Assembly: GCF_030733265.1 (NCBI RefSeq)
Contig: NZ_JASHJI010000001.1
Span: 620,001-684,000, forward strand
DNA from: Roseibium sp. MMSF_3412
GTDB taxonomy: Bacteria > Pseudomonadota > Alphaproteobacteria > Rhizobiales > Stappiaceae
DNA length: 64,000 bases
Reading direction: 5' to 3'
The number at the start of each line of letters is the position of its first letter. Position 1 is the stretch's first letter. Under the pieces are notes generated by a model, which did no database searches, was not told the DNA's origin, and saw only the letters and a list, made by a program, of their open reading frames with translations. The position numbers were made by a program, and so were the translations under genes. Of this stretch, positions 1-64,000 are shown piece after piece.

Positions 1-119
1 ATCGATTCATCAATATAATCGGACCAGTTATAGACATTCACGGTCCGGTCCTGGGCGTTGGCGATGCCGCTCAAGAGGCTGAGGGCTGCGACCCCGGTCA
101 ACAAAGTCTTCACAGTCAT
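1..119 (-). CDS. Polyamine ABC transporter substrate-binding protein, N-terminal part (PotF-like), cut by window edge
   Basis: The first 39 codons of a secreted protein run off the left edge. The product begins with a signal peptide (MTVKTLLTGVAALSLLSG, cleavage expected after ANA) followed by RTVNVYNWSDYIDES, the usual mature N-terminus of PotF/PotD-type spermidine/putrescine-binding proteins. A strong ribosome site (AAGGGGAG) lies 7-8 nt before the ATG. It is transcribed away from the adjacent gamma-glutamylpolyamine synthetase on the same strand. The neighbours support a role in periplasmic capture of putrescine or spermidine; which polyamine cannot be told from this fragment. Confidence 0.85.
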   Translation of the reverse strand, partial: MTVKTLLTGVAALSLLSGIANAQDRTVNVYNWSDYIDES

Positions 120-268
120 TTAGAACTCCCCTTCAGAGTTTCAGCGTTGGCCGTTTTCGGCCTTGTTCCTGATTGTAAACGGACATTTCCGTTTCGTTTA
201 TTGTTCTCGTTCGAACATTGGCGACGCGCCGGTTGTTTGTCCAGCGTCGATTTTGGGCACAGGTTGCA

Positions 269-1657
269 TCAAAGATAGGTTTGACGTTCAAGCGAGGATA
301 TCTCCCGCCCGAATTCGTTCAGTTCCTCCCGTTTGATTTCCGTCAGCACCTTGTGCATTTCGGCCCCCACGGCCCTTTTCATCAGTTTCGAAGCCTCGAA
401 GGCGTCGATGGCCTCATCCATCCACGGTGTCAGGCGTTTTTTGCGTTTTTCATAGGCATTTCCCGTCACCGGCGCCGGCGGGTCCTTTTGCTGCTCCAGG
501 CCTTCCAGCATTCCCGCCAGAATGCCCGTGAGCACGAGATAAGGATTGGCATCCGCACCGGCGATGCGGTGTTCCACCCGTGCGGCTTCCGGACTGGAAG
601 CAGGCACTCGCAGCGCGACGGACCTGTTGTCATAGCCCCAGCAGATCGAGGCCGGTGCATAGGATCCCGGCTGCATCCGGCGGAAGCCGTTGAAGGTCGA
701 TATGAACAGCAGAAGCGCCTCGGGCATGGTCTTCAGCAAGCCGTTGATGGCGTGGCCGAGCCGTTCCGGCCCCTTGTCCGGGTCCGCGAACAGATTGCCG
801 TTCCCGTCTTCCATGGAGACATGCACATGCATGCCGTTGCCCGGCCATTCGACGAAGGGCTTGGCCATGAAGGACGCCTTGAGTTCATGCTTGCGGGCAA
901 CGCCGGCGACGAGCCGGCGGAGCAGCACGACGTCATCGGCGGCCAATAGCGGGTTGCGGCGGTGATGCAGGTTCAGCTCAAACTGGCCGGGCGCGGCTTC
1001 CGAAACCGCGGCATCGGCCGGAATGCCCTGCGCTTCGCAGGCCTTGCGCAGATCATCGACCACCGGCAGCAGCGCTTCCAGGTCGGACAGCGCATACATG
1101 TTCTGGCGCGCCGGACCGAGATGGGTCGAGAACAGAGGCTTGGGCTGCTCGGTCCAGTCTCCGTCGCTTTCCTCGAACAGATAGAATTCCAGCTCGAAGG
1201 CGCAGGTTGCCGTCACCCCGAATTCGGATTTCAACCGCTCGACCATGTTTTCAAGAACGTGGCGCGGGTCCGCCAGAAACGGTTCTCCGTCCCTGTCATA
1301 CATCGACAACAGCACCTGCGCGGTCTTGCGCTCCGTCCAGGGCACCAGTTTTAGGGTCTCGGGAATGGGCCAGCAGACACCGTCCTTGTCGCCCGTTTCC
1401 AGGTGCATACCGGTCGCCTCCACTTCCCGTCCCCAGACATCGAGGCCGAAGAGGGAATAGGGAAAGGCAACGCCCTGCTCGAAGACCTTTTTCAGCGCCT
1501 TGCCCGGCAGCCACTTGCCGCGAAGGACACCATTGGTGTCGGGCAGAACCACTTCAAGCGTGTCGAGATCGGAATGTTCGGCCAGAAAGGCGTCAAAATC
1601 CACCTTCCACCCGGGCTCGGCCGGATGTTCCAGAATCTGGTGGGGTAGTTCGTTCAT
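269..1657 (-). CDS. puuA: Glutamine synthetase family protein, probable gamma-glutamylputrescine synthetase
   Basis: This 462-residue protein belongs to the GlnA/PuuA family. It should ligate glutamate to a polyamine amino group using ATP, the first step of the gamma-glutamyl route of putrescine use. Visible metal/ATP-site motifs are FELEFYL (about 154-160), GQFELNL (224-230), NGMHVHVS (274-281), WGYDNR (about 348) and the C-terminal block ending in DANPYL. The adenylylation region of true GlnA is absent. It is divergent from the GntR gene at 1790 and shares its operator region. A second homologue lies at 2680, so the two may act on different polyamines. Family is certain; exact substrate is inferred from context. 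Confidence 0.85.
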   Translation of the reverse strand: MNELPHQILEHPAEPGWKVDFDAFLAEHSDLDTLEVVLPDTNGVLRGKWLPGKALKKVFEQGVAFPYSLFGLDVWGREVEATGMHLETGDKDGVCWPIPETLKLVPWTERKTAQVLLSMYDRDGEPFLADPRHVLENMVERLKSEFGVTATCAFELEFYLFEESDGDWTEQPKPLFSTHLGPARQNMYALSDLEALLPVVDDLRKACEAQGIPADAAVSEAAPGQFELNLHHRRNPLLAADDVVLLRRLVAGVARKHELKASFMAKPFVEWPGNGMHVHVSMEDGNGNLFADPDKGPERLGHAINGLLKTMPEALLLFISTFNGFRRMQPGSYAPASICWGYDNRSVALRVPASSPEAARVEHRIAGADANPYLVLTGILAGMLEGLEQQKDPPAPVTGNAYEKRKKRLTPWMDEAIDAFEASKLMKRAVGAEMHKVLTEIKREELNEFGREISSLERQTYL

Positions 1658-1748
1658 CTAGAGTGCCAATCGCCCCTGCGTTCAGGCAAAGCCGCCCGGC
1701 ACATCCCTGTTGCCCGGCTCTCAGCTTTCGTTTGCGTCCTTTTAAAAA

Positions 1749-1760
1749 ATGTGATCACTT
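1749..1760. promoter_or_regulatory. Operator site 1 (GTGATCAC palindrome) for the adjacent GntR regulator
   Basis: The perfect palindrome GTGATCAC (1751-1758) sits in the divergent puuA/gntR intergenic region, about 95 bp upstream of puuA and 30 bp upstream of the gntR start. The same core recurs in a longer palindrome at 2557-2574 before the second puuA homologue. FadR-subfamily GntR proteins commonly bind short palindromes of this kind. Assignment to the GntR protein at 1790 is inferred from repetition and position. Confidence 0.6.
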
Positions 1761-1789
1761 TCTGAAAGACCTGTCAAGGCAGATCGCAT

Positions 1790-2536
1790 GTGTTGAGAAT
1801 TTGTAATGGTTGGGAGACCCCGTTGGCTGCCCGGAATTCCGAACGGACAAACAGGCCGGCAGGCAACGGCGCCGCAACGCCGACGACGCGCGGGGCAACG
1901 CGTGGACAGGTCGATGCCGCGATCCGTTCGGGGCTCCTGACCGGCCGGTTCATTCCAGGAAAGGCCGTGACGATACGCGGCCTTGCCTCGGAACTCGGCG
2001 TCAGCCCGATGCCGGTGCGCGAAGTGCTTCAAAGGCTTGCTGCCGAAAACGCACTGGAAGTGAAAAGCAATGGCCGGGTCCAGGTGCCGGACATGACGCC
2101 GGAACGGTTTGACGAAGTCCTGAAAGCCAGGCTTTTGCTGGAGCCGGAACTGGCGGAACGCGCGTTGCGCAGCCTTACCAGGCAGGACATCAAGACACTG
2201 ACCGTGATCGACGACGAGATTGACAGCTGCATTGTCAGCGGCGACGCGGAAGCTTACATGCAGCTCAACCACGCCTTCCACTTCCATATTTATGCAGCGT
2301 CCGGCTCACAGGTCCTGCTGCCGCTCATCGACAGTCTCTGGCTTCAGTTCGCACCGTTCATGCGTACGGTCTACGGGCGCGTTGGAACGGTCAATCTCGT
2401 GGATCAGCACAAGGAGGCCATTCGCGCGATCGAGCAGACTGACGCGCCGGCGCTGCGGGCCGCCATCTCCGGTGACATCACCGATGGCATGGGGCTTCTC
2501 GGCAAGGAAATCCTCAAGAACACGCCAGGTGGTTGA
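1790..2536 (+). CDS. GntR family transcriptional regulator, FadR subfamily (FCD domain)
   Basis: The 248-residue protein has an N-terminal winged helix (PGKAVTIRGLASELGVSPMPVREVLQRL, with the typical SPMPVREVL recognition segment) and a C-terminal helical FCD ligand domain containing HAFHFHIY and a late D/H set expected for metal or acid binding. The GTG start at 1790 gives an extended N-terminus; a TTG at 1823 is an alternative. It lies between two polyamine glutamyl-ligase genes, each with a TGTGATCAC-type palindrome upstream. The likely role is repression of polyamine catabolism relieved by a polyamine or gamma-glutamyl intermediate. Ligand is unknown. Confidence 0.85.
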   Translation: MLRICNGWETPLAARNSERTNRPAGNGAATPTTRGATRGQVDAAIRSGLLTGRFIPGKAVTIRGLASELGVSPMPVREVLQRLAAENALEVKSNGRVQVPDMTPERFDEVLKARLLLEPELAERALRSLTRQDIKTLTVIDDEIDSCIVSGDAEAYMQLNHAFHFHIYAASGSQVLLPLIDSLWLQFAPFMRTVYGRVGTVNLVDQHKEAIRAIEQTDAPALRAAISGDITDGMGLLGKEILKNTPGG

Positions 2537-2556
2537 TCCGGCCTGCAGACCGTGTC

Positions 2557-2574
2557 ATTTTGTGATCACAAAAT
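2557..2574. promoter_or_regulatory. Operator site 2, perfect 18-bp palindrome ATTTTGTGATCACAAAAT
   Basis: A perfect 18-bp inverted repeat lies 21 bp after the GntR stop codon and about 105 bp before the second glutamine-synthetase-like gene. Its GTGATCAC core equals that of the site at 1751-1758. This suggests separate regulation of the 2680-5511 genes by the same GntR protein instead of simple read-through. Confidence 0.65.
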
Positions 2575-2679
2575 TGCGGCAGCGGTGCGACTCAGACCAC
2601 AGCCAACGTCCGCTTTGCCGATGCGAAAGACCCGACCCAGACCGACCTGCCTGACTTTGACAAGACCCCGGAGCCTCCC

Positions 2680-4086
2680 GTGAGTGATCAGACGCCGACC
2701 AGCACCCGTCCCAACGCAGCCGACAGCTTGCGCGGTGTTCCCGACGGCGATGCCGCGCGCGAGTGGCTGCATGCCCGCAACATCGAGGACATCGAATGCA
2801 TCGTCCCCGACCTTGCCGGGGTCGCACGTGGCAAGATGATGCCGGTGGAGAAATTCTTCTCCGGGCCCGTGATGACAATGCCCGCCTCCATCTTCGCGCA
2901 GACGATCTCCGGCGACTATCCGGACGATGACGAGCGCTTCCAGCACAATCCGACCGATGGCGATCTCTATTTCCGGGCGGATTACAGCACTCTGACATCG
3001 GTGCCGTGGGAGAGCGATCCGACCGCCCAGCTCATCCATGACGCCTACACGCGCCAGGGTGCACCGGTCGAGACCGCCCCCCGTAACGTTCTGAAACGCA
3101 TTTTGAAACTCTATGATGACAAGGGATGGAAACCGGTCATCGCACCTGAAATCGAATTCTACCTGGTGCGGCCCAACACCGATCCGGACTACCCGCTCGA
3201 ACCGCCGACAGGCCGCTCGGGCCGTCCGGAGGTCGGCCGCCAGTCCTATTCCATTTCCGCCCTGAACGAATTCGACGAACTCATCGACGATATTTACGAC
3301 CTCTCCGAACAACAGGGTCTGGAGATCGATACCCTCATCCACGAGGAAGGCGCAGCGCAGATGGAAATCAACCTGCGCCACGGCAATCCGCTCGCCCTTG
3401 CGGATCAGGTCTTCCTGTTCAAGCGAACGATCCGCGAAGCCGCGCTCAGGCACGACATGTATGCAACCTTCATGTCCAAGCCGATGTCGCATCAGCCCGG
3501 CTCTGCAATGCATATCCACCAGTCCGTCATCGCCCGGGAAACCGGGCAGAACATCTTTGCGGGCGAGAACGGTGAAGAAACGCCGGCATTTCTCTCCTTC
3601 ATCGCCGGGCATCAGGTCTACCTGCCCAAGGTGACCTGCATCATGGCGCCGTTCGTGAACTCGTACCGGCGCTTTTCCAAGACATCGACATCGCCGGTGA
3701 ATGTCTACTGGGGCTATGACAACAGGACGGTGGGCCTGCGTGTGCCCTATTCCAGCCCGGAGGCACGGCGGCTTGAGAACCGCATTCCGGGGTCCGATGC
3801 CAATCCCTATCTTTCGATCGCGGCGAGCCTTGCCTGCGGCTATCTCGGCATCGTCAACGAACTGAAGCCGGATGCGCCCCGCAGCGACGACTGCACCGAG
3901 CTTGCCAAGTCGCTGCCACGCGGCTTGCCGGAGGCGGTTGCCCAGTTCGAAAATTCCGACGAGATGATCGAGGTGTTCGGCGAGCAATTCGTCGCCACCT
4001 ACCGCGCCATCAAATACGAAGAATTCGAAACCTTCATGTCCGTGATCAGTGCCTGGGAGCGGGAATATCTCCTGCTCAACGTCTGA
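2680..4086 (+). CDS. Glutamine synthetase family protein, second gamma-glutamylpolyamine synthetase
   Basis: This 468-residue GlnA/PuuA-family ligase starts at GTG. It carries PEIEFYL, AAQMEINLRHGNP, PGSAMHIHQS and WGYDNRTVGLRVPYSSPEARRLENR, followed by GSDANPYL. It differs clearly from the paralogue at 269-1657 (for example SAMHIHQS against NGMHVHVS), so the two are ancient paralogues and not a recent duplication. Together with the aminotransferase that starts 30 bp downstream it probably forms an operon preceded by the 18-bp palindrome. Family is secure; the actual amine substrate (putrescine, spermidine or another) is not visible. Confidence 0.85.
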   Translation: MSDQTPTSTRPNAADSLRGVPDGDAAREWLHARNIEDIECIVPDLAGVARGKMMPVEKFFSGPVMTMPASIFAQTISGDYPDDDERFQHNPTDGDLYFRADYSTLTSVPWESDPTAQLIHDAYTRQGAPVETAPRNVLKRILKLYDDKGWKPVIAPEIEFYLVRPNTDPDYPLEPPTGRSGRPEVGRQSYSISALNEFDELIDDIYDLSEQQGLEIDTLIHEEGAAQMEINLRHGNPLALADQVFLFKRTIREAALRHDMYATFMSKPMSHQPGSAMHIHQSVIARETGQNIFAGENGEETPAFLSFIAGHQVYLPKVTCIMAPFVNSYRRFSKTSTSPVNVYWGYDNRTVGLRVPYSSPEARRLENRIPGSDANPYLSIAASLACGYLGIVNELKPDAPRSDDCTELAKSLPRGLPEAVAQFENSDEMIEVFGEQFVATYRAIKYEEFETFMSVISAWEREYLLLNV

Positions 4087-4116
4087 TCCGTTCCCCCTTT
4101 TCCCGGAGTTCATGCC

Positions 4117-5511
4117 ATGACGGCCCATTCCAACATCTACCCGACAAAGGCCCTGCAGGAGATCGATGCCGCCCATCACTGGCATCCGTTTTCGGACATG
4201 AAGTCCCTTAATGCCGAGGGAAGCCGCATCGTCACGTCGGCCGATGGCGTCTGGATCACGGATTCGGACGGCAAGAAAATCCTCGACGGAATGGCGGGCC
4301 TCTGGTGCGTCCAGGTCGGTCATGGCCGGACCGAAATCGCCGACGCCGTCTATCGGCAGATGAACGAGCTTGCCTATTACAACACCTTCTTCAAGACGAC
4401 CCACCCGCCGGCAATCGCGCTCTCGGAGAAGCTGGCGAAGCTTGCCCCCGATCACATCAACACCGTCTTTTACTGTTCATCAGGTTCGGAAGCCAACGAT
4501 ACGGTTTTCCGGATGGTTCGCACCTACTGGGACAAGATGGGCAAGCCGGACAAGAAGGTCATCATCGGCCGTTGGAACGGCTATCACGGATCAACCCTTG
4601 CCGGTACGAGCCTGGGCGGCATGAAGGCCATGCATTCCCAGGGCGATCTGCCGGTGGCGGGCGTCCACCACATCGACCAGCCCTACTGGTTCGGCGAAGG
4701 CCAGGATATGAGCCCGGAGGAATTCGGGCTTCATGCGGCACGCAAGCTGGAACAAGCGATCGACGAAATCGGCGAAGACAATATCGCCGCCTTCATTGCC
4801 GAACCGATCCAGGGTGCGGGCGGGGTCATCATTCCGCCAGAGACCTACTGGCCGGAAGTGCGCCGTATCCTTGACGAGCGCGAGATCCTGTTTGTCTCCG
4901 ACGAAGTCATTTGCGGCTTCGGACGTCTCGGTGAATGGTTCGGCTCCAGCTATTTCGGCATGAAGCCTGACCTGATGCCCATTGCGAAGGGGCTGACGTC
5001 GGGTTACCTGCCGATGGGCGGCGTGCTTGTTTCCGACCGCGTGGCGGACGGTCTGATGAATGCGGGCGACGATTTCAATCACGGCTACACCTATTCCGGT
5101 CATCCCGTCTGTGCGGCGGCCGCACTTGCCAATCTGGAGATCATCGAACGGGAAAGCCTGGTGGACCGGGTCAAGTCCGATATCGGACCCTATCTGCAGG
5201 AGCGCTGGCGCACGCTCGGCGATCACCCGCTTGTCGGCGAAGCCCGCATGACCGGCCTGATGGGGGCGCTGGAACTCGTGCCCAACAAGGATGATCTGAA
5301 AAAAGCGTTCCCAGACGTCGGCACGGTCGGCACGATCTGCCGCGATATCTCGTTCCAGAACGGCATGGTCATGCGTGCCGTCCGGGACAGCATGATCATC
5401 TCGCCGCCGCTGGTGCTCAGCCACGAAGAAGCCGACTTCCTCGTCAAGACGGCGGAAAAGACGCTGGACGATACGTATCAGACGCTGAAAAAGGATGGCT
5501 GGCTCTCCTGA
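4117..5511 (+). CDS. Class III PLP-dependent aminotransferase, probable polyamine:pyruvate transaminase (SpuC-like)
   Basis: This is a 464-residue omega-amino acid:pyruvate type aminotransferase. Fold-type I landmarks are present: CSSGSEAND (120-128) for phosphate binding, NGYHGST (154-160), FIAEPIQGAGG, SDEV with Asp262, and the PLP lysine in AKGLTSGYLPMGG (Lys291). The N-terminal HHWHPFSDMK is typical of the SpuC/YgjG-like branch. The product would remove the terminal amino group of putrescine or a gamma-glutamylated amine to give an aldehyde. It follows the second puuA homologue by 30 bp and is probably cotranscribed. No aldehyde dehydrogenase follows; the next gene is convergent. Confidence 0.85.
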   Translation: MTAHSNIYPTKALQEIDAAHHWHPFSDMKSLNAEGSRIVTSADGVWITDSDGKKILDGMAGLWCVQVGHGRTEIADAVYRQMNELAYYNTFFKTTHPPAIALSEKLAKLAPDHINTVFYCSSGSEANDTVFRMVRTYWDKMGKPDKKVIIGRWNGYHGSTLAGTSLGGMKAMHSQGDLPVAGVHHIDQPYWFGEGQDMSPEEFGLHAARKLEQAIDEIGEDNIAAFIAEPIQGAGGVIIPPETYWPEVRRILDEREILFVSDEVICGFGRLGEWFGSSYFGMKPDLMPIAKGLTSGYLPMGGVLVSDRVADGLMNAGDDFNHGYTYSGHPVCAAAALANLEIIERESLVDRVKSDIGPYLQERWRTLGDHPLVGEARMTGLMGALELVPNKDDLKKAFPDVGTVGTICRDISFQNGMVMRAVRDSMIISPPLVLSHEEADFLVKTAEKTLDDTYQTLKKDGWLS

Positions 5512-5532
5512 GCCGGCTGTGCAGCTGCAGGA

Positions 5533-6549
5533 TCACGCCGTACCGAAGGAGATGATCCGCTCGATCAGCCAGAAGCTGGAAAGACTGCCGATCGCGTAGG
5601 CCATGCAGAGGCTGACGGGCCGGTAGGCGAGCAGGGGTGCTTTCGTCAGCAGCTTTGACACCACGGCCAGCACTGCAAGTGCTGCGACAACAAAGGCGAG
5701 CTGTCCTGCTTCCACGCCGACATTGAAAGCGAGTAGCGCAAGCGGAATGTCCGACTGCGGCAATCCGATTTCCTTCAGGGCACCCGCAAACCCGAGGCCG
5801 TGCAGGAGCCCGAAGGCGAAGGTCACCAGCCAGGGTGCCGACTGGGAAAGCCGGACCCGACCGTCCCCGCTGAGCGCGATTTCGCTTGCCAGGAAGACGA
5901 TCGACAGGGCGATCACGGCCTCCACCGGCGCAGGCGGCAATGTAACCCAGCCGAACGTCGCCGCCGCAAGCGTGAGGCTGTGCGCGACGGTGAACGCGGT
6001 CACCGCGCCCACCAGCCGCCAGAAGTCGCGGATAAGCACCAGCAGCGCGAACACGAACATCAAATGATCCCATCCCTCAAGAATGTGTTCGAAGCCGAGG
6101 CCGACATAGGCGGTAAAGACATCCAGCGGTCCGGGATTCAGGGGCACAATCGCGCTTGGCTCGGCGGCGGTCAGGCGAAGCGAGACCGTCGTGCTTTCCA
6201 GGGGCGAAATCCGAACAAGCACATCCGTCCGGGTTTTCTCCAGCCCCGGAATGGATACGGTGCCGCCCGGGAGAAGGCCGTTGCAAACCGCGGTCCATGA
6301 TGCTTCCCAGGCACCTTCCCGCGCGGTCGGCAGAGGCCCGGTTTGCGGGGCACATCCGGCGGGAAGCGACAGATCAATCGGCATGGGCCGTCCGGAGACA
6401 TCCGGCTTGCGCCAATAGACCTGCCAAGTGTTCTCTCCCACCTGTTCCAGCGACGCGTAACCGGGCTGGAGGGCATGGCCGTGAGCTGCGTTGTGACCGC
6501 TGAAGGCTGCGCACAAGAGGACAAAGGCCAGACAGACCTGCCGGATCAT
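5533..6549 (-). CDS. HupE/UreJ family membrane protein
   Basis: The 338-residue protein has a signal peptide (MIRQVCLAFVLLCAAFSG), a periplasmic region of about 130 residues, then about six hydrophobic segments. The signature GFEHILEGWDHLMFVFALL with nearby AHSLTLA places it in the HupE/UreJ_2 group, whose classical members are linked to nickel or cobalt uptake. The extended periplasmic domain is a feature of the non-hydrogenase group. Its start overlaps the stop of the upstream parvulin-like gene by 4 nt, so the two are translationally coupled. No hydrogenase or urease genes are nearby, so metal specificity is unproven. Confidence 0.75.
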   Translation of the reverse strand: MIRQVCLAFVLLCAAFSGHNAAHGHALQPGYASLEQVGENTWQVYWRKPDVSGRPMPIDLSLPAGCAPQTGPLPTAREGAWEASWTAVCNGLLPGGTVSIPGLEKTRTDVLVRISPLESTTVSLRLTAAEPSAIVPLNPGPLDVFTAYVGLGFEHILEGWDHLMFVFALLVLIRDFWRLVGAVTAFTVAHSLTLAAATFGWVTLPPAPVEAVIALSIVFLASEIALSGDGRVRLSQSAPWLVTFAFGLLHGLGFAGALKEIGLPQSDIPLALLAFNVGVEAGQLAFVVAALAVLAVVSKLLTKAPLLAYRPVSLCMAYAIGSLSSFWLIERIISFGTA

Positions 6550-7385
6550 TGCGTCGCCTCCGGCAGAACAATGCGGTATCGCTGCCGCATGGCTTCAAGC
6601 GCGTCCGCCCTGATCTCCTGGGCTCTCTTCTGGGTCCAGTCGGTCACAACATCTTCCCTGACAAGTTCGAACCCAAGCACTTCCGAAGGCTGGTACTCCG
6701 TCACGCGAACCAGATGCGCGCCGTATCCGGATTTGACAGGTCCCTGCCACTCGTTTAGCGGCAACGCTTCGATCTTTTCAAAGGCGCCCTCGCCGAAGAG
6801 GGCGTCGATCCGCGCTTTTTCAGACAGGCGCATCCGGAACGGCAACAGCGTCCGTTTGCCCAACTGTTCCGCGTTTCCTCCCTTTTGAAGGTTCGCCAGG
6901 AGTTCTTCAACCAGTTCCTCATCAGCGGTCGGGCCAAGAAAAACCTGCTCAAAGGCGATCCGCCCGGGCCGGCGGTAATAGGGCTCGTTGTCCGCGTAGA
7001 AGGCGGCAAGGTCCTGTTCCGTCGGTTGCTGAGACCGGGCCGCGGATGTCGCCAGAAAATCCATCTTCTGGGCAAGGCGGCGGCGGATGACCGTGTCTCC
7101 CTGGTTCAGTCCAAGTCGCAGCGCTTCGCGAACGAGAATTTCCTCACGTACATAACCGTCGATGAGCGCCTCGATCTCGTCCGGGTCCGGCGCGCGCTGC
7201 CATGTGGCGCGGTATTCCTCGATCAGCCGATCGAGCTGCTGCTGCGTCACGACGATGTCTTCGCCCGACTGTTCTTGCTCGGTCTCCGAGCCCGGTGCAA
7301 CAAGACCGTAAACGGCGAAGATGAGAGCGCCGAGCAGCAGAAAGTGAAGCAGGGGCTGACTGAAAAACCGACGAGTACCGGACAT
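6546..7385 (-). CDS. Parvulin-like peptidyl-prolyl isomerase, membrane-anchored
   Basis: This 279-residue protein has one N-terminal membrane anchor (LLHFLLLGALIFAVYGLVA), a SurA/PpiC-like helical region with the motif IDGYVREEILVREALRLGL, and a C-terminal PpiC-type domain (AFEQVFLG ... GPVKSGYGAHLVRVTEY). It should act in the periplasm as a folding helper. It overlaps the HupE-like gene by 4 nt and follows the hypothetical at 7396 by 10 nt, forming a minus-strand operon. The rotamase domain looks reduced, so a chaperone role dedicated to an operon partner is as likely as isomerase activity. Confidence 0.8.
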   Translation of the reverse strand: MSGTRRFFSQPLLHFLLLGALIFAVYGLVAPGSETEQEQSGEDIVVTQQQLDRLIEEYRATWQRAPDPDEIEALIDGYVREEILVREALRLGLNQGDTVIRRRLAQKMDFLATSAARSQQPTEQDLAAFYADNEPYYRRPGRIAFEQVFLGPTADEELVEELLANLQKGGNAEQLGKRTLLPFRMRLSEKARIDALFGEGAFEKIEALPLNEWQGPVKSGYGAHLVRVTEYQPSEVLGFELVREDVVTDWTQKRAQEIRADALEAMRQRYRIVLPEATQ

Positions 7386-7395
7386 CGCTGAACTT

Positions 7396-8541
7396 TCAAT
7401 ACTTCGATCTGTCTCGTTGCCCCGGCGGCTTCGCCGGTTCCGTTTGCCCGTGGTTCACGCGGGACTGCGCAACATAGGCCGCCACAACCAGCTTGTTGCC
7501 CGAGTTAAGGGTGCTGCCAGCCTTAAGCAGCGGCTCAAGGCTGGCACCGAACGCCCAGTTTTGCCGCTGAGAAAACTGCCGCGCGATCAGAACCGATCCG
7601 CCTGGCCGATTGCCTGCGAAGGCCGTCAGGACATTGAAAATCTTGTCCCGGATGGAAGGAGAACCGACACCATGATGTATCGCCAGCGCTTCGACGATCG
7701 ACTCCAGTTTTTCCAGCGGCTGTCCCGGGTCGCTCAGAAAAGCCTCGAGCCTGGCGATCCCGTTTTCCCCTTGCTGTTCTATCAGCGCCGTCGCGAACGG
7801 ACCCAGATGCTCCGCCCACTCCCAGTCCATGGCGCGGTCGATGTAGTTGTTGACCAGGGCTTGCGCTTCTGCAGACCGGTTCAACCCCAGGAGGAGCGCA
7901 AGGATTGGGCGATAGGCGTATGCGTCGCGGGAGCGAAGTCTTTCTGTCAGGTAGCTCACCGAAACGTCTGTCTTCAGCTGGCTCAGGAGCGCATAGGGCG
8001 CGCGATCAATCTCCAGCAATGCCAGCTTGCTCAACTCGGGGTCGGGATGTCCGAGATATCTGACAAACTGCCCAAACCGGTCCGGATGGTAGTCTTCCTT
8101 GCTCCATTCAGGCGCATTCGCAACAACATCCTCGAGCGCCCGCCGGTAGTCGCCATTCACGTAGGCAACCCGGATCCACGATCCGTTTTCGCGCACGCCG
8201 AACAGAACAGCGTCTTTCCGGTTTTGAACGAGTTTTCTGCGTGTGGCGCTGTCGATCAGGAATGGTGGCGGATCTATCTCCCCGTTGCCCCGCAAGACCT
8301 TCGCAACGGCGTAGGAGAACCCGTTTTCAGGGTCGGGCCGTGCGAGAACGGCGGCCCGTCCGGTCAACACCCAGTCCACTGCTGTCCGGGCTGGCACGTA
8401 GTTGTGAAAGGAGCAGGCCTCGGCGCTGGAGAAGAGCGCGACGGAAGCTGACCCGAGCGCCACGCTGCCGCTCAAAACGGTTCTGTGCAAACACTTTTGC
8501 AGCCGCCTGAGCGGACTAGGTCGCGAGGTCGCGTCGCGCAT
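7396..8541 (-). CDS. Secreted hypothetical protein
   Basis: I do not recognise the family. The ATG at 8541 is chosen over the GTG at 8550 because GGAAGG sits 8 nt before it. The 381-residue product has a basic N-terminus, a hydrophobic signal segment (TVLSGSVALGSASVALFSS) and a mature start near EACSFHNY. An N-terminal beta-rich part (VLTGRAAVLARPDPENGFSYAVAKVLRG) is followed by regularly spaced helices (ELSKLALLEID, YRPILALLLGL, LEKLESIVEALAI) reminiscent of HEAT-like repeats. It lies 10 nt upstream of the parvulin-like gene and is probably its operon partner. Location is likely periplasmic. Confidence 0.65.
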   Translation of the reverse strand: MRDATSRPSPLRRLQKCLHRTVLSGSVALGSASVALFSSAEACSFHNYVPARTAVDWVLTGRAAVLARPDPENGFSYAVAKVLRGNGEIDPPPFLIDSATRRKLVQNRKDAVLFGVRENGSWIRVAYVNGDYRRALEDVVANAPEWSKEDYHPDRFGQFVRYLGHPDPELSKLALLEIDRAPYALLSQLKTDVSVSYLTERLRSRDAYAYRPILALLLGLNRSAEAQALVNNYIDRAMDWEWAEHLGPFATALIEQQGENGIARLEAFLSDPGQPLEKLESIVEALAIHHGVGSPSIRDKIFNVLTAFAGNRPGGSVLIARQFSQRQNWAFGASLEPLLKAGSTLNSGNKLVVAAYVAQSRVNHGQTEPAKPPGQRDRSKY

Positions 8542-8568
8542 GCAGGTCACCTTCCCGGGCAGGCAGTC

Positions 8569-8763
8569 TCACTGGCCCTTTTTCTTCACGCTGTCCAGAA
8601 CCACCAGCGCCAGATTGAAAACCCCGAAAACGAGGATCGCGCCGAACACGAGGACGCCGAGCTGCTTCGTCCCCATTCCGACCGGCAGATTGAACGCCAT
8701 CACGATCATGCCGAATAGCGCAAGCAGCATGATCATCGGGAAAATCGTGTCTTTGAGTTTCAT
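8569..8763 (-). CDS. Small two-TM membrane protein
   Basis: The 64-residue product consists of two hydrophobic helices (TIFPMIMLLALFGMIVMAF and LGVLVFGAILVFGVFNLALVV) joined by a short glycine-containing turn, ending in the basic tail DSVKKKGQ. A purine-rich AAAGGGG lies before the ATG. It is located between the DUF3604 gene and the hypothetical/parvulin/HupE genes on the same strand. It may be a small subunit of an envelope complex encoded here. No family is recognised and function is unknown. Confidence 0.6.
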   Translation of the reverse strand: MKLKDTIFPMIMLLALFGMIVMAFNLPVGMGTKQLGVLVFGAILVFGVFNLALVVLDSVKKKGQ

Positions 8764-8890
8764 GCGGAGCCCCTTTTGTCCGTGGCCGGGAACGGCAAGG
8801 CAATGACTGCCCCGCCGGCTCCATCATAAACCGGGTACAACCTGCCGCAACGACATGCTTCAAGGCAGTCCTGATTGGAGACCCTCATGA

Positions 8891-10819
8891 TCAGCTGTCC
8901 GGCGAGAACCAGATCGGTGAGGTGTAGGCCCGTTCCTGCTGCGCCGTCGGTGCGCCTTCGGGAATGTCCACCCCGTAGCGGAAGGCATCGTAGACGTACC
9001 AGGGCGGTGTCGGGATCTCCAGGACACGCGCATAATAGAAGGCGCGCTCTGCCGGATCGAAATCCGGGTCGGTCCAGATGGTCGCCAGTTCCGATGCTCC
9101 GATCGTGTTGGTCCAGCTTGCGCTCGCCACGTCAACGGTATTGCCGACGGGCGGCAGCTTGCCATCGCCTCCGGGCTGGCGGTCATCGGACCAGGCGACG
9201 TCGTAGACCTTCTCCTGGGTGTTGCCGTCAGCGTCCAGCCAGCCCTTGACGATCTGGATACGGTCAAGGTTCGCCCCGACCGCATCCCGCAACGCGTAGA
9301 CCATGAAAGACGGTGCCTCGGTCGCGTCCGGTTTCGGCATCAGGTCACCACCCATCGGCACGCCCTTGCGGTAGCCGAGCAAGGCCGGATTGCGCGTCTG
9401 CATGTCCTGATCGGTGAATTCCCAGCCGCCGAACAGCCGCACCATGATGCGCGGGCCGGTGGTTGCATAGACCTCCTTGCGCTGCATCGCGTCGAAAATG
9501 GATTCGCGCGTGTTTTCCTCCGCCCAGACACCGGTGATACCGGAAGATACCATCTGCCAGGCGAACAGCTCGCCGTTTTCTGTCTTCACAAACGGATGTG
9601 TCAGACGTTCTGCAGAGGGTTCGTATCCGGTGTGCTTGCCGAAGAAGTTTTCCTCCTCGAAGGTCGCCAGTCCCGTGTGACTGTCGGTTGCACCGGAAAA
9701 GCCGAATTTATATGGGTTTGTGCCGAATTTTTCTTCCAGCAGAAACCCGTTCTTGAGCGCTTCGCGCGCGTATTCGCCTGCAAGCATGTCATTGGTCTTG
9801 GCAGTGGTCAGATCCAGATTGCCGGCATCCCAGTTGTAGTAGTCCGCGAACTCGTCGTTGGGAGACAGGAACGGGTGGGCCTCACCATCGCCCTTTATCT
9901 GGGTGATTTCGTAGAGCGGCTCCCACTTGGCGCGTTGCTCGACGTAGTTCTGATCCAAGGCCTTGCCCGTAAACTGCTTGTCCATCGGGAACATGACGCC
10001 ATTGGAGAGGTTGCCGTTATGTGCCAGCGCAAGCACCGCACCGTTGGTCTTTTCCTCGTAGGTCTGCATCCACTCGTAGAGATCGAGCGGATCGGGGCTT
10101 CCGAACGGCGGCGTCATGGTGAAGGGAACGACCTGCCCGGCCCTTTCGGAGCCGTCCCGGAAAATCACGTTGCGGTGCAGGTTGTTGCCCTTGTCGAGCG
10201 AGGTCCACTCGAAACCGATCAGCGCCGTGAAGCGTCCCGGCTCATTGAACGCATCGGCGGTTCTGACATTGTCCGACCAGATCGACGCGAAGCGCCGCGC
10301 GCCCGGCTGATACTGGGCGAAGAGGTCCGGATTGACCTGTCCCTGGCTGAATTGCGTGATCAGGTCGATGGTTGCGGCCACCGCCTCCTGACCTCCGGCC
10401 CGGTAGCCTTCCGACCATTTTCGCCCTTGCTCGTACTTGGTTACCCCGGGCGCCGCATCCAGAATATCGGTGATCAGGCCCATTCCGTCGGAGTGTTCCG
10501 TTATGACGAGCCAGTCCAGCGGACGGTAAAGGCGCACCGGCTGACCCGATGAGGCCGTGATTTCCTCGCCGCGCGCGAAGCGCCAGGCCTGTTCCTGCGT
10601 TAATCGCGCGCCAAACCCGCCCGCATCCATGGACTGGCCGGTGTGCAGATGGGTGTCGCCCCACAGCGGATGCTCCGGAAAATTCCGCCCCGCATAAGGG
10701 GAATAGGCTTCGCCAGGGTAAACATCCTGCAGCTGGTCCTCGTTGACGTCGAATTCCTGTGCTACGGGCATTGATGCCACGGAAAAACAGGCCAGAATCG
10801 CAAGGCTCACGGTACGCAT
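8891..10819 (-). CDS. DUF3604 domain protein, predicted periplasmic PHP-like metallohydrolase
   Basis: The start at 10819 is supported by GGGAGGA just upstream and gives a clean signal peptide ([20 protein letters not shown]); an in-frame start 14 codons earlier is less likely. The 642-residue product carries [14 protein letters not shown] near residue 50, [13 protein letters not shown] near 95, and later histidine motifs ([19 protein letters not shown]), the metal-ligand pattern of PHP/amidohydrolase folds. It matches the DUF3604 family, common in marine bacteria but without established substrate. It heads the minus-strand cluster that ends with the HupE-like gene, where metal uptake and folding helpers may serve it. 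Confidence 0.85.
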
Positions 10820-10979
10820 TGAAGTCCTCCCACAACGAACGCTGCGTAAAGTAATGCACATTCAAGGTGGCAGGAGAAGCTTGCCAATTTTGGCGATGTT
10901 ATTGAGTAACATTGCTTTTTTTAAGTTTGGCTCGCCTGGCCTCCGTCAGCTCTTCCCGGACAATTTTGTTATTCTGTAG

Positions 10980-11008
10980 TGTCGGATATGCTCAAGCCTG
11001 GACGTTCC
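10980..11008 (+). promoter_or_regulatory. Predicted ECF-type promoter TGTCGGATA-N14-CGTTCC upstream of the YCII/sigma operon
   Basis: TGTCGGATATG starts at 10980 and CGTTCC at 11003. Offset by offset it matches a second intergenic site at 14690 (TGTCGGATATG, then CGTCCT at 14713). The start codon of the YCII-type gene lies 41 nt after the CGT element. The -35 TGTC / -10 CGT architecture is typical of ECF41/ECF42-type sigma factors, and an ECF42-type sigma gene is in this operon. Promoter function is inferred. Confidence 0.65.
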
Positions 11009-11043
11009 TCGGTCATCGATCCTGTAAACCGGAGACCAAAACG

Positions 11044-11436
11044 ATGCTGTTTTCCGTGCTGATTTATGCCAGCGAAGATATCATGGATGCTGTTTCACCG
11101 GAGGAGCATGCCGAAATCATGCGCCACCACCGCGCCTTTCACGAGCACACCAAGACAAGCAAGTCCTTTGCCGCCGCGACCAAGCTGATGTCGACCGGAA
11201 CCGCCGTGACCGTCAACAAGGAAAGCGGCGACTACCTGGTCACCGACGGCCCGTTTGCGGAAACCAAGGAGCAGTTCATGGGGTTTTACCTGATTGACTG
11301 CCCATCGCTCGAGGATGCCATCGACACGGTGAAGCTGCTGCCTCTTGAATATGGGCGGGTTGAGGTGCGTCCGGTCGAATATTTCGAAGGTGCCGATTTC
11401 AACAATGCCGAACGCCTGGTTATCGACGCATCTTAG
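11044..11436 (+). CDS. YCII-related / DGPF domain protein
   Basis: The start is set at ATG 11044, since the open frame upstream crosses the predicted promoter. The 130-residue ferredoxin-like protein begins MLFSVLIYASEDIMD and contains VTDGPFAETKEQFMGFYLIDC, the DGPF signature, and a C-terminal VEVRPVEYF. DGPF/YCII proteins are almost always encoded next to ECF42-group sigma factors, as here: the sigma gene starts inside its last 11 codons (32-nt overlap). The biochemical activity is not established; a stress or detoxification role is usually assumed. Confidence 0.9.
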   Translation: MLFSVLIYASEDIMDAVSPEEHAEIMRHHRAFHEHTKTSKSFAAATKLMSTGTAVTVNKESGDYLVTDGPFAETKEQFMGFYLIDCPSLEDAIDTVKLLPLEYGRVEVRPVEYFEGADFNNAERLVIDAS

Positions 11437-12676
11437 GGCAGCCCGCCCGCGTGTGCTGGCCGCCCTGAACCGGGCGTTTGGCGATATCAACCTTGCAGAA
11501 GACGCCTTTCAGGAAGCCTCGCTCAAGGCACACAGAACGTGGCAGCGGGACGCTCTTCCCAAGGATCCGACCGCGTGGCTGATCATTGCCGGCCGAAATG
11601 CCGCGATCGATGCCTTCCGGAAGAAGCGCCACGAAACCCTCACAGCGCCGGAAGACCTGGAACCCCTGCATGAGGGACCGCACCCGGAAGAGGCATTGAC
11701 GGTCAAGCTCGATCGCGCCGCCTACCGGGACGACGTGCTGCGGCTTCTGTTCACCTGCTGCCACCCTGTTTTGCGGCGGGACCAGCAGATTGCCCTTGCC
11801 CTCAAGATCGTTGCCGGACTGTCGGTTGACGAGATCGCGCGGGCTTTTCTCATACAGCCCAAAACGATGGAGCAGCGGATCACACGTGCGAAAAAACGTC
11901 TGCAAGCTGCAAAACTCCGCTACGAGGAACCGGATGCAAAAGGACGCGCCGAGCGGTTTTCAACCGTAGCCAACGCAATCTATCTTCTGTTCAACGAGGG
12001 CTACTCCGCCTCGCAGGGGTCTTCGCTCATTCGGCTGACCCTGTGCGAGGAAGCAATCCGGCTGGCGCGCCTGCTTGTTCGCCTGTTCCCGGAGGAACCG
12101 GAACTGCGCGGTCTTCTGGCCCTGTGTCTTCTTCAGCATTCGCGCCGCAAGACTCGCGTCTGCGTGGACGGTGATGCCATCACGCTTGAGCAGCAGGACC
12201 GGTCCGGCTGGGATCGCAGGAACATTGCCGAAGGCACCGTTCTGCTCGAGGCGGCTCTGCGCAAGGGAACGCCCGGCCCCCTGCAGGTCGAGGCCGCCAT
12301 CGCGGCAACCCATGCGCACGCGCCCAGCTACGAGGAGACCGACTGGGTGGAACTGGACCGGCTCTACCGGGCCCTGGAAATCATCCGTCCGTCGCCTGTC
12401 GTGTCGCTGAACCGGGCGGTCGTCATCGCCAGACTGAAAGGTCCGGAAGCGGCACTTGCCCTTCTGAGCGGGCTCGCGGTTCCGCTTGAACGATATGCAA
12501 GCTTCCACGCCGCCAGAGCCGCCTTCCAGTCGGACCTGGGACAGACTTCAGCGGCGTTGAAATCTTATGAACTGGCGCTCGACCACGCGGGCACCGAGGT
12601 GGAACGCAAGCATATCCGCTCAAAGCTTGAAACCCTCGGTGCAAAGCTCAATTGCGGCCAGGATCAGGACCTGTAA
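11405..12676 (+). CDS. ECF42-type RNA polymerase sigma factor with C-terminal TPR-like extension
   Basis: The ATG at 11405 overlaps the DGPF gene and gives 423 residues. The sigma-2 region includes AEDAFQEASLKAHRTW and TAWLIIAGRNAAIDAFRKKRH. The sigma-4 helix-turn-helix is ALKIVAGLSVDEIARAFLIQPKTMEQRITRAKKRL. About 230 further residues form helical repeats, including the conserved LLFNEGYSAS and LNRAVVIARLKGPEAAL. This long C-terminal extension, required for activity in ECF42 proteins, replaces an anti-sigma factor; none is encoded nearby. Its targets probably include its own operon and the VOC gene at 14769, which share promoter elements. A MITE lies just after its stop. Confidence 0.92.
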   Translation: MPNAWLSTHLRAARPRVLAALNRAFGDINLAEDAFQEASLKAHRTWQRDALPKDPTAWLIIAGRNAAIDAFRKKRHETLTAPEDLEPLHEGPHPEEALTVKLDRAAYRDDVLRLLFTCCHPVLRRDQQIALALKIVAGLSVDEIARAFLIQPKTMEQRITRAKKRLQAAKLRYEEPDAKGRAERFSTVANAIYLLFNEGYSASQGSSLIRLTLCEEAIRLARLLVRLFPEEPELRGLLALCLLQHSRRKTRVCVDGDAITLEQQDRSGWDRRNIAEGTVLLEAALRKGTPGPLQVEAAIAATHAHAPSYEETDWVELDRLYRALEIIRPSPVVSLNRAVVIARLKGPEAALALLSGLAVPLERYASFHAARAAFQSDLGQTSAALKSYELALDHAGTEVERKHIRSKLETLGAKLNCGQDQDL

Positions 12677-12690
12677 CAAAGGCCTTGCCC

Positions 12691-12958
12691 TAGGTAATGG
12701 ACCCATAAATGAGACTGAAATGGCATGCGAAATGGCGAATTCACGTTAGGAAGGGTGCGCTGAGCGGGCTTCCTGCCCGGTCAAGCACGCTGGCGCCACG
12801 GGGTGAAGCCATTTCCATGTCCTTCGGATTTGACCGGCTTGCTCCTCCTCGGCGTTGCGAAAGGCTTGAAAATGAACCACATTGCCTGCGCTTCCGCGCC
12901 TTGATGAGAAGCAAGCCACCTCAAACCATTTCGGCCTCATTTATGAGTCCATCACCTA
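12691..12958. mobile_element. MITE copy 1, non-autonomous element with TA target duplication
   Basis: The element spans 12693-12956 (264 bp) between TA dinucleotides at 12691-12692 and 12957-12958; with the flanks the restored target reads CTAG. The ends are imperfect inverted repeats (left GGTAATGGACCCATAAATGA; right end differs at two positions). The right two thirds match copy 2 at 15713-15882, while the left part carries about 90 extra bases. No transposase is encoded. TA duplication in CTAG is typical of IS630-family transposition. The right TA forms part of the stop codon of the SDR gene. Confidence 0.75.
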
Positions 12959-13663
12959 GACCGAGCGGGTTATGCCGCCATCGACACGGATGTTCTGACC
13001 CGTTATGTAGCCGGCGCCATCCGATGCGAGAAACGCGACAACCGATGCAATCTCGTCAAAGGACCGGCCGTAGCGCCCCATGGGGATACGTGCGCGAAAC
13101 TCTTCTTTTTCCGGGAGACTGTCGATGAAGCCCGGCAGGACGTTGTTCATGCGAATGTTGTCTGCGGCATATCTGTCGGAAAACAGCTTTGTGTAGGCCG
13201 CCAGACCTGCGCGGAAGACGCCCGACGTCGGGAAAACCGGGTCCGGTTCGAACGCGGCAAAGGTGGAAATGTTGATGATCGCCCCTGTCTTCTGCGTCTG
13301 CATGACGGGGGCAACAAGGCGCGTCGGACGAACGACATTCATGAAATAGACGTCCAGCCCCGTGTGCCAGTCCTCATCGCTCAGATCGAGAACGGGGGCT
13401 CTGGGACCATGGCCTGCGCTGTTGACCAGCACATCCACCCTGCCCCATCGCTCCAGCGTCAGATCCACAAGCCGTTTCAGATCGTCGTTGGACTGATTGG
13501 ACCCGGACACGCCGATGCCGCCCAATTCGGCGGCAAGCGCCTCACCCTTGCCAGACGACGAGAGAATTGCGACCTGAAACCCATCCTGTGCCAGCTTGCG
13601 CGCGCTGTCCGCCCCCATTCCGCTGCCGCCTGCCGTCACAATCGCCACTTTTGTTTCCGTCAT
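12956..13663 (-). CDS. SDR family oxidoreductase with altered catalytic motif
   Basis: The 235-residue Rossmann protein has the cofactor loop TAGGSGMG near residue 11, VLVNSAGHGPRAP near 80 (the NNAG-equivalent), and a C-terminal FLASDGAGYITGQNIRVDGG. The usual YxxxK pair is not visible: at the expected place, after NISTFAAFEPDPVFP, the sequence reads TSGVFRAGLAAYTK, so Tyr and Lys are replaced by Ser and Arg in the alignment I make by eye. It is divergent from a LysR gene that probably controls it. Its stop codon lies at the MITE junction. Substrate is unknown. Confidence 0.85.
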   Translation of the reverse strand: MTETKVAIVTAGGSGMGADSARKLAQDGFQVAILSSSGKGEALAAELGGIGVSGSNQSNDDLKRLVDLTLERWGRVDVLVNSAGHGPRAPVLDLSDEDWHTGLDVYFMNVVRPTRLVAPVMQTQKTGAIINISTFAAFEPDPVFPTSGVFRAGLAAYTKLFSDRYAADNIRMNNVLPGFIDSLPEKEEFRARIPMGRYGRSFDEIASVVAFLASDGAGYITGQNIRVDGGITRSV

Positions 13664-13774
13664 TACCGACTCCTCAACTCACCAAAACTCGGCGGAAAGC
13701 TAAGCCCGCCGCGCCGCCTTGACCAATCATATTCGATGCCGATAGACTGTAGAAAAATTACTGGCTTGAATTCC

Positions 13775-14644
13775 ATGCGTTCGCCAAAACTTCAACATAT
13801 CAGGATGTTCGACGCCGCCGCCCGTCATTTGAATTTTCGGCTGGCCGCCGAAGAGCTCAATCTCACGCAAGGCGCGGTGGCTCAGGCTGTTCGCGCCCTC
13901 GAAGCTGATCTCGGTCTCCTTCTGTTTGAAAGAAGAGCCCGCGGGCTGGCTTTTACCGAGGCCGGCAAACGCTACCATTCCGAAACCTCGAAAGGCCTTG
14001 CGATCATCAACGAGGCCACAAGAAACCTGCTGCCTGTCGTTAACAGGGTTTCCATCAGCCTTCCTCCTTCTTTTGCCTCGAAGTGGCTGGTTCCGCGTCT
14101 GCCGAAATTCATGGAGACCAACCCGGATGTCGATGTCAGGATCATTGCCAGCGAGCACCTGACGGATTTTCAAACGCAGGATGTCGACATTGCGGTCCGG
14201 CAGGGGAGACGGCCAGGTGACCGGGATCTGGCCGTTCAACTCCTGGCACCAATGGATCTGGCAGCCTATTGCAGCCCGGTCCTCGACCTGACTCCCGGCG
14301 CGCCACTGGCCCTGACGGACTTGATCCGCCTGCCGCTGATCCAGGACGGACACAGATACTGGGAGCAGTTTTTGCCGGAGCATGGCGTTCCCTGCCCTCA
14401 GCCGATCCTCCAGTTCAATCAGACATCGCTCGCCCTGGACGCCGCCGCAAACGGTCAGGGTGTCGCAATCGCGCCCAGGCTGATCGGGTGTGCCGACGTG
14501 AGAACCGGACGCTTGCGAGAAGTCTGGCACGACGAGACCGAGCGGGACCTGGGTTTCTGGTTGCTACAGCCTTCCGCCAAACCGGCCAATCAAAACGCTT
14601 CTGCGGCGTTGATCGACTGGCTCCTGAACGAGATCTCCTCGTAA
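13775..14644 (+). CDS. LysR family transcriptional regulator (GcvA-like branch)
   Basis: The ATG at 13775 gives 289 residues beginning MRSPKLQHIRMFDAAARHLNF, the normal LysR start; an in-frame ATG at 13736 would add 13 residues. The helix-turn-helix is LNFRLAAEELNLTQGAVAQAVRALEADLG, followed by LLFERRARGLAFTEAG. The ligand domain contains SLPPSFASKWLVPRLPKF and DIAVRQGRRPGD, typical of the GcvA/AmpR-like subgroup. It is divergent from the SDR gene with a 111-bp gap and probably controls it. The effector is unknown. Confidence 0.9.
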   Translation: MRSPKLQHIRMFDAAARHLNFRLAAEELNLTQGAVAQAVRALEADLGLLLFERRARGLAFTEAGKRYHSETSKGLAIINEATRNLLPVVNRVSISLPPSFASKWLVPRLPKFMETNPDVDVRIIASEHLTDFQTQDVDIAVRQGRRPGDRDLAVQLLAPMDLAAYCSPVLDLTPGAPLALTDLIRLPLIQDGHRYWEQFLPEHGVPCPQPILQFNQTSLALDAAANGQGVAIAPRLIGCADVRTGRLREVWHDETERDLGFWLLQPSAKPANQNASAALIDWLLNEISS

Positions 14645-14689
14645 CGCCGCTACGCTCCGCCAACTCCTTTTGAAAAAACTTCTGCCCCC

Positions 14690-14718
14690 TGTCGGATATG
14701 ACACGTCTCCGGCGTCCT
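14690..14718 (+). promoter_or_regulatory. Predicted ECF-type promoter TGTCGGATA-N14-CGTCCT upstream of VOC gene
   Basis: TGTCGGATATG starts at 14690 and CGTCCT at 14713, the same 23-nt offset as at 10980/11003. It lies 56 nt before the VOC start codon. No other intergenic TGTCGGATATG was noticed in the window. It is assigned to the ECF42-type sigma encoded at 11405 because that sigma operon carries the matching site. Confidence 0.6.
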
Positions 14719-14768
14719 CAGATCACCTGGGTCGTCCAGGAAGATCATTGAACCTGAGGATGAGAGAC

Positions 14769-15152
14769 ATGAGCAATCCAATGCAAACCCACGGCGCATT
14801 CAGCTGGATGGAACTTCACAGCGGCGACGGCACAAAAGCAAAAGAGTTTTACACGAGCCTCCTCGGTTGGGGTCTGGAAGACATGGAAATGCCGGGCATG
14901 ACCTACACCGGTATCGCAAACGGCGAAGACAAGATCGGCGGATTTCCTCCCATGGCAGCCGAAGCGCCGCGCTGGTTGCCCTATGTCACGGTCGATGACG
15001 TCGACGCACGCGTTGAAAAGGCCAAGGCACTGGGCGCAACCATTGCCGGCGAACCCATGACCGTTCCCGGTGTCGGACGCATGGCAACGCTGATCGATCC
15101 GGTCGGCGGTGTCATCGCGCTCATCACCTATGAAGCGCCGGCCGAGAGCTGA
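14769..15152 (+). CDS. VOC (glyoxalase-like) family protein
   Basis: This 127-residue protein starts MSNPMQTHGAFSWMEL, with a GAGGATGAGAG ribosome-binding stretch just before the ATG. It has the beta-alpha-beta-beta-beta modules of the vicinal oxygen chelate superfamily: FSWMELHSGDGTKAKEFYTSLLGW and later PYVTVDDVDARVEKAKALGA ... IDPVGGVIALITYE. Such proteins are often glyoxalases, extradiol enzymes or resistance proteins; this one resembles generic glyoxalase/bleomycin-resistance members without a defined substrate. It is followed by a MAPEG gene 95 bp downstream, and both could belong to the ECF sigma regulon. Confidence 0.88.
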   Translation: MSNPMQTHGAFSWMELHSGDGTKAKEFYTSLLGWGLEDMEMPGMTYTGIANGEDKIGGFPPMAAEAPRWLPYVTVDDVDARVEKAKALGATIAGEPMTVPGVGRMATLIDPVGGVIALITYEAPAES

Positions 15153-15247
15153 CGCCGGACGATAGCGTCTTTCAACCGCCGGGAGCTGTCTCGTCGCAGA
15201 TGCTCCCGGCCCGACCTGTCGACACCCCGAACAGAAAGATCCAGAAC

Positions 15248-15655
15248 ATGGAAATCATTTCCGCTCTCCCTGTCACCATTGTTTTCGTTGCCGTCTTCGC
15301 CCTGATACAGATCCCGATGACGGTTGCCGTCGGCCTGCGAAGACTGCAGACCGACGTCCAGTTCATGGATGGCGGAGACAATGTGCTGCTCCAGCGCATG
15401 CGTGCGCATGGCAACTTCACCGAAACGGTTCCAATCGCATTGCTTGCGATGGCAGCCGCAGAACTGGCCGGTGCTCCGCATGTGCTGCTCTGGTCCGGGG
15501 GTGCTGCGCTCCTGCTCGGACGTCTCGTTCACTATGCAACCATTGTCACCACGGGCTTCGGCATCGGGCGCGCGATCGGCATGCTGTTGACCCTGTCCTC
15601 GCTCGTCCTGTTTCCGGGCTTCGTGCTGCTCAAGCTTGCGGGCATCAGCGGCTAG
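15248..15655 (+). CDS. MAPEG family membrane protein
   Basis: The 135-residue protein, from the ATG at 15248, has four predicted membrane helices: ALPVTIVFVAVFALIQIPMTVAV, then a loop with VQFMDGGDNVLLQRMRAHGNFTE, and AIALLAMAAAELAG-like, LLLGRLVHYATIV and IGMLLTLSSLVLFPGFVLL segments. The RxRAHxNFxE motif is the glutathione-binding signature of bacterial MAPEG proteins (membrane glutathione transferase/peroxidase type). It lies downstream of a VOC gene and may be cotranscribed, suggesting electrophile or peroxide detoxification. Activity is inferred from family only. Confidence 0.85.
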   Translation: MEIISALPVTIVFVAVFALIQIPMTVAVGLRRLQTDVQFMDGGDNVLLQRMRAHGNFTETVPIALLAMAAAELAGAPHVLLWSGGAALLLGRLVHYATIVTTGFGIGRAIGMLLTLSSLVLFPGFVLLKLAGISG

Positions 15656-15710
15656 CTTTAGTGGGCCGGCAAAGGCGTTGGCAGGCAGGCCACCTGCGAT
15701 GAGGCAGCCC

Positions 15711-15884
15711 TAGGGTACGGACCCATAAATGAAGCCATTTTGCCGTCCTTCGAATTTGGCCGTTTTGGCCATCTGCAGCGTCGCGAAAGGCTTGAAAATG
15801 AAGCACATTTCCTGCGCTTTCGCTCCTTGCAGTTGGTCAAAACGATCCAAACCAAATTGACTTCATTTATGGGTCCGTACCCTA
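15711..15884. mobile_element. MITE copy 2, 170-bp element with 22-bp perfect terminal inverted repeats
   Basis: The element spans 15713-15882 with TA duplications at 15711-15712 and 15883-15884; the reconstructed target is CTAG. Its first and last 22 bp are perfect inverted repeats beginning GGGTACGGACCCATAAATGA. The interior matches copy 1 (shared blocks include AAAGGCTTGAAAATGA and CCTGCGCTT). No transposase frame is present. Perfect ends suggest it is younger than copy 1. It lies between the MAPEG gene and the exosortase gene. Confidence 0.82.
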
Positions 15885-15976
15885 GCCTGCCGGTCCTTGC
15901 CGCGTTCGACCACTTTACGCAAAAACTGCACAAAGCCTGAAAACCGGTTGCAAGGGGAAGCGGCACAACATGCGTC

Positions 15977-17464
15977 ATGACACGCCTTGCTCCATATCCC
16001 CTGACCGCGGCCAGCTTCGTTCTTGCGTCCCTGATCCTTGCCGTTGAACCCGTTCGCTGGCTGGTCAACACCTGGTTGGATCCGTCCTATCCATCGACGG
16101 GAGCTCTCTACCTCGTGTTTATGCTGGGGCTCCTCTTATGGAGCCTCAGCAGTCCTGCGACCGGCGGAGATGCCCGGCACCGGCAAACGGCGCTCCTCCT
16201 TCTGATCGCTTCCGGATTTATCCGTTTCCTGAGCCAGGTGCTTGCAATCAATGTGATCGGCGGGTTCGCTCTTGCGCTCGACGTTTACGCTCTTGCCGTG
16301 TTGTTGCGCACCGGCAGCCGCAGGAGAGCGGTCTCTCCCTTCTGGCTGTCGGTCCTGTTCCTGTTCACGCTGCCCGTGGAGCGCATCCTCCAGCGGATTG
16401 CAGGCTATCCCTTACAGGAGATTTCCGCCGATCTGACCTGCAGGGCACTGGGCCTGTTCTTTTCCGAAATTCATTGTTCCGGCATCAGGATTGAACTCTC
16501 GGGCCAGGATGTTCTGGTCGACCTGCCGTGTTCAGGCACATCGGGGCTGATGCTCGCGCTGACCTTCGTCGTCGGTCTCAACGCGCTTTACCGGCCAAAG
16601 CTGCCAGTCGCCATATGCTGGATTGCTGTCACGCTTTTCCTGAGCGTCATGGCGAACGTCATCCGGATCGGCGTACTTGCCGTCGGCTTGTCTCATCCGG
16701 ATCAGATCTTCGGCCTCGATGTGATGGCAAATCCGCTCCATGATCTCATCGGTTACGTTGCCCTCGCGCTTTCACTGGTTCCCGTTCTTGTGTTTTACAA
16801 ACCGGGCCCCGCAGTGCGGGCCAGTCGTCCAATCAGCCGATTGCACTGGTCACCCAGCAGACCGGTCCGGCATCTGGGTTCACTCGTGTTCCTCTCCCTG
16901 GCACTCGTGATCGTCTCCTTGCCACGACAGGCGCTGGATGTTTCAGCAGCCGCGGAACCGCAACCGCTCCCCCTATCGATTGACGGCGAGTACGGCGTCG
17001 ACGAACCCCTGCTGCCGGTCGAACGGAGCTATTTCGAACAATATGGCGGTCATGCGCAAAAACGCCGGTATGGCGCCCTTTCCATGACGCTGGTGCACAC
17101 GACCTCACCCTTGCGGCATCTGCACGCTCCGGACGATTGCCTGCGCGGCCTCGGCTATGAGGTGGAGTTTCTCGGAACACGGTTCGCGCCGGTCCCCACC
17201 GCGCTCTACCGGGCGCGATCCAGGACCGGCGAAGAGTGGCGCGTCGCGGTGACATTCACGTCCAGCCGAGGCGAAACAACGCACAACATCGCGGAGGCAA
17301 TCTGGCTCTGGCTCAGAAATCCGGGCACCCGTTGGACGAGTGTCCAGCGCATTACCCCATGGAGCTTGCCGGAAAAACGCCAGACGGCCTTCGAAGCGGC
17401 GGCCATTGCCGCCCTCGACCTCCCCTCAGCCATTTCCAGTCAAACCAGAACCCGGGAAGGATGA
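15977..17464 (+). CDS. xrtT: Exosortase (XrtT-like) with EpsI-like C-terminal domain
   Basis: This 495-residue protein has about eight membrane helices and then a soluble C-terminal domain. The exosortase catalytic triad is visible: Cys185 in DLPCSGTSGL, Arg230 in ANVIRIG and His255 in NPLHDLIGY. The C-terminal part (about 310-490; HAPDDCLRGLGYEVEFLG, VTFTSSRGETTHNIAEAIWLW) resembles the EpsI/DUF3485 domain often fused to or beside exosortases. Exosortases process PEP-CTERM-type anchors in the inner membrane. The next gene, 4 nt downstream, encodes a VIT/VWA protein with such an anchor, and a two-component pair follows. The layout fits exosortase T; that subfamily name is from memory. Confidence 0.88.
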   Translation: MTRLAPYPLTAASFVLASLILAVEPVRWLVNTWLDPSYPSTGALYLVFMLGLLLWSLSSPATGGDARHRQTALLLLIASGFIRFLSQVLAINVIGGFALALDVYALAVLLRTGSRRRAVSPFWLSVLFLFTLPVERILQRIAGYPLQEISADLTCRALGLFFSEIHCSGIRIELSGQDVLVDLPCSGTSGLMLALTFVVGLNALYRPKLPVAICWIAVTLFLSVMANVIRIGVLAVGLSHPDQIFGLDVMANPLHDLIGYVALALSLVPVLVFYKPGPAVRASRPISRLHWSPSRPVRHLGSLVFLSLALVIVSLPRQALDVSAAAEPQPLPLSIDGEYGVDEPLLPVERSYFEQYGGHAQKRRYGALSMTLVHTTSPLRHLHAPDDCLRGLGYEVEFLGTRFAPVPTALYRARSRTGEEWRVAVTFTSSRGETTHNIAEAIWLWLRNPGTRWTSVQRITPWSLPEKRQTAFEAAAIAALDLPSAISSQTRTREG

Positions 17465-17468
17465 TCCA

Positions 17469-19709
17469 ATGACTCTTCTAGCCACATGTGCCGCCCGATG
17501 CGCGACAGTTCTTGTGATCTGTGCCGCCTGGCCTGCCCAGGCAACCCTGCCGACACCTGATGAAATGTCCGGTGCCGTCGTGGCGCAAGTCGATGGCAAG
17601 GAGGTTCACCTGCCCCTGCTGACGTCCGACTACAGGATCGAGATTGACGGCGACATCGCCCATGTCGAACTGACCCAAACGTTTCTGAACCCGGGCGCTC
17701 GGGCTGTTCATGCAACATATCTGTTTCCCATGAACCAGAAAGCTGCGATCCATGCGATGCGCGTCGATATGGACGGCGAAACACTGGTTGCCCGAATCCG
17801 GGAAAAGGCCGAGGCGGAAGCTGCATTCGAGAAGGCGAAGTCGGCGGGCAAAGGAGCTGCGCTCCTGACCCAGCACAGGCCGAACATGTTCACGCAGGAC
17901 ATCGCACATCTGATGCCCGGACGTCCGGTCAAGATCACACTCGAATACGTTCAGAATGTCGCAAAGATCGACGGCACCTACGAACTGGTGGTCCCGATGG
18001 TTGTCGGGCCGCGATATGAGCGGCAGGGCCTCGACAATCCGGTCAGGCTGTCCAGCTACGACGGCAAAGAAGCGGCGGACGCCGTTCCCTCCGACGATCA
18101 GGTTCCCACCGAAACCGTCTCCGGCTGGAACATCGACAAGCTGCCGGCCTATCCGGCCGTGATCGGCCAGGATGCGCCGAAGACAATCGATCCGGATCGC
18201 GTCGCTCTCAACCTCACACTGACGGCACCCATGCCGATCTCGCATGTCGACAGTCCAACACACGCGCTGACCGTAGACGGTGACCAGGCACAAAAGTCCG
18301 TCCGGTTCACATCGGGAAGGGAAATCGACAATCGCGACTTTGTACTCAGGTACGAGTTGAATTCGGAAAAGGACATTTCCGCCGGTCTCATGTCGCACTT
18401 CGACATCGAACACGGCGGCTATCTTTCTCTCCTCATCGAACCTCCGAAAGTGTCACCGGAGGCAATGATCGGACAGCGCGAGCTTGTCTTTGTCCTCGAC
18501 ACGTCAGGCTCCATGAGAAACCAGCCGATGGCGGCAAGCAAGGCATTCATGACCGCCGCGCTCCAGTCCCTCAGGCCGGACGACTATTTCCGCATCATCA
18601 GTTTTTCGAACAGTACGTCCCATTTCGCCGGCAATTCCCAATTGGCGAGCGCGCAGAACAAGCGGAATGCAATCAGTCACGTAAACGGGCTGAGTGCGGG
18701 CGGCGGCACGGAACTCAACCATGCCCTGAACGCGGCCTTCGACACGCAGCAGCCTGACAACACGATCCGCATCGTCGTCTTTCTGACGGATGGCTATATC
18801 GGCGATGAAAGGAACGTCATCAGATCGATCGCCGACCGCATCGGCAATGCCCGCATCTATTCCTTTGGTGTCGGAAACGCGGTCAATCGCTTCCTCCTTG
18901 AGGCGATGGCCAAGGAGGGCCGAGGCTACGTCCGCTATGTTCCTGTGAACGGGAACTATCGCGAAATAGCCGAGGATTTTGCCTCACAGCTGAAGACGCC
19001 GCTCCTGACAGATATCTCCGTCGACTGGAACGGACTGGCTGTCTCTGAACAGACGCCGGCGAAAATCCCGGATCTGTTTGAAGGCGGCTCCGTGCGCGTT
19101 CTTGGCAAATACGGAAGGGGAGGCAAGCATCGGATTTTTGTCAACGGTACCGTCAATGGCCGTGCGGCGTCTTTACCTCTCGACGTCGATCTTGATGCAG
19201 GTGGAGACGCCGCGGCCACAGGCTCTGAAAAGACATTGCCGCTGATCTGGGCCCGCGAGCAGATCTTCGACAAGAACCGCGCCTACACGATCGGCGGGAG
19301 CGTGGATGAGGGTCTCAAACAGGAGATTACCAGGCTCGGCCTGACATACTCCCTGCAGTCCCGCTTCACATCCTTCGTCGCGATCTCGGAAAGAACGGTC
19401 AACGCCGACCCGGCAAGTGCGCAAAACAAGAGCGTACCGCTGCCTCAGGTTTCGGGCGTTTCCAAATCGGCGTATCCGTCGTTGAACCTGAGCGGCAGCT
19501 CCGCGCCGGAGCCGGAAGGGATTGCAGGCCTGATGCTTGTTCTGCTGGCTCTGGCAGCACGCTTTCGAAAGACCATTGCTGCCATGTTCAAGCGCGGCAG
19601 GCACATTCCGTTCCGTAATCCGCACAGGTTGGCGATGCGGTCTGAGCGGACTACCGACACCACGCTTCCCCGGACGCTCCGGCGGGACAGCTGGTGGCTG
19701 GAAACATGA
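17469..19709 (+). CDS. VIT and VWA domain protein, predicted sole target of the exosortase
   Basis: The ATG at 17469 follows the exosortase stop by 4 nt and gives 746 residues. A signal peptide (TVLVICAAWPAQA) is followed by a VIT domain (about 35-155) and a VWA domain whose MIDAS motif DTSGSM starts at Asp344, with later GGGTEL and FLTDGYIGDE. A C-terminal tripartite signal follows: PEPEG at 680-684, a hydrophobic helix IAGLMLVLLALAA, then RFRK. Oddly, about 46 residues follow the basic cluster, where PEP-CTERM proteins normally end. The product is probably exported, anchored and then cleaved or transferred by the exosortase. The biological role of VIT/VWA targets is unknown. Confidence 0.88.
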   Translation: MTLLATCAARCATVLVICAAWPAQATLPTPDEMSGAVVAQVDGKEVHLPLLTSDYRIEIDGDIAHVELTQTFLNPGARAVHATYLFPMNQKAAIHAMRVDMDGETLVARIREKAEAEAAFEKAKSAGKGAALLTQHRPNMFTQDIAHLMPGRPVKITLEYVQNVAKIDGTYELVVPMVVGPRYERQGLDNPVRLSSYDGKEAADAVPSDDQVPTETVSGWNIDKLPAYPAVIGQDAPKTIDPDRVALNLTLTAPMPISHVDSPTHALTVDGDQAQKSVRFTSGREIDNRDFVLRYELNSEKDISAGLMSHFDIEHGGYLSLLIEPPKVSPEAMIGQRELVFVLDTSGSMRNQPMAASKAFMTAALQSLRPDDYFRIISFSNSTSHFAGNSQLASAQNKRNAISHVNGLSAGGGTELNHALNAAFDTQQPDNTIRIVVFLTDGYIGDERNVIRSIADRIGNARIYSFGVGNAVNRFLLEAMAKEGRGYVRYVPVNGNYREIAEDFASQLKTPLLTDISVDWNGLAVSEQTPAKIPDLFEGGSVRVLGKYGRGGKHRIFVNGTVNGRAASLPLDVDLDAGGDAAATGSEKTLPLIWAREQIFDKNRAYTIGGSVDEGLKQEITRLGLTYSLQSRFTSFVAISERTVNADPASAQNKSVPLPQVSGVSKSAYPSLNLSGSSAPEPEGIAGLMLVLLALAARFRKTIAAMFKRGRHIPFRNPHRLAMRSERTTDTTLPRTLRRDSWWLET

Positions 19710-19805
19710 AACGGCCTCGGTTGTTTCTTAACACCCTGCGTTGATAGTGACACACGCAGAAGTCCCGCATCCAAATACGGAAGCCCTCAAGCCCGGACCG
19801 GTCCA

Positions 19806-20513
19806 TTGCAGTCAAAAACCATACTCGTCGTTGACGATGACCCGAACATCCGCGAGGTGATCTGCTTCGCGCTACAAAAGGCTTCCTATCGCCACGAGGT
19901 CGCGACCGACGGCAAGGAGGCGCTCGACAAGACCGCACTTCATTCGCCGGCACTGATCATTCTCGATATCGGTCTGCCGGAGATGGACGGCCTGGATGTA
20001 TGCCGCGAAATCAGAAAAAGATCTGAGGTGCCGATCCTGTTTCTGTCGGCGCGCGACGATGAAATCGACCGGATCATCGGGCTTGAGCTTGGAGCGGATG
20101 ACTACGTCACCAAACCCTTCAGCCCGCGAGAACTGATCGCACGGGTCGGTGTCATCCTGAAACGCTACGGCGCGCCGCAGACCGCGCAAGCTCCCGAAAA
20201 CCCGATCCTGCAACATGGTGTGCTTGCCCTTGAGAAGGAAGCACGGCAGGTCAGGGTCGGGGATGCCGAGATCGGTCTGACGGCCATCGAGTTCGAAATC
20301 CTGTCCGCACTGATGGACCGGCCCAAGATCGTCTATACGCGCGAGCGCATTCTGGAGAAGGCCTACAAGGACAATATTCACGTTTCAGATCGTACAATCG
20401 ACAGCCATATCCGCAACATCCGGGCCAAGCTTGCGTCTGCCGGATGCGGCGATGCCATCGAGACAGTCCACGGTGTCGGCTTCCGGCTCGGTGCCTGCGA
20501 AAACACAAGCTGA
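19806..20513 (+). CDS. OmpR-family response regulator, dedicated to the exosortase system
   Basis: The 235-residue protein starts at TTG (19806), the only start that gives a normal receiver N-terminus (KTILVVDDDPNIREV). The receiver has the phospho-acceptor Asp54 in ILDIGLPEMDG and the lysine in DDYVTKPFSPREL. The C-terminal winged helix contains IGLTAIEFEILSALMDRPKIVYTRERIL and TIDSHIRNIRAKL. It lies 96 bp after the VIT/VWA gene and 12 bp before the histidine kinase. By analogy with the dedicated regulator pair of marine sortase systems, it probably controls this cassette. Confidence 0.9.
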   Translation: MQSKTILVVDDDPNIREVICFALQKASYRHEVATDGKEALDKTALHSPALIILDIGLPEMDGLDVCREIRKRSEVPILFLSARDDEIDRIIGLELGADDYVTKPFSPRELIARVGVILKRYGAPQTAQAPENPILQHGVLALEKEARQVRVGDAEIGLTAIEFEILSALMDRPKIVYTRERILEKAYKDNIHVSDRTIDSHIRNIRAKLASAGCGDAIETVHGVGFRLGACENTS

Positions 20514-20525
20514 CCCCGAGGCCGG

Positions 20526-22148
20526 ATGAAAGTCTCCAGCTCATTTCGAAACCGTTGGCGACCACCCCTCAGTCTGGTGATCGCGCTGGTCCTGGGGATC
20601 ATGCTGCTCGTCCCCCTTGGCGGGATCGTGTTTTTCCGCGTCTATGAAAACCAGTTGATCCAGACCACGGAAGGCGAGCTCATCGCGCAGTCGGCCGCAA
20701 TTGCGGCCGTCACCGCACAATATCTGACACAGCAAGGTGGTGACACGCTGCCTCTTGGACCCGTTGCCCGGCCGCCCTCGCCCTATTCCACAGGGCTGCT
20801 GTCCTCCTCCGTGCGCAGCTATGAAAACCGGCCAGCGGGAGGCTGGACGCCGCAGCTGCCCGTCCTGGATCTCAACCGGAATGCGGTGCTTCCCTCGCGC
20901 CCCGATCCGATCGCATCCAACCTTGAAATCCATCCGGCCTATGCGGCGGCTGGCAAGGCGATCGAGCCGGTGCTGAAAGGCACACAGAAGCTGACGCTCG
21001 CCGGTTTCAGGGTGCTCGATCCGAACGGGACCATCATCGCGGGACGGGACGACACCGGGCTTTCACTTGCGCATGTGGCGGAAGTCGAAAACGCGATGGC
21101 CGGACGCTACGCCAGCGTACTGCGCGAACGCGTCGTCCAGAACCCACAGCCGATCTATTCCATCAGCCGCGGCACCAGCGTGCGGGTGTTTACCGCCCTG
21201 CCGATCCTGATCGACAACCGGGTTGCAGGCATCGTCTATGCCTCGCGCACACCAAGCAACATCCTGAGGGAAATGTTTCTCAAATGGGAAACAGTCGCCC
21301 TGGTTCTCGCATTCGTGCTGAGCGCGACATTCGTGGTCGGCTTCATATTTGCGCGCGGGATTGCCGGCCCGATCAAGGCGCTCACGGACCGTTCCCTGAA
21401 GATCGGCCGTGGAGACCGCAGCGCCCTGGAACCGCTGCGCATCCACGGCAACCGGGAGATCCACGCCCTGTCGACCAGCATGCTGGAGACGTCGCGAAAA
21501 CTGTTTGACAGGAATGAGTACATCAACACCTTCGCCAACCACGTGACCCACGAATTGAAGACGCCGCTGACCGCGATACAGGGTGCCGCGGAACTGCTCA
21601 GAGATGGCGGGGCCGAGTTGAGCACCGCCGAGCGGGAAAAGTTTTTGAAGAACATCCTGAACGACACGGAACGGGCCTCGCGCCTTTTGAACAGGCTGCG
21701 CGAACTCGCCCGGGCCGACAGCGTGACAATCGGCGGTTCTTGCGAGCTGCCGGCTGTTCTGGAGGACATTCAAGGCAAGTTCGAGGACATTGAAATTGTG
21801 GCAGAGGGAGATCACAGCCTGCCGCTGTCTGCCGAGAATGCACGCATTGTGCTTGAAAACATGATCGACAACTCCGCCCGGCACGGCGCAAGCAAGATCG
21901 TGTTTTCGCTGAAGCAGGTGGCAAAGGGTCAACAGCTTCTGATCAGCGACAACGGAAACGGCATCTCGGCAGGAAACCAGGATCAGATATTCGATCTCTT
22001 TTTCACGACGCGCCGCGCAAGCGGCGGCACCGGAATGGGCCTCGGGATCATCCAGGCTCTGCTGAAGGCGCACAGTGCATCAATCGCACTGATTCCGAGC
22101 GAGAAAGGCGCCTGCTTTGAACTCCACTTTCCAGACACGGGGAAGTGA
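20526..22148 (+). CDS. Membrane sensor histidine kinase, partner of the adjacent response regulator
   Basis: The 540-residue kinase has an N-terminal membrane helix (LVIALVLGIMLLVPLGGIVFF), a periplasmic sensor of about 230 residues, a second helix (VALVLAFVLSATFVVGFIFA) and a HAMP-like linker. The HisKA H-box NHVTHELKTPLTAIQG has His342. The ATPase domain shows N-box MIDNSARHGA, DNGNGIS and GTGMGLGI. It starts 12 bp after the response regulator stop. Periplasmic sensing fits a role in monitoring surface-protein sorting or envelope state. The signal is unknown. Confidence 0.9.
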   Translation: MKVSSSFRNRWRPPLSLVIALVLGIMLLVPLGGIVFFRVYENQLIQTTEGELIAQSAAIAAVTAQYLTQQGGDTLPLGPVARPPSPYSTGLLSSSVRSYENRPAGGWTPQLPVLDLNRNAVLPSRPDPIASNLEIHPAYAAAGKAIEPVLKGTQKLTLAGFRVLDPNGTIIAGRDDTGLSLAHVAEVENAMAGRYASVLRERVVQNPQPIYSISRGTSVRVFTALPILIDNRVAGIVYASRTPSNILREMFLKWETVALVLAFVLSATFVVGFIFARGIAGPIKALTDRSLKIGRGDRSALEPLRIHGNREIHALSTSMLETSRKLFDRNEYINTFANHVTHELKTPLTAIQGAAELLRDGGAELSTAEREKFLKNILNDTERASRLLNRLRELARADSVTIGGSCELPAVLEDIQGKFEDIEIVAEGDHSLPLSAENARIVLENMIDNSARHGASKIVFSLKQVAKGQQLLISDNGNGISAGNQDQIFDLFFTTRRASGGTGMGLGIIQALLKAHSASIALIPSEKGACFELHFPDTGK

Positions 22149-22164
22149 CTGAAAGCTCCGGCGT

Positions 22165-22202
22165 TTGCTTAATCTTAAGCACGTCCCTTATGCCTTGCTT
22201 AA
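22165..22202. repeat. Direct repeat TTGCTTAA x2, 30-bp phase, with a TGCTTAA/TTAAGCA palindrome
   Basis: TTGCTTAA occurs at 22165-22172 and 22195-22202, about three helical turns apart. The first copy overlaps a perfect inverted repeat (TGCTTAA at 22166-22172, TTAAGCA at 22175-22181). The block lies between the kinase stop and the membrane spermidine-synthase-like gene. OmpR-family regulators usually bind direct repeats, so this may be a site for the adjacent response regulator. A weaker TTTCTTAA is at 19724, before the regulator gene. Confidence 0.4.
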
Positions 22203-22249
22203 CTTCAGCTTCGTAGTCTCTACCCGAGTATCTTTGTGGGGAAGACACG

Positions 22250-24550
22250 ATGCAACAGTCGCAGCAGACTTCGCTCCCGGCGGGCGAAGGCGGGCAATTC
22301 GGCATTGCCATTCCGGTGCTGCAGGTCTTTGCAGGCACCCTGTTCCTGAGCGCGTTCCTGCTTTTCTCCGTCCAGCCTTTCTTCTCCAAACTGGTCTTGC
22401 CGAAGCTCGGTGGCTCTCCGGGTGTCTGGTCCGTCGCCATGGTCTTCTTCCAGAGCGTTCTGCTTCTGGGATACACCTACGCGCATTTGCTGACGCGCTA
22501 CCTCAAGACAAAACATGCGATGCTCGTTCACGCGCTTGTCCTGTTGTCCGCATGTCTGTTCCTGCCGCTCGGGATCGCAAGCGGGTGGGACACACCGCCA
22601 GCCGAATATCAGGAGATCTGGCTGCTTGGATTGTTCGCCGTTTCCGTCGGATTGCCGTTTTTTGCCGTCTCCGCGAATGCACCTTTGCTGCAGGCCTGGT
22701 TCACGCAAACCGGCCACAAACATGCCGCCGATCCCTATTTCCTTTACGGTGCGAGCAATATCGGTAGTTTCGCGTCGCTCTATCTTTACATTCTCGTGCT
22801 GGAACCGGCTCTGAAACTCGGAACGCAGTCGCTGCTCTGGACCGCCGGATATCTTGGCCTGATCGTTTCGATCCTGCTTTGCGCCGCCGCAGTCCTTCGC
22901 CGGCCGCAATCCGCGCCGGCCGGCCAATCCGGCAACAACGCCAGTGACGGCCCGTCCCCCGCAAAACCCATTCCGGCAAGGCGGATCCTTGTCTATCTCG
23001 GCCTTGCCGCAGTGCCCTCGGCCCTGACGATTGCACTTACCGCGCATATCGCTGTCGACATCGCCTCCGCGCCCTTCATGTGGGTGGTGCCACTGTCGCT
23101 GTTCCTGCTGACCTTCGTGATCGCTTTCAAAACCAGACCGCTCATCTCCGTTGAATTCCTCTCCGGCCTCCTGCCGTTCGCAGCGATCCTCGCGGCAACG
23201 GTGATCTTTCTGCCCAAGATCCTGCCGCTCACCTTCAGTCTCGGCGCCAATCTGGTGGTCTACTTCATCGCGGTGCTCTTTTGCCATGCGCGCCTCTACC
23301 AGTTGCGTCCGCACGCAAGCCAGCTGACCGCCTTCTATCTGTGGATGTCGGTCGGGGGCGTCCTCGGCGGCATCTTCGCAGGTCTCATCGCACCCAACAT
23401 CTTCGATTGGGTCGCGGAGTATCCGATGCTGATGCTGGCGGCGCTGTTCCTGCTGCCGCTCAAGAACGGTGCCACGTCCGCCTCCGTGTCGAAGACGATT
23501 GCCTTTGGCGCCGCGTTGACTTTTCTCTTCTGGATCGGCCTCACGCGCGGTTGGATACCCGATGTCCAAAGGCATGAGGTGATCGTCGTCCTGATCATCA
23601 CACTGGTGGTTTTCGCCGCACTTGCCCAACTCAAACGGCAGGCAATCGCGCACATCCTTCTTGTTCTGACCGTGCCGCTGGTCCTGCTGCTTCAGCTTCA
23701 CCCGAGCATCGTTCACACCGAGCGTTCGTTCTTCGGTGTCGTGAAGGTCAAGGACACGGATGACGGCGCCTATCGCCGGATGGTCCACGGCACAACCGTT
23801 CACGGCAGCATCGCGATGAGCGCCTTCGAGGCCGAGAACGGCGAAGGTTCGCCCGAACCCCTCGCCTACTATCACGAGACAGGCGAGATGGCGGCAACGC
23901 TTCATGCGGCGCGAGCCTCCACAAGCGGGGCGCTCGGACATATCGGCGTCGTCGGTTTGGGAACGGGAAGCTTCCTGTGCCACCGCAATGCCGGCGAAAC
24001 CTGGACGGTCTACGAAATCGACAAGTCGGTGATAGATGTTGCCTCCAACCCATCCTATTTCCGCTTCATCTCCGACTGCGGTCCGGACACGAAGATGGTT
24101 CTGGGAGATGCCCGGCTCACGCTGGATGCGGAACCGGACCGCAAGTTCGACTATCTTCTGATCGATGCCTTTTCTTCGGACTCCATTCCCGTGCACCTGA
24201 TGACACGCGAAGCCATCAATCTGTTTTTCTCGAAAATCGGCGAAAACGGTCTCCTGGCCATGCATATCTCGAACAGATATCTCGAACTGGCCAGCGTTCT
24301 GGCAGCCATCGCGGAGATCGACGGATATGCCATACGTTTCGCGTCATACGGGGCCGATCAAAATCCGGACCGGCCCGAGCAGGTCTTCAAGGCGAATGTG
24401 ATGGTTTTTGCCCGCGACGAAGCCGATCTCGGGCCACTGCTTGATGACGTCAGATGGCAACCCGTTTCCGCAAACGGTACGGCCCCCTGGACAGACGACT
24501 ATTCAAATATCGTCGGTGCGATCATCCGGCACGAGTCCGGCAAGGACTGA
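22250..24550 (+). CDS. Membrane-fused spermidine-synthase-like protein (MFS/SpdSyn fusion)
   Basis: The 766-residue protein has an N-terminal multi-helix membrane region (about 13 segments to residue 480; FLSAFLLFSVQPFFSKLVLPKLGGSPGVWSVAM in two runs) and a C-terminal soluble domain with the methyltransferase-like SAM site VVGLGTGSF near residue 567, VYEIDKSVID and LIDAFSSDSIPVHLMT. This architecture is widespread and uncharacterised; the soluble part resembles polyamine aminopropyltransferases but usually lacks proof of activity. It follows the exosortase two-component pair on the same strand with a 101-bp gap bearing repeats. Membership in that system is plausible but unproven. Confidence 0.82.
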   Translation: MQQSQQTSLPAGEGGQFGIAIPVLQVFAGTLFLSAFLLFSVQPFFSKLVLPKLGGSPGVWSVAMVFFQSVLLLGYTYAHLLTRYLKTKHAMLVHALVLLSACLFLPLGIASGWDTPPAEYQEIWLLGLFAVSVGLPFFAVSANAPLLQAWFTQTGHKHAADPYFLYGASNIGSFASLYLYILVLEPALKLGTQSLLWTAGYLGLIVSILLCAAAVLRRPQSAPAGQSGNNASDGPSPAKPIPARRILVYLGLAAVPSALTIALTAHIAVDIASAPFMWVVPLSLFLLTFVIAFKTRPLISVEFLSGLLPFAAILAATVIFLPKILPLTFSLGANLVVYFIAVLFCHARLYQLRPHASQLTAFYLWMSVGGVLGGIFAGLIAPNIFDWVAEYPMLMLAALFLLPLKNGATSASVSKTIAFGAALTFLFWIGLTRGWIPDVQRHEVIVVLIITLVVFAALAQLKRQAIAHILLVLTVPLVLLLQLHPSIVHTERSFFGVVKVKDTDDGAYRRMVHGTTVHGSIAMSAFEAENGEGSPEPLAYYHETGEMAATLHAARASTSGALGHIGVVGLGTGSFLCHRNAGETWTVYEIDKSVIDVASNPSYFRFISDCGPDTKMVLGDARLTLDAEPDRKFDYLLIDAFSSDSIPVHLMTREAINLFFSKIGENGLLAMHISNRYLELASVLAAIAEIDGYAIRFASYGADQNPDRPEQVFKANVMVFARDEADLGPLLDDVRWQPVSANGTAPWTDDYSNIVGAIIRHESGKD

Positions 24551-24557
24551 GGCGCGA

Positions 24558-24591
24558 AAGGCCCGGCTGCAGCATACTGCAACCGGGCCTT
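24558..24591. terminator. Hairpin between convergent genes, probable bidirectional terminator
   Basis: AAGGCCCGG (24558-24566) pairs with CCGGGCCTT (24583-24591), with an inner TGCA/TGCA pairing. It lies 8 bp after the stop of the membrane spermidine-synthase-like gene and 70 bp beyond the convergent DUF934 stop. There is no long T run, so termination efficiency is uncertain. Confidence 0.55.
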
Positions 24592-24661
24592 CCACCAATT
24601 CAAACACCGGCGAGGGAAACGGGACGCATTGTTTCCGGGACGCCGGGCTCCAAGTCGATAT

Positions 24662-25195
24662 CTACTCCGCCGCGACGGCAACGTCCCTGAAAGAGCGGCG
24701 CGCCCAGGGGCGTGTGCCGACCGGAATTTCTTCGACGGTACCAACGGGCTGGAGGTACTTGGTCACTTCCGGCCATTCACCGGCCTTGAGCGCTTTCAAG
24801 ACTTCCGGTTTGGAAATCTCGAACGAGGACACGCCACAGCGGCGCGCCAGCGGCACCTGGTCGAGGATGTATTTTCCGGCAGCGCGAATGTCGCCCTGGT
24901 AGCCGATCTGCTCGCGCAGGACACGTGCTGCGGAAAATCCGCGCCCGTCTGCGAAGCTCGGGAAATCAACGGCGACATAAGCGAGCCGGCCGAGGAACGG
25001 CGCGATCTGTTCGACATCGTCACCGGCTTCAACGAGAACAGCGGTTTCCGCGTTGCGGCCCAGGTAGTCCTCGGCCGCCTCCAGAAAGAGGCTCTGGGGC
25101 ACAAGCGCGTCGCCCTCCACCGAGACACCCGTCTCGGCATCCACCCTGGTCCAGTTCTCTTCGACGAATTCGCCGTCTTTGTAAATCGTGGTCAT
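24662..25195 (-). CDS. DUF934 domain protein of the sulfate assimilation cluster
   Basis: The 177-residue protein begins MTTIYKDGEFVEENWTRV and contains LAYVAVDFPSFADGRGFSAARVLREQIGYQGDIRAAGKYILDQVPLARRCG in consecutive blocks, the hallmark of DUF934, a family found beside cysI and cysH in proteobacteria. It is the last gene of the minus-strand cysG-DUF2849-cysI-cysH-DUF934 cluster, 33 bp after cysH. It is thought to be an accessory factor for sulfite reductase or APS reductase; its mechanism is not known. A typical length and intact start support a functional gene. Confidence 0.88.
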   Translation of the reverse strand: MTTIYKDGEFVEENWTRVDAETGVSVEGDALVPQSLFLEAAEDYLGRNAETAVLVEAGDDVEQIAPFLGRLAYVAVDFPSFADGRGFSAARVLREQIGYQGDIRAAGKYILDQVPLARRCGVSSFEISKPEVLKALKAGEWPEVTKYLQPVGTVEEIPVGTRPWARRSFRDVAVAAE

Positions 25196-25228
25196 GTTCT
25201 GCGTCCTCGGTTCCAGTAAATGCAGCGG

Positions 25229-25990
25229 TCAGATGCCGCTGCCGTCAATTTCCTTGCCATGGGTCGGCCAGTGAATGCCGCATTCGGTCTTGTCCTGTCC
25301 GCGCCAGCGGCCTGCACGCGGGTCCTCACCCGGGGCAACCTTGCTCGTGCAGGGCAGGCAGCCGATCGAGGGGTAGCCCTGGGCAACAAGCGGATGCGGC
25401 GGCAAGTCGTGCGCGCGTGCGTAGTCCAGCACTTCAGCAGCAGACCAGTCCGCCAGCGGGTTCACCTTCACCCGGCCGGCGTCTATCTCGAAGTTTTCAA
25501 GACTTGCCCGGGTCGAGCTCTGATGCCGCTTACGGCCGGAAATCCAGGCTTCAAATCCGCCAAGCGCACGCTCAAGCGGCACGACCTTGCGAATATGACA
25601 GCAGGCATCCGTGTCCGACATCCACAGCATTCCCGCCGGGTCCTTGTCCGCGAGATCATCCTTCGTCGGCTTGAAGGTGCGCACGTCGGTCAGCCCCAGC
25701 TTGTCGATCAGGTCGTCGCGGTAGAGAAGCGTCGCCGGGAACAGCTTCACCGTGTCGACAAAGAGCACCGGCGTCGACGGATCAATCTGCGCGACCATGT
25801 GCAGAAGCACGGCCGAATCGGCCCCAAAGCTGGAGACCATGGCAATGTCCCCGGCAAACTGGTGCCGGATCGCGCCCATCAGGATCTCCTGCGCCGACGC
25901 ATCCTCGTACTGGGCGTTCAGTGCGGCAACTTCCGCCTGCAATCCCAGTTCAGGATCCACCCCCAGAGAGAAGGTCTCATGCAGCGCCAT
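25229..25990 (-). CDS. cysH: Assimilatory adenylylsulfate (APS) reductase
   Basis: The start is at MALHETF (25990), overlapping the sulfite reductase stop by 14 nt; the longer open frame lacks homology. The 253-residue enzyme has the PP-loop-like SSFGADSAVLL (53-63). Two cysteine pairs, Cys130-Cys131 (DACCHIRK) and Cys211/Cys214 (GCLPC), ligate the 4Fe-4S cluster that marks APS-type rather than PAPS-type reductases. The catalytic ECGIH motif has Cys237. It reduces activated sulfate to sulfite using thioredoxin or glutathione. It is translationally coupled to the sulfite reductase gene. Confidence 0.93.
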   Translation of the reverse strand: MALHETFSLGVDPELGLQAEVAALNAQYEDASAQEILMGAIRHQFAGDIAMVSSFGADSAVLLHMVAQIDPSTPVLFVDTVKLFPATLLYRDDLIDKLGLTDVRTFKPTKDDLADKDPAGMLWMSDTDACCHIRKVVPLERALGGFEAWISGRKRHQSSTRASLENFEIDAGRVKVNPLADWSAAEVLDYARAHDLPPHPLVAQGYPSIGCLPCTSKVAPGEDPRAGRWRGQDKTECGIHWPTHGKEIDGSGI

Positions 25991-27635
25991 AAAGGGCCTC
26001 CTTGAACGGCACCTCCCCAACCCGGCGATACGCCTCCAGGAAGGTTTCGTCCTTGCCGGAGCGAAGTCCGAGATAGGTATCGACCAGGTTCTCGATCGCA
26101 TCGACAACCTCTTCGGACGAAAAGCCACGCCCGACAATTTCACCGATGGACGCGTTTTCGTTGGCCGAACCGCCGAGGGTCACCTGGTAGAATTCCTCGC
26201 CCTTCTTTTCCAGGCCGAGAATGCCGATATGGCCGACATGGTGATGGCCGCAGGCGTTGATGCAGCCGGAGATCTTGATCTTCAGCTCCCCGATTTCCGC
26301 CTGACGGTCTGCCGTACCGAAGCGCTCGGAAATACGCTGAGCGACCGGAATGGACCGTGCCGTTGCCAGAGCGCAATAGTCCATGCCCGGACATGCGATG
26401 ATATCGGTGATGAGACCGGCATTGCCTTCCGCGATTTCAGCCGCCGCGAGCCTGTCGTAGATCGCGGGCACATCCTCCAGCTTCACATGCGGCAGAATGA
26501 CATTCTGCTCATGGCTGATACGGATTTCGTCATGTCCGTACTGTTCGGCCAGTTCCGCGATCACCTCCATCTGCGCGTCAGACGCATCGCCCGGAATGCC
26601 GCCGATCGGCTTCATCGAAAGCGTCACGGAGGTATAGCCCGGCACCCGGTGCGGGTTCAGGTTGTGCTTGAGGAACTGGGCAAAGGCAGCATCCTTCCCG
26701 CGGCGCGCCTCGACCACTGCCGAGACAGCCGGGCCGACTTCCAGCGGCGGCGGTGCAAAGTAGGTTTCGATGCGGCGCACTTCCTCGTCCGGAAGACGCA
26801 GAACACCGAAGCGGATCTTTTCAAACTCTTCCTCGATATCGGCTTTCAGCTCTTCAAGACCGGTTTCGTGCACCAGGATCTTGATCCGTGCCTTGTACTT
26901 GTTGTCGCGCCGGCCATAGCGGTTGTAGACGCGCAGGATCGCCTCCGAATATGCCAGGAGGTCTTCTTCGGGTAGGAAGTCACGCACCTTGCGGCCGATC
27001 ATGGGCGTGCGGCCGAGGCCACCACCGACATAAACAACAAAACCGATCTCACCGTCATCATTCCTTGCCAGCTGCAGACCGATGTCGTGCACCTGGACGG
27101 CAGCCCGGTCGTTCGGCGCGCCGGTGATCGCGATCTTGAACTTGCGCGGCAGGAACGAGAATTCCGGATGCAAAGACGACCACTGCCGCAGGATCTCCGC
27201 GTAAGGGCGCGGATCGGCGATCTCGTCTGCCGCAGCGCCGGCGAAGTGGTCCGCCGTCACGTTGCGGATGCAGTTGCCGGACGTCTGGATGGCGTGCATT
27301 TCGACTTCGGCAAGCTCTTCCAGGATCTTCGGCGTGTCTTCAAGCTTTGGCCAGTTGAACTGGATGTTTTGCCGCGTCGTGAAGTGGCCATAGCCCTTGT
27401 CATATGTCCGCGCGATATGAGCCAGCTTGCGCATCTGGCGGCCGTTCAGCGTTCCATAGGGTATCGCAACACGAAGCATGTAGGCATGCAGCTGAAGGTA
27501 AAGGCCGTTCATCAGACGCAGCGGTTTGAACTCATCCTCGGACAGCTCACCTGCCAGACGGCGGCGCACCTGGTCCTTGAACTGTTCGGTGCGCTGATTG
27601 ACAAAACTCGCGTCAAATTCGTCGTAGCGATACAT
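25977..27635 (-). CDS. cysI: Sulfite (nitrite/sulfite) reductase hemoprotein
   Basis: This 552-residue siroheme enzyme has two ferredoxin-like half-domains and the cluster ligands ACPGMDYCALATARS and GCINACGHHHVGHIG, which bind the coupled 4Fe-4S/siroheme. It catalyses six-electron reduction of sulfite to sulfide, feeding cysteine synthesis. The N-terminus (MYRYDEFDASFVNQRTEQFKD) is typical of the alphaproteobacterial ferredoxin-dependent form. It is preceded by DUF2849 and siroheme synthase, and followed with overlap by cysH, so enzyme and cofactor are produced together. Confidence 0.93.
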   Translation of the reverse strand: MYRYDEFDASFVNQRTEQFKDQVRRRLAGELSEDEFKPLRLMNGLYLQLHAYMLRVAIPYGTLNGRQMRKLAHIARTYDKGYGHFTTRQNIQFNWPKLEDTPKILEELAEVEMHAIQTSGNCIRNVTADHFAGAAADEIADPRPYAEILRQWSSLHPEFSFLPRKFKIAITGAPNDRAAVQVHDIGLQLARNDDGEIGFVVYVGGGLGRTPMIGRKVRDFLPEEDLLAYSEAILRVYNRYGRRDNKYKARIKILVHETGLEELKADIEEEFEKIRFGVLRLPDEEVRRIETYFAPPPLEVGPAVSAVVEARRGKDAAFAQFLKHNLNPHRVPGYTSVTLSMKPIGGIPGDASDAQMEVIAELAEQYGHDEIRISHEQNVILPHVKLEDVPAIYDRLAAAEIAEGNAGLITDIIACPGMDYCALATARSIPVAQRISERFGTADRQAEIGELKIKISGCINACGHHHVGHIGILGLEKKGEEFYQVTLGGSANENASIGEIVGRGFSSEEVVDAIENLVDTYLGLRSGKDETFLEAYRRVGEVPFKEALYGAA

Positions 27636-27702
27636 CGGTCATCTCTCCTGTCGGGCGCTGCCGGAAATCTTCCTGCCGGCGCTGCCCTGATAGCTTTCCT
27701 GA

Positions 27703-28002
27703 TCAGGCGGAAACCGCCTGGGCCTGCTTGCCAAATTGCGGATGTGTGGTCGGTCCGGCGGCACGGATGCGTTCCCGAAGGCGGACGGGAACAAGCACGC
27801 CGTCTTCCAGCGTCACGTCCATTTCATAGACCCCGACGACCTCCTGGTTCTTCTCAGCCTGCTGCCCGATCGACAACCCTTCGGCAACTTGGTCCTTGCC
27901 CTCGAAGGTTCGGGCCAGCGTGACACGTTCAACCCAGTTGCCGCTCTCTCCGAGCCAGACAACGTCGCCATTCAACAGGCGGTTGGCGGTTATGACCTTC
28001 AT
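27703..28002 (-). CDS. DUF2849 domain protein
   Basis: The 99-residue protein begins MKVITANRLLNGDVVWLGESGNWVE and matches DUF2849, a small family encoded between cysG and cysI in alphaproteobacteria. It has GVYEMDVTLEDGVLVPVRLRERIRAAGPT near the C-terminus. It starts 18 bp after the cysG stop and lies 67 bp before cysI, all on the minus strand. Its role in sulfite reduction is implied only by conserved neighbourhood. No catalytic motif is apparent. Confidence 0.88.
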   Translation of the reverse strand: MKVITANRLLNGDVVWLGESGNWVERVTLARTFEGKDQVAEGLSIGQQAEKNQEVVGVYEMDVTLEDGVLVPVRLRERIRAAGPTTHPQFGKQAQAVSA

Positions 28003-28020
28003 TTCGTCTACTCTCTTTCG

Positions 28021-29484
28021 TCAGGCGACCGCAGCATGCGCAACTTCCAGCGGCGCAAGCGGTTCAGCCTTGTTCAGGGCGGCGTGACCGACAGCCTCGC
28101 CTATGACTATGAGGACCGGTCCGTCGATTTCCGCCCGATTGGACAGGACAGCGAGTTCCGACAGGGTTCCGGCGAACAGGCGCTCGTCCGCGTGCGCGGC
28201 ATTCTCGACAACCGCAACCGGGGTCTCGCGGTGCAGCCCCGCACCGATCATCTTGTCGGCAACGGCAGCGGCGACGGTGCGGCCCATGTAAACGGCAACC
28301 GTTGCACCTTTCAGAGCAAGTCCGGCCCAGTCCGGCAGGGTTTCCGACTTGGCATTGTGCCCGGTCGCGAAGACAAGGTTGGAGGCAACACCGCGCAAGG
28401 TCAGAGGGATCTGGGCCGAGGCCGCCGCGGCAAAGGCTGCAGTCACGCCGGGCACAATCTCAAATCCGATCCCGCCTGCGCGGAGCGCCTCCATTTCCTC
28501 TGCGGCCCGGCCGAAGATCATCGGATCCCCAGCCTTGAGGCGCACAACTTTCAGACCCTTTTCGCCCAGTTCGACAAGCAGTTCGCAAATCTCGGACTGC
28601 GGGACGGAATGTGCCCCCTTGCGCTTGCCCACCGAAATACGTTCCGCGTCGCGCCGGCCCATTGCGACAACGCTTGCCGGTACCAGGGCGTCATGGACAA
28701 TGACATCGGCTTCCTGGAGGAGACGCTGCGCCCGCAGGGTCAGGAGATCTTCAGCTCCGGGACCGGCTCCGACCAGCCAGACGAAACCCGGTTCGTCCGC
28801 CATGCCGTTCAGCAGGCGCTGCGCTTCCGCACGCGCGGTCTCCGGCTTACCTGCATAAAGATTTGTCGCGACGGAACCTGAGAAGAAGCGAGCCCAGAAA
28901 TTCCGGCGCAGGGCACCGTCGGTGATCACCTTTGTCGCCGCATCGCGGAAGCTTTCCGCAAGCCGCGCCAGTTCACCGGTCGCACGCGGCAGCATTGCCT
29001 CGATGCGAGCCCGGATGTGCCTGGACAGGACCGGGCCGACGCCGGTCGAGGTGATGGCAACGGCAATCGGCGCCCGGTTGACAAGCGCACCGGTGTAGAA
29101 ATCGCACAACTCGGGTTTGTCAACCGCATTGACGGGCACACCCATGATCCTGGCGGCGTCGACGACCGCCTTGTCGAGGTCCCAGTCCTCGCGCGCGGAA
29201 AACACAAGAGCGGCATCCGTCAGATGCGCCGGGCGGAAGTCTTCCGCGACATGTTCGGCCTGAAACAGTTCGATCGCTTCGCTGAGGTCGGCTTCGATCT
29301 CTTTAGCAATGACGACGATTTGAGCGTTGGTTTCGCCCAGCAGCCGGACCTTCGCAGCGGCTTCGCCGCCGTGCCCGACGACTAGTACGCGCCGGTCCGC
29401 AACTTTCACGAACGCGGGAAACACATCGAGCCGCTCTTCCGGCCCTTTCAGCGTCTTCACTCTATCTCCGCGGCGGTTCGCCAT
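28021..29484 (-). CDS. cysG: Siroheme synthase, precorrin-2 dehydrogenase/ferrochelatase fused to uroporphyrinogen-III methyltransferase
   Basis: The ATG at 29484 (MANRRGDRVKTLKGPEERL) is chosen over a longer frame because homology begins there; the product has 487 residues. The N-terminal CysG-B part shows VLVVGHGGEAAAKVRLL and the dimer region FYTGALVNRAPIAVAITSTGVGPVLSRHIR. The C-terminal SUMT part has VWLVGAGPGAEDLLTLRA, VRLKAGDPMIFGRAAEE and VPGVTAAFAAAA. It makes siroheme from uroporphyrinogen III for CysI, encoded downstream. It is the first gene of the cluster, so the promoter probably lies in 29485-29759. Confidence 0.93.
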   Translation of the reverse strand: MANRRGDRVKTLKGPEERLDVFPAFVKVADRRVLVVGHGGEAAAKVRLLGETNAQIVVIAKEIEADLSEAIELFQAEHVAEDFRPAHLTDAALVFSAREDWDLDKAVVDAARIMGVPVNAVDKPELCDFYTGALVNRAPIAVAITSTGVGPVLSRHIRARIEAMLPRATGELARLAESFRDAATKVITDGALRRNFWARFFSGSVATNLYAGKPETARAEAQRLLNGMADEPGFVWLVGAGPGAEDLLTLRAQRLLQEADVIVHDALVPASVVAMGRRDAERISVGKRKGAHSVPQSEICELLVELGEKGLKVVRLKAGDPMIFGRAAEEMEALRAGGIGFEIVPGVTAAFAAAASAQIPLTLRGVASNLVFATGHNAKSETLPDWAGLALKGATVAVYMGRTVAAAVADKMIGAGLHRETPVAVVENAAHADERLFAGTLSELAVLSNRAEIDGPVLIVIGEAVGHAALNKAEPLAPLEVAHAAVA

Positions 29485-29759
29485 CGTGCAGGGTCTCCAA
29501 TCCCAGTTTGATGGCTCTAATGTAATTTGCCTGTCTGTGATGTGCCGGGCACCTGTTTTCAAAGCTCAGCGCGGATGAGGAATAGTTTTTTGCCTTCGCG
29601 CCGTTTGACCGATTCCGGTTCCGGCCGGATTACAATTTACGGTATCCATTGAAAAAACTGCCTCGAAGACGCATCATGACGCATCGACTCGTCGTGGGGG
29701 ACCTGTCACCGGCAGAATTGATTGCCTGAGCGCCAGACGCACAGACAAATGAAGGCCCC

Positions 29760-30287
29760 ATGACTTCCCTGAAGCAATCCCTTCCGGCTGCATTCCTTTT
29801 CTGCCTGCTTGGCTTTTCCAACTCCGCCGCCGCGCAAGATCCGGCACAAAAGCCAGACAAGGATGTTCTCTGGCAAACGCGCTGCGTTGGAACGTCCAGA
29901 ACGTCCGATGCCCTGATCTGCGAATCCTCGCAGAGCGTCCGGGCCCAGGAAAACGGCCGGCTGCTCCTCAAGATCGACATCATCTACCCGGCAAACAAGG
30001 CGGACCCGGTCCTGCAGATGGTGCTGCCGCTCGGAATTCACATTCCCGGGCAGGTCAAGCTGACGGTTGATGGCAGCGCCATGGGTGATTTTGTGATTGG
30101 CAGTTGCAACACGCAGGGGTGTTTTCTTTCAGCGCCAGCGTCACCCGGCATGATCGATGCCATGAAAGCCGGCGCGACGCTCAAGGTGGATTTTGCTCCG
30201 GTGCCCGGCAAGCGGCAGGCGATCGAGATCCCCCTGACCGGCTTCAGCCGCGCAATGGCTGCGATCCAATCGCAGGAAAAGCGTTGA
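29760..30287 (+). CDS. Invasion-associated locus B (IalB) family protein
   Basis: The 175-residue secreted protein has a signal peptide (FLFCLLGFSNSAAA) and a mature beta-rich domain with WQTRCVGTS, ICESSQSV, LPLGIHIPGQVKLTVDG and IGSCNTQGCFLSAP; paired cysteines suggest disulfides. IalB-family proteins occur as multiple paralogues in alphaproteobacteria and are periplasmic or outer-membrane associated, with no clear biochemical role outside Bartonella. GAAGG precedes the ATG. It is divergent from cysG. A perfect 10-bp hairpin at 30304-30328 follows its stop. Confidence 0.85.
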   Translation: MTSLKQSLPAAFLFCLLGFSNSAAAQDPAQKPDKDVLWQTRCVGTSRTSDALICESSQSVRAQENGRLLLKIDIIYPANKADPVLQMVLPLGIHIPGQVKLTVDGSAMGDFVIGSCNTQGCFLSAPASPGMIDAMKAGATLKVDFAPVPGKRQAIEIPLTGFSRAMAAIQSQEKR

Positions 30288-30303
30288 GCGCTTGAAAACC
30301 GTG

Positions 30304-30328
30304 CCGTTCCGGATCTTGTCCGGAACGG
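30304..30328. terminator. Hairpin after ialB, possible terminator
   Basis: CCGTTCCGGA (30304-30313) pairs perfectly with TCCGGAACGG (30319-30328) around a 5-nt loop, between the convergent ialB and 30343 genes. There is no T run on either strand, so it could also be a transcript-stabilising hairpin. Confidence 0.4.
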
Positions 30329-30342
30329 TGCAACTCGGATGT

Positions 30343-30873
30343 TCAATTCCTGATTCTGTAGGCCGCGATCGTGTCCAGGAGGTGATGGGTGTTGGTCTTC
30401 AGGCACCAGGCGGCGACCAGAAGGTGGGTCGGCCCGGCCGACTTTCTCGATGCCTTGAGCGCCTTCTGCGTGATGGAAAACGGGTAAGACCTTGCGTATT
30501 TCCTGCGCAGGGTCAGCGACACATACTCCCCCTTGCGCACGACATTGCTGATCTCGTTCCACGGGACCTCTTCCTTGCCGGCACGAAGATCGGCAAACCC
30601 TTCCGCACTTATCCGAACAGGTGCGCCCCAGGGGACAAAACACCTGTAGAGAACAAAAACGGAAAGAACCGAAAAGATGGGCAGCATGATGAATAAACCG
30701 CTGTGAAAGCGGTGCTCATAGTAGCTGCTGGGTTCTGACTGCACGCCGTAGACCGAAGCGGCAACGATGCCGACGCAAATCACAAGCAGGCTGAGGGACC
30801 GGGCCCAGTCCCGGTTGATGTGTGTTTCACCGGTTGCCGGACGCGCCTCGTTGTTGCCCGTCTGGTCCGTCAT
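30343..30873 (-). CDS. Hypothetical membrane protein with PH-like cytoplasmic domain
   Basis: The ATG at 30873 gives 176 residues starting MTDQTGNNEARPATGETHIN. Two membrane helices (SLSLLVICVGIVAASVYGV and GLFIMLPIFSVLSVFVLYRCF) are followed by a soluble part with VRISAEGFADLRAGKEEVPWNEISNVV and SLTLRRKYA, the pattern of small bacterial PH-like membrane proteins (DUF/STM3941-type). I do not assign a function. It is convergent with ialB and stands alone. Overall organisation rather than sequence identity supports the family guess. Confidence 0.6.
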   Translation of the reverse strand: MTDQTGNNEARPATGETHINRDWARSLSLLVICVGIVAASVYGVQSEPSSYYEHRFHSGLFIMLPIFSVLSVFVLYRCFVPWGAPVRISAEGFADLRAGKEEVPWNEISNVVRKGEYVSLTLRRKYARSYPFSITQKALKASRKSAGPTHLLVAAWCLKTNTHHLLDTIAAYRIRN

Positions 30874-31147
30874 CGTCTGCGGCGGCTTTTGTCTGTGCTT
30901 CGGTTGGTCATCTCCGCCACGCTGACATGTTCCGGCACGCTTTCCAACCAGCAATGCAGATCATACTTGTGAGGCGATCCCATACCCGGTGTTTTTCGTT
31001 CCGGCTGAGGCGAAACAGAGGGCCGGAACCCGGCCTTGCGACGGACGGAATGACGCCGTTCCCTCAATTGAACGATACTGAATGAACTTTCGCATCCGCG
31101 TAGCAGTGGTTCAGGTCGTGGCATGCCCGACGGACTTGTCCAATGAC

Positions 31148-31172
31148 AAAAAAGCCGGCGGGAACCGCCGGC
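31148..31172 (-). terminator. Rho-independent terminator of the thiolase gene
   Basis: On the minus strand GCCGGCGG, a 3-nt loop and CCGCCGGC form a perfect 8-bp stem (31154-31172) followed by TTTTTT (31148-31153). It lies 25 bp beyond the thiolase stop codon. Confidence 0.85.
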
Positions 31173-31196
31173 TTGAAGCTGCAGATCCGGCAGTGA

Positions 31197-32363
31197 CTAC
31201 CGCATGGCCTGCATCACCGAAACGAAGTTGGCGACCGCGGCGCCGCCCATGTTGAAGATGCCGCCGATTTCCGCGTCCCTGACCTGAATGTCGCCGGCCG
31301 AGCCGGTGAGCTGCATGGCGGTCAGGACATGCATGGAAACGCCGGTTGCGCCAATCGGATGGCCCTTTGATTTCAAACCGCCGGACGGGTTGACCGGCAG
31401 CTTGCCGTCCATCTCGGTCCAGCCTTCCAGAATGGCTCTTGCGCCCTCGCCTTCCGAGGTCAGGCCCATCGCTTCGTATTCCAGAAGTTCGGCAATCGTG
31501 AAACAGTCATGGGTCTCGACAAAGGACAGATCGTCGAGGGCCAGATTGGCATCACCCAGCGCTTCGCCCCAGGCCTTCGAGCAGCCTTCGAATTTCAGGA
31601 TGTCCCGGCGTGACATGGGCAGAAAGTCCTGCACATGCGCCATGCCGCGGAACGCCACCGCCTTTTTCATGCCGAGCGCTGTTGCCGTATCCGTCAGGAC
31701 GAGTGCCGCAGCGCCGTCGGAGACGAGCGAGCAGTCCGTCCGCTTCAGCGGACCGGCCACAAACGGGTTCTTTTCGCTTTCCGCGCGGCAGAACTCGAAG
31801 CCGAGATCCTTGCGCATCTGGGCATAGGGGTTGCCGGTGCCGTTCTTGTGGTTCTTTGCGGCGATCTTTGCAAGAGCGTCGGATTGGTCGCCGAATTTCT
31901 GGAAATAGGCATCGGCGATCTTGCCGAAGACACCGGCAAAACCCGCCGGTATGTCGCCTTCTTCCTTCAGGTAGGAGGCTTTCAGGAGGTTCTTGCCGAT
32001 TTCGGGGCCCGGCGTCGTCGTCATCTGCTCAACGCCGACAACAAGGACGATACGCGCATCCCCGGACGCGATCGCGCGCACACCCTGATGGACCGCAGCA
32101 GACCCCGTCGCGCAGGCGTTTTCAACGCGCGTTGCCGGCTTGAAACGCAGGGCCGGATCGGCCTGGAGCACCAGCGAGGCGGTAAAGTCCTGCGCCGAGA
32201 AGCCTGCATTGAAATGGCCAAGCAGTATTTCATCGACATCTTCCGGACCAATGCCCGCGTCGTGAATGGCATCGACGGCCACCTTGACGATCATGCTTTC
32301 AACGGTTTCTTCCGCGTGCTTGCCGAAGGGCATGTGCGCCCAGCCAACCATTGCCGCCGTCAT
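31197..32363 (-). CDS. Thiolase family protein (acetyl-CoA acetyltransferase-like, SCP2-thiolase branch)
   Basis: The start at 32363 (MTAAMVGWAHMPFGK) is supported by TGGAGGAAAT upstream and gives 388 residues. The nucleophile lies in RVENACATGSAAVHQG, with VETHDCFTIAEL and GGLKSKGHPIGATGVSMH further on, typical of the SCP2/nondecarboxylating thiolase-like group. It would act in beta-oxidation or a related acyl-CoA pathway. The gene is monocistronic: a strong terminator follows and a long AT-rich region precedes it. The physiological substrate is not evident. Confidence 0.87.
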   Translation of the reverse strand: MTAAMVGWAHMPFGKHAEETVESMIVKVAVDAIHDAGIGPEDVDEILLGHFNAGFSAQDFTASLVLQADPALRFKPATRVENACATGSAAVHQGVRAIASGDARIVLVVGVEQMTTTPGPEIGKNLLKASYLKEEGDIPAGFAGVFGKIADAYFQKFGDQSDALAKIAAKNHKNGTGNPYAQMRKDLGFEFCRAESEKNPFVAGPLKRTDCSLVSDGAAALVLTDTATALGMKKAVAFRGMAHVQDFLPMSRRDILKFEGCSKAWGEALGDANLALDDLSFVETHDCFTIAELLEYEAMGLTSEGEGARAILEGWTEMDGKLPVNPSGGLKSKGHPIGATGVSMHVLTAMQLTGSAGDIQVRDAEIGGIFNMGGAAVANFVSVMQAMR

Positions 32364-32619
32364 GTGATTTCCTCCAAATGCATCCAGTGGTTCAAAAAAA
32401 CGCCGCGCAGCTGTTTCCGGCGCGCACGTCTTTCCCTTACCATATGGGAACTTCGCTGCAGCGGACACTCCCAGCTTCAAACGTCGAATGCAACAAGAAA
32501 TTGACCTAAACGTCATTGTTTTTATTTTTCATTATTTAAATCAAATATTTATATATATCTTTTGTGATCGTCCGTCGTTGCTTGAGCCGCCGCCGCCCGG
32601 CAAATCGGCGGTATTTTAA
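32364..32619. other. AT-rich intergenic region upstream of the thiolase gene
   Basis: This stretch between the thiolase and the sRNA-like unit holds no gene. Positions 32521-32566 are strikingly AT-rich compared with the surroundings and probably contain the thiolase promoter with UP-type sequence. A CCGCCG/CGGCGG pairing near 32588-32613 is followed by a T/A-rich run and could terminate plus-strand transcripts. Confidence 0.4.
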
Positions 32620-32742
32620 TATTTTGTTCATCTAGACGTCATGTTCAGCGCTTAGCAGTGGCGCTGTTCAAAACAAGTTCTTCTTTTGAGGCAATTTTCC
32701 TGCAATTCGCCGGCCCTGATCTCAGGGTCGGCATTTTTGTTT
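32620..32742 (+). ncRNA. Candidate intergenic small RNA ending in an intrinsic terminator
   Basis: A terminator-like hairpin, GCCGGCCCTG (32709-32718) with CAGGGTCGGC (32723-32732), followed by ATTTTTGTTT, faces plus-strand transcription where no annotated gene ends. Upstream are an A/T-rich segment (TTTTAATATTTTG near 32614) and a CAGCGC/GCGCTG hairpin near 32648-32668. The unit lies before, and separate from, the alpha-glucosidase promoter. Boundaries are approximate; expression is untested. Confidence 0.35.
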
Positions 32743-32812
32743 GCCGGGCTGCTCCATAACGCTCGGCAAGCGAATTCCTGTTCTTGAATCCTGACTTTTC
32801 GTGCGTTGTAAC

Positions 32813-32858
32813 TTGACCTTGCGATCCGCGGCATATAGCCATTCAAAGCGCTTTGAAT
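32813..32858 (+). promoter_or_regulatory. Promoter with LacI-type operator for the alpha-glucosidase gene
   Basis: A possible -35 TTGACC (32813-32818) and -10 TATAGC (32834-32839) are followed immediately by the perfect 18-bp palindrome ATTCAAAGCGCTTTGAAT (32841-32858). TCAAAGCGCTTTGA-type palindromes with a central CG are LacI-family operators, and the alpha-glucoside regulator AglR is reported to use a very similar motif. The position at the expected transcription start suits repression. The regulator gene itself is not adjacent. Confidence 0.6.
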
Positions 32859-32891
32859 TTTTCCCCGCAAGACGCGGAACGGAGACCGGCA

Positions 32892-34562
32892 ATGTTTGAA
32901 GAAGCCGAAACCGGCCAGGAGGCCGTCATGCCCGAAGAAACGACCGCCGACCGGGACTGGTGGCGCGGCGCGGTGATCTATCAGATCTATCCGCGGTCCT
33001 TCAACGATTCCAACAATGACGGCATCGGCGATCTCAACGGTATCACGGAACGACTGGACTACATCGCCTCGCTCGGGGTCGATGCCATCTGGCTGTCGCC
33101 GTTCTTCACCTCCCCGATGGACGATTTCGGCTACGACGTCTCGGATTATGAAGATGTCGATCCGATGTTCGGCTCGCTTGCCGACTTCGACCGCATGACC
33201 CGGGCGGCGCATGAACGCGGGTTGAAGGTCATGATCGACCTTGTCATTTCGCACACGTCCGATCAGCATGCCTGGTTCAAGGAAAGCCGGGCAAGCAAGG
33301 ACAATCCAAAGGCGGACTGGTATGTCTGGGCCGACGGCAAACCCGACGGCACACCGCCCAACAACTGGCTTTCCCTGTTCGGCGGCCCGGCGTGGGAATG
33401 GGACAGCCGCCGCTGCCAGTTCTACATGCACAATTTTCTGACAAGCCAGCCGGACCTCAACTTTCACAACAGGGAGGTTCAGGACGCGGTTCTGGATGTG
33501 GCCCGGTTCTGGCTCGATCGCGGCGTGGACGGCTTCCGCCTGGACACGGTCAATTTCTATTTCCACGACGCAGAACTGCGGGACAACCCCCCGCTCAGCT
33601 CAGACGAGGCACCATCCACCGTCGATCCGACCAACCCGTACGGGTTTCAGAACCATATCTATGACAAGACCCGGCCTGAAAACCTGGTTTTTCTTGAACG
33701 GTTCCGGGCCCTGCTCGACAGGTATCCGGGCGCAACCTCCGTCGGCGAGATCGGCGCGGACGGGCAGGCCGTGGAGCTGACCGCCTCCTATACGGAAGAG
33801 AACAAGCGCATTCACATGGCCTACAGCTTCGATCTGCTGACGCCGCAGCACTCGGCGGCCTATATCCGGCGGATCGTAGAGGACATGAATGCCGGGATCG
33901 GCTCCGGCTGGGCCAGTTGGGCGCTATCCAATCATGATGTCCAACGGGTCGCCAGCCGCTGGGGCGCCGGCAAGAACCCGGCGAAGTTCGCACCGCTGGG
34001 TGCGGCGCTCTGCGCGAGCCTGCGCGGCACACCATGCCTCTATCAGGGCGAGGAACTCGGTCTGCCGCAGGTGGAGGTGCCGTTTGAAAAGCTGCAGGAC
34101 CCTTACGGCATCCGCTTCTGGCCGGAATACAAGGGCCGCGACGGCTGCCGCACACCGATGCCCTGGGTGAAGAACAACGCCAATGGCGGTTTTTCCGACG
34201 CTGAACCCTGGTTGCCGGTTGCCAGCGAACATCTGCAGCTGGCCGCCTTTGAACAGGACAAGGATGAAGGCTCGATCCTGAACCGGAACCGTGCCTTTTT
34301 CGCCTGGCGGCAAGACAAGACACCCCTCAGGAAAGGCGACATGGTCTTTCTCGAAAGTCCGGAAGAAACGCTGGTTTTCACGCGGAGTGTCGACGACGCG
34401 ACCATCCTGTGCGCCTTCAATCTTTCAGCCGAACCGGCCACAATCACGCTGGAAGGACTTGCGCTTGAGGACCTCGGCGCGCCCGGTTTCACCGGAACCG
34501 CCGACGGCGGCACGATTTCCCTCCAGGGGCTGGATGCCTGTTTCGCCAAGGTGAAATCGTGA
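32892..34562 (+). CDS. Alpha-glucosidase, glycoside hydrolase family 13
   Basis: The ATG at 32892, preceded by a GGAACGGAGA ribosome site, is preferred to the TTG at 32853, which falls inside the operator palindrome. The 556-residue enzyme has the GH13 conserved regions: YQIYPRSFNDSNNDGIGDLNG, DLVISHTSDQHAWF, GFRLDTVNFYFHD (nucleophile Asp), SVGEIGA (acid/base Glu) and ALSNHDVQR. It would hydrolyse short alpha-glucosides such as maltose or isomaltose in the cytoplasm. No agl transport genes are next to it; the LacI-type operator suggests it is a regulon member placed apart from the main locus. Confidence 0.9.
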   Translation: MFEEAETGQEAVMPEETTADRDWWRGAVIYQIYPRSFNDSNNDGIGDLNGITERLDYIASLGVDAIWLSPFFTSPMDDFGYDVSDYEDVDPMFGSLADFDRMTRAAHERGLKVMIDLVISHTSDQHAWFKESRASKDNPKADWYVWADGKPDGTPPNNWLSLFGGPAWEWDSRRCQFYMHNFLTSQPDLNFHNREVQDAVLDVARFWLDRGVDGFRLDTVNFYFHDAELRDNPPLSSDEAPSTVDPTNPYGFQNHIYDKTRPENLVFLERFRALLDRYPGATSVGEIGADGQAVELTASYTEENKRIHMAYSFDLLTPQHSAAYIRRIVEDMNAGIGSGWASWALSNHDVQRVASRWGAGKNPAKFAPLGAALCASLRGTPCLYQGEELGLPQVEVPFEKLQDPYGIRFWPEYKGRDGCRTPMPWVKNNANGGFSDAEPWLPVASEHLQLAAFEQDKDEGSILNRNRAFFAWRQDKTPLRKGDMVFLESPEETLVFTRSVDDATILCAFNLSAEPATITLEGLALEDLGAPGFTGTADGGTISLQGLDACFAKVKS

Positions 34563-34650
34563 ATTCCCCGCTTCAAATCACGTCCCGGTGCGGCTAAGAA
34601 AGGCGCACCGGATACCCTCCGGCCCCTATCGACACTTTGCCGGACCCTGA

Positions 34651-35436
34651 ATGACCGACCGCCTGCCCCTGTCCGCGTTCATCATTTCAAAGAACGAAGC
34701 CGACCGGATCAGCCGGCCGATCGAGAGCGTGATCGGCTGGGTGGACGAGGTCATCGTCGTCGACAGCGGTTCAACGGATGACACGGTGGCCGTCGCCGAA
34801 GGGCTTGGTGCACGCGTGGTGCACCATGACTGGAAGGGCTACGGCCCGCAGAAACGCTACGGCGAAGAGCAATGCCGAAACGACTGGCTGCTTAACCTCG
34901 ACGCGGACGAGGAAGTCACACCCGAGCTTGCGGACGAAATAAAATCGAAATTCGCCGATAACAGCTACACCAACGCGGACGGCTGGCGCATCATGATCCG
35001 CGACATGTATGCCCACGAAATCGCCCCTGCGCCCTGGGCCTACGGATACCATCAGATCCGTCTCTACGATCGCCGGAAAGGGCGTTTTTCCGCATCGACC
35101 GTACACGACACGGTTCGGCCTGAAGAGGGCGCGGAGATCAACGATCTTGCCGGGATCATGGCGCATCGCTCGATCCGCTCGCTCGACTTCCAGGTCGGCA
35201 AGTACAATCGTTACTCGGGCATGCAGGTGGAAGACATGCGCACGCGGGGGCGCACGTTGCGGAGGTCCCGCCTCCTGACCGAATTCCCGGTCAGCTTCTT
35301 CAAGGCGTATTTCGTGCGAAAATACCGCAAATACGGCTGGTGGGGCTTCATCCTGTCCGTGAACTACGCCCACGCGCGCTTCCTGCGCGTTGCAAAAGCC
35401 TATGAGGCGGACCTGCTCGGCAAACAAGGCGAGTAG
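34651..35436 (+). CDS. Glycosyltransferase family 2, LPS core type (WaaE/KdtX-like)
   Basis: The 261-residue protein has a GT-A fold with LSAFIISKNEADRISRPIESV, VDSGSTDDTVAVAEGLGARV, a DADEEV metal-binding stretch (DXD-like) and late KYNRYSGMQVEDMRTRG and FFKAYFVRKYRKYGWWGF. This pattern is typical of the beta-1,4-glucosyltransferase WaaE/KdtX group acting on the lipopolysaccharide inner core. It is a single gene after the alpha-glucosidase, convergent with the REC/HD-GYP gene. The sugar transferred is not predictable. Confidence 0.82.
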   Translation: MTDRLPLSAFIISKNEADRISRPIESVIGWVDEVIVVDSGSTDDTVAVAEGLGARVVHHDWKGYGPQKRYGEEQCRNDWLLNLDADEEVTPELADEIKSKFADNSYTNADGWRIMIRDMYAHEIAPAPWAYGYHQIRLYDRRKGRFSASTVHDTVRPEEGAEINDLAGIMAHRSIRSLDFQVGKYNRYSGMQVEDMRTRGRTLRRSRLLTEFPVSFFKAYFVRKYRKYGWWGFILSVNYAHARFLRVAKAYEADLLGKQGE

Positions 35437-35491
35437 TCTTGTGCGCGAGAGCCAAACGCGCCCCAGTCAAACAGCCTTACGCGCCTGCCCG

Positions 35492-36685
35492 CTACCCCGT
35501 CGCATCCAGCGCCTCCTTCGGCACCGCATGCCGTTCAACCCGAATCGGCTGGCGCACGCCGGTGGTGTGGTGGAAATGTTCCAGTCGGCGGATGGTGGTT
35601 GGCGTCAGGGTGTGATCGCGGGACAGGACAAGTTCGTGACTGGACTCCGTGAGCACGTCATCGACGAGAATATCACCGGGCCTGAGCGAATGGATGCTGC
35701 ACTCGGAAATCTGCCCGCTGCGTTCTTCCAGTCCCTCATCCAGGAGCACTTTTCTGGCGATATCCAGTAGCTTCTGGTCGTATTTCTTCCGCTTGATTGC
35801 CAGCGCTTCAAAGGCAGCGGCGTCCGGGCCGCCTTCGGGACTGGCATACCACAGGTCCGTCAGCAGCTTCAGGATGCGCGAGATCATCGGAATGTCCTCG
35901 CCGGTCGGGCCGTCCTTGGGAAAACCGGAGCCGTCGAAACCACGCGCGGACAGGTAGAGAAATTCGGACACCTTTTCCAGGTGCGGGATGTTCTGCAGGA
36001 GATCGCGTGTCTGGGCAGGCGACCGGTCAAGCACATCGCGTTCCTGCTCGGTCAGGCCACGGGCAGCGCGGTAGCGCGCCAGGATCTGTTTCGGCAGAAG
36101 CGCTTCCCCCAGCGGAGACAGCATGACCGCCATTTCCAGCTCCCAGGTCTTGCGGATGCCAATCTCGTTCGCGATCTTGAGCGCCTGCTTGCGCACGATG
36201 CCGGTGCGCCGGAACGCTTCGGGATGGAACAGCGCCAGCATATCGATCAAGAGCTTGACCGATCCGGCAAGCGTGCGTTCCAGCAGCAGCCTGTCCTTGG
36301 CCTGCTGCTTGTGGTGTGCGAGTGCCGTTTCCAGCGCGCTGGCAAGCTCTTCCTGCGGACAGGGCTTTTCGAGATAGATGAAGGCACGCGCTTCATTGAG
36401 CGCTTTCTTGATGGCCTCGGCAGACGTTTCGCGCGTGAGCATGACGCGGGACGCCTGCGGAACGATCATTTCCGAAGCACGCAGGAAGGCGGTCCCGCCC
36501 CGACCCGGCAGGTGGTAACAGGAAAAGATCACGCAAGTTGCCGGGTTCTGCTTGAGAAAACGCAGGGCTTCCTCGGATTCGGCAAAGCAGGCCACCTTGT
36601 AGTGGTCGCCGAAAAGGCGTTCGAAACCGCTCCGGACGGCTTCGTCATGATCTGCAACGACAATCAAGTCGTTCGGCTCATCCAT
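35492..36685 (-). CDS. Degenerate response regulator with inactive HD-GYP-like domain
   Basis: The ATG at 36685 gives 397 residues. The receiver domain (5-125) keeps the acidic pair near 12-15 and Lys107 (YLEKPC), but the phospho-acceptor position holds Cys56 in CVIFSCYHLPGRGG. The C-terminal half aligns with HD-GYP phosphodiesterases: AVMLSPLGEALLPKQIL replaces the LLHDIGKxxIPxxIL block, so HD becomes SP, and GFDGSGFPKDGPTGEDIP retains a modified GYP loop. Both domains thus look catalytically dead, suggesting a binding or scaffolding role in cyclic-di-GMP signalling. No kinase gene is adjacent. Confidence 0.8.
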   Translation of the reverse strand: MDEPNDLIVVADHDEAVRSGFERLFGDHYKVACFAESEEALRFLKQNPATCVIFSCYHLPGRGGTAFLRASEMIVPQASRVMLTRETSAEAIKKALNEARAFIYLEKPCPQEELASALETALAHHKQQAKDRLLLERTLAGSVKLLIDMLALFHPEAFRRTGIVRKQALKIANEIGIRKTWELEMAVMLSPLGEALLPKQILARYRAARGLTEQERDVLDRSPAQTRDLLQNIPHLEKVSEFLYLSARGFDGSGFPKDGPTGEDIPMISRILKLLTDLWYASPEGGPDAAAFEALAIKRKKYDQKLLDIARKVLLDEGLEERSGQISECSIHSLRPGDILVDDVLTESSHELVLSRDHTLTPTTIRRLEHFHHTTGVRQPIRVERHAVPKEALDATG

Positions 36686-36880
36686 GAAACACACTTTCGG
36701 TAACGTCCGGCTCTTTTGGCCGGTCTTCGGTTATCGGCTGTTTCATCGTCTCACGGGAGGGATAACAAAAGCTTGCCGCACCGTGCCGAAACGGCGCGGG
36801 TGCATTTGCATGGCGCGATGGCCGGTTCACAAAGCCATTCAGGTGTGGCGTTTTGAACGCAAGTCGCCCTATAAGGCCGC

Positions 36881-38104
36881 ATGCTTGATGTTCTTGTTAT
36901 CGGCGCCGGTCCGGCCGGCCTGTTCGCGGCCGACCAATTGGCGGCAGCAGGGCTGCGGGTTCAAATCATCGACCGGATGCCCTCACCTGCCAGAAAGTTT
37001 CTGATGGCCGGGCGCGGTGGCCTCAATATCACGCATAGCGAAGCCCCGGATGCTTTCGTTGGTCGCTACCGCGAGGCAGCGCCGTTTCTGGCTCCGATGA
37101 TCGAGGCATTTCCACCCAAGGCCCTGATCGACTGGTGCCACGGGCTCGGACAGGAGACCTTTGTCGGTTCAAGCGGCCGTGTCTTTCCTGTCGCGATGAA
37201 AGCCTCTCCTTTGCTGCGCGCCCTCCTCCGGCGGCTTGAGGGGCGCGGCGTTACGCTCCAGAGCCGGATTTCTCTCGCCGGTCTGGCCGGCGCGAACACG
37301 GCAATCGTCCAAACTGAAAATGGCGAGACAAGCGAAATTACAGCGCGCGCCATCTTGCTTGCCCTGGGCGGCGCCAGTTGGCCGAAACTCGGCTCAACGG
37401 CCGCCTGGGTGCCTCTGCTTGAAAAACACGGCGTTCAGGTAAACTCGTTCCAGCCGGCCAATTGCGGCTTCGAGATCGCCTGGAGCCCGTTCCTGAAAGA
37501 CAGGTTTTCCGGTTCTCCCCTGAAACGGATCGGCCTGACCCTTGCCGAACACCGGGTTCTGGGCGAGGCAATCCTTTCCGAAAAAGGTCTGGAAGGCGGA
37601 GCAGTCTATGCACTTTCTGCCGAAATCCGCGATACGGTCAGCCGACTTGGTTCGGCGGAATTCGAAATCGACCTGCGTCCTGCGATGACAGCCGGTCAGC
37701 TTGCGGATAAACTCGCCCGTCCCCGCGGAAAACAGACCTGGTCCACTTTCCTGAAAAAAACACTCAAGCTGAAACCTTCCGAAATAGCCTTGCTGCACGA
37801 AAACGGTCCCCTGCCGGCCGATCCGTCATCCCTTGCTGACCGCGTCAAACGGGTGACGCTCACAAGCGCGGCACCGTATCCGATCGACAGGGCGATTTCG
37901 TCCGCCGGCGGTATTGCGCTCGATGAGATCGACGAGGCGCTGATGCTCCGGAAAATGCCGGGTGTGTTCGCAGCCGGAGAAATGCTCGATTGGGAAGCAC
38001 CGACCGGCGGTTACCTGCTGCAGGCCTGTTTTGCAACGGCGCATTGTGCGGCGGCGGGCATCGAAACCTATCTGAAGACGGCAACCCTGGACCAAAAACC
38101 ATGA
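36881..38104 (+). CDS. FAD-dependent flavoprotein, YhiN/BaiN family, TIGR03862-type
   Basis: The 407-residue protein starts MLDVLVIGAGPAGLFAADQLAAAG with a dinucleotide-binding motif, has KFLMAGRGGLNITHSE near residue 50, and ends with the FAD-binding GGIALDEID ... GVFAAGEMLDWEAPTGGYLLQACFATA. This is the YhiN-type (HI0933-like) oxidoreductase family of unknown substrate, in the subgroup usually named TIGR03862. Its stop overlaps the DUF188 gene (ATGA, 4 nt), so the two are cotranslated. A distinct paralogue lies at 51763-52941. Confidence 0.85.
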   Translation: MLDVLVIGAGPAGLFAADQLAAAGLRVQIIDRMPSPARKFLMAGRGGLNITHSEAPDAFVGRYREAAPFLAPMIEAFPPKALIDWCHGLGQETFVGSSGRVFPVAMKASPLLRALLRRLEGRGVTLQSRISLAGLAGANTAIVQTENGETSEITARAILLALGGASWPKLGSTAAWVPLLEKHGVQVNSFQPANCGFEIAWSPFLKDRFSGSPLKRIGLTLAEHRVLGEAILSEKGLEGGAVYALSAEIRDTVSRLGSAEFEIDLRPAMTAGQLADKLARPRGKQTWSTFLKKTLKLKPSEIALLHENGPLPADPSSLADRVKRVTLTSAAPYPIDRAISSAGGIALDEIDEALMLRKMPGVFAAGEMLDWEAPTGGYLLQACFATAHCAAAGIETYLKTATLDQKP

Positions 38105-38562
38105 CGACACTCTTTGTGGACGCGGATGCCTGCCCGGTAAAGGACGAGGCCGTTCGGGTCGGCGAACGGCACAAGGTCGAAATCAAATTCGTATCGAACA
38201 GCTGGATGCGGTTGCCGGAAGGCGACCTGATCGAGCGGGTGGTCGTCCCGGAGGGACCGGATGAGGCCGACAACTGGATTGCCGAACGGGCAAAGGAGGG
38301 CGATGTCGTGGTGACGGCGGACGTCCCGCTTGCGGCGCGGTGCGTCAAGGCGGGGGCTCTTGTGATCGGTCCGACCGGAAAACCGTTCCGCGAAGACGGC
38401 ATCGGCATGCGCCTTGCCATGCGCGATCTCAACACGCATCTCAGGGAAACGGGCGAGATCCGCGAAGGCGGCCCATCTTTTACCAAGGCCGACCGGTCCC
38501 GCTTTTTGAATCAGCTTGAAACCACCATGCGGGCGGCCAAGCGTATCGCCCAGGCAAAATAA
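38101..38562 (+). CDS. YaiI/YqxD family protein (DUF188, PIN-like)
   Basis: The start at 38101 overlaps the flavoprotein stop in ATGA. The 153-residue protein has LFVDADACPVKDEAVRV at its N-terminus, VVTADVPLAARCVKAGA in the middle and RDLNTHLRETGEIREGGPSFTKADRSRFLNQLE near the C-terminus, all typical of DUF188, a PIN-nuclease-like fold with conserved aspartates. A nuclease function is predicted but unproven. Coupling with a YhiN-type flavoprotein is only a positional link. Confidence 0.92.
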   Translation: MTTLFVDADACPVKDEAVRVGERHKVEIKFVSNSWMRLPEGDLIERVVVPEGPDEADNWIAERAKEGDVVVTADVPLAARCVKAGALVIGPTGKPFREDGIGMRLAMRDLNTHLRETGEIREGGPSFTKADRSRFLNQLETTMRAAKRIAQAK

Positions 38563-38600
38563 AAACTCCCTGCAAGGTTGGGAGGAGACCTTGCAGGGAG
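38556..38600 (-). terminator. Intrinsic terminator, minus strand, for the BA14K gene (13-bp stem)
   Basis: CTCCCTGCAAGGT (38566-38578) pairs perfectly with ACCTTGCAGGGAG (38588-38600). On the minus strand the stem is followed by TTTTTATTTTG, matching a terminator for the gene ending at 38697. It also lies directly after the plus-strand DUF188 gene and may act on both strands. Confidence 0.75.
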
Positions 38601-38696
38601 ACGCCGGGGGGCACTTTGTGCCGCATCTGAACCGGCTGAGTCGCATTGTCTTGGTTCGGCTGGAGCCGGTGGTCCGGCTCCGAAACCTTCAGATAC

Positions 38697-39047
38697 TTAG
38701 CGGCAGAACTTGTACTGACCGGAGTAGGCCAGGAAGTAGCCGGTGTTCGGATTGAACGAACGATATTTCGCGTGGCAGTAGTTGTACCAGGCCGGGGTCC
38801 ACGGAGCCGGACGGTAGGTGACGACCGGAGCCGGGTAGTAAGCCGGCGGCGGAGCGACGTAACGCGGTGCGACGTAACGGGGACGCGCCAGGGCGGAACC
38901 GATGATGGCACCGGCGGCAAGGCCACCCGCGATGCCTGCGCCAACGCGCCAGCCGTTGCCGGCTTCAGCCGTGGTGGTCTGAGAAGTGAGAACGACACCG
39001 GCAACAAGAGCCAGGGCAGTGGTGGTGGTTGCGATTTTCTTAAACAT
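38697..39047 (-). CDS. BA14K-like secreted protein
   Basis: The 116-residue protein has a signal peptide (TTTALALVAGVVLTSQTTTAEA), a glycine-rich hydrophobic stretch (GAGIAGGLAAGAIIGSALA), a proline/tyrosine-rich linker with tandem RYVAP units, and the C-terminal module WYNYCHAKYRSFNPNTGYFLAYSGQYKFC. This last segment, with its two cysteines, is the BA14K signature (lectin-like immunoreactive protein family of Rhizobiales). The protein is probably envelope-associated. A strong terminator lies about 100 bp after the stop. Confidence 0.85.
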   Translation of the reverse strand: MFKKIATTTTALALVAGVVLTSQTTTAEAGNGWRVGAGIAGGLAAGAIIGSALARPRYVAPRYVAPPPAYYPAPVVTYRPAPWTPAWYNYCHAKYRSFNPNTGYFLAYSGQYKFCR

Positions 39048-39627
39048 TCTAAAGTCCCTTCTTGGTTGCGAGGCCCTGAATGTTTCCCTGCCTCAGCTCA
39101 TGAAAAGACCATAGCGCCGACCCTCAACTCGCTCTGTGACCGGGGTCACAAGGTGTCACATTTGCATTTTTTCCGATTTTTGAGCTGAAAACCCGAGTTC
39201 CGCCGGCACGCACCGGATGCCAACATCTCCAGCAGGCACGCGCGCTTTGACCAGGATCGCAGTTGGTCCACCTGTTCCTTTTGTATCCGGGTGCGCATGG
39301 GACAGTTTCGGTGAATTTAACCTCCGCATCCTTCAAAGGACGCGCGTTGTGGGGCCCGACCGGAACACAGAACAAGCGGATTGCGGAAGTTCGGAGAAAA
39401 CTCACACTAGTTTCACTTGCCACGCACATGGCTCAGACCTACATTGTCGTGCATCGGCGCGCGTTGCGCCGTACGGGACATGACGAAGAACCCGGTGAGA
39501 CTGATTTCGGTGGCGCTCCTAGAAGCGTTGCTCTGAATAGCCAAGCTTTCCGTTTCTTATTGACTTCTCGTATATCCGCGCTCTGCAGGTCCTCCCGCAA
39601 GCGCACAAACAACGGAAAGGTTTCTCC
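39048..39627. other. Intergenic region between BA14K and cold-shock genes
   Basis: No convincing gene is present in these 580 bp. A perfect inverted repeat GTGACC-GG-GGTCAC lies at 39136-39149, about 90 bp upstream of the BA14K start, and could be an operator. The 3' part probably forms the long 5' leader typical of cspA-type mRNAs. A 101-codon frame at 39124-39429 on the minus strand has no recognisable features. Confidence 0.4.
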
Positions 39628-39840
39628 ATGCGCGAGAACGGCACCATCAAGTTTTTCAACCACGACCGTGGTTTTGGTTTCATCACGCCGGACAGCGGCG
39701 GCAAGGACGTGTTCGTCCATGTGACGGCATTCGAACAGGCAGGCCTCGGCGCACCGGTCGAAGGCGCGAAGATCTCCTTCGTTGCCGAAGACGACCGCCG
39801 CGGCCGCGGCAAGCAGGCTGCACAGCTCGAGCTTCTCTGA
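39628..39840 (+). CDS. Cold-shock protein (CspA family)
   Basis: The 70-residue OB-fold protein contains the RNP1-like RGFGFITP and RNP2-like DVFVHVTAF motifs (starting MRENGTIKFFNHDRGFGF). GGAAAGG precedes the ATG. It should bind single-stranded nucleic acids as an RNA chaperone. A strong intrinsic terminator at 39886-39910 follows, so the gene is monocistronic. Several paralogues are usual in this group; this one has a slightly unusual NHDRGFGF in place of the common NxxKGFGF. Confidence 0.95.
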   Translation: MRENGTIKFFNHDRGFGFITPDSGGKDVFVHVTAFEQAGLGAPVEGAKISFVAEDDRRGRGKQAAQLELL

Positions 39841-39885
39841 GGCTCAGGGGTTCCAACTGAACCCTGGCGAGATATGAGACTGAGA

Positions 39886-39910
39886 ACGGGGCCACACGGC
39901 CCCGTTTTTG
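39886..39910 (+). terminator. Intrinsic terminator of the cold-shock gene
   Basis: ACGGGGCC (39886-39893) and GGCCCCGT (39898-39905) form a perfect 8-bp stem with an ACAC loop, followed by TTTTTGTTT. It lies 46 bp after the cold-shock stop. Confidence 0.9.
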
Positions 39911-40312
39911 TTTCTGTGTTTACGGTCTATTCTTCCAGGCGTTGGTTGCCGTCGGTTTGACTTCATTTTTTTCCACCGCCAATCACCGGAGACCCTGAAG
40001 CCGCCGGAGATACCGCAATCACCGCTCATACTTCAGATCGCGGCTGCGCTGCTTGCGATGGTCATTGTTGCCGGTTTCCTGATTGGTTTCTGCGTTGTCG
40101 GCAGTCTCATCCTCAAATTCCATTTTTCGGAAGACTATCGTGGCGCTTCCACCGAAAGCGCAAGGTCCGATAAAGTCATGAATGACTTTATCCTGTCACC
40201 CAAAATGAACCGCGAACGCCGTGGCTTGTTCTGTTCCTTTACGGCTGTAGCGCTTTGTCTGCTTGCCTTGCTTCTTCTCAGCACCTCCTTCGGGCCCGTT
40301 TCGACCGGATAG
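39908..40312 (+). CDS. Possible small membrane protein (start uncertain)
   Basis: The frame encodes two hydrophobic helices (LILQIAAALLAMVIVAGFLIGFCVVGSLIL and LFCSFTAVALCLLALLLLSTSF) separated by a charged loop. Codon choice is compatible with coding. The only early start is a TTG inside the cold-shock terminator, and the first ATG (40058) falls within helix 1, so the real start is unclear and the frame may be partly degraded. I recognise no family. It borders a repeat island. Confidence 0.35.
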   Translation: MFLCLRSILPGVGCRRFDFIFFHRQSPETLKPPEIPQSPLILQIAAALLAMVIVAGFLIGFCVVGSLILKFHFSEDYRGASTESARSDKVMNDFILSPKMNRERRGLFCSFTAVALCLLALLLLSTSFGPVSTG

Positions 40313-40330
40313 GGCGATGCTTGAACACTT

Positions 40331-40443
40331 GTCATCCCGGCCAGGCGCAGCACGCGCCGGGACCGGGGACCGGTCTCTCTCGGATCAGCAATGAATGCCA
40401 TGGCTCACCGGTCCCGGATCTCACGCTGTTCGTCCGGGATGAC
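40331..40443. repeat. CATCCCGG palindromic repeat, copy A
   Basis: The 113-bp unit begins GTCATCCCGGCCAGGCGCAG and ends CGTCCGGGATGAC, so its ends are inverted repeats; GGGACCGG / CCGGTCCC add an inner pairing. It belongs to the intergenic palindromic repeats common in Rhizobiales and relatives. Related copies lie at 40621-40742 and 53047-53201. Confidence 0.8.
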
Positions 40444-40491
40444 GGCGGCAAAACAAAGCAAATGCCACCGCGTTGCTTCCGGCTTTGACGG

Positions 40492-40530
40492 CCCTCCTTC
40501 GAGACGCGCTTTCGCGCTCCTCAGGATGAA
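40492..40530. repeat. CCTTCGAGAC...CTCAGGATGA palindromic repeat, copy 1
   Basis: CCCTCCTTCGAGACGCGC, a short loop, then GCGCTCCTCAGGATGA forms an imperfect hairpin. It is a second widespread alphaproteobacterial intergenic repeat type. A copy in the opposite orientation is at 40792-40832. Confidence 0.65.
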
Positions 40531-40620
40531 GTTGGGTGTACCCGGATGCTTTGGGACAGGTCTTGGTGCTTCCCCGTGATGAGGCCGTGGGTTTTGGTGA
40601 TCCCTAAAAACCTTACCGCC

Positions 40621-40742
40621 GTCATCCCGGCCAAGCGCAGCGCGAGCCGGGACCGGGGAGCTCATTCCGACGCGCCTATCGAGGATCAACATCAACTCTA
40701 TGGCTCATGGGTCCCGGATCTCCGCGTTGCTGCGTCCGGGAC
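40621..40742. repeat. CATCCCGG palindromic repeat, copy B
   Basis: The unit begins GTCATCCCGGCCAAGCGCAG and closes with TGCGTCCGGGAC, then diverges before the ATGAC end seen in copy A. The interior differs from copy A while GGGACCGGGGA and GGGTCCCGGATCTC are kept, as expected for hairpin-conserving repeats. Confidence 0.75.
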
Positions 40743-40791
40743 AGCACTGTGCCACTAAAGCGCTGTTTCAGCGGAGCATGTTTCAAACAGC

Positions 40792-40832
40792 CTCATCCCG
40801 AGGAGGACCGAACGGTCCGTCTCGAAGGATGG
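40792..40832. repeat. CTCATCCCGAGGAGG...CTCGAAGGATG repeat, copy 2 (inverted relative to copy 1)
   Basis: CTCATCCCGAGGAGGACCG and CGGTCCGTCTCGAAGGATGG form an imperfect hairpin and are the reverse-complement type of 40492-40530. Confidence 0.65.
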
Positions 40833-40843
40833 GTTACGAACCA

Positions 40844-40873
40844 ACGACATATGTCGTCGTTCAAACGAACGAC
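40844..40873. repeat. Two adjacent perfect palindromes
   Basis: ACGACATATGTCGT (40844-40857) is a perfect 14-bp palindrome. GTCGTTC-AAAC-GAACGAC (40856-40873) is a perfect 7-bp inverted repeat overlapping its end. They lie between the repeat island and the 3' end of choV, so an operator role for choV is unlikely. Confidence 0.5.
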
Positions 40874-40942
40874 TGCACCGCGCAGATGTGACAACACAGA
40901 CGCATTGCGCAGCGGAAAATTGAGGGCATTGTCGCCCTCGCC

Positions 40943-41989
40943 TCACTTCAGCATGCAGTCAAGCAGTTCGCCTTCACCAATCACGCCGACAATGGCGCCG
41001 TCTTTCTGAACGACGACGGGCTCGGTGCTGGAGCGCTTGAGCCTTGCGACCTCGCGCACCGGTGTTGCCGCCTCGCAGGTCAGGCCGCTCGCCAGGGAGC
41101 CCGGCAGACTGCCGGGCGGCACCATGATGTCCCGTGCCCTGAGCACATTGAGCGGGTTCATGTGGCTGACGAAATCGGCGACGTAGCCGTCTTCCGGGTT
41201 CTTGACGATTTCCTGAGGCGTTCCGAGCTGGATGATCCGGCCGCCTTCCATGATGGCGATGCGCGAGCCGATCTTGGCCGCCTCGTCCAGATCGTGGCTG
41301 ACGAAAATGATCGTGCGGTTGAGTTCCTTCTGAAGATCCAGAAGCTCATCCTGCAATTTGTCGCGAATGAGCGGATCAAGCGCGGAGAAAGGCTCGTCCA
41401 TCAAAAGGATCGGAGCATCCGTTGCAAAGGCGCGGGCAAGGCCGACACGCTGCTGCATGCCACCAGACAACTCGTGAACGTATTTCTCTCCCCAGCCGGA
41501 CAGGCCGACAAGCTTCAACTGCTCTTCCACCTTGGAGGCGCGGTCCTTGGGTGTCATGCCCGCGAGCTCGAGGCCGAAGCCGACATTTTCCGAAACGGTG
41601 CGCCAGGGCAGGAGCCCGAATTGCTGGAAAACCATGGCGATGCGGCTTCGACGCAATTCGCGCAGATCATTCGCGGAGCAGGTTTCCGGGTTCACATACC
41701 CGTTGCCGTCATGCACCTGAACCTCGCCGCGGATCACCGGATTGAGACCATTGACGGCGCGCAGCAAGGTCGACTTGCCGGATCCCGAGAGCCCCATCAG
41801 AACCAGGACCTCGCCCTCATGAATGTCGAGGCTGGCGCCGGCGACACCCAGGATCTGGCCTGTCTCGGCCTGGATTTCCTGCCGGGTCTTGCCGGCGTCG
41901 ATCATCGGCAGGGCCGATTTGGGGGCATCTCCGAAAACGATATCGACATCGCGGAAGGAGACGATCGGGGATGTTGTTGCCTCACTCAT
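40943..41989 (-). CDS. choV: Choline ABC transporter ATP-binding protein with C-terminal CBS-like segment
   Basis: The start at 41989 overlaps the permease stop in a 4-nt ATGA. The 348-residue ATPase has Walker A GLSGSGKST, the signature LSGGMQQRVGLARA, Walker B ILLMDEPFSALDP and the switch His in FVSHDLDEA. An N-terminal extension (VDIVFGDAPKSALPMIDAGKTRQEI) is typical of ChoV/ProV-type ATPases. The C-terminus (MVPPGSLPG ... VREVARLKRSSTEPVVVQKDGAIVGVIGEGELL) is CBS-like and may sense ionic strength or ligand. It powers choline uptake with ChoW and ChoX. Confidence 0.92.
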   Translation of the reverse strand: MSEATTSPIVSFRDVDIVFGDAPKSALPMIDAGKTRQEIQAETGQILGVAGASLDIHEGEVLVLMGLSGSGKSTLLRAVNGLNPVIRGEVQVHDGNGYVNPETCSANDLRELRRSRIAMVFQQFGLLPWRTVSENVGFGLELAGMTPKDRASKVEEQLKLVGLSGWGEKYVHELSGGMQQRVGLARAFATDAPILLMDEPFSALDPLIRDKLQDELLDLQKELNRTIIFVSHDLDEAAKIGSRIAIMEGGRIIQLGTPQEIVKNPEDGYVADFVSHMNPLNVLRARDIMVPPGSLPGSLASGLTCEAATPVREVARLKRSSTEPVVVQKDGAIVGVIGEGELLDCMLK

Positions 41990-42828
41990 CGCTTGCCTCC
42001 TTCCTCTTTTCTGAAGAACCTGTCGAGCACGATTGCGATGAGAACGATGCAGACGCCGACCTCGAAGCCCTGGGCTATGTTCACGGTGTTCAGCGCCCTG
42101 AGCGTCGGCACCCCGAGACCATCCGCGCCAACCAGTGCCGCGATCACGACCATGGAAAGCGACAACATGATGGTCTGGGTGAGACCGGCCATGATCTGAG
42201 GCAGCGCATAGGGAAGCTCCACCTTCCACAGAAGTTGGGATTTCGTCGCACCAAACGCCTCACCCGCCTCCAGCAATGCCTTCGGCGTGGAGGAAACGCC
42301 GAGCTGTGTCAGACGGATCGGGGCGGGAATAGCGAAAATGACGGTGGCAATCAAGCCGGGCACCATGCCAAGCCCAAACAGGATCAGCGCCGGGATCAGG
42401 TAGACGAAGGTGGGAATTGTCTGCATCAGGTCGAGAACCGGCCGGATCGCGGCATAGAAGCGTGGATTGTGCGCGCCCAAAACGCCGATGGGCACGCCGG
42501 CAACCATACAGACAACCGCAGCCGCCAGAACCAGCGCAAGCGTTTCGGTGGTCTCTTCCCAATACCCCTGGTTGATCGTCAGGAGCAGCGCCAGAACAAC
42601 AAAGGCGGTAAAGGCGATTGTACGGTGGACAGCGAAGCCAATACCGGCGGCAATGGCAACGATGATCAGCGGATGCGGGGTCTGCAGCAACCACAGGATC
42701 CCGTCGATCAGGGACTCCAGAAAAATGGAAATGCCGTCAAAGATCCAGGCGGCATTCACGGTCAGCCAGTCAAAAAAGGCTTTCGCCCATTTTCCAATCG
42801 GCAGTTTATGTTCTGTAAGCCAGTCCAA
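41986..42828 (-). CDS. choW: Choline ABC transporter permease
   Basis: The 280-residue protein has an amphipathic N-terminus (MDWLTEHKLPIGKWAKAFFDWL) and about six membrane helices. The coupling loop lies around GVSSTPKALLEAGEAFGATKSQLLWKVELPYALPQIMAG (EAA-type motif). It matches ChoW/ProW-type permeases. Its stop overlaps choV, and an intrinsic terminator at 42854-42890 separates it from choX, so permease and ATPase are expected at lower levels than the binding protein. Confidence 0.92.
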   Translation of the reverse strand: MDWLTEHKLPIGKWAKAFFDWLTVNAAWIFDGISIFLESLIDGILWLLQTPHPLIIVAIAAGIGFAVHRTIAFTAFVVLALLLTINQGYWEETTETLALVLAAAVVCMVAGVPIGVLGAHNPRFYAAIRPVLDLMQTIPTFVYLIPALILFGLGMVPGLIATVIFAIPAPIRLTQLGVSSTPKALLEAGEAFGATKSQLLWKVELPYALPQIMAGLTQTIMLSLSMVVIAALVGADGLGVPTLRALNTVNIAQGFEVGVCIVLIAIVLDRFFRKEEGGKR

Positions 42829-42853
42829 GCCGCTGCTCCGGTTCGTCTCAGTT

Positions 42854-42890
42854 CAAAAAAATGCGCCGGGCGGAAGGTCCGCACCGGCGC
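42854..42890 (-). terminator. Internal terminator/attenuator between choX and choW
   Basis: On the minus strand GCGCCGG-T-GCGGA-CCT-TCCGC-CCGGCGC folds into a 12-bp stem with one bulged base (42863-42890), followed by ATTTTTTT. It starts 12 bp after the choX stop and ends 26 bp before the choW start. Partial read-through would give more ChoX than ChoW/ChoV. Confidence 0.8.
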
Positions 42891-42901
42891 TGTGTCAGGT
42901 C

Positions 42902-43849
42902 TTATTCGACGCCAAGGGCACCCTTGACCGCGGCGAAGCTGTCACCGCCGTCGAAAGTCTTGACCCCGACCAGCCAGCTTTCGAACGTGGCCGGATGCAC
43001 CTTCAGCCAGGCAGCGGCTGCCTTGTTCGGGTCTTCGCCGTCATTCAGGATCGCGCCCATGATCTCGTTTTCCATGGCCAGCGAGAATTCAAGGTTTTCC
43101 AGAAGCTTGCCGACATTCGGGCATTCCTTGACATAACCGGCGCGCACATTGGTGTAGACCGTGGCACCACCGAAGTTCGGGCCGAAGATGTCATCGCCGC
43201 CTTCGAGATAGGCCATCTCGAAATTGGCATTCATCGGATGCGGTTCCCAGCCGAGGAAGACGATGTCGTTGTCGCGCTTTCCGGCCCGGGAAACCTGGGC
43301 GAGCATGCCCTGCTCGGACGATTCAACAACTTCGAAGCCTTCCAGATCGAAAAGGTTCTGGTCGATCATGCCGATGATCAGGCGGTTGCCGTCATTGCCC
43401 GGCTCGATGCCGTAGATCTTGCCGTCGAGGTCGTCACGGAACTTGGCAATGTCCGCAAAGCTCTTGAGGCCCTTGTCGTAGGTGTATTTCGGCACGGCAA
43501 GCGTGTATTTCGCGCCTTCGAGATTCGCACGGACCGTCTCGACGGAGCCGTCTTCACGATAGGCCTTGATGTCTCCTTCCATGGTCGGCATCCAGTTGCC
43601 GAGGAAGACATCGATATCCTTGTTCTTCAAGGACGCGTAGGTCACCGGAACTGAAAGGATCTTGACCTCGGGCTCATAGCCAAGAGCTTCTAGCACCACG
43701 GATGTTGCTGCAGTCGTTGCCGTGATGTCCGTCCAGCCGACATCCGAGAAACGCACCGTCTTGCAGGCTTCCGGTTCGCTTGCCATTGCCGTGCCGGACA
43801 GCATGACGGCCAATGCAAGGCCTCCAGCGAGTTTCGCTGCAATGTTCAT
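42902..43849 (-). CDS. choX: Choline-binding periplasmic protein of the ABC transporter
   Basis: The ATG at 43849, 8-9 nt after AGGAGG, gives 315 residues with a signal peptide (KLAGGLALAVMLSGTAMA). The mature sequence (CKTVRFSDVGWTDITATTAATSVVLEALGYEPEVK) and GNWMPTMEGDI are typical of ChoX/ProX-type binding proteins that hold choline in an aromatic cage. It is the first gene of the choX-choW-choV unit and divergent from betI. An operator-like palindrome lies in the shared intergenic region. Confidence 0.93.
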   Translation of the reverse strand: MNIAAKLAGGLALAVMLSGTAMASEPEACKTVRFSDVGWTDITATTAATSVVLEALGYEPEVKILSVPVTYASLKNKDIDVFLGNWMPTMEGDIKAYREDGSVETVRANLEGAKYTLAVPKYTYDKGLKSFADIAKFRDDLDGKIYGIEPGNDGNRLIIGMIDQNLFDLEGFEVVESSEQGMLAQVSRAGKRDNDIVFLGWEPHPMNANFEMAYLEGGDDIFGPNFGGATVYTNVRAGYVKECPNVGKLLENLEFSLAMENEIMGAILNDGEDPNKAAAAWLKVHPATFESWLVGVKTFDGGDSFAAVKGALGVE

Positions 43850-44028
43850 GAGTATACCTCCTTTGGAAAGCAAATTATCGTTTGTGCAGGGAGTGACGTC
43901 ACGCTTGATGCGCGTATCTCGACCTCCAGACCTCAAGGGCGCAGTGTGAAACGTGCCCCCTCCGCCTGCCAACCCCTGTTCCGCAGCAATCCAAGCATCC
44001 AAAGCGACATTTTGCAAGTTTTCATTGA

Positions 44029-44044
44029 TTGATTGATCAATTAA
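44029..44044. promoter_or_regulatory. BetI-type operator TTGATTGATCAATTAA
   Basis: This 16-bp near-palindrome (one mismatched pair; perfect core ATTGATCAAT at 44032-44041) lies 32 bp before betI and about 180 bp upstream of choX. TTGATTGAtcAATCAA-like sites are reported for BetI. It probably mediates choline-responsive repression of betIAB and perhaps choXWV. Confidence 0.65.
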
Positions 44045-44075
44045 AAATAAGAATCGGAAAAGTCCGGAGACCAGG

Positions 44076-44678
44076 ATGCCCAAAGTCGGAATGGAAGCAG
44101 AGCGGCGGCGGAGCCTCATCGATGCCACCGTGGACGCGATACATGAACGCGGTTACAGCGACGTGACGATGGCGCAGATCGCCAAGCGTGCGGGCGTTTC
44201 CGGCGGTCTCGTGCATCACTATTTCGGCTCGAAAGATCAATTGCTTGCCGCAACCATGCGGCACTTGCTGACCGAGCTCGGGCGCGCCATCCGGGAGAGC
44301 CTTGCAAAAGCCGAAACGCCACGCGAACGCATCTCCGCGATTATCGCCGGAAACTTCGCGGTGGACCAGTTTCAGCCGGCGGTGATCGCGGCCTGGCTGG
44401 CCTTTTACGTTCAATCCAGAACCACCGAAAGCAACAGCCGCCTCCTGCGGATCTATGCCGCGAGGCTCGCCTCCAACCTGACTTACAATCTGCGATTCTT
44501 CCTTCCAAGAGACGAAGCGCGCCGGATCGCAGAAGGTACGGCGTCGATGATCGACGGCGTCTGGATCCGCCAGGCCCTGAGCGATGCGCAAACCGACCGC
44601 CAGGCGGCCATCGCAATGGTCGAGGACTATGTTGAAAACCAGATTGCCGCTCATGCGGGCCGCAGCAAGGACCACTGA
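44076..44678 (+). CDS. betI: TetR-family repressor of choline-betaine genes
   Basis: The 200-residue regulator starts [26 protein letters not shown]. Its helix-turn-helix is [31 protein letters not shown], the BetI pattern, followed by a C-terminal domain with [26 protein letters not shown] and [11 protein letters not shown]. It starts 15 bp before betA and shares an intergenic region with choX. The family is known to release DNA on binding choline. Confidence 0.93.
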
Positions 44679-44692
44679 GCCGGAGCTTCTCA

Positions 44693-46351
44693 ATGACCGA
44701 CACGTTTGACTTCATCATCGTAGGGGCAGGTTCCGCAGGCTGCGCGATGGCAAGCCGGCTCTCCGAGGACCCGAAAAACCGGGTGCTCGTACTCGAATTC
44801 GGCGGAACGGACATCGGACCGCTAATCCAGATGCCCGCTGCGCTTTCCTATCCCATGAACATGCCGATTTACGACTGGGGCTATGAGAGCGAGCCGGAGC
44901 CGCATCTCGGCGGCCGCCGCCTCGCGACACCGCGCGGCAAGGTGATCGGCGGCTCGTCTTCGATCAACGGCATGGTTTACGTGCGCGGCCACGCGATGGA
45001 CTTCGACACCTGGGAAGAAATGGGGGCAAGCGGCTGGGGCTACCGGCACGTGCTGCCCTATTACAAGCGCCAGGAACAGAACCCGCAAGGACAGGCCGGA
45101 TGGCGCGGCACCGACGGGCCGCTGCATGTCAAGCGCGGAACCAAGTGGAACCCCTTGTTCCATGCTTTCCGCGATGCCGGCCGCCAGGCCGGATATGAAC
45201 TCACCGAGGACTACAACGGCGAAAAACAGGAAGGCTTCGGCGACATGGAAATGACGGTCCACAACGGCCGTCGCTGGTCAGCCGCGAACGCTTACCTCAA
45301 GCCCGCCCTCAAACGCGGCAACCTGGATCTCATCAAGGGCGCCCTTGTCCGCAAGGTCCTGATCGAGAACAACCGCGCCGTCGGCGTCGAGTTTGAAACA
45401 GGCGGCGAGATCCGGGAAGTCAGGGCGACGCGCGAGGTTATCCTGGCCGCTTCGTCGATCAATTCGCCGAAAATCCTGATGCTGTCGGGCATCGGTCCGG
45501 CAGAACAGTTGTCTGAACTCGGCATCGACGTCGTGGCCGACCGGCCCGGCGTCGGCGCCAACCTGCAGGATCACCTTGAACTCTATATCCAGCAGGCCTG
45601 CTCGCAGCCGATCACGCTTTACAAGCACTGGAACCTCTTTTCCAAGGCCATGATCGGCGCGCAGTGGCTGTTCTTCAAGAACGGTCTCGGCGCGTCCAAC
45701 CAGTTCGAGAGCTGCGCCTTCATCCGCAGCAAGGCCGGCGTCAAATATCCCGATATACAGTACCACTTCCTGCCCTTCGCGGTCCGCTATGACGGACAGG
45801 CAGCTGCGGAAGGCCATGGTTTCCAGGCGCATGTCGGGCCGATGCGATCGAAGTCACGCGGGCGCGTCTCGCTGACATCATCGGATCCGAAGGCCAAACC
45901 CTCCATCCTGTTCAACTACATGTCGCATGACGAGGACTGGGAGGACTTCCGGACCTGCATCAGGCTGACGCGGGAAATTTTCGGCCAGGACGCCTTCGCA
46001 GATTATCGCGGCAAGGAAATCCAGCCGGGCGACGAAGTGCAGAGCGACGAACAGCTCAACGACTTCATTCGCGAACATGTGGAAAGCGCCTACCATCCTT
46101 GCGGCACATGCCGGATGGGGGCAAAGGACGATCCGCTGGCCGTTGTCGATCCGGAGTGCCGTGTCATTGGCGTCGACGGATTGCGCGTTGCCGACAGTTC
46201 CATCTTTCCGCTGATCACAAACGGAAACCTGAACGGGCCGTCCATCATGGTGGGCGAGAAAGCCTCTGACCATATACTCGGCAAGGACCCGCTTCCGGCT
46301 TCCAATCAACAGCCCTGGATCCACCCGGACTGGGAAAACAGTCAACGCTGA
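44693..46351 (+). CDS. betA: Choline dehydrogenase (GMC oxidoreductase)
   Basis: The 552-residue flavoprotein has the FAD motif [19 protein letters not shown], the GMC signature region [26 protein letters not shown], and the C-terminal catalytic segment [43 protein letters not shown] spread over conserved blocks. It oxidises choline to betaine aldehyde at the membrane. It lies 15 bp after betI and 46 bp before betB, in the usual betIAB order. No choline sulfatase gene (betC) is present in the cluster. Confidence 0.94.
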
Positions 46352-46396
46352 ATTCTGACCGCGTCGCCGGTCACAGCCCTTTGCAGGAGCCTTTCA

Positions 46397-47860
46397 ATGC
46401 GCGCCCAACCGAATGCCTCACACTTCGTCGGCGGGTCCTATATGGAAAGCCGGTCGGGAACGCCTTTCGACAGCGTCTATCCCGCGACCGGCGAGACAAT
46501 TGCCCGCATCACCCCGGCCGACGATGCTGTGATCGAAGCCGCGATCACAGCCGCCAGAAAAGGCCAGCAGGTCTGGGCGGAGACGCCTCCGGCAGAGCGG
46601 GGCCGGGTCTTGCGCCGCGCTGCCGACATCCTGCGGGAGAAAAACCGCGAGCTCTCCATCCTGGAGACGCTCGATACCGGAAAACCATTGCAGGAAACGC
46701 TTGTGGCAGATGCGGCCTCCGGCGCGGACTGCCTTGAATATTACGGCGGCCTCGCTGCAACGCTTACGGGAGAACATATCGATCTTGGCGGCTCGTTCGC
46801 CTACACAAAGCGCGAACCACTGGGGATCTGTTTCGGCATTGGTGCCTGGAACTACCCGATCCAGATCGCCTGCTGGAAAGCCGCCCCCGCGCTCGTCTGC
46901 GGCAACGCCATGATTTTCAAGCCGTCCGAGGTCACCCCCCTGAGCGCGCTCAAGCTGGCCGAAGCCCTGAGCGAAGCCGGGCTCCCGGACGGTGTCTTCA
47001 ACGTGATTCAGGGGTTCGGCGATGTCGGCGCGAAGATGGTGGCGCATCCGGACATCGCGAAGGTCTCGCTGACAGGCTCCGTGCCGACCGGTGCCAAGGT
47101 GGCCGCACTTGCAGGTGAACACCTGAAAAAAACCACACTTGAACTCGGCGGTAAGTCCCCGCTGATCATCTTTGACGATGCAGATGTCGAAAACGCGGTT
47201 TCCGCCGCGATCAACGCCAACTTCTATTCCACCGGACAGATCTGCTCCAACGGAACGCGGGTCTTCGTCCACACCGCGATCAAGGAACGCTTTCTCGCAC
47301 GGCTGGCGGAGCGCACGGCAAATGCCGTGCTCGGCGACCCGCTGGATGAGACAACCAGTATCGGTCCGCTTGTCTCCAAAGCGCAGCTCGACAAGGTGCT
47401 GCACTACCTGAAGGTCGGACAGGACGAAGGTGCCCGTCTCGTTTGCGGCGGCGGCGCGGCCGAGGTTGCAAGCTTCCCGGACGGTTACTTCGTGCAGCCG
47501 ACCGTCTTTGCCGATGTTACGGACACCATGACAATTGCCCGGGAAGAGATTTTCGGACCGGTGCTCAGTGTGCTTGATTTCGATGACGAAGACGATGTCG
47601 TCGCCCGTGCAAACGACACCGAGTTCGGTCTGGCGGCAGGGGTCTTCACCAAGGACATTCAGCGCGCGCACAGGATAATCGGCAGGCTGCAGGCGGGTAC
47701 CTGCTGGATCAACACCTACAACCTCACCCCGATCGAAATGCCGTTTGGCGGTTACAAGAAGTCCGGGATCGGGCGGGAGAACGGGCACGCGGCGATCGAG
47801 TATTACAGCCAGCTGAAGAGCGTTTATGTCGAAATGGACGGCGTTGAAGCCGCTTTCTGA
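46397..47860 (+). CDS. betB: Betaine-aldehyde dehydrogenase
   Basis: The 487-residue aldehyde dehydrogenase has [30 protein letters not shown] (cofactor entry), [14 protein letters not shown], the catalytic glutamate in TLELGGKSP and the catalytic cysteine in [15 protein letters not shown]. The SNGTRVF context is specific for BetB. It completes oxidation of choline to glycine betaine, for osmoprotection or methyl/carbon supply. An intrinsic terminator with a 12-bp stem follows directly, closing the betIAB operon. Confidence 0.94.
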
Positions 47861-47883
47861 CAGCGAGCTTTGCATCTAAAGCC

Positions 47884-47914
47884 AAATTCCCCGGGTTCAC
47901 CCCGGGGAATTTTT
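47884..47914 (+). terminator. Intrinsic terminator of the betIAB operon
   Basis: AAATTCCCCGGG (47884-47895) pairs perfectly with CCCGGGGAATTT (47901-47912) around a 5-nt loop, and the T run continues to 47914. It lies 24 bp after the betB stop. Confidence 0.9.
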
Positions 47915-47993
47915 GTTGTTTGGCACGGTGACAGATTGAAGTTTCTCTGCGGCAAACCAGATTAACGTCAACACAGATTCGTCAGGAAACCGT

Positions 47994-49277
47994 ATGACCC
48001 GCACCGTGCTTGATCCCGCACCACGCAGCTACGCACCGCATGTTTACGTTCTCAACCGGTCGGAACGCGGAGCGGCCTGCGCACCCGATCACCAGACCAT
48101 CGAGGATCTGCATAACTGGCTGCTGCACGAGGCGACGCGGATCGACAACGTCATGCTGATGTTCGAGGAATTCATGTGGCGCTGCAAGGCGGCCGACCTT
48201 GGCATTGATCGCTGCACCCTTCACATGGGCACCCTGCATCCCAGGGTGATCGGGTTTTCCTGGTTCTGGAGCAGCGTCGACGAATTGTGCGACGAAATTG
48301 CCGCCGACGCGGGTGCCGTCAATGAAGCCGCGTTTACGCGCAATCCGCTCTACAAGGTGATCATGGAAGGCCAGATGATCAGGGTCGACCTTGAGACCGA
48401 AGACGGCCGGACGTCCTCTCCGCTCATGGAGGAACTCGCAGACCAGGGCTTCACGTCTTACGTGGCGCTCCCCCTGAGTGCGTCAGGCAAGACCTTCAAC
48501 GCGATGACATTCGGGACGACGCGGCCGGGCGGATTTGAAACCTCGGACAAGGAAGAAATCCGACGTCTGATCGACCTGCTGGCGCTTCATGTCGAGCGTC
48601 ACATCGTGCAGCGCATCGCGCGCAATGTCGCCGACACCTATCTCGGTCCGATCGCGGGACGGCGCGTGCTTGACGGTGAAATCCGGCGCGGCGACGGAGA
48701 GGCCATCGAAGCGGTTGTCTTCATGGCCGACATGCGCGGCTTTACCCAGCTTGCCGACCGTCTCAGCGGGCCGGAGGTAACGGCCATCCTGAACGCGTAT
48801 TTCGACCGGATCTCCGATGCGGTGCTGAGCCAAGGCGGTGATATTCTGAAATTCATGGGCGATGGCGTTCTTGCCGTTTTCGATCAGAAAGTCCTGGGTG
48901 AGGGTGCGGCGGCCACCGCTGCCGTCAAAGCCGCGCGGAAAGCGCTGGAGGCAATTGAGGCCCTGAACGACACACCGCCCGATGACCTGCCTGAAGCCGA
49001 TCTGTGGCATCCTCTGAAAATCGGGATCGGGCTTCACAGGGGCGAGGTCTTCTTTGGCAATGTCGGAGGCGAGGAGCGCCTTGATTTCACGGTGATAGGG
49101 CGCGCCGTCAACGAAACCAGCCGCGTGGAGTCTCTCTGCAAGCCTCTGGGGCGGGAACTGCTCCTGACGGAGCCGGTGCGCAACGCGCTCGCCGGTGATC
49201 TCAAGACGAGCCTCAACGAAATGGGCGAGCATGCCCTGCGCGGTGTCGGCAAACCTGTCGCGATCTATTCTGCCTGA
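47994..49277 (+). CDS. Class III adenylate/guanylate cyclase with N-terminal GAF-like region
   Basis: The 427-residue protein has an N-terminal alpha/beta region (about 30-205; YVALPLSASGKTFNAMTFGTTRPGGF and a following helix VERHIVQRIARNVADTYLG) and a C-terminal cyclase domain. Both metal aspartates are present (VVFMADMRGFT and ILKFMGDGVLAVF), with HRGEVFFGNVGGEERLDFTVIGRAVNETSRVE near the end. The family usually makes cAMP. No membrane segment is evident, so it is cytoplasmic. It stands alone after the betIAB terminator; its signal is unknown. Confidence 0.88.
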   Translation: MTRTVLDPAPRSYAPHVYVLNRSERGAACAPDHQTIEDLHNWLLHEATRIDNVMLMFEEFMWRCKAADLGIDRCTLHMGTLHPRVIGFSWFWSSVDELCDEIAADAGAVNEAAFTRNPLYKVIMEGQMIRVDLETEDGRTSSPLMEELADQGFTSYVALPLSASGKTFNAMTFGTTRPGGFETSDKEEIRRLIDLLALHVERHIVQRIARNVADTYLGPIAGRRVLDGEIRRGDGEAIEAVVFMADMRGFTQLADRLSGPEVTAILNAYFDRISDAVLSQGGDILKFMGDGVLAVFDQKVLGEGAAATAAVKAARKALEAIEALNDTPPDDLPEADLWHPLKIGIGLHRGEVFFGNVGGEERLDFTVIGRAVNETSRVESLCKPLGRELLLTEPVRNALAGDLKTSLNEMGEHALRGVGKPVAIYSA

Positions 49278-49334
49278 TTTCCTGCTTGCCAACGCCGGAA
49301 AACGTTTCCCGGGACAGACTACGGGCTTTTAAGT

Positions 49335-49365
49335 CCCCTTCCCCCAAGTGGGTTGGGGGAAGGGG
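49335..49365. repeat. Perfect 13-bp hairpin CCCCTTCCCCCAA / TTGGGGGAAGGGG
   Basis: The arms at 49335-49347 and 49353-49365 are perfectly complementary around GTGGG. It lies between the cyclase and the convergent hemP gene. No T run follows on either strand. It may be a bidirectional terminator or one of the dispersed palindromes of this genome type. Confidence 0.6.
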
Positions 49366-49472
49366 CAGGGAAACCGCTCTCTGCCTGTCGGCTTCAACGA
49401 TCGTCCCTTCTTTTGCCTGACCGCGCACGCGGGAAATGGCCAGCGGACAGGACATTGGTACTTGATGCGACC

Positions 49473-49688
49473 TTACTTCGTGAGGATCAGTTTCCCCTGT
49501 TTTGTAATGGAGAGCCGGTAGGTTTCTTCATTGTGCTGGATCTGGATCTGCCTCAAACCGCTGAAGAGATCACGCGAATCGAATTCCGATTTCTGTTCGC
49601 GCACCGGTTTACCCGCCAAGGCGGTCCTTGGGCCGCCCGCAGTCGAAATTGAGAGGCGTCGTTTCTGGCTGTTGGCGGTGAGTGTCAT
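49473..49688 (-). CDS. hemP: Hemin uptake protein HemP
   Basis: The 71-residue protein ends QIQHNEETYRLSITKQGKLILTK, the hallmark of HemP/HmuP (conserved YRL-IT--GKLILTK). The N-terminal half is low-complexity and divergent, as usual. In other alpha- and betaproteobacteria HemP is needed for expression of haem-uptake genes. No haem receptor or hmu operon is adjacent. Two TGA-N9-TCA iron boxes lie 83-122 bp upstream, and rirA is the next gene upstream on the same strand, so expression should rise under iron limitation. Confidence 0.9.
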   Translation of the reverse strand: MTLTANSQKRRLSISTAGGPRTALAGKPVREQKSEFDSRDLFSGLRQIQIQHNEETYRLSITKQGKLILTK

Positions 49689-50030
49689 GGCACTATCGGT
49701 CCCTGGCCTATGCTGTTTTGCCGGATGAAAGGAGGCTCATCCCGGCGTCCAATTAAGAACAATTAAAAGGTGAGTTTCTTACTCAACTTTATACTTGACA
49801 CTCATACTCAACTTTTCCTATCAAGGCAATGCCTGATCGATACGGAACTGGAAATCGCGTCCTCCGGTTTTGAGCGAAACAGGGGTCTGCGGGAAACCTC
49901 AGACAAAAATGCCAGGCCAGCCAACCGCCCTCTCCTCTCCCTCAGCGGCAAGCCAGCCCGGCCTTTTCTCAAAGGCGCATCCGACCTGCCACGGATCTTG
50001 TCAGGACCTTCAAAAAAAGCTGCTGAGCAA
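49689..50030. other. Intergenic region between hemP and rirA
   Basis: No gene is seen here. The region holds the tandem iron boxes at 49771-49810 in an AT-rich stretch, then a GC-rich part with no clear coding frame, and ends at the rirA terminator. Confidence 0.5.
49771..49810 (-). promoter_or_regulatory. Tandem RirA iron-responsive operators (IRO boxes) upstream of hemP
   Basis: TGAGTTTCTTACTCA (49771-49785) and TGACACTCATACTCA (49796-49810) both fit TGA-N9-TCA, the published IRO box of rhizobial RirA. They are 25 bp apart centre to centre and are upstream of hemP. Assignment to RirA is strengthened by the rirA gene at 50086. Confidence 0.75.
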
Positions 50031-50062
50031 CAAAAAAAGCGCCGACCGGATGGTGGCGCTTT
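50031..50062 (-). terminator. Intrinsic terminator of rirA
   Basis: On the minus strand AAAGCGCC and GGCGCTTT pair (50055-50062 with 50036-50043), extended by ACC/GGT across a bulged base, and are followed by a run of T to 50032. It lies 23 bp after the rirA stop and isolates hemP from rirA transcription. Confidence 0.8.
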
Positions 50063-50085
50063 GTTCAACAACTGACAGGCAATCT

Positions 50086-50550
50086 TCAGGCGTTGGCGGC
50101 AATCGGTGTCTCGGTCACATCGATCTTCAAAAGATCGCGCATGCCGAACCGGTCTTCGGAGAGATCCGCAATCGACTTGGTGTCGAGGACCGCCATGAAG
50201 GCTTCGAGCGCTTCGTGCAACAGGCCGTTGAAGCCACAGGACATGATCAGCGGGCAGTCCTTGCGGCCGGAATCGAAGCACTCTGCAAGAAGGAAGCTTT
50301 CTTCCGCCGCACGCACGACCTCACCAACCGATATCTGCTCCGCCGGCCGTCCAAGCATCACCCCGCCATTGCGGCCACGTATCGTCTTGATCAGCTTGGC
50401 GTCGACCAGGACCTTCATGATCTTGAAAAGGTGGGTTTCCGACATGTCGAAGCTGGCGGCGATATCGGCTACCTTGCTTGGCTTGTCGGGGTTCACGGCG
50501 CAGTACATGAGAGCACGCACCGCATAGTTTGTCTGTTGTGTCAGTCGCAT
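50086..50550 (-). CDS. rirA: Rrf2-family iron-responsive regulator RirA
   Basis: The 154-residue protein starts MRLTQQTNYAVRALMYCAVN and has the winged-helix segment MSETHLFKIMKVLVDAKLIKTIRGRNGGVMLGRPAEQISVGEVV. The AECFDSGRKDCPLIMSCG loop carries Cys91, Cys99 and Cys105, the Fe-S ligands of RirA (against IscR or NsrR spacing). RirA represses iron-uptake genes when its cluster is intact. It is monocistronic with its own terminator; hemP downstream carries matching operators. Confidence 0.9.
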   Translation of the reverse strand: MRLTQQTNYAVRALMYCAVNPDKPSKVADIAASFDMSETHLFKIMKVLVDAKLIKTIRGRNGGVMLGRPAEQISVGEVVRAAEESFLLAECFDSGRKDCPLIMSCGFNGLLHEALEAFMAVLDTKSIADLSEDRFGMRDLLKIDVTETPIAANA

Positions 50551-50632
50551 GTTCTAGATATGCGGCGCGATGTCTCAAAGGTCAATGGGAAAATTTGAGT
50601 GTAAAATGACACTTTGAAAAGAAAGTTCTTTG

Positions 50633-51670
50633 TCAAAGCACTCCCGGCAGATTGTCCTTCAGAAAAATATCAATACCGATGCGCTCCTGACCTTCAATGA
50701 TAGGCTCCTTGTCGCACAGCGCCTTTAAGACCCGGACGGCGCTTCTGATCTCGTGGCCCGGATCCTGCGCAATGACGGCATCCATGACATCGGCGTCCAA
50801 GGCGTCGCGTGTGTAAGGGGTCAGTTCATGACCGACGAAAACAACGTCCTTGCGCGGTTTTCCTGCCGAAAGCGCCGCGATGACGCCCCTGTTGCCGGCA
50901 CCGATATTGTATAGCCCCGCAAGATCAGGGTGTTCCTTGAGCAGGCGTTTCACAAGGTCTGCGTTTTTTTCGTTGTCGTCGCGCCCTTCGCGAACCTTCA
51001 GAAGCTCAAGATGCGGAAAGTCCGTTTCGACAATTTGCCTGCAGCCGGCGAACCGTTCGGCGTGATCCCTCAGTCCCAGCGAACCTGCGATTAGTGCGAC
51101 TTTCGCATTTCTCTCCGGCAGGAACCGTCCGAGCAAGCGGCCCGCCGTGCGTCCTGCGGCCGTATTGTCGATGCCGACAAAGTGCTGACGCGCGGAGACC
51201 GGATGATCGGAAACCAGGGTGACGACGGGTACGCCCCGATCCTGAAGCCGGTCGATGGCCGCCCTGACCTCGGGGAACGCCGGCGCGACCACCGCGACAC
51301 CATCACAGACAGACCTGTCCAGGATCGCAAGCGTGCCCGCAACCCTGTGACCGTCAAAGGCATCGATCGGCTCCACATGCACGGTGACGCGGTCGCTGCT
51401 CAGCGTTTCGGCGTGCGCCCTGGCTTCACGCGTCAGATCTTCCATGAAGGCATTCGGACCGTCGGGAATAAGGAAATGGAGCCTGTAGACGCGTTTCTTT
51501 GCAAGACCGGCGGCAAAGACATCCGGCTTGTAATTCAGGCCGTCGGCGGCTGACCTGACTTTTTCAATGGTCGCCTTGCGCACACCCGGGCGACCGTTCA
51601 GCACCCTGTCGACCGTTGCCAGGCTGACCCCCGCTGCCTCAGCCACATCATGAATGGTGACGCGTTTCAT
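50633..51670 (-). CDS. LacI family transcriptional regulator
   Basis: The ATG at 51670 gives 345 residues starting MKRVTIHDVAEAAGVSLATVDRVLNGRPGV, a LacI helix-turn-helix of the TVDRVLN type, then a periplasmic-binding-like domain (FLIPDGPNAFMEDLTREA, VAVVAPAFPEVRAAIDRL, HFVGIDNTAAGRTAGRLLGRF, AGLYNIGAGNRGVIAAL). This type often controls sugar or polyol ABC transport operons, but no such genes are adjacent, so targets and effector are unknown. It is not obviously the regulator of the palindrome at 32841. Confidence 0.88.
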   Translation of the reverse strand: MKRVTIHDVAEAAGVSLATVDRVLNGRPGVRKATIEKVRSAADGLNYKPDVFAAGLAKKRVYRLHFLIPDGPNAFMEDLTREARAHAETLSSDRVTVHVEPIDAFDGHRVAGTLAILDRSVCDGVAVVAPAFPEVRAAIDRLQDRGVPVVTLVSDHPVSARQHFVGIDNTAAGRTAGRLLGRFLPERNAKVALIAGSLGLRDHAERFAGCRQIVETDFPHLELLKVREGRDDNEKNADLVKRLLKEHPDLAGLYNIGAGNRGVIAALSAGKPRKDVVFVGHELTPYTRDALDADVMDAVIAQDPGHEIRSAVRVLKALCDKEPIIEGQERIGIDIFLKDNLPGVL

Positions 51671-51762
51671 CCGAACCTCTTTTTGGCATGAGTATACAGC
51701 GCAATGAGGAACGGTCATCAAAAAATGCTGCAGCGCATGATAGCGCGGGATTTACCGGTTCA

Positions 51763-52941
51763 TCAAACGAATTGCCCGGCCGCGTGACCAGAGGACCAGG
51801 CCCATTGGAAATTGAACCCGCCAAGATGTCCGGTGACGTCCACCACCTCGCCGATGAAGTAGAGGCCGGGCACCTTGGTGCTTTCCATCGTCTTGGATGA
51901 CAGTTCCTTCGTGTTCACGCCGCCGAGCGTGACTTCCGCCGTCCGGTATCCTTCCGTTCCGACCGGGGTCAGTTGCCAGCGGTTGAGCTGGTCCGATGCC
52001 CGCCGCAACACCTTGTCCGACTGATCGGCCAGACGGCCGCCGAGCGAAAATGTCCCGGCAAGCTCTTCTGCCAGCCGATTGGGCAGCAATTGCGTGAGTG
52101 CCGTCCTCAGATCCTGTTTCGGACTGTCCCGGCGCGCGCTGCGAAGCACGTCAAACACGTCGGTCTGCGGCAGCAAATCAACGGAAATCGGGCTGCCTTC
52201 CTTCCAGTAGGACGAGATCTGAAGGATCGAGGGCCCAGACAGGCCGCGGTGGGTAAACAGCAGACCTTCGCGAAACACCGTTTTGCCAAAGGACACGCAC
52301 GCATCAACGGATATGCCGGACAGCCGTGCGCACAGATCCTTGTTGGCATCGGAAAAGGTCAGCGGAACCAGCGCCGCGCGCGGCTGAACCACGTCCAGCC
52401 CGAATTGCCTTGCAAGGTCATAGCCGAAGCCGGTCGCACCCATTTTCGGGATCGACGGCCCACCCGTGGCGACGACCAGCGACCTTGCCTTGAGCGGCCC
52501 TTTCGACGTTGCCACCGAAAACCACTCGTCCGGCTTCTCGACCGCCTTGATGCCGGTTTCAAGCTGCAGCGCTCCGCCCGCCGCCTCGAGCTCGTTCAAA
52601 AGCATGCGAATAATGTCTTTCGCGCTGTTGTCGCAGAAGAGCTGGCCGAGCGTCTTTTCGTGCCAGGAAATGCGGTGCTTTTCAACAAGCGCAAGAAAGT
52701 CCTGCTGCGTGTAGCGCTTGAGCGCCGAGACACAGAACCGCGGGTTCTGCGACAGGAAGTTTGCAGGCGTGCAGTGCAGATTGGTGAAATTGCAGCGGCC
52801 GCCGCCTGAGATCCGGATCTTGTCCGCCGGCCGTTTGGCATGGTCGACAACCAACACGTTGCGCCCGCGCCTGGCGGCCTCAATTCCACACATCAATCCG
52901 GCGGCACCGCCGCCGAGCACAAGAACATCCAGATCACGCAT
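51763..52941 (-). CDS. FAD-dependent flavoprotein, YhiN/HI0933 family
   Basis: The 392-residue protein starts MRDLDVLVLGGGAAGLMCGIEAARRG and has the family hallmarks KIRISGGGRCNFTNLHC, LVVATGGPSIPKMGATGFGYDLARQFG and the C-terminal GGVNTKELSSKTMESTKVPGLYFIGEVVDVTGHLGGFNFQWAWSSG in conserved pieces. It is the classical HI0933/YhiN subtype, distinct from the TIGR03862-type paralogue at 36881. Members include the bile-acid reductase BaiN, but the general substrate is unknown. The gene stands alone. Confidence 0.88.
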   Translation of the reverse strand: MRDLDVLVLGGGAAGLMCGIEAARRGRNVLVVDHAKRPADKIRISGGGRCNFTNLHCTPANFLSQNPRFCVSALKRYTQQDFLALVEKHRISWHEKTLGQLFCDNSAKDIIRMLLNELEAAGGALQLETGIKAVEKPDEWFSVATSKGPLKARSLVVATGGPSIPKMGATGFGYDLARQFGLDVVQPRAALVPLTFSDANKDLCARLSGISVDACVSFGKTVFREGLLFTHRGLSGPSILQISSYWKEGSPISVDLLPQTDVFDVLRSARRDSPKQDLRTALTQLLPNRLAEELAGTFSLGGRLADQSDKVLRRASDQLNRWQLTPVGTEGYRTAEVTLGGVNTKELSSKTMESTKVPGLYFIGEVVDVTGHLGGFNFQWAWSSGHAAGQFV

Positions 52942-53220
52942 GGGCGCGCTTATAGCGGGTTTGGATCGTGTGAGTAAGGGCTGTTATCGAGCCCTGGTCT
53001 AGCTGGAACTTATGTAATCAATCGATTCCGCAGTCTCACTAGGATTGTCACCCCGGACAAGCGCCAGCGCAGATCCGGGGCCTACTCTCAGATCAACTTG
53101 TCAATCGGGTCTGAGTGCTTCGCAGGAAGAGCAACTGCGAAAACTCGTTAATCTCTGGAAGCGAGTGGGTCCCGGGTCTCGCTTCGCTTGCCCGGGATGA
53201 CAAAGAAGTTGCGGCGCCAC
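52942..53220. repeat. Intergenic region with CATCCCGG-type palindromic repeat, copy C (53047-53201)
   Basis: The repeat begins GTCACCCCGGACAAGCGCCA and ends GCCCGGGATGAC with GGGTCCCGGGTCTCGCTTCG before it; the ends are inverted repeats of the same family as 40331-40443. The arms are separated by a longer loop (155 bp in total). No gene is present in this region. Confidence 0.7.
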
Positions 53221-53254
53221 CAAAACAAAACCGGCGGATCTTTCGACCCGCCGG
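53221..53254 (-). terminator. Intrinsic terminator of the liv operon
   Basis: CCGGCGG (53231-53237) pairs with CCGCCGG (53248-53254). Read on the minus strand the stem is followed by TTTTGTTTTG. It lies 28 bp after the livK-type stop codon. Confidence 0.75.
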
Positions 53255-53281
53255 CTTCCTCGAAGCTCTTTTAAAAAAAGC

Positions 53282-54487
53282 TTACTTCATCTCGGTGATG
53301 GTCTCGAAGCCGTTGGAGCCGACCTCGAAGAGGGCGTAGGTGCCCGGAACGTCGCCCTTGGCGTCGAAGTTGTGATCACCGGCTGCGCCCTTGTAGTCAA
53401 TGGCGGTACCGGCCGCGATCAGTTCCTTGGCCTTCTTCCATTCACCCGGAAGGATGGCTTCGCCTTCGCCGTTGGAAACTTCAACGACGGCTGCCGCTAC
53501 GTCTTCCTTTTTGCCGCCCGCCTTTTCAACGGCCAGCGCCAGCAGGAATGCAGCGTCATAGGACGTGTTGGCGAAGATCGCATCCGGGTCGCCGCCGATG
53601 CCCTTGAAGGCTTCGTTGAACATGTCCAGCGACTTGGAGGCTTCACCGACCGGCGAGGACGCGACGAAGGTCGACAGGTTTTCCGCGCCCAGTTCGTTGA
53701 TCACGGCGTCGGACTTCATGCCGTCACCGCCGACGAACTTGTCGAAGAAACCGTTTTCCAGAGCCTGGCGCAGGATGGTGAGACCGGTGCCGTCGCCATA
53801 GTCGAAGATCACGAGCGTGTCCGCGCCGCCCTTGGCGAGTTCCGCCAGGTTGGAACGATAGGAGGCCTTGCCTTCCTCGTGTGCGGCGAACTGGGTGATG
53901 TCACCGCCGAGTTCATCGACATATTCGGCCTTGAACGCGTTGGCGAGGCCAGTGCCGTAGTCATTGTTGAGGTAGGCAACCGCAACCTTGCCGTAGCCCA
54001 TGTCTTTCATGGTGCGGGCAAGCGCGCGGCCCTGGTAGTCATCGGAAGGGACGGTGCGGAACACGGTGCCCTTGTCTTCCAGGCCGGAGATTTCCGGCGA
54101 GGTTCCGGACGGCGTGATCAGTGCGATGCCGGCCGGGATCGTGACCGATCCGGCGGCAGCCAGAACAGCGCCCGAGCAATGCGGGCCAACGATGCCAACA
54201 ACGCCTTCAATGTTGACGGCCTTGGTGGCTGCATCCGTGCCGCCTTGCGGGTTGCAGGCGCTGTCGCCGACGACGCCGACCAGGGTTTCGCCGTCACCGA
54301 TGCCGCCCTGCTCGTTCACCTGCTGAACGGCAAGCTGGGCCGCGTCGATCATGGCCGGCGCCATGGCCGCGATCGGGCCGGACACGCCGCCGATCAGACC
54401 GATTTTGACGTCAGCCTGTGCGGGCACGGATGCCAGAGCGGTTGCAGCCATCATTCCGGCGGCAAGTGCAAGAAACTTGGTTTTCAT
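53282..54487 (-). CDS. livK: Branched-chain amino acid ABC transporter substrate-binding protein
   Basis: The ATG at 54487, after GAGGAGG, gives 401 residues with a signal peptide (FLALAAGMMAATALASVPAQA). The mature protein has DVKIGLIGGVSGPIAAMAPAMIDAAQLAVQQVNEQGG, VVGDSACNPQGGTDAATKAV and VGIVGPHCSGAVLAA, typical of LivJ/LivK-type binding proteins. It is the last gene of a minus-strand livG-livF-livH-livM-livK cluster, 97 bp after livM, and probably has its own ribosome site and extra promoter for higher expression. Exact ligand is not certain. Confidence 0.9.
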   Translation of the reverse strand: MKTKFLALAAGMMAATALASVPAQADVKIGLIGGVSGPIAAMAPAMIDAAQLAVQQVNEQGGIGDGETLVGVVGDSACNPQGGTDAATKAVNIEGVVGIVGPHCSGAVLAAAGSVTIPAGIALITPSGTSPEISGLEDKGTVFRTVPSDDYQGRALARTMKDMGYGKVAVAYLNNDYGTGLANAFKAEYVDELGGDITQFAAHEEGKASYRSNLAELAKGGADTLVIFDYGDGTGLTILRQALENGFFDKFVGGDGMKSDAVINELGAENLSTFVASSPVGEASKSLDMFNEAFKGIGGDPDAIFANTSYDAAFLLALAVEKAGGKKEDVAAAVVEVSNGEGEAILPGEWKKAKELIAAGTAIDYKGAAGDHNFDAKGDVPGTYALFEVGSNGFETITEMK

Positions 54488-54584
54488 CAAGAGTACCTCC
54501 TCAATAGTCCGGTCTTTGCCGGGTCTTTAAGTTTGGCGGCTCCCGCGCCCTTCAAGGCAGAGCGGCAGGACCCACGGAACGGGC

Positions 54585-55550
54585 CTAACTCTGGTCCGTC
54601 CCGGATTTCGTTACCCGCTGGTCTCCCCTCAATGGCTCGGGAAGCAGGCCTTCCGGCCGGAAGCGCAGCACGAGCTGCAGCATGAGGCCGATCAGGAACA
54701 AGCGGATGTATTTTGCCTGGACCGCATATTCAGTCGGAAGTCGGTCGGTTGCAATCTCTGAAACGGACCAAATGATCCAAACGACGGCCGCGCCGAGAAT
54801 GGCGCCGCGATTATTGCCCGATCCGCCCAGGATCAACATGATCCAGATCAGGAAGGTTGCCACCATCGGATCGATGGCTTCGGGTGTGATCGAGCGGTTG
54901 AAATGGGCAAACAGCGCCCCGCCAAGTCCCATCAGCGCAGCCCCGAAGATGAAGGCTTCAAGACGGCGGAATTCGACATTCTTGCCCATCGCCTTGGCCG
55001 CGTCTTCATTGTCGCGGATGGCGCGCATCATGCGGCCCCACGGGGCATTGAACTGGCGCTCGACCAGGAAATAGACCGCGATCAGAACCGCGAGCACGAT
55101 CACCAGATAGGCGATCTGGGATTCCATGTAGGCAAGGTCGCCCGCCGGACGGGGAATGCTGGAAATGCCGCGCGCACCGTTGGTCAGGGCCGGTTCGGAC
55201 TTGATGACCAGCCGAATGATCTCTGCAATACCGATAGTGGCAATGGCCAGATAATCGGAGCGGAAGCGCAGACAGATCTTGCCGATCGGCCAGGCGACTA
55301 GCGCAGCCGCCAGCATGGCTGCGATCCATCCGACGACAAAGTGCAGGTCGAAGCCGCCGATACGGCCGTCCGCGGGCGGGGTCGATATGATGGCGGACGT
55401 ATAGGCACCGACCGCGAAGAAGCCGGCGATACCGGCATTGAACAGACCTGCAAACCCCCACTGGATGTTCAGGCCAAGGGCCAGAAGGGCATAAATGCAG
55501 ATAAAGATCGCCATGAAGAGGGCGTAGTTGACGAGACCCAGAAGTTCCAT
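54585..55550 (-). CDS. livM: Branched-chain amino acid ABC transporter permease LivM
   Basis: The start at 55550 (MELLGLVNYALFMAIFICIYAL) is 14 bp after the livH stop; the longer open frame upstream is out-of-frame livH sequence. The 321-residue permease has about eight helices, the conserved GFAGLFNAGIAGFFAVGAYTSA, and the EAA-type loop MMRAIRDNEDAAKAMGKNVEFRRLEAFIFGAALMGLGG. It pairs with LivH to form the membrane channel energised by LivG and LivF. Confidence 0.92.
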   Translation of the reverse strand: MELLGLVNYALFMAIFICIYALLALGLNIQWGFAGLFNAGIAGFFAVGAYTSAIISTPPADGRIGGFDLHFVVGWIAAMLAAALVAWPIGKICLRFRSDYLAIATIGIAEIIRLVIKSEPALTNGARGISSIPRPAGDLAYMESQIAYLVIVLAVLIAVYFLVERQFNAPWGRMMRAIRDNEDAAKAMGKNVEFRRLEAFIFGAALMGLGGALFAHFNRSITPEAIDPMVATFLIWIMLILGGSGNNRGAILGAAVVWIIWSVSEIATDRLPTEYAVQAKYIRLFLIGLMLQLVLRFRPEGLLPEPLRGDQRVTKSGTDQS

Positions 55551-55564
55551 CCTGCTCCCTCCCC

Positions 55565-56437
55565 TTAAAGCACTTTGCCCTTGAGCAGCCCTGTCGGGCG
55601 CACAAGCAACATGAACAGCAAGATCGCAAAGGCCATGGCGGCCTTGTACTCGCTTGGAATGAACAGCACCGAGACCTCCTCGGCGACGCCGACGATCAGA
55701 CCGCCAAGCACGGCGCCTTCCACCCGCCCGACACCGCCGAGAATGGCAGCGGCGAACATGGGCAGCAGCATGTGCCAGCCCATCATGGCCTTCAGCTCGG
55801 TGTTGATCCCGAGAAAAAAGCCGGATGCGGCGCAAAGGCCGCCGGCGATCACCCAGGTCAGCATGACCACCTTCTTGTTGTCGATGCCGGACAGCAAGGC
55901 AAGGTTCGGGTTGTCGGACATGGCGCGCATGGCCTTGCCCCACTTGGACCGCGTGAGAAAGAGCTGCAGAACACCAACCAGAACGACCATTGCCAGGATC
56001 GTGTAAAGCTCCCGGTCACGGACACGAATGCCGAAATAGTCCTCGGGCCGGACAATGCCGCGGGTGTAGGTCTGCGTGTCGACGCCCCAGACGACCTGGA
56101 CGACAGCACGGATCATCAGAGCGATGCCGAGCGAGGCCATCACCGTCACGATCTTGGGACGCTCTCGCAGATGTTCGTAAAAGACCTTGTCGATCCCGAC
56201 CGCAACAGCAGCTGTTCCCAGGATGGCAACGGGGAGCGCGGCATAGGGCGAGACGCCAAATCCGGTGACCACCGCCAGCGCCAGAAACGCTCCGAGGGTC
56301 GCCAGATCACCATGGGCCAGATGGGCATACCGCAGGATGCCGAAGATCAGGGTGATCCCGACCGCACCCAGCGCATAGATGGACCCGAGCACGACACCCG
56401 GCACGATGTAGAAATTCAGAAGTTCGAAAAGATCCAT
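55565..56437 (-). CDS. livH: Branched-chain amino acid ABC transporter permease LivH
   Basis: The 290-residue protein starts MDLFELLNFYIVPGVVLGSIYALGAVGITLIFGILRYAHLAHGD at the ATG 56437; a GTG three codons earlier would overlap the livF stop by 2-4 nt and is a real alternative. It has about seven helices and the EAA loop KAMRAMSDNPNLALLSGIDNKKVVMLTWVIAGG. The Liv gene order and spacing leave little doubt about role as LivH. Confidence 0.92.
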   Translation of the reverse strand: MDLFELLNFYIVPGVVLGSIYALGAVGITLIFGILRYAHLAHGDLATLGAFLALAVVTGFGVSPYAALPVAILGTAAVAVGIDKVFYEHLRERPKIVTVMASLGIALMIRAVVQVVWGVDTQTYTRGIVRPEDYFGIRVRDRELYTILAMVVLVGVLQLFLTRSKWGKAMRAMSDNPNLALLSGIDNKKVVMLTWVIAGGLCAASGFFLGINTELKAMMGWHMLLPMFAAAILGGVGRVEGAVLGGLIVGVAEEVSVLFIPSEYKAAMAFAILLFMLLVRPTGLLKGKVL

Positions 56438-56442
56438 GCCGA

Positions 56443-57150
56443 TCACCCACCCAGAAACATTTCGGCGACTTCACGGTCAGCCAGGAGATCCGCACCCGTG
56501 CCTTCATGGCGGTTCTTGCCGGCAGCCAGAACATAGCCCCGGTCCGCGAAGGCAAGCGCCTGCTTGGCGTGCTGCTCGACAAGAAGGATGGCAACGCCGG
56601 TGTCGCGCACGTCACGGCAGATCTGAAAAATCTGTTCCATGTATTTCGGCGACAGGCCTGCCGTCGGCTCGTCCAGCAGCAGCAGTTTCGGGTCGAGCAT
56701 CAGGGCGCGGCCCATGGCAACCATCTGCCGCTGTCCTCCGGAGAGACTTCCGGCAAGCGTCTTGCGACGTTCCTTCAGGTCCGGGAACAGCTCGTAGACC
56801 CTGTCATAGGCCGCCGAGAGATCGCCGGTCTTGAGAAAGCCACCCATTTCCAGGTTTTCCTGGATCGACATTTCCCGGAAGATGTTGTCCACCTGCGGCA
56901 CGTAGCATATCCCGCGCTGGACGATGCGGTTCGGGGCCCAGCCGGTGATATCGTCACCGTCGAACAGCATCTTTCCGCCGCGAATGGTCAGCAAACCGAA
57001 GACGGACTTCATGGCGGTTGACTTGCCCGCGCCGTTCGGCCCCACAATAACGACGATCTCGTCCTGCAACACGGACATGGACACATCCTGCAGGATATCG
57101 GCCTCACCGTAGCCACCGGTGAGGTGCTCCATCGACAGAAGCGCGCTCAT
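56443..57150 (-). CDS. livF: Branched-chain amino acid ABC transporter ATP-binding protein LivF
   Basis: The 235-residue ATPase has Walker A GPNGAGKST, the signature LSGGQRQMVAMGRAL, Walker B LLLDEPTAGLSP and the switch His in LVEQHAKQAL. The GICYVPQVDNIFREMSIQENLEMGG segment is typical of LivF. It overlaps the livG stop by 4 nt and precedes livH. Confidence 0.93.
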   Translation of the reverse strand: MSALLSMEHLTGGYGEADILQDVSMSVLQDEIVVIVGPNGAGKSTAMKSVFGLLTIRGGKMLFDGDDITGWAPNRIVQRGICYVPQVDNIFREMSIQENLEMGGFLKTGDLSAAYDRVYELFPDLKERRKTLAGSLSGGQRQMVAMGRALMLDPKLLLLDEPTAGLSPKYMEQIFQICRDVRDTGVAILLVEQHAKQALAFADRGYVLAAGKNRHEGTGADLLADREVAEMFLGG

Positions 57151-57917
57151 GCGGCATCTCCCGTGGTTTCACCCAGATACGCTTCCAGAACCTGCGGATC
57201 GGAGCGAACGGTCTGGAAGTCACCCTGGATCAGCACCCGGCCCTCGGCCATGCAGACAACCGGATCGCAAAGCTTCTCGATCATCTCCATGTCGTGTTCG
57301 ATCAGGATGAATGTGTAGCCACGTTCCTTGTTGAGGATCTCGATCTTGGCTTCCAGCTTGCGCAACAGCGTCCGGTTGACGCCGGCTGCCGGTTCGTCCA
57401 GCAGGACCAGCTTCGCATCGGTCATCATGGTGCGGCCCAGCTCGAGAAGCTTCTTCTGGCCGCCCGACAGGTTGCCGGCGCGTTCATGGGCGACATGGCT
57501 CAGTTCCAGGAACTCCAGCGTTTCATATGCCTTGCGTTCGACGTCGTGTTCCGAGGATTTGACGCGCCCCCATGCGAGCCAATTCGCGAACAGGCTCTCG
57601 CCGGGCTGGGACGGCGGCACCATCATCAGGTTTTCAAGCGCAGTCAGTTTGTGAAACTCATGCGGGATCTGAAATGTGCGCACAAGCCCCTTGTGAAACA
57701 GCTGATGGCTCGCAAGGTTGGTGACGTCTTCGCCAAGGAACCGTATGCTGCCGCTCGTCGGCTGCAAGGCTCCGGCTATGAGGTTGAAGAGCGTCGTCTT
57801 TCCTGCACCGTTGGGACCGATCAGTCCGGTGATGCTGTTTTCCTCGACACGGAAAGAGCAGCCATTGACCGCCTTGAACCCGCTGAAATCCATAACGAGC
57901 TGGTCAAGCTCAAGCAT
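57147..57917 (-). CDS. livG: Branched-chain amino acid ABC transporter ATP-binding protein LivG
   Basis: The 256-residue ATPase has Walker A GPNGAGKTT, the LivG-type GLVRTFQIPHEFHKLTALENLMM, the signature LSGGQKKLLELGRTM, Walker B LVLLDEPAAGVN and the His in LIEHDMEMI. It is the first gene of the five-gene liv cluster; its promoter should lie in the 57918-58497 intergenic region. Confidence 0.93.
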   Translation of the reverse strand: MLELDQLVMDFSGFKAVNGCSFRVEENSITGLIGPNGAGKTTLFNLIAGALQPTSGSIRFLGEDVTNLASHQLFHKGLVRTFQIPHEFHKLTALENLMMVPPSQPGESLFANWLAWGRVKSSEHDVERKAYETLEFLELSHVAHERAGNLSGGQKKLLELGRTMMTDAKLVLLDEPAAGVNRTLLRKLEAKIEILNKERGYTFILIEHDMEMIEKLCDPVVCMAEGRVLIQGDFQTVRSDPQVLEAYLGETTGDAA

Positions 57918-58497
57918 TCAAGCTCCTCGCCGCCCCCCTGAAGCGGTCTTTCTTTTTTCGTTGCGCTGCGCCACGCCTTTTGGCGTTGGTTCTATGGCAC
58001 GCGCAGGGCGCCCGGTCGCAGCGTTCAGACCTTCTAACTTTATTGGCGGCGCAATCAACCGGTAATCACCGGGTTTTTGGCCAGAAAGGGCAAGATTTTT
58101 CAAAAAACCCGGGCCAGCGGAATGTCCAGTTCGCGGGTTTGCAGAATTTCCTCGGATTTCGTTCAAAGGCGCACAGTTATTCGGAGTCAACAAACCCGAA
58201 AATAACGTGTAGCATCACCCTTGTTCACGTAATGCGCGAATTTAAATGTGCGAGTAGCGGAGAAAAAAATGCACTCCTCAAAGAAGAAAGCACCGCCAAT
58301 CTACGTAAATATGACAATAACTTCTGAGCTTTTCCTCAACGAATTCAATTTGAAACATTATTCTTAAGCCGACTTCAGAAATTCTCGACTAAAGTTGCAT
58401 GCAGGTTTTGGCAATCGTGAGTGAGCCGGACAAAAGAACAAGAAGACCTAAGTGACATCAGGCTAAACCGGTATGCGGTCGAAGTCGTGGTTGTTCG
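57918..58497. other. Intergenic region between divergent livG and the PAS-GGDEF-EAL gene
   Basis: No convincing gene is present in these 580 bp. The part from about 58190 to 58400 is clearly AT-richer than the genome average and likely holds promoters. The only open frames lack homology and ribosome sites. A GGAGGG purine stretch lies at the very 3' end. Confidence 0.45.
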
Positions 58498-60594
58498 TTG
58501 GAGGGAAAACTGTCTAACCGCGCGGAATTGTTCGTAAATGAGAGTGAAGTTGAAAACACTGCCGCAATCGACATAGCCGAAGGCAAGGTCGATCAGTCCA
58601 TACTTCTGGAGCTTTACGACCGCCTCGACGCTGCTGTCTGGATTTTCGATTTCGACCACAAACGGTATCTGTGGGCCAATCGCAAGACCCTCGAGATCAC
58701 GGACGCGATCTCTCTTGAGGAGTTGCAATCCCGCGACCTCGGTGCCGACATGTCACCCGCCGTGGAACAACGCCTGCGCCAGTACCAGCAGGACTTCTGC
58801 ACAAGCGATGTCAGCTTTTCGGAGATCTGGACACTCTATCCCAAGGGTCAGCCCAAGGTGCTTCAGATCGCAATGAGCGGTATCCGCCTGCGCGATGGCC
58901 GGATGGCGCTCCTGTGCGAGGGCCGCGAGCATCACAAGCAGCAGCCGGAAACACTTCGCAGCGCCGAAGCCCTGCTGCATACCTCCGTGATGATTTCGCT
59001 TTTCTCAAAGGAAGGCGCTTCTCTTTACAGGAACACGGCATCCCGTGCAGCCTCGGTCACGCTGGAGACGCCCTTCCTGGACCAGTTTGTCCACGCCGAA
59101 GAAGCAAAGGACCTGTTCGAAATCGTCGAAAGGGAGCGAACGCACAAATTCGTCGCCCGCGTCAAAACGCGTTCGGGTCCGCGGTGGCACGAACTGACGG
59201 TGCGCGCATGCCACGATGCTGTCACCGGACAACCCGCTTATCTCGTCAGCGAGACCGATGTCACGGAACTTCACGAGACGAAGGAACGCGCGCAGTATCT
59301 TGCAAGCCACGACACGCTGACGGGTCTTTCCAACCGGACCTACCTTCAGGAGCGCCTGACGCTGATCCTGCACGCGGCGAAGCGGAACAACCAGTCCGCT
59401 TCCTTCTATCTTCTGGATCTCGACGACTTCAAACTGGTCAACGATTCCCTGGGACATGCGGCGGGTGACACGCTCCTGCAGATGGTCGCGGACGAACTCA
59501 AGTCCCTTGCCGGGCCAGAGGACGTGATCGCCCGGCATGGCGGCGACGAATTTCTGATCTGCACCCTGGAGGGAAAAGAGGGCAAGGAGCCCGGCAGTTT
59601 CGGACATGCGCTTTTGCGGTCGTTTGCCAGACCAAAGGTCATCGAAGGCAAACAAAGGAAAGTCGGCCTCAGCATCGGCTATGCCTGCTTCCCGCAAGAT
59701 GGCGACACCGTCGACGAGTTGATGCGGCACGCGGATCTGGCGCTTTACCAGGCGAAATCCGGCGCGAGCAACAAATGCGTTCAATTTGACGCCCACATGC
59801 GCCAGCTGCGCGACGAGCACAGGGCGATCAGGAAAGACCTCGAACGCGCGCTGAAAGAGGATGAATTCATCCTTCACTACCAGCCCATCGCGTGCACACG
59901 CTCGGACCGGGTCGTCTCGGGTGAAGCGCTGCTTCGCTGGCAGCATCCGGAGCGGGGTCTCATCGGACCTGACGACTTTGTACACATCGCCGAAGAAGCC
60001 GGTCTGATTTCGGACATCGGTGCCTGGGTCGCACGGGAAGTCGCCAAGCTGCAGACACATATCGACGGGCTCGACTACGCCGTGCCGCTGACCCTTGCGC
60101 TCAACGTCTCCCCGCGGCAGCTGTCAGACACCGGGTTTCTGGGTTTCATGAAATCCTTGCCGGAACAAACCGGCTGCGCACCGGACAGGATTTCCCTCGA
60201 AATCACCGAATCCGTGATCCTTGGCGATATCCCCAACGCGCGCGAAACACTGACAACGCTCAAGGCGTGCGGCTATCAGGTCGTCATTGACGATTTCGGC
60301 ACCGGCTATTCCAACCTTGCGTACCTGCACAACTACCCGATCGACGGCATCAAGATCGACCGGGTGTTCATGGAAGACATCAATGCCGGCGGCGAGATCG
60401 TCAAGCTCATCCTGTCACTTGCCACCGCGCTTGGCGCGGATGTCGTCGCCGAGGGTGTCGAAACGATCGAGCAGCGTTCCTGGCTGTCCAGGAACGGCTG
60501 CGACCGGTACCAGGGCTACCTCTATTCCAGGCCGGTTCCCCTGGATCGTTTCCTGTCCATGCTCGAAACGCAGCACAGGCTTGCCGCTATGTGA
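58498..60594 (+). CDS. PAS-GGDEF-EAL cyclic-di-GMP signalling protein
   Basis: The 698-residue frame starts at TTG with uncertain position (GGAGGG overlaps the start). An N-terminal PAS region (LLELYDRLDAAVWIFDFDHKRYLWANRKTLEIT) and a second PAS-like part precede GGDEF (ARHGGDEFLIC, intact active site) and EAL (SGEALLRWQHPERG, then DDFGTGYSNLAYLHNYPIDGIKIDRVF, intact). The RxxD inhibitory site five residues before GGDEF is absent (GPED). The protein could make or degrade cyclic-di-GMP. No membrane helix is evident. Its 3' end overlaps kynU by 8 nt on the opposite strand. Confidence 0.9.
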   Translation: MEGKLSNRAELFVNESEVENTAAIDIAEGKVDQSILLELYDRLDAAVWIFDFDHKRYLWANRKTLEITDAISLEELQSRDLGADMSPAVEQRLRQYQQDFCTSDVSFSEIWTLYPKGQPKVLQIAMSGIRLRDGRMALLCEGREHHKQQPETLRSAEALLHTSVMISLFSKEGASLYRNTASRAASVTLETPFLDQFVHAEEAKDLFEIVERERTHKFVARVKTRSGPRWHELTVRACHDAVTGQPAYLVSETDVTELHETKERAQYLASHDTLTGLSNRTYLQERLTLILHAAKRNNQSASFYLLDLDDFKLVNDSLGHAAGDTLLQMVADELKSLAGPEDVIARHGGDEFLICTLEGKEGKEPGSFGHALLRSFARPKVIEGKQRKVGLSIGYACFPQDGDTVDELMRHADLALYQAKSGASNKCVQFDAHMRQLRDEHRAIRKDLERALKEDEFILHYQPIACTRSDRVVSGEALLRWQHPERGLIGPDDFVHIAEEAGLISDIGAWVAREVAKLQTHIDGLDYAVPLTLALNVSPRQLSDTGFLGFMKSLPEQTGCAPDRISLEITESVILGDIPNARETLTTLKACGYQVVIDDFGTGYSNLAYLHNYPIDGIKIDRVFMEDINAGGEIVKLILSLATALGADVVAEGVETIEQRSWLSRNGCDRYQGYLYSRPVPLDRFLSMLETQHRLAAM

Positions 60595-61807
60595 CCTTGG
60601 CGCGCGTCTTGAATTCGGGCCGGTCCCAGCTGCCCGTGTTCAGGATTTCCTCCAGCACTGCGACCGCATCGACAACATCCTGATGTGACAGGTAAAGAGG
60701 CGTGAAACCGAAGCGCATCACATCGGGCGCCCGGAAATCTCCGATGACACCGCCCGCGATAAGGGCCTGCATCACCGCATAGCCTTCCTCGAAGCGGAAG
60801 GACACCTGGCTGCCGCGCTCGTCAGCGTTGCGGGGGCTTGCCAATGTCAGTTGCGGGCACCTGGCCTCGACTTCAGAAATGAACAACTCGCTGAGCGAAA
60901 CCGACTTTGCCCTGATCGATGCCATGTCGACATCCTCAAACACGTCCAGCGCCGCATGGAGACTGGAAAGTGCGAGGATCGCCGGCGTCCCAACGGTCAT
61001 ACGATTGATGCCAGACACCGGCCTGTAATCGAGATCGAAGGCGAACGGGGCTTCATGCCCCATCCAGCCGGTCAGGGGCGATGTCACCTGGTCGAGGTGC
61101 CTTGCCGCGACATAGAGGAACGCCGGCGCTCCCGGGCCGCCATTGAGATACTTGTAGCCGCAGCCAATCGCGAAATCGGCATCTGCGCCTGCCAGATCAA
61201 CCTCGATCGCACCGGCCGAATGCGCCAGATCCCAGATCGCAATCGCTCCGGCATCGTGCGCTTTGCGTGTCAACGTCTTCATGTCATGCACACGGCCCGT
61301 CCGGTAGTCGACCTGAGTGAGCATCATGACCGCCACCTGATCGTCGAGGGAGGCTTCGACCTCTTCCGGTGCGACGATCTTGAGCTCGTGCCCCCGCACC
61401 AGCAGTTCCTTCAGCCCGGAAGCCACATAAAGATCGGTCGGGAAATTGCCGTTGTCGGAAAGAATGATCCTGCGGTCCGGATTGAGCGACAAGGCCGCCG
61501 ACAACACCTTGAACACGTTGACCGAGGTGCTGTCGCAGGCCACCACCGTGCCAGATGGTGCGCCGATGAGACGGCCGATCCGGTCGCCTGTGCGCTGAGG
61601 CAGGTCGATCCAGCTGTGTGTGTTCCAGGCACGGATCAGGCTCGTGCCCCATTCGGTTCCGATGACATCCGCAATTCTGTCCGGAACGTGTTTCGGCAGC
61701 ACACCGAGCGAGTTGCCGTCGAGATAGATCACGCCTTCCGGTATCGTGAAGGCATTTTTCTTGCTGGCTAAGGGATCGGTCTCATCTAGCGGGTGCGGTG
61801 AGGTCAT
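60587..61807 (-). CDS. kynU: Kynureninase
   Basis: The ATG at 61807 (MTSPHPLDETDPLASKKNAF) gives 406 residues. The family blocks are YLDGNSLGVLPKHVPDRI, SVNVFKVLSAAL, IWDLAHSAGAIEVDL and the PLP lysine in GCGYKYLNGGPGAP. It cleaves kynurenine to anthranilate and alanine (or hydroxykynurenine to hydroxyanthranilate). Tryptophan 2,3-dioxygenase and formamidase genes are not in the window. It is convergent with the GGDEF-EAL gene, with an 8-nt overlap of the coding ends. Confidence 0.93.
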   Translation of the reverse strand: MTSPHPLDETDPLASKKNAFTIPEGVIYLDGNSLGVLPKHVPDRIADVIGTEWGTSLIRAWNTHSWIDLPQRTGDRIGRLIGAPSGTVVACDSTSVNVFKVLSAALSLNPDRRIILSDNGNFPTDLYVASGLKELLVRGHELKIVAPEEVEASLDDQVAVMMLTQVDYRTGRVHDMKTLTRKAHDAGAIAIWDLAHSAGAIEVDLAGADADFAIGCGYKYLNGGPGAPAFLYVAARHLDQVTSPLTGWMGHEAPFAFDLDYRPVSGINRMTVGTPAILALSSLHAALDVFEDVDMASIRAKSVSLSELFISEVEARCPQLTLASPRNADERGSQVSFRFEEGYAVMQALIAGGVIGDFRAPDVMRFGFTPLYLSHQDVVDAVAVLEEILNTGSWDRPEFKTRAKVT

Positions 61808-62043
61808 CAACGGCTCTTTGGAACAAGGATGGAGAAAGAGGCCGCACGCTATCAAAGCCCGGTCCGGCAAACAACCACATCACCGTGAGCGTTCGCGCAA
61901 AACCACGAAACCTGCGGTCGCCGCACCGGATGTCGCAATCAGCACAGATTTGCCCGTATGAGCATCGGACGCCACCAGCCGTTTTGGTAGCTTGTGCGTT
62001 CAAGTAATCGACACCTGCAACCTCTGAAACGCGGTTTGGCTCC

Positions 62044-63438
62044 ATGTTCATCAGCGTCTTCGACATCTTCAAGATCGGTATCGGTCCTTCGAGTTCTCAC
62101 ACAGTCGGCCCGATGGTGGCCGTTGCCCGCTATCTGGAAAGGGTACGCGGTCTCGCCGGTGCCGAAGCATTGGCAGCCGGTCTCACCGTGACACTGCACG
62201 GATCGCTTGCCTTCACGGGCAAAGGGCATGCGACCGACAAGGCCATCTGCCTTGGCCTTCTGGGCGAGCGTCCGGATACGCTCGACCCGGATTGCGTCGA
62301 GCCGTTGCTGGCGGATCTTAACAGCGCACGGAAGCTCCGCATTCCAGGTCTGCCCGAGCTTGATTTCGATCCCGCGCGGGATGTGATCTTCGACTATGGC
62401 CCGCCGCTGCCGCTGCATGCCAACGGACTGACTTTCCGGCTTCTGGACAAGACCGGTTCCGAGATAGACAGCTTCGTCTACTATTCGATCGGCGGCGGCT
62501 TTGTCGTCAGCGAACCGGAACTCCGCAACACGACGAATGCACCGCTGAATGAACTGACGGCGCCGACCGTCCCGTTCCCTTTCGCCACGGCGAAGCAGAT
62601 GCTCGAGATGGGCCGGGAAGCGGGTCTGTCGATTGCGGAGATGAAGCTGCGCAACGAATGCGCCGACACGAAAGTCGAGGACGTAGAAGCGGGGATCGAC
62701 CGGCTCTGGTCGGCAATGGATGCGTGCATCAACCGGGGGATCACCCAGGCCGGTATCCTTCCCGGTGGCCTGAAGGTGAAACGGCGTGCGGCCGACATCT
62801 ACCAGCAGCTCGTTCGCGAAGGCCGCAGCAACCCGTTGTTCGAACACAGCGTGGTCGACTGGCTCGGCGTCTATGCGATGGCGGTGAACGAGGAAAACGC
62901 CGCCGGCGGGCGTGTCGTCACCGCACCGACCAACGGCGCAGCCGGCGTTATCCCCGCCGTCGCGCGCTATTACCTCGACCATTGCCCCACGGCCGATCAG
63001 GCAGGCGTGCGTATTTTCCTTCTGACGGCCGCCGCCGTCGGTGGCATCATCAAGGCGAACGCATCGATCTCCGGCGCGGAGGTCGGCTGCCAGGGGGAAG
63101 TCGGGTCCGCGTCGGCGATGGCCGCGGCAGGACTGTGCGCAGCGCTAGGCGGCACGAACGAGCAGATCGAAAACGCTGCCGAGATCGCGCTCGAACATCA
63201 CCTTGGCATGACGTGCGACCCGATTGGTGGTCTCGTTCAGGTTCCGTGCATCGAGCGCAACGCGCTCGGTTCGGTCAAGGCCGTCACGGCCGCCTCGCTT
63301 GCCCTGCGTGGTGATGGAACGCATTTCGTGCCGCTGGACGGGTGCATCGAAACCATGCGCCAGACCGGCATGGACATGATGGAGCAGTACAAGGAAACCT
63401 CGCAAGGTGGCCTCGCCGTTAACATCGTCGAATGTTAA
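62044..63438 (+). CDS. sdaA: L-serine ammonia-lyase (single-chain, iron-sulfur type)
   Basis: The 464-residue enzyme has the beta-type N-terminal domain ([27 protein letters not shown]) and the alpha-type catalytic domain with [52 protein letters not shown] and [21 protein letters not shown]; the cysteines in these blocks bind the 4Fe-4S cluster. It converts serine to pyruvate and ammonia. The gene is preceded by a 236-bp gap and followed by an AspT-type transporter start 115 bp later. A TTAACAT/ATGTTAA inverted repeat spans its stop codon. Confidence 0.94.
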
Positions 63439-63553
63439 AGTACTGACAAAAATGACAATTTCGAAGAAAAGTTTGCTGTAAGCGACGAAACCGGCAATAG
63501 TCTCTCCCTGGGTTGGTGTTCTACTCCTTTGCACCAATCAAGGGAGGCTTTAG

Positions 63554-64000
63554 ATGGATGTCTTGACATGGCTGGCGGCGCAGTCGTCGCTAGTGTTCCT
63601 GTTCATTGCGGTCGCGCTGGGGTATTTTGCCGGCAAGCTGAAGATCGGCAATTTCGTTCTCGGCGGCATCGCCGGAACGTTGATCATGGGCGTCGTGCTC
63701 GGACAGGTCGGGGTCACGATCGACAGTGCGGTCAAGGATATTTTCTTCGCCCTGTTCATCTATGCGGTCGGCTATCAGGGCGGGCCCCAGTTCTTCCGGG
63801 CGCTGTCCCTGAAGTCACTCAACCAGCTCCTTTCAGCTGCGGTCATGTGTATCCTCGGGCTTCTCACGGTGCTCGTGTTTGCATGGAGTTTCGGCCTTGA
63901 CCGGGGAACGGCAGCCGGACTTGCCGCAGGTGGACTGACCCAGTCGGCAATCATTGGAACAGCCGGCGAAACCATCCAGAAACTCAGCGTTTCCGCCGAC
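63554..64000 (+). CDS. AspT/YidE-type transporter, N-terminal part, cut by window edge
   Basis: The ATG at 63554, after an AGGGAGG ribosome site, opens a frame that continues past the right edge. The first 149 residues hold about five membrane helices (SLVFLFIAVALGYFAGKLKIGNFVLGG in two parts; IFFALFIYAVGYQGGPQFFRAL; LLSAAVMCILGLLTVLVFAW) and GLAAGGLTQSAIIGTAGETIQKL. This is the AspT (aspartate:alanine exchanger) / YidE-YbjL duplication family. Its substrate is not predictable, though proximity to serine dehydratase hints at amino acids. Confidence 0.85.
   Translation, partial: MDVLTWLAAQSSLVFLFIAVALGYFAGKLKIGNFVLGGIAGTLIMGVVLGQVGVTIDSAVKDIFFALFIYAVGYQGGPQFFRALSLKSLNQLLSAAVMCILGLLTVLVFAWSFGLDRGTAAGLAAGGLTQSAIIGTAGETIQKLSVSAD

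Follow-up and report, generated by a model that had tools for sequence, protein, structure and literature searches.

A candidate one-substrate exosortase T module with a CreBC-like regulator pair and a proposed direct-repeat operator in Roseibium

The exosortase T cassette and its proposed substrate

The features considered here lie in a 64,000-nucleotide stretch of the genome of Roseibium sp. MMSF_3412, referred to in its entirety as the window. They are as follows.

15916..15960, + strand: proposed operator upstream of xrtT, with half-sites 11 bp apart (15916 TACGC, 15927 TGCAC, 15938 TGAAA, 15949 TGCAA)
15977..17464, + strand: xrtT, exosortase T (NF033770, 702.6 bits; catalytic residues invariant in 79/79)
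17469..19709, + strand: VIT/VWA protein, proposed single XrtT substrate (Pfam VIT 97.8 bits, VWA_3 70.6 bits)
19494..19520, + strand: PEP-type anchor GSSAPEPEG of the VIT/VWA protein, residues 676-684, followed by a predicted transmembrane helix
19665..19706, + strand: C-terminal motif LPRTLRRDSWWLET (the DGWW motif) of the VIT/VWA protein, predicted cytoplasmic
19806..20513, + strand: OmpR-type response regulator (RR), CreB-like, with a TTG start (best NCBIfam model CreB, 238.7 bits)
20526..22148, + strand: membrane histidine kinase (HK), CreC-like, with two predicted transmembrane helices (best NCBIfam model CreC, 132.2 bits)
22250-24550: fused MFS/spermidine synthase gene (57.6 bits against a cut-off of 40), a neighbor and not part of the module

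The original prediction described an exosortase gene followed after 4 nt by a VIT/VWA gene with a PEP-type anchor, an RR, and an HK, and both the gene order and the 4-nt gap (17464 to 17469) were borne out. The four-gene unit is real and goes beyond chance adjacency, with the same genes occurring together in loci of nine other genomes (L088-L095 and L098) that have several different flanks; the L095 kinase is split across two open reading frames (ORFs). Since VIT lies directly downstream of xrtT in 72 of 80 loci, the pairing of these two genes is likewise more than chance. The predicted combination of one exosortase, one VIT/VWA target, and a two-component pair also recurs in loci from Alphaproteobacteria, Gammaproteobacteria, and Nitrospinota. 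The gene at 22250-24550 was considered as a further member and rejected because it adjoins the cassette in only two of the nine other loci (L091 and L092, both sharing the window flank) and, in the XrtT-less genomes L228 and L229, lies next to the regulator pair; its presence tracks the flank, not the cassette.

XrtT is already a named, curated NCBI family, which the window protein matches over its full length (profile positions 3-472 of 472; 702.6 bits against a cut-off of 250). The predicted catalytic residues C185, R230, and H255 are present and do not vary across the XrtT alignment, which comprises the window protein and those of 78 of the 80 loci (the partial L181 and L183 being left out). 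A fused EpsI-like domain, also predicted, agrees with full-length matches to the NF033770 and XrtO models, whereas Pfam shows only Exosortase_EpsH. With Exosortase T the window shares the full-length match, the catalytic residues, and the VIT/VWA neighbor, and there is no difference at the family level; the additions of the present analysis are the operator and the DGWW tail. Literature searches returned nothing for exosortase with Roseibium, and no paper on XrtT together with exosortase was among the matches listed.

In the putative substrate, the VIT and VWA_3 domains score above the Pfam cut-offs, the metal-site residues are present (D344xSxS, T414, and D441), and the fold matches inter-alpha-inhibitor heavy chain 1 (E 2.8e-38). 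Of 71 uncut VIT ORFs, 67 have PEP within their final 95 residues. The window anchor reaches 14.7 bits, under the TIGR02595 cut-off of 16, and the G047 copy scores 17.1, with those in G019, G025, and G030 also passing. The window protein continues for 62 residues beyond the anchor, so that PEP, helix, and basic run are followed by an unusual conserved tail rather than by the protein end; in tail-less loci the protein mostly stops shortly after the basic run, as judged by eye. XrtT would cut the VIT/VWA protein at PEP and pass the product to an envelope anchor.

The XrtT system appears dedicated, yet it is not alone in this genome, which also holds XrtD and eight VPLPA-CTERM proteins over cut-off. 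Other PEP-CTERM substrates, which the original prediction had named as evidence against it, are therefore literally present, but they are explained by this second exosortase. The VIT gene is absent from the genome's 19 TIGR03370 (VPLPA-CTERM) matches at E up to 1, and comparison shows the predicted XrtT sorting signal to be distinct from the VPLPA signal of XrtD. In XrtT-only genomes, PEP-CTERM counts are near background (mean 0.5, versus 6.2 and 5.3 with another exosortase). On the XrtD/VPLPA result and these counts, the idea that XrtT serves many PEP-CTERM proteins was rejected.

A proposed direct-repeat operator and a CreBC-like regulator pair

The proposed operator was first spotted by eye in eight sites and tested afterwards. 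Exact 6-7-mer repeats were not found upstream of xrtT, and the box is an imperfect repeat, the window copy matching TGCAC-N6-TGCAC at just 8 of 10 letters by a simple two-half-site count. With an 18-bp matrix built on eight sites, the window copy among them, that copy scores 29.8 of 31.3, and the next best window site scores 15.7. Two perfect TGCAC-N6-TGCAC sites lie outside the cassette, at 34809 (+) and 34823 (-). Among 74 loci from outside the family that supplied the matrix, at least 8 of 10 letters were matched upstream of xrtT in 64 (control, 7.4% of 4389 windows), and the match was perfect in 37 (control, 0/4389). Presence of the box followed presence of the regulator pair, with a score of at least 8 in 55 of 56 pair-holding loci versus 4 of 10 pair-less ones (Fisher p 1.5e-5; 14 of the 80 loci were set aside). 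Departures from this association were L118 and L122, with a 9/10 box and no pair in the locus, and L121, with a pair and a box of only 7/10.

Loci that open with a DUF4153 gene or with a stand-alone motif ORF also carry the box. All 16 DGWW motif loci without XrtT have a box of at least 8 within 420 nt upstream of the motif, and 13 of the 16 have one of at least 9 (controls, 15.8% and 2.3% of 2400 windows, respectively). The DUF4153 loci L323, L327, and L329 have no good box ahead of the called start; in L323, a 15.9-bit site lies within an overlong ORF call. By sequence comparison, a candidate 11-bp direct-repeat operator is thus shown near the start of the first gene in nearly all pair-holding loci. 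The HK would sense an envelope signal, and the phosphorylated RR would bind the box and switch on xrtT-VIT.

The RR carries D54 and the HK carries H342. Although CreB and CreC are the closest NCBIfam models, both scores fall below cut-off (238.7 against 273 and 132.2 against 356 bits), and E. coli CreB and CreC do not group with the window proteins in trees. A structure model of the HK (pLDDT 76.7, pTM 0.48) gave at least 50 matches, to histidine kinases and other signaling proteins, and no hint about the sensor was used from it. The pair is not specific to exosortase systems, since its relatives also occur next to DUF4153 proteins or on their own. Four HK-family loci with neither XrtT nor DUF4153 (L325, L326, L328, and L330) were left as more distant pairs.

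In PMC4689548, the cre/blr tag of CreBC/BlrAB is given as TTCACN6TTCAC, with the same 11-bp layout as the box. The likeness to these systems, described there with CreD for E. coli, Aeromonas, Pseudomonas, and Stenotrophomonas, thus extends from the regulators to a direct-repeat tag of 11-bp period upstream of a membrane-protein operon. The window differs in its half-site (TGCAC versus TTCAC), its sub-cut-off CreB/CreC scores, and its output, a surface-display operon; the CreD search covered four loci of other classes. Scanning with TTCAC-N6-TTCAC recovered the E. coli creD tag, found nothing scoring 9 or more close to the window xrtT, where the TGCAC form stands instead, and gave one stray exact match across 17 Roseibium and Stappia loci. 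Among other classes of the phylum, three of four unfused exosortase-VIT operons have a perfect canonical tag close to where VIT begins: 111 nt (L277) and 123 nt (L278) upstream of VIT and, in L281, 203 nt into the longest ORF call. The L281 operon immediately follows homologues of creB and creC (46.7% and 37.8% identical to those of E. coli). A literature search for exosortase with CreBC found none. By analogy with CreBC-CreD, the purpose of the module would be envelope integrity.

The DGWW motif

At the predicted cytoplasmic end of the substrate lies the short motif LPRSLRRDGWWLE, which in relatives is found on the substrate tail, in the XrtT linker, in a DUF4153 protein, or as a stand-alone peptide. 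Motif and pair occur together in 17 of 17 Roseibium genomes with an HK ortholog, nine of which lack XrtT, and pN/pS in the stand-alone ORFs drops from 0.83 over the preceding 20 codons to 0.18 within the motif. The motif cannot be essential to the module, because it was detected in only 16 of 80 XrtT loci and because, of 16 HK-family loci in a class sample that include upstream sequence, 9 lack it. We attributed pattern matches in L238, L241, and L242 to chance; on rescoring in L275, the L238 site reached 15.9 bits in the motif model, under all accepted instances. Literature on DUF4153 with a histidine kinase amounted to one paper.

We tentatively suggest, as a possibility somewhat short of an even chance, that P-x-x-L-x-x-D-G-W-W-L is a portable cytoplasmic peptide that may act as a private ligand of the CreBC-like pair, fused in turn to the exosortase substrate, the exosortase, or DUF4153 membrane proteins, or kept as a stand-alone micro-protein, with the pair sensing whichever membrane system carries it. 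In the cassette, the tail, freed from the ectodomain by the cut (or still attached if uncut), might then be read by the HK or RR as feedback, a less certain step.

Alternative readings and implications

On balance, we consider it probable that the XrtT module is a one-enzyme, one-substrate surface-display unit run by its own CreBC-like pair via TGCAC-N6-TGCAC, with kinase sensing, RR binding, PEP cleavage, anchoring, and DGWW feedback all putative. The original prediction had instead likened the locus to sortase systems of marine proteobacteria, with the sortase replaced by an exosortase and the substrate class and regulators kept. The comparison system (TIGR03785/TIGR03787/TIGR03788) has an enzyme that we take to be the class GN sortase. 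The substrate half of this idea found some footing: the VIT/VWA targets of exosortases and those of class GN sortases fall into neighboring clades with good support, a pattern compatible with replacement of the enzyme while the substrate class was retained; strict sisterhood is blurred by two long-branch proteins that join the same node. The window VIT/VWA protein itself scores 427 bits against the class GN target model TIGR03788, missing its cut-off of 551.65, and falls in a separate clade. Some class GN loci also have an OmpR-type RR (6 of 18) or an HK (5 of 18) nearby, counted in the fetched loci with our models. The regulator half, however, is largely refuted. The window proteins miss the class GN cut-offs widely (RR 162.1 versus 335.7 for TIGR03787; HK 67.8 versus 612.2 for TIGR03785), the class GN regulators are set apart in long-branched clades (support 100/100 for the RR and 100 for the HK), and relatives of the CreBC-like pair adjoin DUF4153 proteins too. 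No TGCAC or TTCAC box above 8/10 was found close to the starts of 18 class GN target genes, and these systems also differ in their LPxTA-like C-terminal signal. The trees, on which the original prediction was to be judged, thus show unrelatedness for the regulators and not for the targets, and a swap with regulators kept is very unlikely. Searches for class GN sortase, and for marine proteobacterial sortase with exosortase, found no literature. The XrtN system of Bacteroidota has a VIT-domain protein tied to an exosortase by family name (TIGR04477), a pairing described before, but its exosortase belongs to another family.

Other alternatives concern the motif and the box. DGWW could be a signal for docking or retention, acting between XrtT and its substrate or with the membrane, and unrelated to the pair; as it sits on either the substrate tail or the linker of XrtT, each predicted to be cytoplasmic, it could tie enzyme to substrate, but the motif is under selection beside the pair in the nine Roseibium genomes without XrtT or VIT and lies beside DUF4153 in other genomes, which makes docking unlikely. 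Attenuation, in which the motif region is a cis-acting leader and translation of a Trp-rich peptide controls read-through into the RR gene, would account for the two Trp codons and hairpin-like sequence that precede the RR gene in several loci (as read by eye). Elsewhere, however, the motif lies inside xrtT or at or before the DUF4153 start, far from the RR, and the upstream residues P, L, R, and D are conserved with free third positions; this explanation seems highly improbable. Finally, the locus might be an ordinary XrtT module in which the pair regulates locally and box and motif have no linked function. XrtT being a curated family accords with this, as does the precedent of PrsK/PrsR in PEP-CTERM/EpsH systems, for which PMC1569441 describes a kinase and a regulator, together with an upstream DNA element, linked to an exosortase system, differing in a sigma-54-interacting regulator, a sigma-54-type site, and exopolysaccharide loci. 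The box statistics, the link between box and pair, and retention of the motif without XrtT argue against an ordinary module, which we regard as quite unlikely.

In sum, the conserved candidate operator offers a direct handle on when exosortase products are made and what they do: it would point to the regulator and its regulon and, by the parallel with CreBC, to envelope damage as the inducing condition. The VIT/VWA tree provides a starting point for tracing exchange between sortases and exosortases. If the private-ligand reading is true, the peptide would report in XrtT systems whether the surface protein was cut, and binding of the DGWW peptide by the pair would constitute a novel means by which a two-component system monitors the processing of membrane proteins from the cytoplasmic side.

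The exosortase T cassette and its proposed substrate

The original prediction described an exosortase with intact Cys185, Arg230 and His255, followed after 4 nt by a VIT/VWA protein gene and then by a response regulator (RR) and a histidine kinase (HK). This arrangement was confirmed by the exosortase T (XrtT) model score, the residues and the coordinates.

Genes of the cassette and the gene that follows it in the window
15977-17464, xrtT, exosortase T (NF033770, 702.6 bits; cut-off 250)
17469-19709, VIT/VWA protein gene, proposed substrate (VIT and VWA domains)
19806-20513, OmpR-type RR
20526-22148, HK
22250-24550, fused MFS/spermidine synthase, next gene after the HK

The three residues were invariant in all 79 aligned XrtT proteins (that of the window and 78 of 80 loci, with the partial L181 and L183 left out). 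The MFS/spermidine synthase gene was not retained as part of the cassette because it tracks the flank: of the nine further loci that hold the complete four-gene set, only L091 and L092 have it next to the cassette, and both have the same flank as the window; in two XrtT-less genomes (L228 and L229), it sits next to the RR-HK pair. A MITE-like element (window 15710-15885) with terminal inverted repeats CTAGGGTACGGACCCATAAATGAAG is inserted upstream of the proposed xrtT operator, separating it from the preceding gene. Its repeat core has 56 matches with at most one mismatch in the 6.24-Mb assembly (backward control, 0), and the element was not seen upstream of xrtT in L091 or L092.

Among the best 80 of 84 XrtT loci found, a VIT gene lay directly 3' of xrtT in 72. 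As for the remaining eight, L176, L178, L180 and L181 end at a contig edge or just past xrtT, L151 is an overlapping-ORF artefact, xrtT and VIT are separated in L166 and L172, and L183 is broken. PEP occurs within the last 95 residues of 67 of the 71 uncut VIT ORFs. The AlphaFold model of the window's VIT/VWA protein (pLDDT 73.8) best matched inter-alpha-inhibitor heavy chain 1 (6fpy, E 2.8e-38, TM 0.56/0.68); metal-site residues are present, and a modelled helix after the PEP motif (residues 682-710) precedes a low-confidence, presumably disordered tail (residues 713-746).

A self-contained system with a single substrate had been proposed. XrtT does look dedicated to one substrate, but its genome contains other sorting signals as well. 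PEP-CTERM proteins over cut-off, excluding the VIT gene, were counted in 61 genomes and averaged 0.5 with XrtT only (n = 6), 6.2 with XrtT plus another exosortase (n = 5), 5.3 with another exosortase only (n = 3) and 0.3 with neither (n = 47), with other exosortases counted only where the search with the XrtT model had picked them up. Among the 47, G038 has seven PEP-CTERM proteins and may hold an exosortase missed by the XrtT model. The window's own genome encodes a second exosortase, XrtD (TIGR04152, 559 bits; cut-off 400), and eight VPLPA-CTERM proteins over cut-off; the VIT/VWA protein was absent from its 19 VPLPA-CTERM matches. The XrtD gene (L099:9761-11371, contig C9) has a VPLPA-CTERM neighbor.

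A predicted cytoplasmic motif shared with loci lacking XrtT

In Roseibium and Stappia, the variable tail of the substrate after the helix terminates in LPRSLRRDGWWLE(T/S) or a similar sequence, an instance of a short, predicted cytoplasmic motif (P-x-x-L-x-x-D-G-W-W-L; DGWW motif). The DNA pattern for R-D-x-W-W-L-E was found once each in 16 of 61 genomes, some without XrtT (backward control, 3 genomes), and it missed G006 and G028, in which K replaces R. In genomes lacking XrtT, the motif forms the C terminus of a short ORF that immediately precedes the RR ortholog. All 17 Roseibium genomes with an HK ortholog (E below 1e-200), G006 and G028 among them, carry the motif, eight with XrtT and nine without, and XrtT presence changes four times on the RR+HK tree, at least twice on well-supported branches. 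In the nine stand-alone ORFs, the motif peptide appears to be translated and under selection and the stretch before it does not, since pN/pS was 0.18 across the 15 motif codons versus 0.83 in the 20 preceding codons; 25 of 35 extra bases in the motif fall at third positions.

Sixteen of the 80 XrtT loci carry the motif, within the XrtT linker, which is predicted to be cytoplasmic (L114, L115, L130, L135, L146, L147 and L149), in the VIT tail (L104-L108, L111, L112 and L117) or, in L155, in a small opposite-strand ORF close to the HK end. A wider pattern, which misses the window's own S variant, gave seven matches in 385 alphaproteobacterial genomes (backward control, 2); four were coding and lay either within XrtT or next to this RR-HK pair where it accompanies a DUF4153 gene, and three look like chance. 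The HK family (E up to 1e-60) was present in 19 of 372 genomes, with the motif in seven, absent from nine and without upstream sequence in three. A motif model scored 24 instances at 19.2 bits or more and the next at 15.9, a gap that is partly by construction because the same 24 built the model.

DUF4153 membrane protein genes lie beside the same two-component family in L273, L274, L276, L234, L235, L321 and L332, with the motif at or before the N terminus in all but L321. In G013 (L233 and L097), the VIT ORF ends ...VPDRVAKDG, right before the expected WW, and the XrtT match is interrupted by a stop codon; the XrtT system may be decaying in this genome.

A proposed operator box that goes with the RR-HK pair

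Eight Stappiaceae xrtT genes are preceded by a shared direct repeat with a period of 11 bp; its 18-bp core occupies positions -61 to -44 relative to the ATG. In the window, a matrix built from these eight sites scored 29.8 at position 15916, which is among the sites used to build it, and 15.7 at the next best site. The plus strand between -130 and +100 relative to the called ORF start was searched in 74 loci outside the matrix set, with 4389 random windows from the same loci as control. Matrix scores of at least 13 were obtained in 54 loci versus 0.46% of control windows, and TGCAC-N6-TGCAC, the proposed operator box, matched at 8 or more of 10 letters in 64 (control, 7.4%), at 9 or more in 51 (0.52%) and at all 10 in 37 (0).

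The box goes with the pair. Of the 80 loci, 14 were excluded (12 close to a contig end, one with half a pair and one with xrtT too near the edge). In the remainder, at least 8 letters matched in 55 of the 56 loci whose fetched sequence included both RR and HK versus 4 of the 10 in which it did not (p = 1.5e-5), and at least 9 in 47 of 56 versus 2 of 10 (p = 1.4e-4). The box also precedes operons starting with the stand-alone motif ORF or DUF4153: all 16 loci that carry the motif but no local XrtT reached 8 letters (control, 15.8%) and 13 reached 9 (control, 2.3%). The main site of L227 lies just outside the tested stretch, and L321 has a 9/10 box. No box was found close before the called start in L323, L327 or L329; in L323, a site scoring 15.9 bits falls within an ORF that was called too long. 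Elsewhere, a palindromic perfect TGCAC-N6-TGCAC occurs on both strands at window 34807-34825, far from the cassette, and a second, partial match to xrtT that carries a box of its own (L111:3837-4490) lies upstream of the complete cassette.

A published study describes a cre/blr tag, TTCACN6TTCAC, as critical for CreB/BlrA binding (PMC4689548). A TTCAC-N6-TTCAC scan recovered the E. coli creD tag as a positive control and found a perfect tag near the VIT start in three of four unfused exosortase-VIT loci from other classes of the phylum, at -111 (L277), at -123 (L278) and 203 nt inside the longest ORF call (L281); the fourth, L279, had no perfect tag. In these three loci the exosortase follows the VIT gene, with a separate EpsI-like ORF in L277 and L278, and homologues of creB and creC (46.7% and 37.8% identity) immediately precede the genes in L281. 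In 18 class GN sortase loci, neither the TGCAC nor the TTCAC form exceeded 8/10 near the target start.

Relation to class GN systems and overall reading

Targets and regulators had been proposed to be kept between exosortase systems and class GN, a sortase system with a VIT/VWA target and regulators of its own. In a quick tree of 64 targets with some long branches, XrtT targets formed one clade (34 sequences, SH-aLRT 100) and class GN targets another (18 sequences, support 98), and XrtT and unfused-exosortase targets clustered together with one further protein, L335 (99). The exosortase and class GN groups are neighbors and may be strict sisters, but the long-branch pair L336 and L342 meets them at the same node (86). 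Class GN RRs fell in a separate clade of the 57-sequence RR tree (100/100; six of seven, with L299 as a long-branch outlier that scored just 30 against the model), as did all five class GN HKs in the 52-sequence HK tree (support 100). The neighboring targets fit the proposal; the regulators do not support it. XrtT-type, DUF4153-type and stand-alone pairs interleave, with the XrtT label changing at least six times along well-supported branches of either tree. The E. coli proteins CreB, PhoB, CreC and PhoR do not place within the XrtT group, so the label "CreBC-like" rests on model ranking and the box rather than on the trees. A second VIT/VWA protein of the genome (L280:8245-10371, contig C29) lies outside both target clades, and the 19 kb fetched around its gene held no XrtT-model match.

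This kind of system is already known, since XrtT is a curated family (NF033770) and the VIT protein-exosortase pairing is present in NCBI family names (XrtN). Literature searches, with most subscription papers outside their reach, returned nothing on an exosortase with CreBC or on an exosortase in Roseibium, and no paper with both XrtT and exosortase was among the matches listed; for DUF4153 combined with a histidine kinase, one paper was listed.

Collectively, the comparisons point to a stable core of the RR-HK pair and the box, joined by the motif in part of the Alphaproteobacteria, with XrtT-VIT and DUF4153 as alternative partners. We infer cleavage of the VIT/VWA protein, its anchor, the signal and motif binding. 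By analogy, the most parsimonious mechanism would be induction of a surface-display operon by a CreBC-like envelope-sensing pair, with which the cytoplasmic motif likely makes contact.
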